Of a DNA stretch of 34,783 nucleotides, positions 1 to 34,783 are shown piece after piece. The notes beneath the pieces are model-generated. The model was not told where the DNA came from, searched no databases, and worked only from the letters and a program-made list of their open reading frames with translations. Every line of letters begins with the position of its first letter. Position 1 is the stretch's first letter. Source of the stretch: Alphaproteobacteria bacterium (GTDB lineage: Bacteria; Pseudomonadota; Alphaproteobacteria; GCA-2731375); the NCBI GenBank assembly GCA_029937535.1, contig JAPYPT010000018.1, positions 1 to 34,783 of the forward strand, given 5' to 3'. The position numbers and the translations under genes were made by a program.

Positions 1-1
1 G

Positions 2-292
2 GATGATTATGAAGAGGGCTTCATGGATGATCTGGACCGCAACACCACGGTGATTATTCTAGGCGATGGCCGCTCCAACTTCACCGATCCGCGCATCGAC
101 ATCATGCGCCGCATCCACGACCGCTCGCGCTCCGTCATCTGGCTGAACCCGGAACCGGAAACCTTTTGGGGGACCGGGGATTCCGAGATGCCCCGCTACC
201 GCCCGTTCTGCCACGTGGCCAAGACATGTTCCACCGTCATGCATTTGGAACGGGTGATCGACGATATCCTGAAAAGTTACGCGCGGGCCTAA
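2..292 (+). CDS. CoxE-like VWA domain protein, C-terminal fragment
   Basis: The 5' end lies outside the window; the open frame enters at base 2 and ends with TAA at 290-292, leaving 96 residues. The visible part carries the stretch TTVIILGDGRSNF, followed by SVIWLNPEPETFWGTGDSEM and a closing helix with HLERVIDDIL. This pattern is characteristic of the C-terminal half of CoxE-like von Willebrand factor A proteins, which usually work with a MoxR-type AAA+ ATPase in assembly or maturation of metalloenzymes such as CO dehydrogenase. The partner ATPase would be expected upstream, outside the window. Family assignment is by recognised motif; the substrate is unknown. The opposite-strand ORF over the same bases is a shadow. 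Confidence 0.75.
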   Translation, partial: DDYEEGFMDDLDRNTTVIILGDGRSNFTDPRIDIMRRIHDRSRSVIWLNPEPETFWGTGDSEMPRYRPFCHVAKTCSTVMHLERVIDDILKSYARA

Positions 293-484
293 CGTCTCGG
301 CCCGAATGACATCTCGCAATGCCGCCCGGCCCATGGCCACCGTTAAATTCCTCGACGGCGGGAAGCTGGCCTAACCGTGGCTTCACTCGGGAGATGCTAT
401 AGAATAGTTTTCCCATACTCTTTACGCGGTGATAAAATAAGCTGCACCCAAGCCAAATTGAGCAATTAGTTAGACACCGACGTC
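293..484. other. Intergenic region upstream of the histidine kinase
   Basis: This 192-bp gap becomes visibly AT-richer towards its 3' half. It contains TATAGAAT near 398-405 and TAAAAT near 433-438, either of which could serve as a -10 element, but neither is paired with a convincing -35 box. No strong Shine-Dalgarno sequence precedes the ATG at 485. No RNA gene or terminator with a T-run was seen. Confidence 0.3.
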
Positions 485-3145
485 ATGCTAGACATTGTTA
501 TTGAAACCATTCGTAGTTTTGTATTGCTTGGTATCGTTGTTTACCTGGTTCACAGCGAAAAAAATCGATTCGAGCAGAACCGAACGGGCTGGAACCTCAT
601 CCTTATTGGGTTCTCCCTTCTCACCCTCGGAAGCTTCATCGACATCACCGATAATTTCGAAAGCCTAAGCCGTTATGTCGTCATTGGAGATACGGAAACG
701 GAAGCCATCCTGGAAAAGTTAGTTGTCTCTCTGGGCGGCTTCGTCTTTTTAGCTATCGGTCTGATATTATGGCTGCCAAACGTCGAACGCCTGTCCCTTG
801 AAATCGCCGAGCGCAAGCGAGCCGTGGAAGTTTTGGGCGAAACCGAGGATGGCTTGCGCGCGAGCGAGACCCGGTTCCGGGATTTCGCGGAATCCAGCGC
901 TGACTGGCTCTGGGAAATGGACAAGGACCTGCGCTTCACCTATCTGTCGTCAAATGTGGAACGGGTGGTGGGGGTGCCCCCCGAATGGCACTACGGCAAA
1001 AGCCGGGAAGATATACTTGGCGGCGAATATGACCGTGAAATCTGGAACGACCACCTCGAAGACCTCGCGTCCCGCAAACCATTCCGCAATTTCATCTATC
1101 AAAGAGCAGGTGATGGCATTGAAACGAAATGGCTCAGCACGAGCGGCAAGCCAGTTTTTGACCGGGACGGGGGCTTCCTCGGCTATCGTGGTTCGGGAAG
1201 CGATGTAACGGCATTAAAAAACCGTGAGTTTGCGCTACGTAAAAGCGAGGCGAACCTTCGTGAAATCCTGGAGAAAAGTCCCATAGGCGTCGCGATTGTT
1301 TTTCACGAACGCACTGATGGTCATGTTGAGGCCAAACGCCTGTTCGCCAATGACGCACTGGCCGAGATATTTGGCGGAACATCCCCGGACGAAATGATCG
1401 AGGCGGAAATATCGGGAACCTGGGTTGATCTCGATCAATTTTACAAGGTCAACGAGGCCATGAAGAATGGCGTCGATCTGATTGATTTCGAGGCCCGGAG
1501 ATTGCGCGCCGACGGGACCGAAATTTGGCTCTCGATGAATACCCGACCGGTCAGCTTCGACAATCAGGACTGCACCATGGTCTGGCATTTCGATATCACC
1601 AACCGCAAGCAGGCGGAGGAAAGTTCCCACCAACTGGTTGTCGCCATTGACGCCATGAGCGATTCCGTCAGCGTTTTCGATGACGATGACCGGTTGATTT
1701 TCTGCAATGACCAATTTCGCGTACTCAATGGCGCGGCACCGGAGATATCTGTCCTGGGGACCACGTTCGAAGATCAAATGAAGGCTGTCCTGGCGCGGGG
1801 CCTTGTCCCCGATGCTATTGGCCGGGAGGAAGATTGGTTGCGCCAGCGCCTTCATCGCCATCGCAATCCCGAAGGACCGTTCGAGATTCTCCGCCTGGAC
1901 GGCGTTTGGCTGCGCGTTAGCGAACAAAAGCTGCCGATCGGCGGGATGATCACATTGGCGAGCGATATCAGCGCGAGCAAGGGTGTCGAGGAGCAGTTGC
2001 GTCAGGCACAAAAAATGGAAGTCGTCGGCCAACTCACCGGCGGCATCGCGCACGATTTCAACAACATATTGGCCGCCATCGTCGGCAATCTTAGCTTGCT
2101 GCAAGATAGCAAAACCATCAGGGACGCCACCGATAATGAGAGTATCGCCATCGCCCTAAGGGCATCGCTCAGAGGCGCCGAGCTAACCCATCGCTTGCTG
2201 GCGTTTTCACGGCAACAGGAGCTTGATGCCAAGGCCGTAAAGATCAACGAGCTATTACCCCACTTTCACCAATTGGCCGAGCGCACGATCGGCAAAGACA
2301 TCGCCATCAAGATAATACCCGCGGCCGGTCTTTGGCAGACCATGGTCGATGCGGGACAACTGGAGAACGCATTATTGAATTTGGCGATCAATGCCCGCGA
2401 CGCCATGCCCGACGGCGGGCTGCTAACCTTTGAAACGGCCAACCGGATTCTGGAGCAAGACGACGCCGAGAGATTTGACGATCTGGCGCCCGGAGAATAC
2501 GTGACCATCTCCGTTAGCGATACGGGCACCGGAATGTCCGCCGATGTGCTGGCACGGGTGTTCGAGCCATTTTTCACGACCAAGGAAGTCGGTAGAGGCA
2601 GCGGACTGGGCCTGAGCATGGTGTTCGGTCTCGTCCGGCAATCCGGTGGCCAAGTTTCGATTTATAGTGAAGAAGGGGAAGGCACCACGGTCAGGATCTA
2701 TCTGCCCAGGGCGGAACAGGCGACGGACACCGAAAGCACCAACGGAGAGGATGAACAGGCCCGGCCGACGGGCCATGAGACGATCCTGGTGGTGGAGGAT
2801 GACGGGGATGTCCGGAGGTATCTTGTGACCGTGCTCAATCGCCTCGGCTATACGGTCCTGCAGGCCGAGGACGGACCGGCGGCGCTGGAGATCATGGCGG
2901 CCGCCGATGGGATTGATCTGTTGTTGAGCGATATGATCCTGCCCCGGGGCATGAGCGGGCGTGATGTCGCGGCCGCCTTCCACAAACGTTATCCGGCTGC
3001 CAAAGTACTGTACTCATCGGGCTATACCCGAGAAGTGCTCAATCGTCGCGGCAGCCTTGGCGAAGACGCGGCGCTTTTGAGTAAACCTTATCAGACGACA
3101 GCCCTGGCCCAGCGGGTGCAGGCGATCCTGGACGGCGGCAATTAA
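485..3145 (+). CDS. Membrane-anchored PAS hybrid sensor histidine kinase
   Basis: This 886-residue protein senses a signal and autophosphorylates, probably passing phosphate to its own receiver. Three hydrophobic segments lie near residues 7-23, 36-54 and 78-97. They are followed by a short coiled linker and three PAS-like domains at about 130-250, 255-375 and 378-490. The HisKA dimerisation helix carries GGIAHDFNN with phospho-acceptor His523. The ATPase domain has an N-box around Asn628, then DTGTGM, FEPFFTTK and GSGLGLSM. The C-terminal receiver (about 765-885) has the acidic pair near 772-773 and phospho-acceptor Asp816. The HDFNN form is typical of alphaproteobacterial hybrid kinases. 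A convergent diguanylate cyclase lies 47 bp downstream, so a link to c-di-GMP is possible but not shown. By eye the gene, especially its first 300 bp, is less G+C rich than most neighbours. The ligand is unknown. Confidence 0.93.
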   Translation: MLDIVIETIRSFVLLGIVVYLVHSEKNRFEQNRTGWNLILIGFSLLTLGSFIDITDNFESLSRYVVIGDTETEAILEKLVVSLGGFVFLAIGLILWLPNVERLSLEIAERKRAVEVLGETEDGLRASETRFRDFAESSADWLWEMDKDLRFTYLSSNVERVVGVPPEWHYGKSREDILGGEYDREIWNDHLEDLASRKPFRNFIYQRAGDGIETKWLSTSGKPVFDRDGGFLGYRGSGSDVTALKNREFALRKSEANLREILEKSPIGVAIVFHERTDGHVEAKRLFANDALAEIFGGTSPDEMIEAEISGTWVDLDQFYKVNEAMKNGVDLIDFEARRLRADGTEIWLSMNTRPVSFDNQDCTMVWHFDITNRKQAEESSHQLVVAIDAMSDSVSVFDDDDRLIFCNDQFRVLNGAAPEISVLGTTFEDQMKAVLARGLVPDAIGREEDWLRQRLHRHRNPEGPFEILRLDGVWLRVSEQKLPIGGMITLASDISASKGVEEQLRQAQKMEVVGQLTGGIAHDFNNILAAIVGNLSLLQDSKTIRDATDNESIAIALRASLRGAELTHRLLAFSRQQELDAKAVKINELLPHFHQLAERTIGKDIAIKIIPAAGLWQTMVDAGQLENALLNLAINARDAMPDGGLLTFETANRILEQDDAERFDDLAPGEYVTISVSDTGTGMSADVLARVFEPFFTTKEVGRGSGLGLSMVFGLVRQSGGQVSIYSEEGEGTTVRIYLPRAEQATDTESTNGEDEQARPTGHETILVVEDDGDVRRYLVTVLNRLGYTVLQAEDGPAALEIMAAADGIDLLLSDMILPRGMSGRDVAAAFHKRYPAAKVLYSSGYTREVLNRRGSLGEDAALLSKPYQTTALAQRVQAILDGGN

Positions 3146-3192
3146 CGTTTATACCAGGGGGAAGACGCGATTTCAGTCAAACTGAAAATGCT

Positions 3193-4077
3193 CTATTGAT
3201 TGACGGCAATATCTTCGGGTTCGGCTTCCGGCAAGACCATGTTGCGGCCGGCGGCCTTGGCCCGGTACAGGGCAGTATCGCTGCGTCCAATTAGGGCGTC
3301 GAGCGGTTCACCGGACCGGTAAAACGCCACGCCGGCGGAAATCGAGATGGTGGCAATCACTTCGCCCGAGCTTTTGCGGATGAGGCGCCTTTGGGCCACC
3401 GACTTGCGGATTTGGTCGGCTATCTTGACGGCGTCTTGTGGACCGGCGCCCGACAAAATGATCGCGAATTCCTCGCCGCCGTAACGGGCGACCACATCGC
3501 GGCCCTTCACGCCGTCGGTCAGAGTCCGGGCCACCAGGCGCAAGACCTGATCGCCGACCTGGTGGCCGTGGGTGTCATTGAAGGTCTTGAAATGGTCGAT
3601 ATCGAACAACAGCAGGGACACGTCTTCGCCCGATTTCAAGGATTTTTCAGCCATTTCCCGAAGTTTGATATCAAAAAATTTCCGGTTGCCGATTTCCGTC
3701 AGACCATCCGTCGTGGCTTCCTTCTTGACGGATTCAAGATTGCCGCGCAGGGTTTGGATCTCGCTGGTTGACTGCTCCAACTGTTCGCGCAGCAAATCAT
3801 TTTGCGCCTGCATCTCTTGGGTTTGACGCAGCATTTGGGCAATCAAGGCCTGCGCCTCTTCCCCGCCTTCCGCCAACATCTTGCCGCTGAATTCGGCCAA
3901 GGCATCACTGTACGCATTCGCCCCCGAATTGGCCGTTTGCAAGACTTCTTCGATGCGGACGGCGGATTCCACCATCTCTTCGCCGGCGGCAATAACTTGG
4001 ATGGTCGTATCGAGATCGTCCGAACCAACTTCTTCCGAAGCCTGATCGCCATCGTGAAGGCGGGTATCCGATGTCAT
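3193..4077 (-). CDS. Diguanylate cyclase (GGDEF domain) with N-terminal coiled coil
   Basis: This 294-residue protein should make c-di-GMP from two GTP. The first 120 residues are charged and helical, with a likely coiled coil at about 80-120 that would support dimerisation. There is no membrane segment or recognisable sensor domain. The GGDEF domain runs from about residue 121 to 285, with FDIDHFKTFND, GHQVGD and the active-site motif GGEEF at 200-204, so it should be catalytically competent. The inhibitory I-site is usually RxxD, a few residues before the motif; here it reads KGRD (residues 191-194), Lys replacing Arg, so product inhibition may be weakened. The ATG at 4077 is preceded by a purine-rich GAGGGGCAGAGG. 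The gene is convergent with the hybrid kinase and lies 130 bp downstream of the DUF2817 pair on the same strand. Confidence 0.93.
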   Translation of the reverse strand: MTSDTRLHDGDQASEEVGSDDLDTTIQVIAAGEEMVESAVRIEEVLQTANSGANAYSDALAEFSGKMLAEGGEEAQALIAQMLRQTQEMQAQNDLLREQLEQSTSEIQTLRGNLESVKKEATTDGLTEIGNRKFFDIKLREMAEKSLKSGEDVSLLLFDIDHFKTFNDTHGHQVGDQVLRLVARTLTDGVKGRDVVARYGGEEFAIILSGAGPQDAVKIADQIRKSVAQRRLIRKSSGEVIATISISAGVAFYRSGEPLDALIGRSDTALYRAKAAGRNMVLPEAEPEDIAVNQ

Positions 4078-4207
4078 TTTAGCCTCTGCCCCTCGATTTT
4101 ATGCCAACATAACTCTCGGCATAGCCATTTATGGCGTGTAGAAGCTAATTTCTCATTAAGACTTTCACTACGACTATCGAAAATAACAAAAAGCTCGACG
4201 AAGCCCT

Positions 4208-5260
4208 CTACCCAGACCAATTTATCAATCCCTGGATCGTATCATCGGCGATCTGCAAACCGCGTTCGACGACCCGAGCCTCCCAATCCCGGTCGTCACG
4301 GTAAAATGCCAGTTTAAACGCGGACCTGATCTTGCTGCCGTCCCGGCCGTCACCATGCCACCACAGGGCGTGCTCATCCCGCAGCGCGGCCAGAACACCA
4401 TCGAAAGGCAGCGTGCCGAACTCCAGGGTCAGGCAGATAACCTGGGCCGGCGCCAAGGCTTCCATGGCGCCATGGCCGGTCTTGCCGTGATTGATTTTGG
4501 CGGCCGCGGCGGTCATATCCTTGCCCCACCATTGCCGGGCCAGATCGTAGTCTTCCGTACCTTGGCGGTGATAGCACATGGGACTGCCGTAGCCCGACGG
4601 GCCCAGACCGGTGTGAATGTCCACATAGGCCGCTAATTTTACCTCCGGCAGCAGTTTCGGCAGGTATTCGCGGAGCGCGCGGTTGGACCAGACCGGCATG
4701 CGGCCGCCATAAAACATGCCTTCCGGCTGGTCATATTGCCCGCCGATGGCCCGCATGACGTTGAACTGGCCCATTTCCTCCCTGATGCGGGTCAACTCTT
4801 CATCGGCTGCCGCCCGCCCTGGGCCATCCAAGGCCGTCGCGGCCATGGCGGGGCCCAGCTTGGCATAACCTTCGTTGTGGGGGTGTTCGCCTTCGTGATC
4901 GATGAAATTGCGGTTCAGATCCACGTTGTTTTCATTGACCCGGCGCAGATGTGCAAAGCCGAACGCGTTCAGACCATGGACCAGCACCACGGCAAGATTA
5001 TCCGGCAAGGCGGCCGCCGTCTCCAGCCAGGCGGATTGAATGGCGGAGCCGGCAAAACCCTCGGCGCCGTGGGTGCCCGAGACCATGATCAAGGCCCGTT
5101 CCGCATTTTCCGGACCGAGCCGGAGAAATTCCGTGCTTAGTTCCAGGCCGTCGGGGCCGGATGCCGGATTGTCGGCCCGCACCAGGGCGCCGCCGGAGGT
5201 CTCGGCCAGCGCCAGGAAATAGTCCCTGCAGGCGGCATAGTCGGGTCTGAAATGGTTCAA
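4208..5260 (-). CDS. DUF2817 family zinc carboxypeptidase-like protein (second copy)
   Basis: This is a 350-residue member of the DUF2817 family, which is related to M14 zinc carboxypeptidases. Likely zinc ligands are His64 and Glu67 in THGAEG and His216 in DIHTGLG; the likely catalytic Glu280 sits in LEFGTLP. All are shared with the upstream paralogue. The open frame extends upstream to an ATG at 5329, but that extension only overlaps the paralogue's C-terminus and matches nothing in the family. Alignment with the paralogue places the true start near Leu-Asn-His-Phe, where a TTG at 5260-5258 overlaps the TGA of the upstream gene (5259-5257). GGCGGAAAG just upstream may be the ribosome site. 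This points to translational coupling and a rare TTG start. The substrate is unknown; an amide- or peptide-cleaving role is inferred from the fold. Confidence 0.82.
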   Translation of the reverse strand: MNHFRPDYAACRDYFLALAETSGGALVRADNPASGPDGLELSTEFLRLGPENAERALIMVSGTHGAEGFAGSAIQSAWLETAAALPDNLAVVLVHGLNAFGFAHLRRVNENNVDLNRNFIDHEGEHPHNEGYAKLGPAMAATALDGPGRAAADEELTRIREEMGQFNVMRAIGGQYDQPEGMFYGGRMPVWSNRALREYLPKLLPEVKLAAYVDIHTGLGPSGYGSPMCYHRQGTEDYDLARQWWGKDMTAAAAKINHGKTGHGAMEALAPAQVICLTLEFGTLPFDGVLAALRDEHALWWHGDGRDGSKIRSAFKLAFYRDDRDWEARVVERGLQIADDTIQGLINWSG

Positions 5261-6342
5261 CTTTCCGCCACGCCCTGTATGGTTTTGCGGGCGATATCCA
5301 GGCCGCGCTCCCAGATATCGGCGTTCCACTGGCTATCCTCGCCATAAAACGCGGCGCGGACCTCCCGTTTGATAACCTGACCGTCGGGCGAGGCCACATC
5401 GCCATGCAGATACAGCCAATTATCGGCACGCAAGGCCTGCAGAACCTGTTCGGGCGGCAGGGTGCCGTATTCGATGGCGATGGTCGTGCATTCGGTGTTG
5501 TTCAGCAAATTGGCATAGCCGCCCTCGATCGTACCCTGAACATCCGCCGAGACACTATCGCCCGAGGCCGGCGTGGCAACCCCATCGCCATACCAGGCCA
5601 CGGTGCGCAGATGCTCCGCCCCGCCGGGCACATCGACCGAGATCAATTCGGCCTCACCCCTGGGGCCCAGGCCCGTATGGAAATCGATCAACGCCATATG
5701 ACTGCGCCCCATCAGATGTTCGCCGGCCAACCTCTCGATGGTGCGCCGCGACCAGGTTGGCGCCTGGCCGCCAAAAAACAAACCATCGGGGTGGTGGTGC
5801 TGGCCGATGCTGACGGCGGCCTGGAAGGCAAACATGCCGTTTTGTTCGATGAAATTCTCGATTGCCGCGTCGGCAGCCTGACGCGCGGGGCCATCCCAAT
5901 CTTCGGGCACCAGCCAGGGGTGAACTTCCTCGTAGGCCGCATTGTCGGGCAGGGGCGCGCCGAAATCGATAAAATTGCGGTTCAAATCCACATTGTCTTC
6001 GGTGACGCGCCGTTCATGAGCAAAACCGTGGGGGTTATGGGCGTGGACATGCAGGAGAGCCATGCCCTTGGGCAGTTCGTTGTGCAGACCGCTTTCCAAA
6101 AAGCCGATCTGACAGCCCGAACCGCAGAACCCTTCGACGCCATGGGTGGCCGAGGAGACCACCACGACACGTTCGGCATCATGCGGTCCCACATAGGCCA
6201 GATCCGTCGCCAGATCGCCGCCGTCCGGACCTTTCAGGGGATGATCATAGGAATGCATCACGGCGCCCGCCGCCTTGGCCGCTCCTAGAAACTTCGCCCG
6301 CGCCTCACCGTAGCTGGCCGAGAACCAATCATCGATCGCCAT
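5257..6342 (-). CDS. DUF2817 family zinc carboxypeptidase-like protein (first copy)
   Basis: This 361-residue protein is the upstream member of a tandem DUF2817 pair. It has the M14-like metal site: His67 and Glu70 in ATHGVEG, His222 in DFHTGLG, and the probable general base Glu291 in IEYGTLP. The conserved family stretch NVDLNRNFIDF is also present. No signal peptide is seen, so it probably acts in the cytoplasm. I start it at the ATG at 6342, which follows GGGGAAG at a good distance. The open frame could extend to 6402, but that extra N-terminus is read from an intergenic palindromic repeat and is not believable. It overlaps the next gene by four bases. An acyl-CoA dehydrogenase lies 181 bp upstream on the same strand. 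The physiological substrate is unknown. Confidence 0.88.
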   Translation of the reverse strand: MAIDDWFSASYGEARAKFLGAAKAAGAVMHSYDHPLKGPDGGDLATDLAYVGPHDAERVVVVSSATHGVEGFCGSGCQIGFLESGLHNELPKGMALLHVHAHNPHGFAHERRVTEDNVDLNRNFIDFGAPLPDNAAYEEVHPWLVPEDWDGPARQAADAAIENFIEQNGMFAFQAAVSIGQHHHPDGLFFGGQAPTWSRRTIERLAGEHLMGRSHMALIDFHTGLGPRGEAELISVDVPGGAEHLRTVAWYGDGVATPASGDSVSADVQGTIEGGYANLLNNTECTTIAIEYGTLPPEQVLQALRADNWLYLHGDVASPDGQVIKREVRAAFYGEDSQWNADIWERGLDIARKTIQGVAES

Positions 6343-6374
6343 TGTTACTTCCCCATTTTCAACCACGGCCACCG

Positions 6375-6437
6375 CGTCATTCCGGCGCAGGCGGGAATCC
6401 ATGCCTGCCCTGGACTCCCGCCTGCGCGGGAGTGACG
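6375..6437. repeat. REP-like intergenic palindrome
   Basis: Two 27-base arms (6375-6401 and 6411-6437) form an imperfect inverted repeat with 3 mismatches around a short loop. The arms have the CGTCATTCC...GGCGGGAATCCA character of dispersed palindromes common in intergenic regions of many alphaproteobacteria. It lies upstream of the DUF2817 pair and produces the false N-terminal extension there. No second copy was seen in this window. Confidence 0.7.
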
Positions 6438-6470
6438 ATGACGGCGCGGATTGGCCGCTCCCAATTAACC

Positions 6471-6501
6471 GGGGCGGAACCGGATGATCCGGTCCCGCCC
6501 C
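6471..6501. terminator. GC-rich hairpin downstream of acyl-CoA dehydrogenase, possible terminator
   Basis: Arms GGGGCGGAACCGG (6471-6483) and CCGGTCCCGCCCC (6489-6501) pair over 13 bases with one mismatch around the loop ATGAT. It starts 23 bp past the stop of the minus-strand acyl-CoA dehydrogenase gene. A T-run is weak on either strand, so it could be a bidirectional or imperfect intrinsic terminator, or simply a transcript-stabilising hairpin. Confidence 0.45.
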
Positions 6502-6523
6502 TATTTTAGCGTCTCAACCGCCG

Positions 6524-7732
6524 CTAGTTCCAGCGGCGCAGTTCCAGCCGCCCGATTTGCGCGCGATGAACCTCGTCGGGACCATCGGCAAAGCGCAATG
6601 TGCGGGAATGAGCATAGGCGTGCGCCAGATTGAAAACCTGGCTGACGCCGCCGCCGCCATGCACCTGCATGGCCATGTCCACCACCCGGCAGGTCATGTT
6701 CGGCACCGCCACCTTGATCATGGCGATTTCCTTGCGGGCCTCCTTGTTGCCCACCCGATCCATCTTGTGGGCCGCATACAGCACCAGCAAGCGGTTGGAA
6801 TCGATGGCGATGCGCGCCTCGGCGATCCGCTCGGTGGTGACCGATTGTTCGGAAACCAGCTTGCCGAAGGCAAAGCGGGATTTGGCCCGTTTGCACATGC
6901 TTTCCAGGGCGCGCTCCGCCACGCCGATCTGGCGCATGCAGTGATGGATCCGCCCCGGGCCAAGCCGCCCCTGGGCAATCTCAAAGCCCCGGCCCTCGCC
7001 CAGCAGAATATGATCGGCGGGGACGCGGACGTCCTCGAACAGCACCTGGCCATGGCCGTGGGGGGCATCATCATAGCCGAAGACATGCAGCATTTTTTCC
7101 ACGGTAATTCCCGGCGTATCGCGGGGCACCACGATCATGGATTGCTGGCGGTAGCGGTCGGGATTGTCCGGATCGGTCTTGCCCATCAGGATCAGCACTT
7201 CGCAACGGGGATCGCCGATGCCGGAGGTCCACCACTTGCGGCCGTTAATGACGTATTCATCGCCCTCGCGCACGATGGCGGTCTCGATGTTGGTGGCATC
7301 CGAGGAGGCCACGGCGGGCTCGGTCATGGCGAAGGCGGAACGGATCTTGCCGTCCAGCAGGGGCGTCAGCCAGCGCTCCTTGAGTTCCTCGTTGGCATAG
7401 CGGGTGAACACTTCCATGTTGCCCGTATCCGGCGCCGAACAATTGGTGGCCTCGGCGGCGATGGGTGAACGGCCCATGATCTCGCACAGGGGCGAATAAT
7501 CCAGGTTCGACATGGGCTCTACTGCGTCACTCTCCGGCAGAAAGAGGTTCCACAGCCCGACTTCGCGGGCCTTGGCCTTCATTTCCTCCAAAACCTGGGG
7601 CACGCTCCAGCGCTCCGCGGCGCTGTCGAGTTGTTCTTGATAGACGTCCTCGTTCGAGTACACCGTATCGTCCATGAATTTCAGCAGCCGCTCCTGCAGA
7701 TCCTTCGAGCGGTCCGAATAATCTGGAATCAT
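6524..7732 (-). CDS. Acyl-CoA dehydrogenase family protein
   Basis: This 402-residue flavoprotein should oxidise an acyl-CoA to its 2-enoyl-CoA, passing electrons to ETF. The N-terminal helical domain (about 1-130) is followed by the FAD-contacting stretch [16 protein letters not shown] at 134-149 and the beta-domain motif [12 protein letters not shown] near 164-175. The C-terminal helical domain starts around 250 and ends with [11 protein letters not shown] and [11 protein letters not shown]. The WWTSG and GPDEVHR forms resemble the ACAD10/ACAD11-like branch, which acts on long or modified chains, but the substrate cannot be read from sequence. The ATG at 7732 is preceded by GGAAGGA. The gene is divergent from the GrdB-like selenoprotein gene, with about 165 bp between the starts, which may reflect joint regulation. 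Confidence 0.92.
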
Positions 7733-7752
7733 CTGTTATCTATCCTTCCACG

Positions 7753-7803
7753 CGGGCACGGATATGCCCGGACTTTGCCGTTAAAAATTTGATGTTGCGG
7801 CAA
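7753..7803. promoter_or_regulatory. Paired inverted repeats in divergent intergenic region
   Basis: Between the divergent acyl-CoA dehydrogenase and GrdB-like genes lie two perfect 6-bp dyads: CGGGCA/TGCCCG (7753-7758 and 7765-7770) and TTGCCG/CGGCAA (7775-7780 and 7798-7803). They are possible regulator-binding sites for a shared control region. Short dyads arise easily by chance in GC-rich DNA, so this is weak evidence. Confidence 0.25.
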
Positions 7804-7897
7804 TGTAACGCGTGTGATGACCCGAGTCTCCTATGAGTTTGGGCCGGGGTATGTGTTATGTTGTCGCAGAGTATATTTTGAAGAAAGGGCTGAATTG

Positions 7898-8863
7898 ATG
7901 CCTGAACGGACAAAAGAGGACGATAATCTGGGTTTTGCCGCCGCCCACGATCTGCCCGTCCCCTATATGCAGCGGCTACGGGACTATTATCTGGCCCTTG
8001 GCTACGGCAACCCCTATCGCTGGGCGCAATATACCAACGTCCCCTTCACCCCCCTGGCCAAGCCGTTGAAAGAGACCAAGGTCGGCCTCGTGGTCACCTC
8101 CGCCCCCTATCAGCCCGACAAGGGCGATCAAGGGCCGGGTGCTAGCTACAACGCCTCGGCCAAGTTCTATCGGGTTTATGCCGATAGCGTGGATAGCGAA
8201 CCGGATGTGCGGATCTCTCATCTCGGCTATGACCGCAAATACACCACCGCCGCCGATATCAATTCCTTCTTCCCCCTGGCGCAGCTAAAGATCGCGGCGG
8301 ATGAAGGCCGTATCGGCGGCCTGGCGCCGCGGTTTCACGGCACGCCGACGAACCGCAGTCAGCAGACCACCATCGAACAGGATTGCGCGGATGTATTACG
8401 GGGTCTACGGGAGGATGGGGCGGAAGCCGCCGTCATTGTCGCCACCTGACCGGTGTGCCACCAGACCGTGAGTCTGACCGCACGTTACCTGGAAGCGAAC
8501 GGCATCCCCACCGTGATCATGGGTTGCGCCAAGGATATCGTCGAACAGGCCGGCGTGCCGCGCTTTCTGTTCAGTGACTTTCCCCTGGGCAATGCCGCCG
8601 GTAAACCCCATGACCCGGCTTCCCAAGCGCAAACCATGGCCCTGGCCCTGGATCTGCTGGAAAGCGCCATTGGCCCCCGCACCACCCTGCAATCGCGGCA
8701 ACGGTGGAACGATGATGCGGAATGGAAGCTGGATTTCCAGAATGTGGATCGTATCGGGACGGAGGAAATCGCCCGCCGGCGGGCTGATTTCGACGAGGTT
8801 AAGCGGGTTGCCAAGCAACGCCGGGACGCGGCCGCCGGGCAACAGACCGACGCGGCTGAATAG
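7898..8863 (+). CDS. GrdB-family selenoprotein with in-frame TGA (Sec184), UxxC motif
   Basis: I read this as one 321-residue protein of the glycine/sarcosine/betaine reductase selenoprotein B family, with TGA at 8447-8449 decoded as selenocysteine. Frame and family similarity run unbroken across the TGA: before it stands DCADVLRGLREDGAEAAVIV, after it PVCHQTVSLTARYLEANGIP and GVPRFLFSDFPLGN. The TGA falls at the first position of what is CPVC in Cys-type relatives, giving Sec184-Pro-Val-Cys187, a typical redox-active UxxC. A SECIS-like stem-loop follows (8452-8489). The start at ATG 7898 follows GAAAGGGC; upstream ATGs at 7814 and 7817 are less convincing. The true glycine-reductase partners GrdA, GrdC and GrdD are not nearby, so the reaction is unknown; a thiol/selenol-dependent reductase or lyase is inferred. 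A CoA-transferase follows 18 bp downstream. The alternative is a nonsense mutation or sequencing error changing TGC to TGA. Confidence 0.83.
8452..8489 (+). promoter_or_regulatory. Candidate bacterial SECIS element
   Basis: Directly after the in-frame TGA the RNA can fold into a stem-loop. GGU (8452-8454) pairs with ACC (8487-8489), GUGC (8455-8458) with GCAC (8480-8483), and CAGAC (8462-8466) with GUCUG (8472-8476), leaving the apical loop CGUGA at 8467-8471. The loop contains G-U, as in known SelB-binding loops, and begins 17 nt after the UGA, inside the usual range of about 16-37 nt for bacterial SECIS elements. The fold was found by eye; its energy was not computed. Confidence 0.6.
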
Positions 8864-8881
8864 GATGCGGAGTAAACGCTG

Positions 8882-10075
8882 ATGAGTAAACCATTCGAGG
8901 GTGTCCGGGTTCTCGACTTCACCCAAGTGTTCGCGGGGCCATTCGGCACCTTCCAATTGGCCCTGCTGGGCGCCGATGTGATCAAGGTGGAGCGGCCGGG
9001 CGGCGAGGAAATGCGCAACGGCCCCCTGTCCAAGGAATGGAGCGACCGGGGCATGGCGCCCGGCTGGCTGGCCATCAACGCCAACAAGCGCAACATCGCC
9101 CTGGACCTAAAAGACCCTAAGGCCATCGAAATCGTCAAACGCCTGGCGGCCAAGGCCGATATCGTGACGGAAAACTACCGCCCCGGCGTCATGGAGCGTC
9201 TTGGCATCGGCTATGAAGCACTTTCGGCGATCAATCCCGGGCTGATCTACTGCGCCGTCTCCGGCTTCGGCCAGAACGGGCCGGAACGCAACACGCCGTC
9301 CTATGATGGCCGTATTCAGGCGGTCTCGGGCATCATGTCCATCACCGGGCATGAGGGCACGGGCCCGACGCGGGTCGGGTTTGCCGTCTGTGACGCCATT
9401 GGCGGCATGACCTCCGCCTTCGCCATCGCCTCCGCCCTGTTCCAACGCACCCACACGGGCAAGGGCCAGTGCATCGATGTTTCCATGCTGGATTCCACCC
9501 TGGCCTTTCTCTCGCCCCTGGTCTCCGAGCACACCACGACGGGGCACATTCATGGCCAATACGGCAACCAGGCCATCTCCCGCCGCCCGACCGCCAATCT
9601 GTTCAAGGTGGGTGATGATAATTTGCTGTTGGCGGTGAACACGGAAAAACAGTTCAAGGCCCTGATGGGGGCAATCGACCGGCCCGAACTGCTCGACGAT
9701 CCCCGCTTCGCCGACTGGCACGGCCGCACGGAACACGAAGCGGCCCTGCGCGAGATTATCGAAGGCGCCTTCGCCACCGCCGATATCGACACCTGGGAAG
9801 CCCGCCTGGCCGAGGCCGGCGCGCCGGCAAGCCAGGTCCGGACCATCGCCGAAGCTCTCAAGCACCCGCAATTGGCGCACCGCGACGTCCTGCAATCCGT
9901 CGACAGCCCCCATGGCGAACTGAACCTGATCGGCTCCGGCTTCCGCCTGGCCCACGGCGGCGGCACCATCGACCGCCCCCCCGTTTCCCCCGGTGCCGAC
10001 GCCGAGGAAGTCCTGGCCGAGGCCGGCTACAGCACGGCTGAAATCACCGCCTTCAAGGACGCAAACGTCATTTGA
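8882..10075 (+). CDS. CaiB/BaiF (class III) CoA-transferase family protein
   Basis: This 397-residue enzyme should move CoA between carboxylic acids through an enzyme-bound aspartyl anhydride. The N-terminus VRVLDFTQVFAGPFGTFQL and GADVIKVERPGGE are family hallmarks. The likely catalytic residue is Asp142 in PSYDGRIQAVSG, equivalent to Asp169 of formyl-CoA transferase. The region ISRRPTANLFKVGDDNLLL and the C-terminal DVLQSVDSPHGE are also typical. GGAG sits nine bases before the ATG. It lies 18 bp after the GrdB-like selenoprotein gene on the same strand, so the two are probably co-transcribed, suggesting that the selenoprotein's substrate or product is an organic acid or thioester. The specific acids cannot be told from sequence. 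Confidence 0.92.
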   Translation: MSKPFEGVRVLDFTQVFAGPFGTFQLALLGADVIKVERPGGEEMRNGPLSKEWSDRGMAPGWLAINANKRNIALDLKDPKAIEIVKRLAAKADIVTENYRPGVMERLGIGYEALSAINPGLIYCAVSGFGQNGPERNTPSYDGRIQAVSGIMSITGHEGTGPTRVGFAVCDAIGGMTSAFAIASALFQRTHTGKGQCIDVSMLDSTLAFLSPLVSEHTTTGHIHGQYGNQAISRRPTANLFKVGDDNLLLAVNTEKQFKALMGAIDRPELLDDPRFADWHGRTEHEAALREIIEGAFATADIDTWEARLAEAGAPASQVRTIAEALKHPQLAHRDVLQSVDSPHGELNLIGSGFRLAHGGGTIDRPPVSPGADAEEVLAEAGYSTAEITAFKDANVI

Positions 10076-10087
10076 AGGCCACGGCAG

Positions 10088-10191
10088 AGAATTTTAATAC
10101 GGTGACGTAATACTTATATAAATGCGCCGTTTTATCATGATAAACAACACCGATGAATGATATAAGTATTACGTCACCGTATTAAAATTCT
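10088..10191. repeat. Long perfect hairpin element with 31-bp inverted arms
   Basis: Bases 10088-10118 and 10161-10191 are perfect inverted repeats of 31 bp around a 42-bp centre. The centre contains a 14-bp perfect palindrome, TTTATCATGATAAA (10131-10144). The element is strongly AT-rich in GC-rich surroundings and fills the gap between the convergent CoA-transferase (stop at 10075) and tadA (stop at 10192). No U-run follows either arm, so it is not a canonical intrinsic terminator, although it could stop transcription both ways. No clear target-site duplication was seen; only CAG near both ends. A MITE-like mobile remnant or a dedicated hairpin are both possible. Confidence 0.85.
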
Positions 10192-10653
10192 TCAGCGGCG
10201 GGCCTGAAAAAACTGCCGGAGCAGCTTCGCCGCTTCGTCTTCGCCGATGCCGGGGTAGAGTTCGGGTTTGTGGTGGCAGGTGGGCTGGTGAAAAATTCTC
10301 GCGCCATGTTCGACGCCGCCGCCCTTTGGGTCCGGGGCGCCGTAATAGAGGCGGGCGAGGCGGGCGAAGGAGATCGCGGTGGCGCACATGGGACAGGGTT
10401 CCAGGGTCACGTAGAGGCTGCAATCGGGGAGCCTTGGCGCGCCGCGCAGGGCGCAGGCCTGGCGGATCACTTCTATCTCGGCATGGGCCGTGGGATCGGC
10501 GCATTCTTCGGTGCGGTTGCCATGCCGGGCGAGAATATTTCCCTCCCCATCGACGATGACGGCGCCGATGGGGACCTCGCCACGAACACCGGCGGCGCGG
10601 GCTTCTTTCAAGGCTTCCGCCATGAAGGTTGATTTCGTCGGCTCAATGGGCAT
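10192..10653 (-). CDS. tadA: tRNA-specific adenosine deaminase TadA
   Basis: TadA converts adenosine 34 in the tRNA-Arg(ACG) anticodon to inosine. The 153-residue protein has the cytidine/deoxycytidylate deaminase fold. GEVPIGAVIV lies near 25-34, the zinc and proton-shuttle motif HAE at 57-59, and the second zinc motif PCPMC at 86-90 (Cys87 and Cys90). FARLARLYYGAPDPKGG and the C-terminal FHQPTCHHKPEL are typical for the family. The open frame runs on upstream to 11091, but that part is a shadow of rluB. I take ATG 10653; ATGs at 10665 and 10623 are alternatives, and none has a clear ribosome site. It is head to head with rluB, with only about 10 bp between the starts. The stop codon abuts the 31-bp hairpin element. 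Confidence 0.92.
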   Translation of the reverse strand: MPIEPTKSTFMAEALKEARAAGVRGEVPIGAVIVDGEGNILARHGNRTEECADPTAHAEIEVIRQACALRGAPRLPDCSLYVTLEPCPMCATAISFARLARLYYGAPDPKGGGVEHGARIFHQPTCHHKPELYPGIGEDEAAKLLRQFFQARR

Positions 10654-10663
10654 GTTGGCCAAC

Positions 10664-11479
10664 ATGAGCAGCAAACAGAATAGCGTCAAGCCGGAAGACC
10701 AATCCAAGGATGGCGAACGGATCGCCAAACGTCTGGCGCGGGCGGGCTTGTGTTCCCGGCGCGAGGCGGAACGCTGGATCGCCGCCGGCCGGGTCAAGGT
10801 CGACGGTAAGGTGCTGGAGACGCCCGCCTGCGTGGTGACCGCGAAAAGCCGCATCGAGGTCGATGACAAGGCCCTGGCCAAGGCCGAGCCCACCAAATTA
10901 TGGCGCCACCACAAGCCGAAAGGCCTGTTGACCACCAACAATGACCCCGAGGGCCGGGAAACGGTGTTCCAAAAACTGCCCCCCGAACTGCCCCGCGTGG
11001 TTTCTGTAGGCCGCCTGGACCTGAACACCGAAGGATTATTGCTGTTGACCAACGATGGCGCCTTGGCCCGGCATCTGGAGTTGCCCAGCACCGGCTGGCG
11101 CCGGCGCTACCGGGTGCGGGTGCATGGTAGCGTGGATGAGAAGGCCCTGGCCCGCCTGGCGGACGGCATCCGGATCGAGGGCATCTCCTATGGCGCCATT
11201 GAGGCCAAACTGGACAGCAAACAGCGCGGCAATGCCTGGCTGAGCCTATCCTTGAAGGAAGGCAAGAACCGGGAAATCCGCCGGGTCATGGAGCATCTGG
11301 ATTTGCAGGTAACGCGCCTGATCCGCCTCTCCTACGGCCCCTTCCAACTGGGCGATCTAGCCCGGGGCGATGTCGCGCCCGTGCCCCGGCGCATCCTGCG
11401 CGACCAATTGGGCCGCCATGCCGCCGATTTCGGCCTGAGCGAAGTCGATGGCGACGCCCGCAAGAAGGCAAAAAAATAG
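10664..11479 (+). CDS. rluB: 23S rRNA pseudouridine synthase, RluB/RsuA family
   Basis: This 271-residue enzyme isomerises uridine to pseudouridine in rRNA, most likely U2605 of 23S rRNA; a RluE/F or RsuA specificity cannot be excluded. An S4 RNA-binding domain comes first, with ERIAKRLARAGLCSRREAER and an RVKVDGK turn. The catalytic domain carries GRLDLNTEGLLLLTNDG, where Asp119 is the nucleophile. KEGKNREIRRVMEHL is the other family signature. The lysine-rich tail is common in alphaproteobacterial members. I start at ATG 10664 (MSSKQ); in-frame ATGs at 10622, 10646 and 10652 exist, but they read through the start region of tadA. rsmD follows after 5 bp, so the two rRNA-modification genes form an operon. 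Confidence 0.9.
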   Translation: MSSKQNSVKPEDQSKDGERIAKRLARAGLCSRREAERWIAAGRVKVDGKVLETPACVVTAKSRIEVDDKALAKAEPTKLWRHHKPKGLLTTNNDPEGRETVFQKLPPELPRVVSVGRLDLNTEGLLLLTNDGALARHLELPSTGWRRRYRVRVHGSVDEKALARLADGIRIEGISYGAIEAKLDSKQRGNAWLSLSLKEGKNREIRRVMEHLDLQVTRLIRLSYGPFQLGDLARGDVAPVPRRILRDQLGRHAADFGLSEVDGDARKKAKK

Positions 11480-11484
11480 CCGCC

Positions 11485-12048
11485 ATGCGGATCGTCGGCG
11501 GCGCCCATAAAGGAAGGCGGCTGACCTCGCCCAAGGGATTGGATATTCGGCCCACCTCGGACCGGGCGCGAGAGGCCTTGTTCAACATTCTATCCCATGG
11601 TGATTACGATGGCCTACCCGAAGACCGGGCGGTGCTGGATGTCTTCGCCGGCACCGGCGCATTGGGGCTCGAGGCCCTCTCGCGCGGCGCCGGGCAAGTC
11701 TGTTTCATCGAACAAAACAAGGCCGCGGCGCGGCAAATTCAGTACACGGCCGATGACATGGGAGAGGGCGCCCGCATCCAGGTCCTGACCAGGGACGCGA
11801 CACGGCCCGGTCCGGCGCCCAACAGCTTCGATCTGGTCCTGATGGATGCCCCCTACCGGATGGGACTATCGGAGACCAGCCTGGCGGCCCTTGCGGATTT
11901 GGGCTGGCTGGCGAAACATTGTGTCTGCTGTGTCGAGCTGGCCAAAGTGGAGCAATTTCAGGCCGGGACCGCATTCACCGTGCTGGACGAACGGACATAC
12001 GGCGCGGCGCGGATCGTGATCCTGCGCTGGCGGGGGCTGCAAGTATAG
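11485..12048 (+). CDS. rsmD: 16S rRNA (guanine(966)-N(2))-methyltransferase RsmD
   Basis: RsmD methylates G966 of 16S rRNA in the 30S subunit, using S-adenosylmethionine. The 187-residue protein starts with the family signature MRIVGGAHKGRRL and IRPTSDRAREALFNIL. Motif I for SAM binding is LDVFAGTGALGLEALSRGA (about 51-69), then FIEQNKAA. The catalytic motif is usually (N/D)PPY or DPPF, but here reads DAPY at 121-124, with Ala in place of the first Pro. This is conservative and probably tolerated. It lies 5 bp after rluB and is convergent with the alpha/beta hydrolase, with 20 bp between stop codons. Confidence 0.93.
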   Translation: MRIVGGAHKGRRLTSPKGLDIRPTSDRAREALFNILSHGDYDGLPEDRAVLDVFAGTGALGLEALSRGAGQVCFIEQNKAAARQIQYTADDMGEGARIQVLTRDATRPGPAPNSFDLVLMDAPYRMGLSETSLAALADLGWLAKHCVCCVELAKVEQFQAGTAFTVLDERTYGAARIVILRWRGLQV

Positions 12049-12068
12049 ACCGCGGCCCCAGAGAGCTT

Positions 12069-12920
12069 TCAGGCTGCACCGGCGATGTGTTGGCGCAGCA
12101 GCTCAATCACCTTGGTGGGAATTTCGAGCTTTGTCAGGTGGCCGATGCCCTCGAAAAGGGTCATCTCGGAGCCAGCGATCGCGGCCTGGATTTCGCTGGA
12201 CATGGCGGGTGGATTGACCGCATCTTCCGCGCCGATGAGCAGCCGCGTGGGCGCCATGATGCGGCCGGCGAGCTGTAGGATATCGGCGGTATCGCTGGCG
12301 CGGGCGGCCTGCAAATAGGCCCGTTTGTCGATCGCCTTCAAAAGCTGCTTGATCAAGCTCACGGTCAGATCCGAGGGATTGCTGCCCAACAACTGCCGCC
12401 ACCGTTTCTCGGCCATGTCGAAGCCGCCGTTCTCGATGAGGTCTTCGCGCAACTGCAACCGTGCCTGGCGATCAGGAACCGGCCGCCAAGCCTGCCCACG
12501 GGAAGCGCCCAGCAGCATCAAACTTTGGACCCGGTCGGGATAGAGCGCCGCCATCGCCGCGCCAATCATGGAACCGAAGGAGCTGCCCACAACATGGCAT
12601 TTCTCGATCTCCAGGCTGTCGAGCAATGCCACGGCGGCGGCGGCATATTGGGCATGGTCCGGCGCGTCCGCCTCGAAATGATCCGAGAGATAATAACCCG
12701 GCGCATTCCACGCGATCAGGCGGTGGCTGTCCGATAGTCCGTCCAGAATAAAACGCCAGCCACCCGCATGGGTGCCAATGCCATGCAGCAGCAAAAGCGT
12801 TTCATTGTGCCCCGCGCCCGCCTCGCGGTAGCTCAGGCGGTCACCATCCAGGCCGCAAGCCTGTGCGTCTACCTGGGCAAATCGAAGTTCGGGCAGTGGG
12901 GGGATGTTTTCCGTATCCAT
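12069..12920 (-). CDS. Alpha/beta hydrolase
   Basis: This 283-residue protein has the alpha/beta-hydrolase fold. The oxyanion-side motif LLLLHGIGTHAGGW (about 42-55) is followed by the nucleophile elbow GSSFG with Ser114. The acid is probably Asp233 in GAEDAVNP and the base His261 in GIGHLTKLE, completing a catalytic triad. There is no signal peptide. The ATG at 12920 lies two bases beyond the TGA of the VOC gene, so the two are translationally coupled. The open frame reaches 13067, but that extension overlaps the VOC gene. Close coupling with a VOC protein suggests ring-cleavage or C-C hydrolysis chemistry in a small catabolic or detoxification step. That is an inference; the substrate is unknown. 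Confidence 0.88.
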   Translation of the reverse strand: MDTENIPPLPELRFAQVDAQACGLDGDRLSYREAGAGHNETLLLLHGIGTHAGGWRFILDGLSDSHRLIAWNAPGYYLSDHFEADAPDHAQYAAAAVALLDSLEIEKCHVVGSSFGSMIGAAMAALYPDRVQSLMLLGASRGQAWRPVPDRQARLQLREDLIENGGFDMAEKRWRQLLGSNPSDLTVSLIKQLLKAIDKRAYLQAARASDTADILQLAGRIMAPTRLLIGAEDAVNPPAMSSEIQAAIAGSEMTLFEGIGHLTKLEIPTKVIELLRQHIAGAA

Positions 12921-12922
12921 GA

Positions 12923-13789
12923 TCAGGCCTCGAATACCAGGGCAATACCGGAAGCCTGCTCGGCGGGCACCACGATCCGATCCGGTTCGGCAATGACATG
13001 AAAGCCTCGTTCGGCGAGCCGCCGCCCCATCTTTCCCAGGTCCGGTGTTTTGAACGAGACCCCGCAAATGGTTGGTATGCCGGACAGCAGCGTGCCCGGC
13101 AAAACAGCCCCGACGGCCCGGTAGTCGACGATGGTCAGGCTCGACAGGCGGGGCAGGCGGAACAGCACTTGATGTTCACCCCGCTCGGGCTCCAAGTCCA
13201 AAATCTTGCTGTATCGGGCGGCATATTCGGCAACATCGTCAACCACCAGGAACACCCCGGACAGCTCGCTACAGCCGTTCCCATGCTCAATGTACCGCGG
13301 CTGGTAAATATATTCAGGCGTCAGGTGACAGGCGGCCTGGATATAGCCCTCCGGCGTTTCGCCCATGGCAAATTGGGCGCGCTCGAACTTTGCCGTTTTG
13401 ATGCCGTCCGGGGTATCGATGTCGCGCTGCAGGGGTATCACGCCGGACGTTGCCAATCCGTTTTTCCGCACATTTTCATCGGCCGCCGTCAGATCCTCGG
13501 CGTTGAAACAAATGATGTGCGCGCCTTGATGCCGGCAAAGATAGTCCGCCATGCGCGGCTCCGGATTGTCGCGATCCTCGCTGGCCAGAATTTCTAGGTA
13601 ATTGTGCGCGAACATGATGCAGCGGTTGCCGTAGGCGAACGGCTTTACGGCATCGCCTTGCTTCCAGGCGCCGGAGTGTTTCGAAAACGGCGTCAGGTAA
13701 AAGCCCATGGCCTCGAACCCGGTAACGGCCGCGGCCATGTCGTGAACCACAATTCCCACATGGTTGACGCTATCGATATGTGACGTCAC
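12923..13789 (-). CDS. VOC (glyoxalase/dioxygenase superfamily) protein, two modules
   Basis: This 288-residue protein belongs to the vicinal-oxygen-chelate superfamily, most like the glyoxalase-like (PF13468-type) group. The first module starts with IDSVNHVGIVVHDMAAAV, with His9 a possible metal ligand, and contains NYLEILA. A second module starts near GVFLVVDDVAEYAARY, about residue 180. The start is a GTG at 13789, chosen because a strong GGAGGTGA ribosome site lies just upstream; the open frame extends to 13897, but that part overlaps mutL. The gene lies 35 bp after mutL and 2 bp before the hydrolase. Members of this fold include glyoxalases, extradiol dioxygenases and isomerases, so the reaction is not assigned. 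Confidence 0.85.
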   Translation of the reverse strand: MTSHIDSVNHVGIVVHDMAAAVTGFEAMGFYLTPFSKHSGAWKQGDAVKPFAYGNRCIMFAHNYLEILASEDRDNPEPRMADYLCRHQGAHIICFNAEDLTAADENVRKNGLATSGVIPLQRDIDTPDGIKTAKFERAQFAMGETPEGYIQAACHLTPEYIYQPRYIEHGNGCSELSGVFLVVDDVAEYAARYSKILDLEPERGEHQVLFRLPRLSSLTIVDYRAVGAVLPGTLLSGIPTICGVSFKTPDLGKMGRRLAERGFHVIAEPDRIVVPAEQASGIALVFEA

Positions 13790-13824
13790 GTACTCACCTC
13801 CGAAATTCGCCCTTTGACAGATTT

Positions 13825-15615
13825 TTAACGGCGCCCGAACAGACTTTCGATATCGCCCAGTTGCAGCTCCACATAAGTGGGGCGGCCATGGCTGCACTGG
13901 CCCGAACGTGGCGTGCGCTCCATCTCCCGGAGCAGCGCATTCATTTCCTCCACGCTGAAGCGGCGGCCTGCACGGACACTGCCGTGGCAGGCCATGGAGG
14001 CGCAGACATCATCCAGCCGCTCGCGCAGGGCCAAGGCCTGGTCCATCTCCGCCAATTCATCCGCCAGATCCTGGATCAGGCCCTGAATATTGCTTTCCCC
14101 CAGCAGGGCGGGAATTTCCCGCACCACGATGGTGCCGCCGCCAAAGGCTTCCACGACCAGACCCAGTTCCGCCAATTCGCCGGCGCGCGCGACAATGCGT
14201 TCGGCGCCGGCCTCGTCCAATTCCACCACCTCTGGCAACAGCAGCATTTGCCGGGCCACGCCGTTGGCCGCCAATTGCGCCTGCATGCGCTCCATCACCA
14301 GGCGCTCGTGGGCGGCATGCTGATCGACGATGACGATGCCATTCGCCGTCTGCGACACAATGTAGGTTTCATGCAATTGGCCCCGGGCCACGCCCAGGGG
14401 ATAGTCGCCCACCGGAACCACATTGTCTTCGGGCTCGAACCGGGCGGATGGTTCGGCGGTGGCCGCGAAGGGCGCCTGAAAGACCGCCGCCGCCTCCCGC
14501 AACCCAGGCCCGCCATAGCCAGCCGGCTGATGGTAGGGCAGACTGAAGCCGCCTTCCCGCACCCGGCCCAGGGCGGCCGTGCTGACGGTCGTGGCGCTGC
14601 GGTGACCAGCACCCGCCAGGGCATGGCGCAGGGCGGAAACCAGCAGGCCACGGACTATTGCCGCATCGCGAAAGCGTACCTCCGCCTTCATGGGGTGAAC
14701 GTTGACATCGACCTCCGCCGCCGGAACCTCGAGGAACAGCGCCGCCATGGCATGTCGGTCATGGGCCAGCACATCCATGTATCCGGCGCGCAGGGCGCCC
14801 GCCAAAACCCGGTCGCGCACGGGGCGGCCATTGACGAACAGATATTGCATGCGGTTGTTGGCGCGGTTCAGGGTCGGCAGCCCGGCATAACCGGTCAGGC
14901 GGATGCCCTCCCGCTCGGCATTGATGGCCAGGGCGTTGTCCGCGAACTCCCGCCCCATGACGGCGCCCAGGCGGGCCAGTCGGGCATCGAACAGATCGCC
15001 CGTGCTTGCGCTCAAGTCCAGGCTGCGCCGCTCCCCATCGGACAGGGTAAAGGCAATATCGGGCCGCACCATGGCCAGACGCCTGACCACGTCGACCGCG
15101 TGCTGGAATTCCGTGCGCGGGGTCTTCAAAAACTTCAAACGCGCCGGCGTGGCAAAAAATAAATCCCGCACCTCGACCCAGCTGCCCGTGGCCTGCGCCG
15201 CCGGCACGGGCGCGCCGACCTCGCCCCCGTCCACATCGATCCGCCATGCCTCCCCTGCGTCCTGGGCCCGCGAGGTGATCGCCAGACGGGCCACGGCGCC
15301 GATGGAGGGCAGCGCCTCGCCGCGAAAGCCCAGCCATTGGATATGCAACAGATCCTCGTCGGGCAGCTTGGACGTGGCGTGACGCTCCACTGCAAGGAGC
15401 AGATCGTCGCGCCCCATGCCATGGCCATCATCGGTGACGGAGATCAATTCCCGCCCGCCATCGATCAAGACAATATCAATCTTGCCGGCGCCGGCGTCGA
15501 TGGCGTTCTCGACAAGTTCCTTGAGGGCCGAGGCGGGGCGTTCAACCACTTCGCCGGCGGCGATACGGTTGACGGTAATCTCCGGCAATCGGCGCAGGCG
15601 GCTCAGACGGTTCAT
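13825..15615 (-). CDS. mutL: DNA mismatch repair endonuclease MutL
   Basis: MutL couples mismatch recognition by MutS to strand incision. The 596-residue protein has an N-terminal GHKL ATPase with [26 protein letters not shown] and [11 protein letters not shown]. After a variable proline/alanine linker near 345-400 comes the C-terminal dimerisation/endonuclease domain. It carries the metal-binding motif DQHAAHE starting at Asp431, and the downstream QCSHGRP element, both absent from methyl-directed MutL of E. coli. Intrinsic nicking activity is therefore expected, as in organisms lacking MutH. The ATG overlaps the stop of pgi in an ATGA, so the genes are translationally coupled. A long plus-strand ORF over this gene (13780-15162) is a shadow. 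Confidence 0.96.
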
Positions 15616-16883
15616 TGCGCGCTGTCCCGCAGATATTGCCGGGCCAGAACCTTGCCTTCCTCCACCGCCGGTTGGCCGAAGGGGTCAACGCCCATCAGAT
15701 CCGCCGCGAACAGAGTTTCCAGCATGAAATGCATGAACAGGGCGCCCAGGCTGAATTCATCAAGACGAGGAGTATGGAGGCGCCGCACGGGCCGGCCGTT
15801 CTTGACTAGGGTATCCGCCGTCGCCGACTGCATGGCCCCGACCAGATCGCCGATGCTGCGTCCGGCAAGATAGTCCTGCCCCACACTTTTGGCCAAATCA
15901 GGCGCAATCACGGGGCCGCGGCCCGCCTGATCAACCGTCAGCACGGTGAACTGCTTATCTTGAGGGCCTTGCAGGTAGAGCTGCAATTGGCTGTGCTGGT
16001 CGACCGGACCCAAGGCATCGATCGGGGTCGTGCCCTGGCCGTCCTTGCCCAAACTCTCGGCCCATATCTGGCGATACCACAGAGTCAACGGCCCGAATCC
16101 ATCGCCATAAGCCAACAGCACCGATTGTCCCAGACCCTTGCGCTGCAGGCCGACCTGGACGGCGGCGCCAACGGCGGGCGGGCTGTCGGGGTTCGCCATG
16201 GCCTGCGCCAACACAGCATTGGCGCCGGCCCGCACGGCGCCCGCATCCAGGCCCAACATCATGGCCGGCAGCAGGCCAACCAGGGAGAGCACGGAAAACC
16301 GCCCGCCGATATCGGGGTCATGGTCAATGACCGGAATGCCTTGGGAAACGGCCAGTTGCCGCAGCGCGCCCTCACCCGGTTCGCTAATGGCCAGAAAATG
16401 ACCGGCAACGGCATCCGCGCCCAAATGCGCGGACACGGCGGACACCGCCGTGAGGGCCTGGGCCAGGGTCTCCCCCGTGCCGCCGGATTTGGAAACCACC
16501 AGAAATCCCGTATCGGCCAGACGCGCCGGATCGAGGACGGCCGTCATCACGCCTGGGTCAAGATTATCCGGCACGCATAATTCCGGCCCCTCGCCCAATG
16601 CCAGCACGGCCAGGGCGCGGGCACCAAGGGATGAACCGCCGACACCGAACAGAACAACCCGGCGAAAACGCCGCCGCCAGTCCGCCGCGATATCCTCCAG
16701 GGCCGACAGATCATCGGTGCCTTGGACCACGGACAGGGGCGCCAAACGACCCGCCGCCAGTTCGCCCGCCAGACGCTGGCGCGCGGCCTCGCATTGCTGC
16801 AAAAGCGGCGCTAAATCTTCGTCATCGAGCCCGCCCGGGGGGAGATAGCAGCCACTGATGTCTTGTTCCAAGGGGTTCTCCAT
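15612..16883 (-). CDS. pgi: Glucose-6-phosphate isomerase (short form)
   Basis: PGI interconverts glucose 6-phosphate and fructose 6-phosphate. The protein has 423 residues, clearly shorter than the roughly 550 of the E. coli type, and resembles the short bacterial form or the PGI half of transaldolase-PGI fusions. The sugar-phosphate-binding SIS fold shows [14 protein letters not shown] near 78-91, [14 protein letters not shown] and [14 protein letters not shown]. The active-site region is [20 protein letters not shown], followed by [11 protein letters not shown], which carries the likely ring-opening histidine. The ATG at 16883 is preceded by GGGGCG. It lies 49 bp after the M16 pair and overlaps mutL by four bases. 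No transaldolase domain is fused here. Confidence 0.9.
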
Positions 16884-16932
16884 CGCCCCAGGCTAGCAGA
16901 GCCGGGCGGCGACAGAAAGCCGGTCGGGTTGG

Positions 16933-18267
16933 TTATTCGCTGCTGACCAGATCGGCCGGTTTGCCGACCACCACGATCAACAGCTTTTCCGGCTGCAACA
17001 GCCGTTTTGCCACGCGGGCGGTGTCCGCCAGGGTTACCGCGTTGATCAGCCCGGCGCGCCGGTCCAAATAGTCGATGCCAAGGTTTTCCTGTTGAATGAC
17101 CCGCAACAGCCGGGCGATTCGCCCCGACGATGTCAGGCGAAGGGGGAACGAGCCGTTCAGATAGGTCTTGGCATTGGCCAGTTCCGCCACCGTGAGCCCA
17201 TGCTCCCGTGTCCGGGCGATCAGTTCCTTGATCACCTCCAGAACTTCCACCACGCTTTGATTCTTGGTGCCGACACCGCCCATGTAAATGGCGGCATGGT
17301 CCAAGGGATAGAGGTAGCTGTACACCGAATAGGCCAGGCCGCGTTTTTCCCGCACCTCCGCGTACAGGCGCGAGGAGAACCCGCCACCGCCCAGGACATA
17401 ATTCAGCACATAGGCCGCATACCAATCCGGGTCGTCCCGTTTCAGCCCCGGCCCGCCAAAGATGACCCGGCTTTGCGGAATGGCCTTCTCCACCACCTTC
17501 AACACCCCGGCCCCCTTTAGTTCAACCTCCGCGACCGGCGCAAAGGCCGTGCTGGCCGGCAAGGCGCCAAAGGTTTTGTCCAGCAGCGGACCCAGTTCCG
17601 CCTCGGAAATATCACCCACCACGCCAATGGTCAGGCGGTCCCTGGCAAGAGCCTTGGCCAAAAAGGCGCGCAGATCATCCGCCGTGATTGCCTTGACGCT
17701 TTCGATATTGCCCTTGCTGGACGGCCCATAAGGGTGATCGGGAAATGCTGTCTTGAACCACAGGCGCCCGGCGATGGCGCCCGGATCCTCCCTGTCCTCG
17801 ATCAGGCCGGTGATAATCTGCCGGCGGATCCGCTCCACGGCCTCCCGCTCGAAATGCGGCTCGTTCAAGGCCAGACGCAGCAATTCAAAGGCGGCGTCGC
17901 GGTTAGCGGTCAAGGTCCGCATGCTGCCTGAAAAACTGTCCCGGTTGGCGCTGAAACTCATGCGCACGGCCAATTCTTCCAACCTGGTTTGAAAGGCCAG
18001 GGAATCGTGCGGTCCCGCCCCTTCATCCAGCAGGCCGGAAACCATATTGCCCGTGCCCTTGCGGGATGGCTCATCCAGGACGGCGCCGCCCGTGAAGGAG
18101 AAACTGAAGCTTAACAGGGGAATGCTGGATTCCTGAACCAGCCAGGCCGTTATGCCACCCGGACTGCGCACGGATTGTATTTCAGTGGCTCGGGCGGTCG
18201 GCGCCAGAACAAGCACCCAGGCCAATATAAATGCCGGAACCATCGTCCGCATGACAAGACGCCTCAT
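16933..18267 (-). CDS. M16 family peptidase-like protein, non-catalytic subunit, exported
   Basis: This 444-residue protein is the second of a tandem M16 (insulinase/processing-peptidase) pair. It starts with an apparent signal peptide ending near APTARA, so it is probably periplasmic. The usual HxxEH zinc motif is missing: the equivalent stretch reads GTGNMVSGLLDEGAG. In two-gene bacterial M16 systems, one protein carries the zinc site and the partner supplies a conserved Arg/Tyr-containing region that helps bind substrate. The stretch GGGGFSSRLYAEVREKRGLA near residue 330 fits that role. The ATG at 18267 overlaps the upstream stop in an ATGA. The open frame extends to 18384, but inside the upstream gene. 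It should heterodimerise with the upstream product; the substrate is unknown. Confidence 0.88.
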   Translation of the reverse strand: MRRLVMRTMVPAFILAWVLVLAPTARATEIQSVRSPGGITAWLVQESSIPLLSFSFSFTGGAVLDEPSRKGTGNMVSGLLDEGAGPHDSLAFQTRLEELAVRMSFSANRDSFSGSMRTLTANRDAAFELLRLALNEPHFEREAVERIRRQIITGLIEDREDPGAIAGRLWFKTAFPDHPYGPSSKGNIESVKAITADDLRAFLAKALARDRLTIGVVGDISEAELGPLLDKTFGALPASTAFAPVAEVELKGAGVLKVVEKAIPQSRVIFGGPGLKRDDPDWYAAYVLNYVLGGGGFSSRLYAEVREKRGLAYSVYSYLYPLDHAAIYMGGVGTKNQSVVEVLEVIKELIARTREHGLTVAELANAKTYLNGSFPLRLTSSGRIARLLRVIQQENLGIDYLDRRAGLINAVTLADTARVAKRLLQPEKLLIVVVGKPADLVSSE

Positions 18268-19610
18268 TTGGCCAACCCCTTTGCCGGCAGCAACAGGCCC
18301 GTGACCGAACGGCGCCGCACCAAAACAGCGCGGCCCGCGGCCATGACCTGTTCCATCGTGACCGCGCGGACCTGGTCGGGCCAACTCTCCACCTGTTCGA
18401 CCGTCAGACCCGATGTCAGCGCATCGCCAAAGATGCGCGGCGAGGTGAAAAGATTATCACGGGCATAGACCGAAGCCGCCAACAGACCGGTCCGCGTGCG
18501 CTCCAAGGCCTTTGCCGTGAAGCCATTCTTCAGGGCCTCGGCAATGGCCTTGTCCATGGCCCCCTCCAATGTTTCCAGACTGACGCCGGGCGAGGGCGTT
18601 GCGTATAAAACAAATCGGTTGGGATCCAGGCTCGTGGCGCGGTAGTAGGCGCCCGCATTGGCCGCCAACTTGTCCGCCACGACCATTGAACGATACAGCG
18701 TCGACGTCGTGCCGCCGCCCAACAGATCGGCGAACATGCTTAAGGGGATGGCATGGCGGCTTTCGCCGGAAGATCGGGTGGGAGCCAGATAGCTGCGCCG
18801 CCAATCCGCCTGGCTGACCCGGCCGTCCCTGAAAATAACCCGCCGTTCGGCCAGTTGGGGTGGTTCCTGGGCGCGCCGGCGGGGCGGGGTATCGGCACGC
18901 GCCAGGACGCCGAAATGTTTTTTCGCCATGGCGATGACGGCAGCCGCCTCAACATCCCCCGCAACCACGAGAATAGCGTTGTTGGGGGCATAATAGCGGC
19001 GGTAAAACGCCAGTGCGTCCGCCAGGCTTAACTTTTCCATCTCGTGTTTCCAGCCGATTACCGGAATGCCATAGGGATGCGCCAGATATTGCGCCGCATA
19101 CATGGCTTCACGCAGTTGGGCGGACGGATTGTTATCGGTGCGGGAGCGGCGCTCTTCCAAGATGACCGCCCGCTCGGTCACGACATCTTGCTCCGTGAGC
19201 ACCAGATTGGTCATGCGGTCGGCTTCCAGGCCCATGACCAGATCCAGTTTATCCTTGGCCACGTTCTGGTAATAGCCGGTGTAATCATAAGAGGTGAAGG
19301 CATTGTCCCGGCCGCCATTGCGGGCGACGATCTTGGAAAACTCGCCCGACGGCACCTTCGGCGTGCCCTTGAACAACAGATGTTCGAGAAAATGGGCAAT
19401 CCCGGATTTACCGGGCGGCTCATCCGCCGCGCCCACCTTGTACCAGACCATGTGCGCGACAACCGGCGCCCGGTGATCCTCGATCACCACCACTTGCATG
19501 CCGTTGGCCAAGGTGTGGGTTATGGGATGAAACAGCGCCGCGTTCGCCGCTGGGCCAAATAGTGCGGCGGCCGTTAGAAAAATTGCAAATGACGAAATAC
19601 GACTGATCAT
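18264..19610 (-). CDS. M16 family zinc metallopeptidase, catalytic subunit, exported
   Basis: This 448-residue protein is the catalytic member of the M16 pair. A signal peptide spans about residues 1-24, ending at AANA, so the enzyme should be periplasmic. The inverted zinc motif HFLEH has His73, Glu76 and His77; the distal glutamate is in VILEERR near 152-153. NGGRDNAFTSYDYTGYY follows, as usual for the family. The C-terminal half has GGGTTSTLYRSMV. I start at ATG 19610, which follows GGGAGG by about a dozen bases; the frame continues to 19655, without the hydrophobic leader pattern. M16 proteases degrade peptides or process envelope proteins. The position next to lspA and bamF is conserved in related genomes as far as I recall, pointing to an envelope role. 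Confidence 0.92.
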   Translation of the reverse strand: MISRISSFAIFLTAAALFGPAANAALFHPITHTLANGMQVVVIEDHRAPVVAHMVWYKVGAADEPPGKSGIAHFLEHLLFKGTPKVPSGEFSKIVARNGGRDNAFTSYDYTGYYQNVAKDKLDLVMGLEADRMTNLVLTEQDVVTERAVILEERRSRTDNNPSAQLREAMYAAQYLAHPYGIPVIGWKHEMEKLSLADALAFYRRYYAPNNAILVVAGDVEAAAVIAMAKKHFGVLARADTPPRRRAQEPPQLAERRVIFRDGRVSQADWRRSYLAPTRSSGESRHAIPLSMFADLLGGGTTSTLYRSMVVADKLAANAGAYYRATSLDPNRFVLYATPSPGVSLETLEGAMDKAIAEALKNGFTAKALERTRTGLLAASVYARDNLFTSPRIFGDALTSGLTVEQVESWPDQVRAVTMEQVMAAGRAVLVRRRSVTGLLLPAKGLAK

Positions 19611-19634
19611 GAAAATGACGCGACCTCCCCAAAA

Positions 19635-19667
19635 CAATGGTCCAGATATGACCATTGGTCACACCAA
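19635..19667. promoter_or_regulatory. Overlapping dyads upstream of the M16 pair, possible operator
   Basis: CAATGGTC (19635-19642) and GACCATTG (19650-19657) are perfect inverted arms seven bases apart. They overlap TGACC-ATT-GGTCA (19649-19661) and TTGGT-CAC-ACCAA (19655-19667). The last resembles the TNGTNNNACNA shape bound by GntR-type regulators. The block lies 25-57 bp before the M16 start codon, in a 129-bp gap that breaks an otherwise tight gene run, so a separate regulated promoter is plausible. No convincing -10/-35 pair was found. Confidence 0.4.
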
Positions 19668-19739
19668 CGCAAGGCTTTCAACGGACGATCATACTCAAGC
19701 TATCGTGAGGGTAACTTGAAACAACAGGTGCTATCCGGC

Positions 19740-20357
19740 CTAGAAAATGCCTTCCAGCCAGCCCCGCTTGCGCCGTTTGATGATAGGCGTTGTACCCTTG
19801 TCGGCGGCATCGCCCGCCGCCGCGGCCTCACGCAGACGTTTGGCCTCCGCTCCCGCATCGACGGTGGAACCGAACGGCTGCTTTTCCTGCCAGAAAATCA
19901 AGCGGTCGGCAAAAGAGGAATCTTTTTCCGCCAGCACGGAGGTTTCCCGGTTCACAATTTGCCGGATCGACGAATCGGCATCAGTGGCGCCCGCCTTTTG
20001 CAACAACAGTAATTCCGCGCCCGTCGGTTTCACGCCGGCCGTCCTGCCCGCCGCGGCCGCCAATGTGTTGCGGCCCGACTGCCGGGCTTGATCGGCCGTG
20101 GCCCGGCCGTCCTTGCCCCCCGATAGCAACGCGGCGCGGGCCCGTTCGCTTGGTTCTATCTCCTGCGGTCCCTTGGCGCCTGGGCGCGGCGGGCGCAAGG
20201 AGAAATCGGGCGGCATGACCAGGGGCGCCTTGGTTATGACGGTAAACTCGTCCGGCGCCTTTTTAGTCAGCCCGACCTGTTCCTTGAACGTATCACAGGC
20301 GGCCAGACCCAACATAAGCGCCGCCGCGATCGCCAACCTGAAATTCAAACCTGTCAT
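19740..20357 (-). CDS. bamF: BamF-like (DUF3035) outer-membrane assembly lipoprotein
   Basis: This 205-residue protein starts with a lipoprotein signal peptide whose lipobox LAAC ends at Cys21, so it should be lipidated and anchored to a membrane. The following segment EFTVITKAPLVMPPDFSLRP (residues 37-56) resembles the N-terminal motif of BamC and is the hallmark of the DUF3035/BamF family, an alphaproteobacterial subunit of the beta-barrel assembly machinery. The rest is alanine-rich and probably flexible, with a basic end IIKRRKRGW. The ATG at 20357 lies 4 bp after the lspA stop. Placement next to the signal peptidase that matures it is functionally neat. A role in outer-membrane protein insertion is inferred from the family; the symbol is given with some caution. 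Confidence 0.8.
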   Translation of the reverse strand: MTGLNFRLAIAAALMLGLAACDTFKEQVGLTKKAPDEFTVITKAPLVMPPDFSLRPPRPGAKGPQEIEPSERARAALLSGGKDGRATADQARQSGRNTLAAAAGRTAGVKPTGAELLLLQKAGATDADSSIRQIVNRETSVLAEKDSSFADRLIFWQEKQPFGSTVDAGAEAKRLREAAAAGDAADKGTTPIIKRRKRGWLEGIF

Positions 20358-20361
20358 AAAC

Positions 20362-20868
20362 CTAATTGTCCTTCGCCGGGCCATCCGCCGTACCCGCCGT
20401 AGCCTTGTCGGAGCGGAAACTATCGTACAATAACATGGCAACGCCAATGGTAATGGCGCTGTCGGCTACATTAAAGGCCGGCCAATGATACCCCATCAAG
20501 TGAAAATCGAAAAAATCCGCCACCGCCCCGCGCCAGATACGGTCGATAATATTACCCAGCGCGCCGCCGATCACGGCGCCCAGGGCAAGGCTGGGCCAAA
20601 GCCTGGTTTGCCGCCATAACCAGAGACCGAGGCCAAGGCTGACAAGGGTGGAAATTATGATCAGCAGCCAACGCCCGGTCTCGCCGGACTGCAACATGCC
20701 AAAACTGATGCCCCGGTTCCAAACCATGACCAAATTGAAAAATCCGGTCACCTGTTGCCAGCCCCCCTGTTCCTCCAGCCAGACCAGCAACCAGGCCTTG
20801 CTGAACTGATCAAGCAGCAGAACCACCCCGGCGAGGGGCAGGCCGACGGCCAGGGGCGGCGGGCGCAT
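20362..20868 (-). CDS. lspA: Lipoprotein signal peptidase (signal peptidase II)
   Basis: LspA removes signal peptides from prolipoproteins after diacylglyceryl transfer, in the inner membrane. The 168-residue protein has four hydrophobic segments. The catalytic aspartates are Asp109 in GNIIDR and Asp136 in FNVADSAI; VWNRGISFGM and VADFFDFH are family signatures. I start at ATG 20868; the frame extends upstream, but only through the end of ileS, 19 bp away. ileS-lspA is a classic gene pair, and a lipoprotein gene follows 4 bp downstream. Together with lgt at 25.9 kb, the window holds two of the three lipoprotein-maturation enzymes. Confidence 0.95.
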   Translation of the reverse strand: MRPPPLAVGLPLAGVVLLLDQFSKAWLLVWLEEQGGWQQVTGFFNLVMVWNRGISFGMLQSGETGRWLLIIISTLVSLGLGLWLWRQTRLWPSLALGAVIGGALGNIIDRIWRGAVADFFDFHLMGYHWPAFNVADSAITIGVAMLLYDSFRSDKATAGTADGPAKDN

Positions 20869-20887
20869 GGGTAAAACCGGTCCCGCG

Positions 20888-23689
20888 TCAGGCCGCTTGA
20901 TGGGATGCCACCGCCGTGGCGCAGCGTTCGCAGATGCCGTCGTCCGTCTCCACCTCGGGCAGGATCTGCCAGCAGCGGACGCATTTGCCACCCGAAGCCA
21001 GTTCCACGACGACGCCGATATCGGCAATATCCTCAACTCTAAATGCCTCCGCCGGCGCCGCGCCCTCAATCAGCGAGATGTCCGACGTGATGCAGATTTC
21101 CGCCGTATTCAGGCCGTCCAGCGCCGCCAGATAGTCCCCGGGAGCATACACCGAGGGGTGGCCCTGCAGGCTGGCGCCAATGCGCTTTTCCCTGCGCTCC
21201 ACTTCCAAGGCGCCGGTCACGACCCGGCGCAAGGTGCGGATCTTGGCCCAACGGCTGGCCACCGCCTCATTCCGCCAGACGGCCGGAAGTTCCGGGAATT
21301 GCCGCAGATGCACGCTGTCGTCTTCGGGGAAACGGGTACGCCAGGCTTCCTCCGCCGTGAAGCAAAGGATCGGCGCCAACCAGGCCGTCAGACAGGAAAA
21401 CACCTGATCGAGCACCGTGCGGGCAGCCCGCCGGCGGATCGAGTCCCGATGATCGCAGTACAAGACATCCTTGCGGATATCGAGATAAAACGCGGACAGA
21501 TCATTGGTGCAGAAATTTCCCAATGCCACGTATAGCTTATGGAAATCGAAGTCGGCGCAGCATTTACGCGTCAACTCGTCAAGTTCCGAGAGGCGGTGCA
21601 GCACCCATTGCTCCAACTCCGGCATATCCTCGACCGGCAAACGTTCCGCTTCGTCAAAGGCGGCCAGATTGCCCAGCAGAAAGCGCAGCGTATTGCGCAG
21701 ACGCCGATAGGCATCCACCTGGGCCTTGATGATCTCGTTACCGATGCGTTGGTCCACGGCGTAGTCCGAGCTGACCACCCACAGGCGCAAAATATCAGCC
21801 CCGAACTGGTCGCAGATTTTCTGCGGGGCGGTGACGTTGCCCAGGGACTTGGACATCTTCCGCCCCTTGTCATCCTGGGTGAAGCCATGGGTCAGAACGG
21901 CGTCATAGGGCGGGCGGCCGCGGGTACCGCAGGCCTCCAGCAAGGACGAATGAAACCAGCCGCGATGCTGGTCCGAGCCTTCCAGATACAACGACGCCGG
22001 CCATTGCAATTCGGGCCGCTGTTCCAGCACATAGCTATGCGTCGAGCCTGAATCGAACCAGACATCCAGGATGTCGTCGATTTTCTCGAAATTATCGGCA
22101 TCATGGTCCGGACCCAAAAATGCGCCGGGTTCGGCATTGAACCAGGCGTCCGCACCATCCTTCATCACGGCGGCGACGATACGTTCGTTGACCGCCGCGT
22201 CCCGCAACGGCTGTCCCGTCCGCTTATCCACGAACAGAGTGATCGGCACGCCCCAGGCCCGTTGCCGCGAGAGCACCCAATCGGGCCGGTCGGCGATCAT
22301 GGCGTGGATGCGGTTGCGGCCCGAAGCCGGCACCCAGCGCACATTGTCGATGCCCTCCAGGGCGGTCTCCCGCAGACCCGTCGCCGTCATGGAGATGAAC
22401 CATTGCGGCGTGTTGCGGAAAATCAACGGCGCCTTGGAGCGCCAGGAATGGGGATAGCTGTGTACCAGCTTGCCATGACACAACAACGCATCGACGGCCG
22501 TCAGCTCCTCCACAACCTTGGCATCGGCCTTGAAGACATGCTGGCCGGCGAACATCGGGACATGGTCAAAAAACAGGCCATCGCCATCCACGGTCTGGGG
22601 AACTTCCAGGCCATGAGCCATGCCGATATCAAAATCCTCAGCGCCATGGCCCGGCGCGGTGTGGACAAAACCGGTGCCGGTCTCATCGGTGACATGATCG
22701 CCCGGAAACAAGCGCACATCGAAGTCATAGCCCTGGCCCCGCCAGGGATGGGCGCAGACCACGTCCGCCAGGGCTTCATGCCCGATTTCGCCCAGCACCG
22801 TATGTCCGGTGATCCCGGCCTCGCGGCAGACTTCCTCGAGCAAACTTTCGGCAAGAACCAGTTTTTCACCGGGCCGTGCCAGGGAGCCGTCCTCGACCGC
22901 GCCAACCTCGATCAGGCGATAGGCCAACTTCGGGCCATAACAGATCGCCCGGTTGCCCGGCATGGTCCACGGCGTCGTCGTCCAGATCATCACCGAGGCG
23001 CCTTCCAGCCGCGCATCGGCGCTGGCGACAACGGGAAAACGCACATGGATGGTGGTCGAGGTATGATCGTGATACTCGACCTCCGCCTCGGCCAGGGCGG
23101 TTTTTTCAACCACGGACCACATCACCGGTTTTGAGCCGCGGTAGAGGGAACCGTTCATCAGGAATTTCAGGCACTCGGCGACAATCTGCGCCTCCGCCTC
23201 GTAGGCCATGGTGGTGTAGGGGTTCTTCCAATCCCCGATCACGCCAAGGCGTTTGAATTCCTCCGTCTGCACGGCGATCCACTTTTCGGCGGAGGCGCGG
23301 CATTCCTTGCGGAATTCGTCGATGGGAACATCATCCTTGTCCTTGCCCGCCTTGCGGTAACGCTCCTCGATTTGCCATTCGATGGGCAGGCCATGGCAAT
23401 CCCAGCCGGGCACGTAATTGGCATCCTTGCCCTGCATCTGCTGGCTGCGGTTGATGATATCCTTGAGGATTTTATTCAGCGCATGGCCGATATGAATGTT
23501 GCCGTTGGCGTAGGGCGGGCCGTCGTGCAGAATGAATTTCTCCCGCCCCTTGCTATCCGCGCGCTGGCGTTCGAACAGATCAATTTGGTCCCAATGCTCC
23601 AACAGTTTGGGCTCCAGCTTCGGCAGGCCGCCGCGCATGGCAAAATCGGTTTGCGGCAGAAACAAAGTGGCTTTGTAATCGGTCGTCAT
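20888..23689 (-). CDS. ileS: Isoleucyl-tRNA synthetase
   Basis: IleRS charges tRNA-Ile with isoleucine and edits valine. The protein has 933 residues from the ATG at 23689; a GTG at 23698 would add three. The class I signatures are HIGH at 66-69 in GNIHIGHALNKIL and KMSKS at 611-615. Between them lies the CP1 editing domain with TTTPWTMPGNRAI. The C-terminus has an anticodon-binding region and a Cys4 zinc site built from KCVRCW and ICERC. This is the ordinary bacterial type. The leader has only a small GGGGA/TCCCC hairpin and no T-box features. It heads the long minus-strand run with lspA and bamF. Confidence 0.97.
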   Translation of the reverse strand: MTTDYKATLFLPQTDFAMRGGLPKLEPKLLEHWDQIDLFERQRADSKGREKFILHDGPPYANGNIHIGHALNKILKDIINRSQQMQGKDANYVPGWDCHGLPIEWQIEERYRKAGKDKDDVPIDEFRKECRASAEKWIAVQTEEFKRLGVIGDWKNPYTTMAYEAEAQIVAECLKFLMNGSLYRGSKPVMWSVVEKTALAEAEVEYHDHTSTTIHVRFPVVASADARLEGASVMIWTTTPWTMPGNRAICYGPKLAYRLIEVGAVEDGSLARPGEKLVLAESLLEEVCREAGITGHTVLGEIGHEALADVVCAHPWRGQGYDFDVRLFPGDHVTDETGTGFVHTAPGHGAEDFDIGMAHGLEVPQTVDGDGLFFDHVPMFAGQHVFKADAKVVEELTAVDALLCHGKLVHSYPHSWRSKAPLIFRNTPQWFISMTATGLRETALEGIDNVRWVPASGRNRIHAMIADRPDWVLSRQRAWGVPITLFVDKRTGQPLRDAAVNERIVAAVMKDGADAWFNAEPGAFLGPDHDADNFEKIDDILDVWFDSGSTHSYVLEQRPELQWPASLYLEGSDQHRGWFHSSLLEACGTRGRPPYDAVLTHGFTQDDKGRKMSKSLGNVTAPQKICDQFGADILRLWVVSSDYAVDQRIGNEIIKAQVDAYRRLRNTLRFLLGNLAAFDEAERLPVEDMPELEQWVLHRLSELDELTRKCCADFDFHKLYVALGNFCTNDLSAFYLDIRKDVLYCDHRDSIRRRAARTVLDQVFSCLTAWLAPILCFTAEEAWRTRFPEDDSVHLRQFPELPAVWRNEAVASRWAKIRTLRRVVTGALEVERREKRIGASLQGHPSVYAPGDYLAALDGLNTAEICITSDISLIEGAAPAEAFRVEDIADIGVVVELASGGKCVRCWQILPEVETDDGICERCATAVASHQAA

Positions 23690-23969
23690 TTTAGTCACCG
23701 TGGGGAATTTATCCCCGATATGAGAAACAGAAATTCGCTGGTGCGCCTAATGGGGTTCACGGCGAGCGCGGCCAATAAAGGCGGATGGTTTGGTTCCCGG
23801 CCCTAATACGGGACCGGGCCGGTAATTCGCACACTAGGCCAAATTATGGGCCAAATTATGGGCCGCATAATGGGCCCAATCCGGGGGCTATGTGGCGACG
23901 TGGTGAACATGGCCGCTATGTAGCAGGGGGCCGGTTGGCTGTCCATAGATGTGGTCAGCGAAGCCATGC
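23690..23969. other. Intergenic region between ileS and proC
   Basis: This 280-bp gap should hold the ileS promoter and the 3' region of proC, both on the minus strand. A 5-bp GGGGA/TCCCC hairpin lies at about 23702-23716. An imperfect 8-bp stem, 23796-23803 with 23811-23818, has no following T-run. The 12-bp tandem repeat at 23837-23878 is described separately. The best -35/-10 pair seen on the minus strand matches too poorly to call. No RNA gene was recognised. Confidence 0.4.
23837..23878. repeat. 12-bp tandem repeat
   Basis: The unit GGCCAAATTATG occurs twice exactly (23837-23848 and 23849-23860). It is followed by a diverged copy, GGCCGCATAATG (23861-23872), and a partial GGCCCA. The units join directly with no spacers, so this is not a CRISPR. 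It lies downstream of proC, outside any believable gene. Confidence 0.75.
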
Positions 23970-24800
23970 TCAGGCGCCCAGTTCCCGGCCCCGTTTTTCC
24001 GCCGCCCGCACCGCCGCGGTCAGCAGAGGTTGCAGGCCGCCGTCGCCCATCAATACCTCCAAGGCCGCTTGGGTGGTGCCGCCGGGGGAGGTGACGTTGA
24101 TGCGCAACTGCGCGGCATCGTCTGCCGAGGTCCGGGCCAATTCGCCGGAGCCGGAAACCGTCTGCAAGGCCAGGCGGGCGGCCAGATCAGGCGCCAGCCC
24201 CACATCGACGGCCGCTTGCGCCAGGCATTCGATCAAATGGAAAACATAGGCCGGGCCGCTGCCGCTGACGGCGGTCACCGCATCCATCAAGCCTTCATCG
24301 GTCAGCCAGGCGGTGTCGCCCACCGCCGCCATCAGAGCCGCGCACAGATCCTGTTGATCCTGATCGGCATGGCTGTTGGCGCACAGGACCGACATGCCCC
24401 GGCGCACGGCTGCCGGCGTGTTCGGCATGACCCGCACCACCGCCGCCGCCGCGCCCAAGACGTCCTCGAAAAACCGGATCGGCGTGCCGGCGGCAATGGA
24501 CAGGAACACCGCGTCGCCCGCCACGAAGCGGCCATAGGATGGCACCACGGCCCCCATGACCTGCGGCTTGACCGCGAAGACCACCACGGCAGGTGCGAAA
24601 TTCGCCGGAATACCATCCGCATCGGACAATACGGTGACCCCCGCCGGCACGGCGCCGCGGTCCGCATCAAGGGCCGGTTCCACGACCAGGACCTGGTCGG
24701 CGGCAATGCCTTGGTCCAGCCAGCCGCCCAACAGGGCACCACCCATCTTACCGCACCCCACCAGCAGCAGGGGGCCGTTCAAACCGGTCATTTCAGACAT
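23970..24800 (-). CDS. proC: Pyrroline-5-carboxylate reductase
   Basis: ProC carries out the last step of proline synthesis, reducing 1-pyrroline-5-carboxylate with NAD(P)H. The 276-residue protein has the Rossmann motif VGCGKMGGAL (14-23), FAVKPQ and MPNTPA (125-130). The C-terminal P5CR signature begins at AVSGSGPAYVF (177-187) and ends with TSPGGTTQAALEVL (237-250). The ATG at 24800 is preceded by GGGAGAGG and lies 3 bp after the ybjN stop, so the two are coupled. Confidence 0.95.
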   Translation of the reverse strand: MSEMTGLNGPLLLVGCGKMGGALLGGWLDQGIAADQVLVVEPALDADRGAVPAGVTVLSDADGIPANFAPAVVVFAVKPQVMGAVVPSYGRFVAGDAVFLSIAAGTPIRFFEDVLGAAAAVVRVMPNTPAAVRRGMSVLCANSHADQDQQDLCAALMAAVGDTAWLTDEGLMDAVTAVSGSGPAYVFHLIECLAQAAVDVGLAPDLAARLALQTVSGSGELARTSADDAAQLRINVTSPGGTTQAALEVLMGDGGLQPLLTAAVRAAEKRGRELGA

Positions 24801-24803
24801 CTT

Positions 24804-25307
24804 TTATGCCTCTCCCATGGTCTCCAACATGGCGGCGGCAATGGCCTCCGCCGGAGACTTCCCGCCCCATATAACAAATTGGAAGGCGGGATAGAAGCGT
24901 TCGCATTCGGTTATGGCAATCTCGATCAGCTCTTCCATCTGGCTGGCATGCAGGGCGCCGCCGCCACGGGTCAACACGGCATGGCGGAACATGGGCACGC
25001 CGTCCTCGATCCACAGATCAAAATGACCCAGCCACATGCGTTCATTGACCATGGCGAGCAGGCCAAGGATATCCTCCTGGCGCTTGCTGGGCACCCGCAT
25101 GTCGTAAGCCGAGGCTAATTGCAGGCCGCCCTGGACCGGGTTGAAGGAAAAGCCCAGGTGATAGTCGCACCAGGTGCCGGCCACGGTAACGGACAATTCC
25201 TCGTCACAGCTCCGCTCAAACGGCCACTGATGGGCGGCAACGATATCCTCGACCAGATCCAGGGGATTATCCGCCGTTGAAACGAAATCATCCGCAACTA
25301 TGCTCAT
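24804..25307 (-). CDS. YbjN domain-containing protein
   Basis: This 167-residue soluble protein belongs to the YbjN family, which has a fold like type III secretion chaperones and is linked in other bacteria to stress and motility phenotypes. Recognisable parts are HQWPFERSCDEELSVTVAG, the central LGLLAMVNERMWLGHFDLW and RHAVLTRGGG. The ATG at 25307 is preferred over a GTG at 25310. It sits directly upstream of proC, an arrangement I recall as common in alphaproteobacteria. The molecular function is not known. Confidence 0.88.
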   Translation of the reverse strand: MSIVADDFVSTADNPLDLVEDIVAAHQWPFERSCDEELSVTVAGTWCDYHLGFSFNPVQGGLQLASAYDMRVPSKRQEDILGLLAMVNERMWLGHFDLWIEDGVPMFRHAVLTRGGGALHASQMEELIEIAITECERFYPAFQFVIWGGKSPAEAIAAAMLETMGEA

Positions 25308-25443
25308 CACTTCGAAGCCCCATATCTTGTGGCGTCAAGATATCAATACACCATGTAGGGTAATCTTGCAGAAGGGTATGATGGGTGCAAGGAGACTTTG
25401 GGCGGCGCGGCGGCGGGTTCGAACAATTCCGAAACGGGACCTG
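25308..25443. other. Intergenic region between ubiK and ybjN
   Basis: This 136-bp gap probably carries the minus-strand promoter of ybjN-proC. A GGTTCGAAC at 25416-25424 looks like a tRNA T-loop, but no T-stem, acceptor or anticodon arm can be built around it. Nothing else was recognised. Confidence 0.3.
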
Positions 25444-25803
25444 TTATTTGGCTGTTTTTAGCGATTTTCTAGCCTTTTTCGCCGGTTTGACCTTGGCTTT
25501 GACCGCGCCCTCGCCTGTGCCGGCGGCGGCCGTGCGGGGCGCGCGCTTGGCATTGCCGGCCTGAATCGCCTTTTCCAACGCCGCCAGACGGGTTTCCAGA
25601 GCCTCGTTCTCCGTCCGTGCTTTCGCCGCCATGGCCTTAACCGCGTCGAACTCCTCGCGGGTGACCAGGTCCATGCGGTCCAGCAGACTTTCCAGGCGCT
25701 GGCGCAACAGGCTTTCGGCCTCGCGGCCCGCGCCTTGCACCAGGCCGGCGGCGGAGGTGGCCAGCTTGGCGACATCATCAAGAATACGGCGGTTCGCTGA
25801 CAT
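25444..25803 (-). CDS. ubiK: Accessory factor UbiK family protein (BMFP)
   Basis: This 119-residue protein matches the BMFP/UbiK family. In E. coli UbiK assists UbiJ and the ubiquinone-biosynthesis complex and can interact with membranes. Residues 1-40 form a helix with ILDDVAKLATSAAGLVQGAG. VTREEFDAVKAMAAKARTEN (47-66) begins the C-terminal coiled coil, which is the family hallmark. The last 35 residues are rich in Lys, Ala and Pro and likely disordered. The ATG at 25803 follows GAGAGGA. It is divergent from lgt with about 107 bp between. Confidence 0.85.
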   Translation of the reverse strand: MSANRRILDDVAKLATSAAGLVQGAGREAESLLRQRLESLLDRMDLVTREEFDAVKAMAAKARTENEALETRLAALEKAIQAGNAKRAPRTAAAGTGEGAVKAKVKPAKKARKSLKTAK

Positions 25804-25910
25804 GGGTGCGTCCTCTCAAATTCGACGACACTATGGCCGGGGCCTGGGCCGCTGGCAAGCGGCGGCGCGGCGCGCCTTGCGGGATGCCCGCGCCACGGCT
25901 ATATCGGGGC

Positions 25911-26714
25911 ATGATCACCATGACGCCCTTGGCCAGTTTAGCTTTCCCGCAAATCGATCCGGTTTTGCTGCAACTGGGCCCCTTCGCCATCCGCTGGTAT
26001 GCCCTGGCCTACATCGCGGGATTGCTGTCGGGCTGGCGTTATATGCTGCGGCTGAATACCCGGCGGGCCGAATTGACCACGGGGGAGGTGATCGACGACC
26101 TGCTGGTCTGGGCCATTGTCGGGGTCATCCTGGGCGGGCGCCTGGGCTATGTGCTGTTTTATAATCTGCCCTATTACAGCGCCAACCCCCTGCAGGCCCT
26201 CGCCGTCTGGCAGGGCGGCATGTCCTTTCATGGCGGCCTGCTGGGCGTCACGGTGGCGATGATCTGGTTCGCGCGGCGGCGCGGCCTTGAATTGCTGCGA
26301 TTGAGCGATCTGGTCTCCTGCGCGGTGCCGCTGGGTCTGTTTTTCGGCCGCATCGCCAATTTCATCAATGGCGAATTGTACGGCCGGACCACGGACCTGC
26401 CCTGGGCGGTCCTGTTCCCCCATGCCGGTCCCCTGCCCCGTCATCCCAGCCAGCTCTATGAGGCAGCCCTGGAAGGTCTGGTCTTGTTTCTGGTTTTGGC
26501 CTGGCTGGCCTGGCGCCGGGGGGCCCTGCAAAAACCCGGCCTATTGACCGGGGTTTACTTGTGCGGCTACGCCCTGGCCCGCGCCCTGGTCGAACTGTTC
26601 CGCCAGCCCGATGCCCAAATCGGCCTGCTGCCTTTCGGCACCACCATGGGGCAATGGTTGTCGCTGCCCATGCTGATGGGTGGCATTTATCTGATCTGGC
26701 GCGCCCGGCGATGA
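25911..26714 (+). CDS. lgt: Prolipoprotein diacylglyceryl transferase
   Basis: Lgt transfers diacylglycerol from phosphatidylglycerol to the lipobox cysteine of prolipoproteins, in the inner membrane. The 267-residue protein is strongly hydrophobic, with about seven membrane segments. Signature stretches are FHGGLLGV with His107, the Lgt motif GRIANFINGELYGR at 146-159, and RHPSQLYEA at 177-185. Starts at ATG 25911 or 25920 are both possible; neither has a clear ribosome site. The frame opens earlier, at GTG 25806, but that would overlap the ubiK control region. Its TGA overlaps the ATG of the next gene. Confidence 0.95.
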   Translation: MITMTPLASLAFPQIDPVLLQLGPFAIRWYALAYIAGLLSGWRYMLRLNTRRAELTTGEVIDDLLVWAIVGVILGGRLGYVLFYNLPYYSANPLQALAVWQGGMSFHGGLLGVTVAMIWFARRRGLELLRLSDLVSCAVPLGLFFGRIANFINGELYGRTTDLPWAVLFPHAGPLPRHPSQLYEAALEGLVLFLVLAWLAWRRGALQKPGLLTGVYLCGYALARALVELFRQPDAQIGLLPFGTTMGQWLSLPMLMGGIYLIWRARR

Positions 26715-27781
26715 ACGAACTGGGGCGTCATCTGGCCGAACAGATCCGGCTGCATGGCCCCCTGTCGATCGCGGACTACATGGCGGCGGCCCTGGGCCAC
26801 CCGAGATGGGGCTATTACACCAGCCGCGATCCATTTGGCGCACAGGGCGATTTCATCACCGCGCCGGAGGTCAGCCAGATGTTCGGCGAGATCATCGGTT
26901 TGTGGTGCGCCGACCGCTGGCAGGCCATGGGCGCGCCGGAACATTTTATATTTGCGGAACTGGGTCCCGGCCGGGGCACCTTGATGGCGGACGCCCTGCG
27001 CGCCGGCGCCGCGCTGCCGGGGTTCGTGGAAGCGGCGGATCTCCATCTGGTGGAAACCAGCCCCGTGCTCAAAGCGATACAGGAAAAGGCCCTGGGCCCA
27101 AGACCCGTCATCTGGCATGACCGCATCGCCGATCTGCCGTCCGGTCCCGTGCTGGCCGTCGCCAATGAGTTCTTCGATGCCCTGCCCATACGGCAGTTCC
27201 AGCGCCGGGAGGACGGCTGGCATGAGCGCATGGTCGGACTGCAAGACGGCCGTTTGAGCCTGGTTCTCAACCCGGCCGCCACGCCGGGCCACGTGATCGA
27301 AGGCGCGCCCTTGGACGCCATTGCGGAAATTTCTTCCGCCCGTACGGCGGCGATGGCGGAATTGACCCGGTGTATAACGACCGGCGGGGGCGCGGCACTG
27401 ATCATCGACTACGGGTATCTCGAAAGCGCCACGGGCGATACCTTGCAGGCCATGCGGGCCCATGGCTACACGGAAGTTCTTGAGGCGCCGGGCGAGGCCG
27501 ATCTGACCGCCCATTTGGATTTTCAGGCCTTGGCGGCGGCGGCCCGTGAGCAGGGCGGGCATATTTTTGGGCCCGTCAGCCAAGCCGAGTTCTTAAATCG
27601 TCTGGGTATCGCCACCCGCGCGGAGCGCCTGCAACGATCGGCGACGGAGGCTCAGACCAAGGATATCGCGGCGGCCTTGCATCGGCTGACGGGCCGGGAT
27701 CAAATGGGTGAATTGTTCAAGGTCATGGCCGTTGCCTCCCCCCACGGCCCGGCGCCGCCCGGATTTGAGGATGCCACATGA
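26711..27781 (+). CDS. Class I SAM-dependent methyltransferase, MidA/NDUFAF7 family
   Basis: This 356-residue protein belongs to the family whose mitochondrial member NDUFAF7 methylates an arginine of the NDUFS2 subunit during complex I assembly. The N-terminus GPLSIADYMAAALGHPRWGY and the GDFITAPEVSQMFGE motif (about 46-60) are diagnostic. The SAM-binding motif I is FAELGPGRGTLM (81-92), and ANEFFDALP follows near 150. A similar role on complex I (NuoD) or another respiratory target is inferred. It is joined to lgt and pgeF by ATGA overlaps on both sides. Confidence 0.9.
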   Translation: MNELGRHLAEQIRLHGPLSIADYMAAALGHPRWGYYTSRDPFGAQGDFITAPEVSQMFGEIIGLWCADRWQAMGAPEHFIFAELGPGRGTLMADALRAGAALPGFVEAADLHLVETSPVLKAIQEKALGPRPVIWHDRIADLPSGPVLAVANEFFDALPIRQFQRREDGWHERMVGLQDGRLSLVLNPAATPGHVIEGAPLDAIAEISSARTAAMAELTRCITTGGGAALIIDYGYLESATGDTLQAMRAHGYTEVLEAPGEADLTAHLDFQALAAAAREQGGHIFGPVSQAEFLNRLGIATRAERLQRSATEAQTKDIAAALHRLTGRDQMGELFKVMAVASPHGPAPPGFEDAT

Positions 27782-28548
27782 CGACCGCCCCGATCGTTCA
27801 CCCACCACTTGGGGTCTCCCATGGTTTTTTCACCCGCCAGGGCGGCGTATCGGGCGGTATTCATGCAGGCTTGAACTGCGGCTACGGCTCCGATGACCAA
27901 CGCGACGCCGTGCGTATCAACCGCGGCCGCGTGGCGGCAAGCCTGGCGGTAGGGGAAGAGGCCTTGATCACGGTGCATCAAATTCACAGCGCCGATGTCA
28001 TTCGGGCCGATCAGCCCTGGTTGCCCGGCGCGGCGCCGCGCGGCGATGCCCTTGTGACCACCACCCCCGGCATCGCCCTGGGCATTCTGACCGCCGATTG
28101 CACGCCGGTGCTGTTCGCCGATGGGGAAGCGGGCGTTATCGGCGCGGCGCACGCCGGCTGGCGCGGCGCCCTGACGGGGGTTTTGGAGGCCACGGTGCAG
28201 ACCATGGAGGACATCGGCGCCAGGCGGAACCGCATCCGGGCGGTGGTCGGTCCCTGCATCGCCCAGGCCTCCTACGAAGTGGGCGCGGAATTCAAGACCA
28301 GCTTCACGGAGCAAGACCCCGGCCACGGCGAATTCTTTGCCGCCGGCGCCAGGGCGGATCACCATCAGTTCGATTTGGCCGGCTTTGTCATGGCCCGGCT
28401 TGGCGCCCTGGGACTGGGCCAATGTCATGACCTGGCCCTGGATACCTATGCCGACGACCAGGCTTTTTACAGCTACCGCCGCTCCTGCCACCGCGATGAA
28501 AGCGATTATGGCCGGCAAATCTCGGCCATCGCCCTGTTGGCCGACTGA
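27778..28548 (+). CDS. pgeF: Peptidoglycan editing factor / purine nucleoside phosphorylase, PgeF (YfiH) family
   Basis: This 256-residue protein is of the YfiH/DUF152 family, variously described as laccase-like polyphenol oxidase, purine nucleoside phosphorylase/adenosine deaminase, and peptidoglycan editing factor (PgeF). The three conserved zinc ligands appear as His70 in VHQIHSADV, Cys108 in TADCTPVL and His125 in AAHAGWRG. GFFTRQGGVSGG near the start and YSYRRSC near the end are also typical. Its ATG overlaps the stop of the methyltransferase. The biochemical role is debated in the literature. Confidence 0.92.
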   Translation: MTTAPIVHPPLGVSHGFFTRQGGVSGGIHAGLNCGYGSDDQRDAVRINRGRVAASLAVGEEALITVHQIHSADVIRADQPWLPGAAPRGDALVTTTPGIALGILTADCTPVLFADGEAGVIGAAHAGWRGALTGVLEATVQTMEDIGARRNRIRAVVGPCIAQASYEVGAEFKTSFTEQDPGHGEFFAAGARADHHQFDLAGFVMARLGALGLGQCHDLALDTYADDQAFYSYRRSCHRDESDYGRQISAIALLAD

Positions 28549-28563
28549 ACGTTAGGATTGCGC

Positions 28564-29652
28564 ATGACCATCGCCACCGTCCAAGCTGACCGATATTCCA
28601 TTCCCCTGCCCGAAACCCTGTCGGATTCGACCCATGGCGAAATGACCCATTTCGAATTGGTCACCGTGCGCATTCGCGACCACGACGGCATGGAGGGCCT
28701 GGGCTATACCTACACCGTCGGCGCCGGTGCCCCAGCCATTCTTAGCCTGGTGCGCGATGACCTGACGCCCCTGTTGATCGGGGTGGAAGCGAGTGGAATC
28801 GAGGATTTGTGGCAGCAGATGTGGTGGCGCCTGCACTACACCGGGCGCGGCGGGGCGGCCAGCTTCGCCATCTCCGCCATCGATATCGCCTTGTGGGACC
28901 TCAAGGCCAAGCGTGCGGACCAGCCCCTGTGGCGGCTTTTGGGCGGGCATGATGCAAACGTCATGGCCTATGCCGGCGGCATCGATCTGTTTTTTCCCCT
29001 GGAGAATTTGCTGGCCCAGACCCAGAGCAATCTGGACAAGGGGTTTCGGGCCATCAAGATGAAAGTGGGCCGGGACAGCCTGAGCGAGGATTTGAGCCGC
29101 GTCGCCGCCATGCGGGATTTCCTGGGCCCCGATTTTCCCCTGATGGTCGATGCCAACATGCGCTGGCGGGTCGACCAGGCCATCGGCGCCGCCCGGGCGC
29201 TATCGGAATACCGCCTGGTCTGGCTGGAAGAGCCCACCATCCCCGATGATCCCATGGGCCACGGCCGGATCGCGCGGGAGGGCGGCCTGCCCATCGCCGC
29301 CGGTGAAAACCTGCACACCCTCTATGAATTCCGCAATTTGATCGCCGCCGGCGGCGTCGATTTCCCCGAACCGGATGTCTCCAATTGCGGCGGCATCACG
29401 GTCTGGATGAAGGTCGCCCACCTGGCCGAGGCCAACAACTTGCCCGTCACCTCCCACGGCGTCCACGATTTGCACGTCCATCTGCTGGCCGCCGTGCCCA
29501 ACAAATCGTACCTGGAGGTGCATGGCTTTGGCCTGGAACGCTTCATCGCCAATCCCATGACGCTGAACGATACCGGCCACGCCATCGCCCCCGACCGCCC
29601 CGGCCATGGCGTCGAGTTCGATTGGGACGGACTGGCGGTTTATCGGTCGTAA
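28564..29652 (+). CDS. Mandelate racemase-type enolase superfamily enzyme
   Basis: This 362-residue protein belongs to the mandelate racemase (MR) subgroup of the enolase superfamily, probably a sugar-acid dehydratase or racemase. Counting from ATG 28564, every MR active-site residue is found exactly one position later than in mandelate racemase: Lys165 and Lys167 (KMK), metal ligands Asp196, Glu222 and Glu248, the Asp271-His298 dyad, and Glu318. The enzyme should therefore be fully active, with Lys and His bases on the two faces. The ATG is chosen because TTAGGA lies just upstream; an in-frame TTG at 28558 is weaker. It lies 15 bp after pgeF and converges on an RraA-type aldolase gene. A racemase or a hydroxyacid dehydratase are both possible; the substrate is not readable. 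Confidence 0.92.
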   Translation: MTIATVQADRYSIPLPETLSDSTHGEMTHFELVTVRIRDHDGMEGLGYTYTVGAGAPAILSLVRDDLTPLLIGVEASGIEDLWQQMWWRLHYTGRGGAASFAISAIDIALWDLKAKRADQPLWRLLGGHDANVMAYAGGIDLFFPLENLLAQTQSNLDKGFRAIKMKVGRDSLSEDLSRVAAMRDFLGPDFPLMVDANMRWRVDQAIGAARALSEYRLVWLEEPTIPDDPMGHGRIAREGGLPIAAGENLHTLYEFRNLIAAGGVDFPEPDVSNCGGITVWMKVAHLAEANNLPVTSHGVHDLHVHLLAAVPNKSYLEVHGFGLERFIANPMTLNDTGHAIAPDRPGHGVEFDWDGLAVYRS

Positions 29653-29685
29653 GGCCCGGACGTGGCTCAGCAGGTTCTTAATGGC

Positions 29686-30330
29686 CTAGAAGGTATCGAA
29701 TTTCTTGTAAGCGTCGACCGGGTCCATGCCGCCCAGAATGGCCTCGCGCATGGCGGTCTCGGTGGAGGCGACGGCTTCCGTTTCCGCCACCACAGCCTCG
29801 GCCATATCGCTGGGAATGATCACCACGCCGTCGATATCGGCCAACACATAATCGCCGCTGGAAATGATGACGCCGCCAATGTCGATGGGCGCGCCCATGC
29901 TTTCGGCGACCCAGTGTTTGCAAATATCCTTGGGTGTGTTGAAGCGGCAGAACACGGGGAAGTCGTTCTCGAGCAACAGCGGCACATCCCGGCAGCCGCC
30001 ATCGACGATATAGCCCCGCACGCCCCGATAATTCAGGGTCGCGGCCGATAACTCGCCCATCAGGGCCACTTCGTAGGTATTCGGCTGGCAGATCAGGACC
30101 TTGCCGGACGGCGCCTTGGATAAAACCGTGGCCCAGGCCAGCAGGGTCTCGCCCGCGTCCTTGGCCTCGCTATAATCACCGTTCATGGTTTCGAGCTGGC
30201 CGGCAAGGCGATGGCTGGGGTCCAGGGCGTTGATGCCGTGGGGCAGGACGCAGTTTTCGTGGCCCATGGCGTTCATCACGTCATACACCGCGCTGGCGTA
30301 AAGCTTTTCCAGGCGTTCCGTCAAATCCAT
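29686..30330 (-). CDS. RraA / HMG-aldolase family protein
   Basis: This 214-residue protein belongs to the RraA-like family, which includes 4-hydroxy-4-methyl-2-oxoglutarate aldolases and oxaloacetate decarboxylases as well as the RNase E regulator RraA. GELSAATL (92-99) and VDGGCRDVPLLLE, with Arg114 and Asp115, are the substrate- and metal-binding signatures. GDYVLADIDGVVIIP near 155-170 closes the fold. I start at ATG 30330, preceded by GGGAG; a TTG at 30345 is in frame but unneeded. The neighbour is an MR-type enzyme, and a dehydratase followed by a retro-aldol step would make sense. It lies 32 bp downstream of the SPINDLY-like gene on the same strand. Confidence 0.88.
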   Translation of the reverse strand: MDLTERLEKLYASAVYDVMNAMGHENCVLPHGINALDPSHRLAGQLETMNGDYSEAKDAGETLLAWATVLSKAPSGKVLICQPNTYEVALMGELSAATLNYRGVRGYIVDGGCRDVPLLLENDFPVFCRFNTPKDICKHWVAESMGAPIDIGGVIISSGDYVLADIDGVVIIPSDMAEAVVAETEAVASTETAMREAILGGMDPVDAYKKFDTF

Positions 30331-30362
30331 GTCGATGTCTCCCAATAACTATATGGGGGGCA

Positions 30363-32381
30363 TCATAGGACCTGGGCCGTGGCAAAGGAACCAATCCCCT
30401 CGCCGGCCCGGTAACGGCGGACCATCTCGCGGTAGCCCGCCTCCAGATGGCGGGCCAGATGGGCGGTATCAAACAGGGGTGCGGTACCTTGATTGGCCCG
30501 CAGACGGTCTTTCAGGGCCGCCAGGGCGTCAGGGTCCCGGGCCAGTTGCAACGCCAATGCCCGGTAGGCCGCCATGTCGGCCACGGCCAAGTCCGCCAAG
30601 TCTGCGGCGTGCAGGATCGAGGCGCCGGTGCGGGCGGAGGGGTTGTCGCCGGCCACGGAAATCACCGGCACGCCGGACCACAGGGCATCCAGCGTGGAAA
30701 CGCCGCCCGTGTGATGGCGGCAATCCAGGCTCAGATCGGCCAGGGATTGGCGCGCCAGATGCTCCGCGTGCGGCGCCCTGGGGGCAAAAATCAGACGGCC
30801 GGGGTCTATATCGCCGGCTTGCGCCGTGGCGCGCAGATTGGCCATGGCCCCATCGCTGCCCGCCAGCAGCCAGAGCACGCTGCCGGGCAATTCCCGCAGC
30901 AAATCGAGCCAGAGGGCGAACGTCTCGGGGTCGAATTTGTAGTGGGCATTGAAATTGGCCAACACAATCGACCCTTCGGGCAGCCCTTGGCTCCGCCGGG
31001 ACGGCGTGGATGAGGCCATTTCAGGCCGGGAGGTGGCCATGAAACTATCGGGCAGATAGACCACCGCCTCGGAACAATGAGCGGCCAGTTCGGGCGGGGT
31101 ATGGACCGCATCCGTTAGCAAATAGGCCACGCCGTCCGCGCCCAGGGTGGCGCCATAACCCAAATAGTGGGCCTGTACGGGCGCTGGCTGTAAGGCCAGC
31201 AGATCGAGCGCGGAATGACGGGTAAAACCGGACAAATCCACCAACAGGTCCAATTCGTCGTCATGGACAAGCTGGGCGGCGGCGGCCACATCCATCCCGT
31301 CAAGATCCGTGAAATGGTCGAATTGAGCCCGGAAATAATCCGTCACATGGTCCCGCCCCCCGCCGCCAAGGACATAGCCGTGCCATTCAAATCCGTCCCG
31401 GTCGTGCCGGGCAATTAAGTCCTTGAAGGCAGTGGCGACGCTGTGTTGGCGGAAATCGGGCGAGATATAGCCGATGCGCAGCCGCTGGTCGCTGGCCGTG
31501 GCGTGAGAGAACGCCAAACGCACCGCCAGATCCGCGCAAGCCCCGGCGCGGTGCGTTGAATAGGAATGGGCCGCCGCCAGACGCAGGGCCGCGTCAGCAT
31601 CCGTGCCGGCCAGATAAAACGGCTGCACGGTGATCGGCAGTTCGGCGCGCAATCGGCGGCGGGTTTCATCCAGGACCGACTGGCGAACTTCACCCAGATC
31701 AGTCCAGGCGCATTGGGACAGCAATGACTGCATCAAAAACGGCGCGACATTGTCACATTCGGGCTCCAATTCCAGGGCCTGGCGGAACGCGGGCACGGCT
31801 TCGTCATGACGGCCCAGCCCCTGCAGGACCTGGCCGAGGTTGCCATGCAATTGAGCGTTTTCAGGGTTTAGCGCGACCAGATCCCGGTAGACCGCCAAGG
31901 CGTCGTGCTGACGGCCCAAATTGATTTGACAGATCGCCAAATTATTCAAACAAATGTAATTTTTAGGATTTAATTTCAGTGCTTTATTTAGCTTTTCTAA
32001 AGCTAATTCATAAGACCCCACCGCCATCAAATGACCGCCCATGCCCGACCAGGCAGAGGCTAAATCCGGGTCCTCGGACAGCGCCGTTTCATAGTGCCGC
32101 CAGGCCGCATCCCCCTCGCCCGCCTGGCTCAATAAATTGGCCAAGGCGACGTGCAGCGGTGCGTAATCCGGCCGGTGGGTCAATCCCAGACGGGCCGCAT
32201 CCACCGCTTCGCCGGGGCGGTTTACCTGCTCCAGGGCGGCAGTCAAATTGTAATGAATTTCGACCACCTCGGGGGCGGCGCACAAGGCCCGGCGGTAATG
32301 GGCGACGGCATCCTCCGCCCGCCCTTCGGCCATGGCGCCGTTGCCGCCCTCAAACTCAGCCCGTGGGTCGATCCGTTCCAT
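30363..32381 (-). CDS. TPR-containing O-GlcNAc transferase, SPINDLY family
   Basis: This 672-residue protein joins about six N-terminal tetratricopeptide repeats (about 15-230) to a C-terminal glycosyltransferase family 41 domain (about 240-660). The TPR helices show the A..Y/F spacing, for example in WRHYETALSEDPDLASAW. The GT41 part carries RIGYISPDFRQHSV, LLVDLSGFTRHSALD, NFNAHYKFDPETFALW and GGVSTLDALWSGVPVI, the last near the sugar-nucleotide site. It should transfer GlcNAc, or fucose in plant SPINDLY, to Ser/Thr of proteins. The targets are unknown; flagellin is one possibility in bacteria. The ATG at 32381 has no clear ribosome site; Met17 is an alternative. It is divergent from the acyl-CoA dehydrogenase pair. 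Confidence 0.92.
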   Translation of the reverse strand: MERIDPRAEFEGGNGAMAEGRAEDAVAHYRRALCAAPEVVEIHYNLTAALEQVNRPGEAVDAARLGLTHRPDYAPLHVALANLLSQAGEGDAAWRHYETALSEDPDLASAWSGMGGHLMAVGSYELALEKLNKALKLNPKNYICLNNLAICQINLGRQHDALAVYRDLVALNPENAQLHGNLGQVLQGLGRHDEAVPAFRQALELEPECDNVAPFLMQSLLSQCAWTDLGEVRQSVLDETRRRLRAELPITVQPFYLAGTDADAALRLAAAHSYSTHRAGACADLAVRLAFSHATASDQRLRIGYISPDFRQHSVATAFKDLIARHDRDGFEWHGYVLGGGGRDHVTDYFRAQFDHFTDLDGMDVAAAAQLVHDDELDLLVDLSGFTRHSALDLLALQPAPVQAHYLGYGATLGADGVAYLLTDAVHTPPELAAHCSEAVVYLPDSFMATSRPEMASSTPSRRSQGLPEGSIVLANFNAHYKFDPETFALWLDLLRELPGSVLWLLAGSDGAMANLRATAQAGDIDPGRLIFAPRAPHAEHLARQSLADLSLDCRHHTGGVSTLDALWSGVPVISVAGDNPSARTGASILHAADLADLAVADMAAYRALALQLARDPDALAALKDRLRANQGTAPLFDTAHLARHLEAGYREMVRRYRAGEGIGSFATAQVL

Positions 32382-32400
32382 TCAATTCTTATAAATCGGT

Positions 32401-32412
32401 ATGGTTAACCAT
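32401..32412. promoter_or_regulatory. Perfect 12-bp palindrome, possible operator
   Basis: ATGGTTAACCAT is a perfect palindrome located 20 bp upstream of the SPINDLY-like start codon and about 30 bp upstream of the promoter called for the divergent acyl-CoA dehydrogenase. A looser TATGG/CCATA dyad (32400-32404 and 32424-32428) surrounds it. Its place in a divergent gap fits a regulator site, but no regulator gene is nearby. Confidence 0.35.
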
Positions 32413-32440
32413 CCCTGAATTATCCATACGGCAATCCCGC

Positions 32441-32469
32441 TTGACGGCTGCCGGCCACTCCGATTTGAT
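32441..32469 (+). promoter_or_regulatory. Candidate sigma-70 promoter for the acyl-CoA dehydrogenase pair
   Basis: TTGACG (32441-32446) and TTTGAT (32464-32469) are separated by 17 bp. They match the -35 consensus at five of six positions and the -10 consensus at four of six. Transcription would begin near 32476, giving a leader of about 34 nt before the ATG at 32510. Confidence 0.45.
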
Positions 32470-32509
32470 GGCTCCAGACCTTTTTTGTGACCAGAGACGG
32501 ACCCCTAGC

Positions 32510-33616
32510 ATGAATTTTGAGTTCAATGACGACCAGCGCATGTTGCGCGATCAGGCACGGCGCTTTTTGCTGGATAAATCCCCGCCCGAAGTGGTGCGCG
32601 AAACCCTGGAGGGGGCGCAATCCTACGATCAGGATTTATGGCGCCAGTTCGCCGAAATGGGCTGGCTGGGCGCGGCGATCCCGGAAGAATATGGCGGCTC
32701 GGGCATGGGCCATCTGGAATTGTGCGTGCTGGCCGAGGAGCTTGGCCGCGCCCTCGCCCCCACGCCGTTCGCCTCGTCCATCTATCTCGGCGCCGAAGCG
32801 TTGATGACGGCGGGTAGCGAAGGGCAAAAACAGGGCTATTTGCCGGACATCGCCACGGGCAAGGCGATCTGGTGCCTGGCCCTGTCGGAAGGCGCCCGGC
32901 CGGCCACGGAGAAAAATATCACGGCCCAGGTATCGAATGGCAAACTGACGGGCGAAAAGCTGCCCGTGGCGGATGGCGATATCGCCGACCGGGCCATCGT
33001 GGTGGCCAAGGACGGCGGCGCGGCGGGATTGTACATTGTCGATCTGAACGGCGCCGGCGTGGAGCGGGCGACGCTTGATACCGTGGACCCGACCCGCTCT
33101 CAAGCCAGATTGGTGTTCCAGGATGCAGAGGCGGAGAAACTGGGCGAAGACGGCTGGCCGCTGTTGCAACGGATCCAGGACCGGGCCGCCGTGCTGGTGG
33201 CCTTCGAGCAGGTCGGCGGGGCCCAGGTCGCACTGGAAATGGCCAAGGAATATGCCCTGGGGCGGTTTGCCTTTGGCCGACCTATCGCGGGCTATCAGGC
33301 CATCAAGCATCGCCTGGCCGATATGTACATCCAAATCGAGCTGGCCCGCTCCAACTGCTATTACGGCGCCTGGGCGCTGTCGACGGACGCGGCAGAGTTG
33401 GCGGTGGCGGCGGCAACCGCGCGGGTTTCGGCGACCGAGGCCTATAATTTCGCCGCCAAGGAGAATATCCAGATCCACGGCGGCATGGGCTTCACCTGGG
33501 AATTCAACTGCCACCTCTACTATCGCCGCTCCCGGCAACTGGCCCTGGCGCTGGGCAGCCAGAGGGTGTGGAAAGACCGCCTGATCCGCGCCCTTGAACG
33601 GCGCAACGCGGCATAG
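32510..33616 (+). CDS. Acyl-CoA dehydrogenase family protein (first of tandem pair)
   Basis: This 368-residue flavoprotein starts with NFEFNDDQRMLRDQARRFL and AAIPEEYGGSGMG (about 59-71), typical of the acyl-CoA dehydrogenase N-terminal domain. ALGRFAFGRPIAGYQAIKHR and IHGGMGFTWEFNCHLYYRR mark the C-terminal helical domain. The usual T-E-P/S/G motif before the beta domain is reduced to LALSEGARPAT, a form common in one subunit of heteromeric enzymes such as the FadE26/FadE27-type pairs. The open frame reaches back to 31979, but that part is a shadow of the SPINDLY-like gene, and the start at ATG 32510 fits the family. It is followed 21 bp later by a second dehydrogenase. A heterotetramer is inferred; the substrate is unknown. 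Confidence 0.9.
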   Translation: MNFEFNDDQRMLRDQARRFLLDKSPPEVVRETLEGAQSYDQDLWRQFAEMGWLGAAIPEEYGGSGMGHLELCVLAEELGRALAPTPFASSIYLGAEALMTAGSEGQKQGYLPDIATGKAIWCLALSEGARPATEKNITAQVSNGKLTGEKLPVADGDIADRAIVVAKDGGAAGLYIVDLNGAGVERATLDTVDPTRSQARLVFQDAEAEKLGEDGWPLLQRIQDRAAVLVAFEQVGGAQVALEMAKEYALGRFAFGRPIAGYQAIKHRLADMYIQIELARSNCYYGAWALSTDAAELAVAAATARVSATEAYNFAAKENIQIHGGMGFTWEFNCHLYYRRSRQLALALGSQRVWKDRLIRALERRNAA

Positions 33617-33637
33617 AGCACCTTAAGGAATAAACCA

Positions 33638-34783
33638 ATGGATTTTGACGACACCCAAGACGAAGCCGCCTTCCGGGCCAAGGCCCGTGAATTTTTGCGC
33701 GCCAATGCCGAGACCAAGGCAACCGCCAAGCGCAACATGGCCACCGGCTGGAACAAGGAAGAGGCCCTGGCCGCCGCCCGCACCTGGCAGGCAAAAAAGG
33801 CCGATGGGGGCTTTGCCGGCCTGACCATGCCCGTGGCATACGGCGGCGGGGGCCTCTCGCCCATCATGCAGGTAATTTACGCCCAGGAAGAAAGCCACTA
33901 CGTGGTGCCCCGGGGGGTTTACGAAATTGGCCTGGGCATGTGCATTCCCACCATGTTCGCCTATGCCACGGAGGAACAAAAACAACGCTACGCCAAGCCC
34001 GCCCTGCGTGGCGAGGAGATTTGGTGCCAGTTGTTTTCCGAGCCGGCGGGCGGATCGGATCTGGCCGGCCTGCGCACGCGGGCGGAACGGGATGGCGATG
34101 CGGATGACGCTGATTGGGTCATCAACGGGCAGAAAATCTGGACCTCGGGTGCACAATTTTCCGACTACGCCATTTTGGTCGCGCGCAGTGATTTCGACGT
34201 GCCCAAGCACAAGGGCCTGACGTTCTTTTTCCTCTCCATGAAATCGCCGGGCGTGGAAGTGCGCCCGATCAAACAAATCTCGGGCGCCGCGAACTTCAAT
34301 GAAGTCTATTTCACCGATGTACGCATCCCCGACAGCCAGCGCCTGGGCGCGGTGGGAGAGGGCTGGAAAGTCTCCCTGACCACGTTGATGAATGAACGCT
34401 TCGCCGTGGGCATCGCCCCGGCGCCCGATTTTGACGAGATTTTCGATCTGGTCCGCGACACCGAGCTGGAGGACGAACCGGCCCTGGACAACGCCGTGGT
34501 CCGAGACCGCCTGGCCGATTGGTATGTCCGCCAGCAGGGTCTGAAGAATGCCCATTTCCGCGCCATGACCGCCCTCTCCCAAGGTGGCACGCCGGGCCCG
34601 GAATCCTCCATCAACAAGGTCGTCAGCGCCACCAAGTATCAGGATATTTCGTTCTTCGGGATGGATATGCAGGAAATGGCCGGCATCATCACCGACCCCG
34701 AAATCGCCGCCATGGACGGCCTGTTCCAGACCGGCGCCCTGTCCTCGCCCGGCTATCGTATCGCCGGCGGCACGGATGAGATC
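33638..34783 (+). CDS. Acyl-CoA dehydrogenase family protein (second of tandem pair), 3' truncated
   Basis: The gene runs off the window end with 382 codons visible and no stop. The ATG at 33638 follows TTAAGGAA. The N-terminal DFDDTQDEAAFRAKAREFL, the FAD-contacting LFSEPAGGSDLAGLRTRAER (about 131-150), and GQKIWTSGAQFSDYAILVAR show a complete beta domain. This is the better-conserved member of the pair. The C-terminal part has GLKNAHFRAM near 300-310 and a terminal GGTDEI at the window edge, which belongs to the C-terminal helical domain. Length so far already matches ordinary acyl-CoA dehydrogenases, so only the last few dozen residues are probably missing. It likely pairs with the preceding product. 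Confidence 0.9.
   Translation, partial: MDFDDTQDEAAFRAKAREFLRANAETKATAKRNMATGWNKEEALAAARTWQAKKADGGFAGLTMPVAYGGGGLSPIMQVIYAQEESHYVVPRGVYEIGLGMCIPTMFAYATEEQKQRYAKPALRGEEIWCQLFSEPAGGSDLAGLRTRAERDGDADDADWVINGQKIWTSGAQFSDYAILVARSDFDVPKHKGLTFFFLSMKSPGVEVRPIKQISGAANFNEVYFTDVRIPDSQRLGAVGEGWKVSLTTLMNERFAVGIAPAPDFDEIFDLVRDTELEDEPALDNAVVRDRLADWYVRQQGLKNAHFRAMTALSQGGTPGPESSINKVVSATKYQDISFFGMDMQEMAGIITDPEIAAMDGLFQTGALSSPGYRIAGGTDEI

Follow-up and report, generated by a model that had tools for sequence, protein, structure and literature searches.

Does the TGA at 8447–8449 of the window, the 34,783-nucleotide stretch of alphaproteobacterial DNA analysed here, end a gene or mark a decayed one, or is it read as selenocysteine (Sec), and if so, what might the resulting protein do?

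One gene across an in-frame TGA

The forward-strand frame from 7814 to 8863 is interrupted by a single in-frame TGA (8447–8449), followed by CCG and then by GTG at 8453. ORFs 7814–8449 and 8453–8863 lie in one frame with only the TGA and one codon between them, and the motif U-P-V-C has the TGA as residue 184 counted from ATG 7898, both as the original prediction had it. The frame is open from 7814, and ATG 7898 is the likely start of a gene (7898–8863, forward strand) of 321 codons including that for Sec; Cys187, the UxxC partner of the putative Sec184, is encoded at 8456–8458. Pairs of long same-frame ORFs around a TGA are not rare here (they made up 4 of the 20 cases counted mechanically in this GC-rich window), so the evidence lies in conservation rather than in frame length.

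The family similarity that had been predicted to continue across the TGA does so: tblastn alignments run through it in 80 of 80 relatives. At these loci, all from other species, the codon aligned with residue 184 is TGA in 45, TGC in 30 and TGT in 5, with no other codon; the check for Cys or Sec at this position was thus positive throughout, and every locus carries the motif (U/C)PVC. Measured against close relatives, the stretch behind the TGA has a dN/dS of about 0.1–0.2, as low as that before it, and many independent assemblies contain the same TGA. The relatives include named strains of Reyranella, Desertibaculum and Enhydrobacter, which have the Sec form, and of Bradyrhizobium, which has the Cys form, making the function directly testable.

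Hairpin and selenocysteine machinery

A SECIS-type hairpin with helix CAGAC/GUCUG and loop CGUGA lies at 8462–8476 on the forward strand. It begins 15 nt behind the TGA, occupying nt 16–30 counted from the T of that codon, and in some relatives an outer helix pairs about 8455–8458 with 8480–8483. All five hairpin pairs are present in 96% of the 46 Sec orthologues and in 0 of 35 Cys orthologues, compared with a mean of 57% and a maximum of 76% when synonymous codons were redrawn 300 times. The codons ACC, GTG and CTG (Thr218, Val219 and Leu221) are invariant in all 46 Sec genes and variable in the Cys genes; residue 220 is encoded by AGT in 45 of the 46, and its codon likewise varies in the Cys genes. 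Loop positions C21 and G22 are invariant across all Sec orthologues, in agreement with the loop-start G of bacterial SECIS elements. The paralogues described below carry hairpins in the same register but with other stems, namely CGCGC paired with GCGCG or with GCGGG (the latter containing one mismatch), CAAAC/GUUUG and ACCGC/GCGGU. Over 19 sequences, 94% of cells are paired, and in 24 cells both partners have changed; 0 of 500 shuffles scored as high for pairing or for such double changes. The single-sequence energy of the hairpin is unexceptional (z about −1), and single-sequence energies and mean z-scores separate Sec from Cys genes poorly, whereas the pair-by-pair synonymous-codon test separates them; the case for a SECIS element therefore rests on conservation and covariation. 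An Rfam scan of the window gave no match, which places the hairpin in no curated family.

The genes selA, selB and selD and a tRNA-Sec, for which the original prediction had proposed a search, are all present in the genome. The tRNA-Sec scores 68 bits and has the anticodon TCA; a second match, on contig C259, proved to be a tRNA-Ser. Genes for SelB (434 bits) and SelA (582 bits) adjoin on contig C314. The selD gene (L014:1501-2427) itself contains an in-frame TGA within the motif GGGUGTK, and SelD of this organism is probably a selenoprotein, judging by its sequence. Another SelD-like match (L015:1501-2418, minus strand; 318 bits) lies inside an open frame of 787 codons and is possibly a fusion. 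Across the genomes tested, SelB scores above the cut-off in 24 of 25 with a Sec orthologue, as against 10 of 25 with a Cys orthologue (Fisher p = 3.4e-5).

Two readings of the TGA other than selenocysteine have to be weighed against these data. That it arose by faulty assembly, or by a nonsense mutation that left a pseudogene, might be suspected for an uncultured organism whose assembly is in 534 contigs, and Cys homologues do exist; but the same TGA stands in 45 orthologues, each from another assembly than this one, and in paralogues from every one of the ten genus genomes sampled, the sequence behind it remains under purifying selection, and the hairpin is found only together with it. We regard this explanation as extremely improbable. 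Just as improbable is termination at the TGA with a restart at GTG 8453, giving two separate proteins. This GTG is located two codons behind the TGA, yet it encodes the Val of the conserved PVC and is replaced in 16 of 46 Sec orthologues by GTC, at which no start is possible, while the Cys orthologues run through the site as a single protein that aligns there in the same way. We consider it confirmed that 7898–8863 is one gene, and the evidence supports its reading as a selenoprotein gene; insertion of Sec at UGA 184 itself is very likely on this comparative evidence.

A PrdB/GrdB-like family with several paralogues

The original prediction assigned the protein to the GrdB family. At the level of Pfam this stands, as PF07355 is matched at 31.7 bits, above its gathering score of 22, but among the NCBIfam models PrdB (TIGR04483) ranks first rather than GrdB, and at 94.1 bits the match falls below the curated cut-off of 300. 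The model for glycine/betaine/sarcosine/D-proline selenoprotein B (TIGR01918) gives 39.5 bits against a cut-off of 65.45, and the GrdB models about 40–46 bits against cut-offs of 65–800. The PF07355 alignment covers the C-terminal part only (profile positions 207–347 of 347), and the N-terminal half of GrdB is missing. Because the Pfam match is only C-terminal and the PrdB score far below its cut-off, we call the protein PrdB/GrdB-like, and the data support this label over that of a glycine or proline reductase subunit.

Several known systems invite comparison. Clostridial PrdB, from D-proline reductase, resembles the window protein in length class and in the position of Sec or Cys, besides giving the best NCBIfam model, but identity is about 32–34%, and the window organism has no PrdA and a different operon. 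GrdB, GrdF, GrdH and FarB share PF07355 and the occurrence of several Sec paralogues per genome, for which different substrates have been proposed (PMC10838667); Cloacibacillus porcorum MFA1, for example, has eight Sec grdB genes (PMC10838667). Their hosts, however, are anaerobes with GrdE and a glycine reductase system (PMC10838667), while the window protein is without GrdB's N-terminal half and has no GrdE partner. The UGSC family (PF24696) is likewise marine, has UxxC and is without an assigned function, but it was matched only below threshold (14.6 bits, cut-off 25), and then by one Cys relative.

D-proline and glycine-type reductases require a pyruvoyl subunit (PrdA/GrdE, PF09338), and the glycine-type enzymes additionally require GrdA (PF04723) (PMC13188914, PMC10838667). 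Among genomes of the genus and family, nine were searched for PF09338 and eight for PF04723 and none had a match, while both domains were detected in a Peptoclostridium acidaminophilum record used as positive control; the paralogues are therefore not classical proline or glycine reductases. One could still suppose that the protein supplies the Sec subunit to a genuine D-proline (or glycine, betaine or sarcosine) reductase whose pyruvoyl partner and GrdA are encoded elsewhere in the genome. The PF07355 match, the rank of PrdB among the NCBIfam models and the filing of such marine sequences under PrdB in published surveys (PMC1088965, PMC2398784) would fit this; the low PrdB score, the partner domains missing from genomes in which the controlled search should find them, and neighbours that are CoA enzymes rather than prd or grd genes make it most improbable. 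For the joint reading, that the gene encodes a selenoprotein, that it belongs to a PrdB/GrdB-like family and that the classical partners are absent, we estimate a probability of roughly 0.88, a figure that does not extend to the chemistry.

As a selenoprotein the family is already known from marine metagenomes, since 2005. The surveys record 42 Sec 'PrdB' sequences with UxxC from the Sargasso Sea (PMC1088965) and 235 assigned to pfam07355 from the Global Ocean Sampling (PMC2398784), and the family also appears in a 2026 review (PMC13188914). The window gene agrees with these in pfam07355 membership, UxxC, origin in marine bacteria and the frequency of Sec beside Cys forms, and very probably belongs to the same family, the likeness being drawn from the published descriptions rather than from the deposited fragments. 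For such marine sequences the label 'proline reductase PrdB' probably misstates the function. The surveys dealt with reads and fragments, and the passages considered here mention neither several paralogues per genome, nor the absence of pyruvoyl or GrdA partners, nor a link to CoA-transferases (PMC1088965, PMC2398784). Searches of open-licence papers turned up no account of the expansion across the genus, the missing partners or the CoA-transferase link, which is no proof that none exists. The window gene thus adds one more member to a selenoprotein family already catalogued, and the interest lies in the set: new here are seven TGA-containing paralogues in one genome, 6–11 in each of ten sampled genomes of the genus, and the absent partners. 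This set may be a variant worth study.

Seven PF07355-like genes are present in the genome of the window organism, and in each the same site is a TGA; every one of them matches the NCBIfam PrdB model below its cut-off, and two of the paralogues fall just under the Pfam gathering score. The six outside the window (L099, L100, L101, L102, L103 and L104, on contigs C352, C104, C181, C153, C365 and C354, respectively) have one in-frame TGA each, at that site, and are all probably selenoproteins. Each of the ten sampled genus genomes has 6–11 copies, with U in every copy that covers the site, and in a maximum-likelihood tree, some deep joins of which involve long branches and are unsure, the seven copies fall into seven separate groups common to the genus. 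When 240 genomes were drawn more broadly from the class, 27 carried at least one copy, and those outside the family had 1–5 each. Under a published threshold of at least six selenoprotein genes (PMC5029168), the uncultured alphaproteobacteria of this set count as selenoprotein-rich, a condition known mostly from reports on anaerobes.

The groups differ around the site. The motif UPVCHQTV is found in the window group and three other groups of this genome, and UP(N/L/F)CTRAV in two (L103 and L104 with their orthologues), which have a C-terminal extension of roughly 150 residues with no Pfam match. One group has UPLDHQTV, without the resolving Cys: in all ten of its genes (L102:649-1458, minus strand, and orthologues in L164-L172) Asp replaces Cys while Sec and the SECIS hairpin are kept, so that a Sec–Cys bridge cannot be universal in the family. 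In genome G012, two PF07355-like copies lie within 4 kb on one strand (L195), and one of them has the stem ACCGC/GCGGU, a third independent stem sequence.

Gene neighbourhood and possible function

A family III CoA-transferase gene (PF02515, 388 bits; 8882–10075, forward strand) begins 18 nt behind the selenoprotein gene. A PF02515 CoA-transferase is the next gene on the same strand at 66 of the 80 related loci, mostly within about 40 nt, and this adjacency extends from marine Alphaproteobacteria to Bradyrhizobium, Reyranella and Rokubacteria; in 7 of the 66 the neighbour is a different PF02515 member, only 31–36% identical. The conserved adjacency points to a probable two-gene operon, and the CoA-transferase offers a first handle on the substrate. 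On the other side, a divergent acyl-CoA dehydrogenase gene (6524–7732, minus strand) is kept in close relatives only (9 of 80 loci), and tandem DUF2817 (PF10994) genes at 4208–5329 and 5257–6402 (minus strand) are kept beside the selenoprotein gene in nine close relatives; we rejected both as functional partners on account of this narrow distribution.

The paralogue groups have neighbours of their own. Groups C1 and G lie beside a CoA-transferase III, group G also beside a 2-hydroxyacid dehydrogenase (11 of 12 loci), group D beside an acyl-CoA dehydrogenase, group B beside an enoyl-CoA hydratase and a glyoxalase, group C3 beside an amidohydrolase, group E beside a luciferase-like monooxygenase and group F beside a TauD dioxygenase. 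Group C2 has an acyl-CoA synthetase on the opposite strand and, directly behind the Sec paralogue at 9 of 9 genus loci and with a median gap of 4 nt, a glutaredoxin (L099:1239-1499, minus strand). This glutaredoxin, which adjoins a paralogue and not the window gene, is a possible reductant.

These data are best read as pointing to a Sec/Cys redox enzyme that stands alone and serves CoA-linked catabolism. In the mechanism we envisage, the ribosome would read UGA 8447–8449 as Sec by means of SelB, tRNA-Sec and the mRNA hairpin 15 nt downstream, and Sec184 and Cys187 would likely form a UxxC redox pair in the window protein, which would work without a pyruvoyl subunit such as the clostridial reductases have. 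The CoA-transferase may activate or release a carboxylic acid; the selenolate of Sec184 could attack an electrophilic carbon or heteroatom of the substrate and cleave the bond reductively, Cys187 would resolve the Sec adduct to an Se–S bridge, and a glutaredoxin or thioredoxin might reduce this bridge again. Paralogues would perform the same chemistry on different substrates. Reductive cleavage of a substrate handled by the CoA-transferase, with Sec as the nucleophile, appears to us the most likely mechanism, although by analogy and tentatively, at distinctly less than even odds; Sec has been proposed as nucleophile in FarB and GrdB (PMC10838667).

The main functional rival is that the same selenoprotein is a general thiol or selenol oxidoreductase, reducing disulphides or peroxides. 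UxxC is listed as a common redox motif of selenoproteins in Table 2 of the marine survey (PMC2398784), some family members show a weak, sub-threshold Thioredoxin_3 match over the UxxC region, and the glutaredoxin of group C2 would suit such an activity. The 6–11 diverged paralogues per genome fit substrate-specific enzymes better, however, as do the varied catabolic neighbours (CoA-transferase, acyl-CoA dehydrogenase, enoyl-CoA hydratase, amidohydrolase, TauD and flavin monooxygenase), and one paralogue group is without the Cys; we judge a general oxidoreductase unlikely, though a serious contender. Extending the bond-cleaving mechanism to the whole set, a marine lineage of Alphaproteobacteria would possess at least six substrate-diverse, stand-alone Sec-dependent reductive enzymes per genome, with a PrdB/GrdB fold and without pyruvoyl cofactor or GrdA, coupled to CoA-transferases and other CoA enzymes. 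This broader proposal is speculative and will more probably fail than hold; if true, it would amount to a new selenium-dependent catabolic route.

A PDB sequence search gave no match with the single protein and only chance-level matches with a profile. Structure prediction with AlphaFold2 from 27 aligned sequences gave a model with a pLDDT of 90.5 and a pTM of 0.87, for which a PDB fold search with Foldseek found no match at E <= 0.001. The best fold on a second look was the LacI core (Z 8.9, 146 residues, rmsd 4.2), a likeness at the level of common Rossmann-like arrangements that we dropped as a functional hint. In the predicted structure, residue 184 follows a strand (177–181) and caps the N-terminus of a helix (185–200), a position in which reactive selenols and thiols are commonly found.
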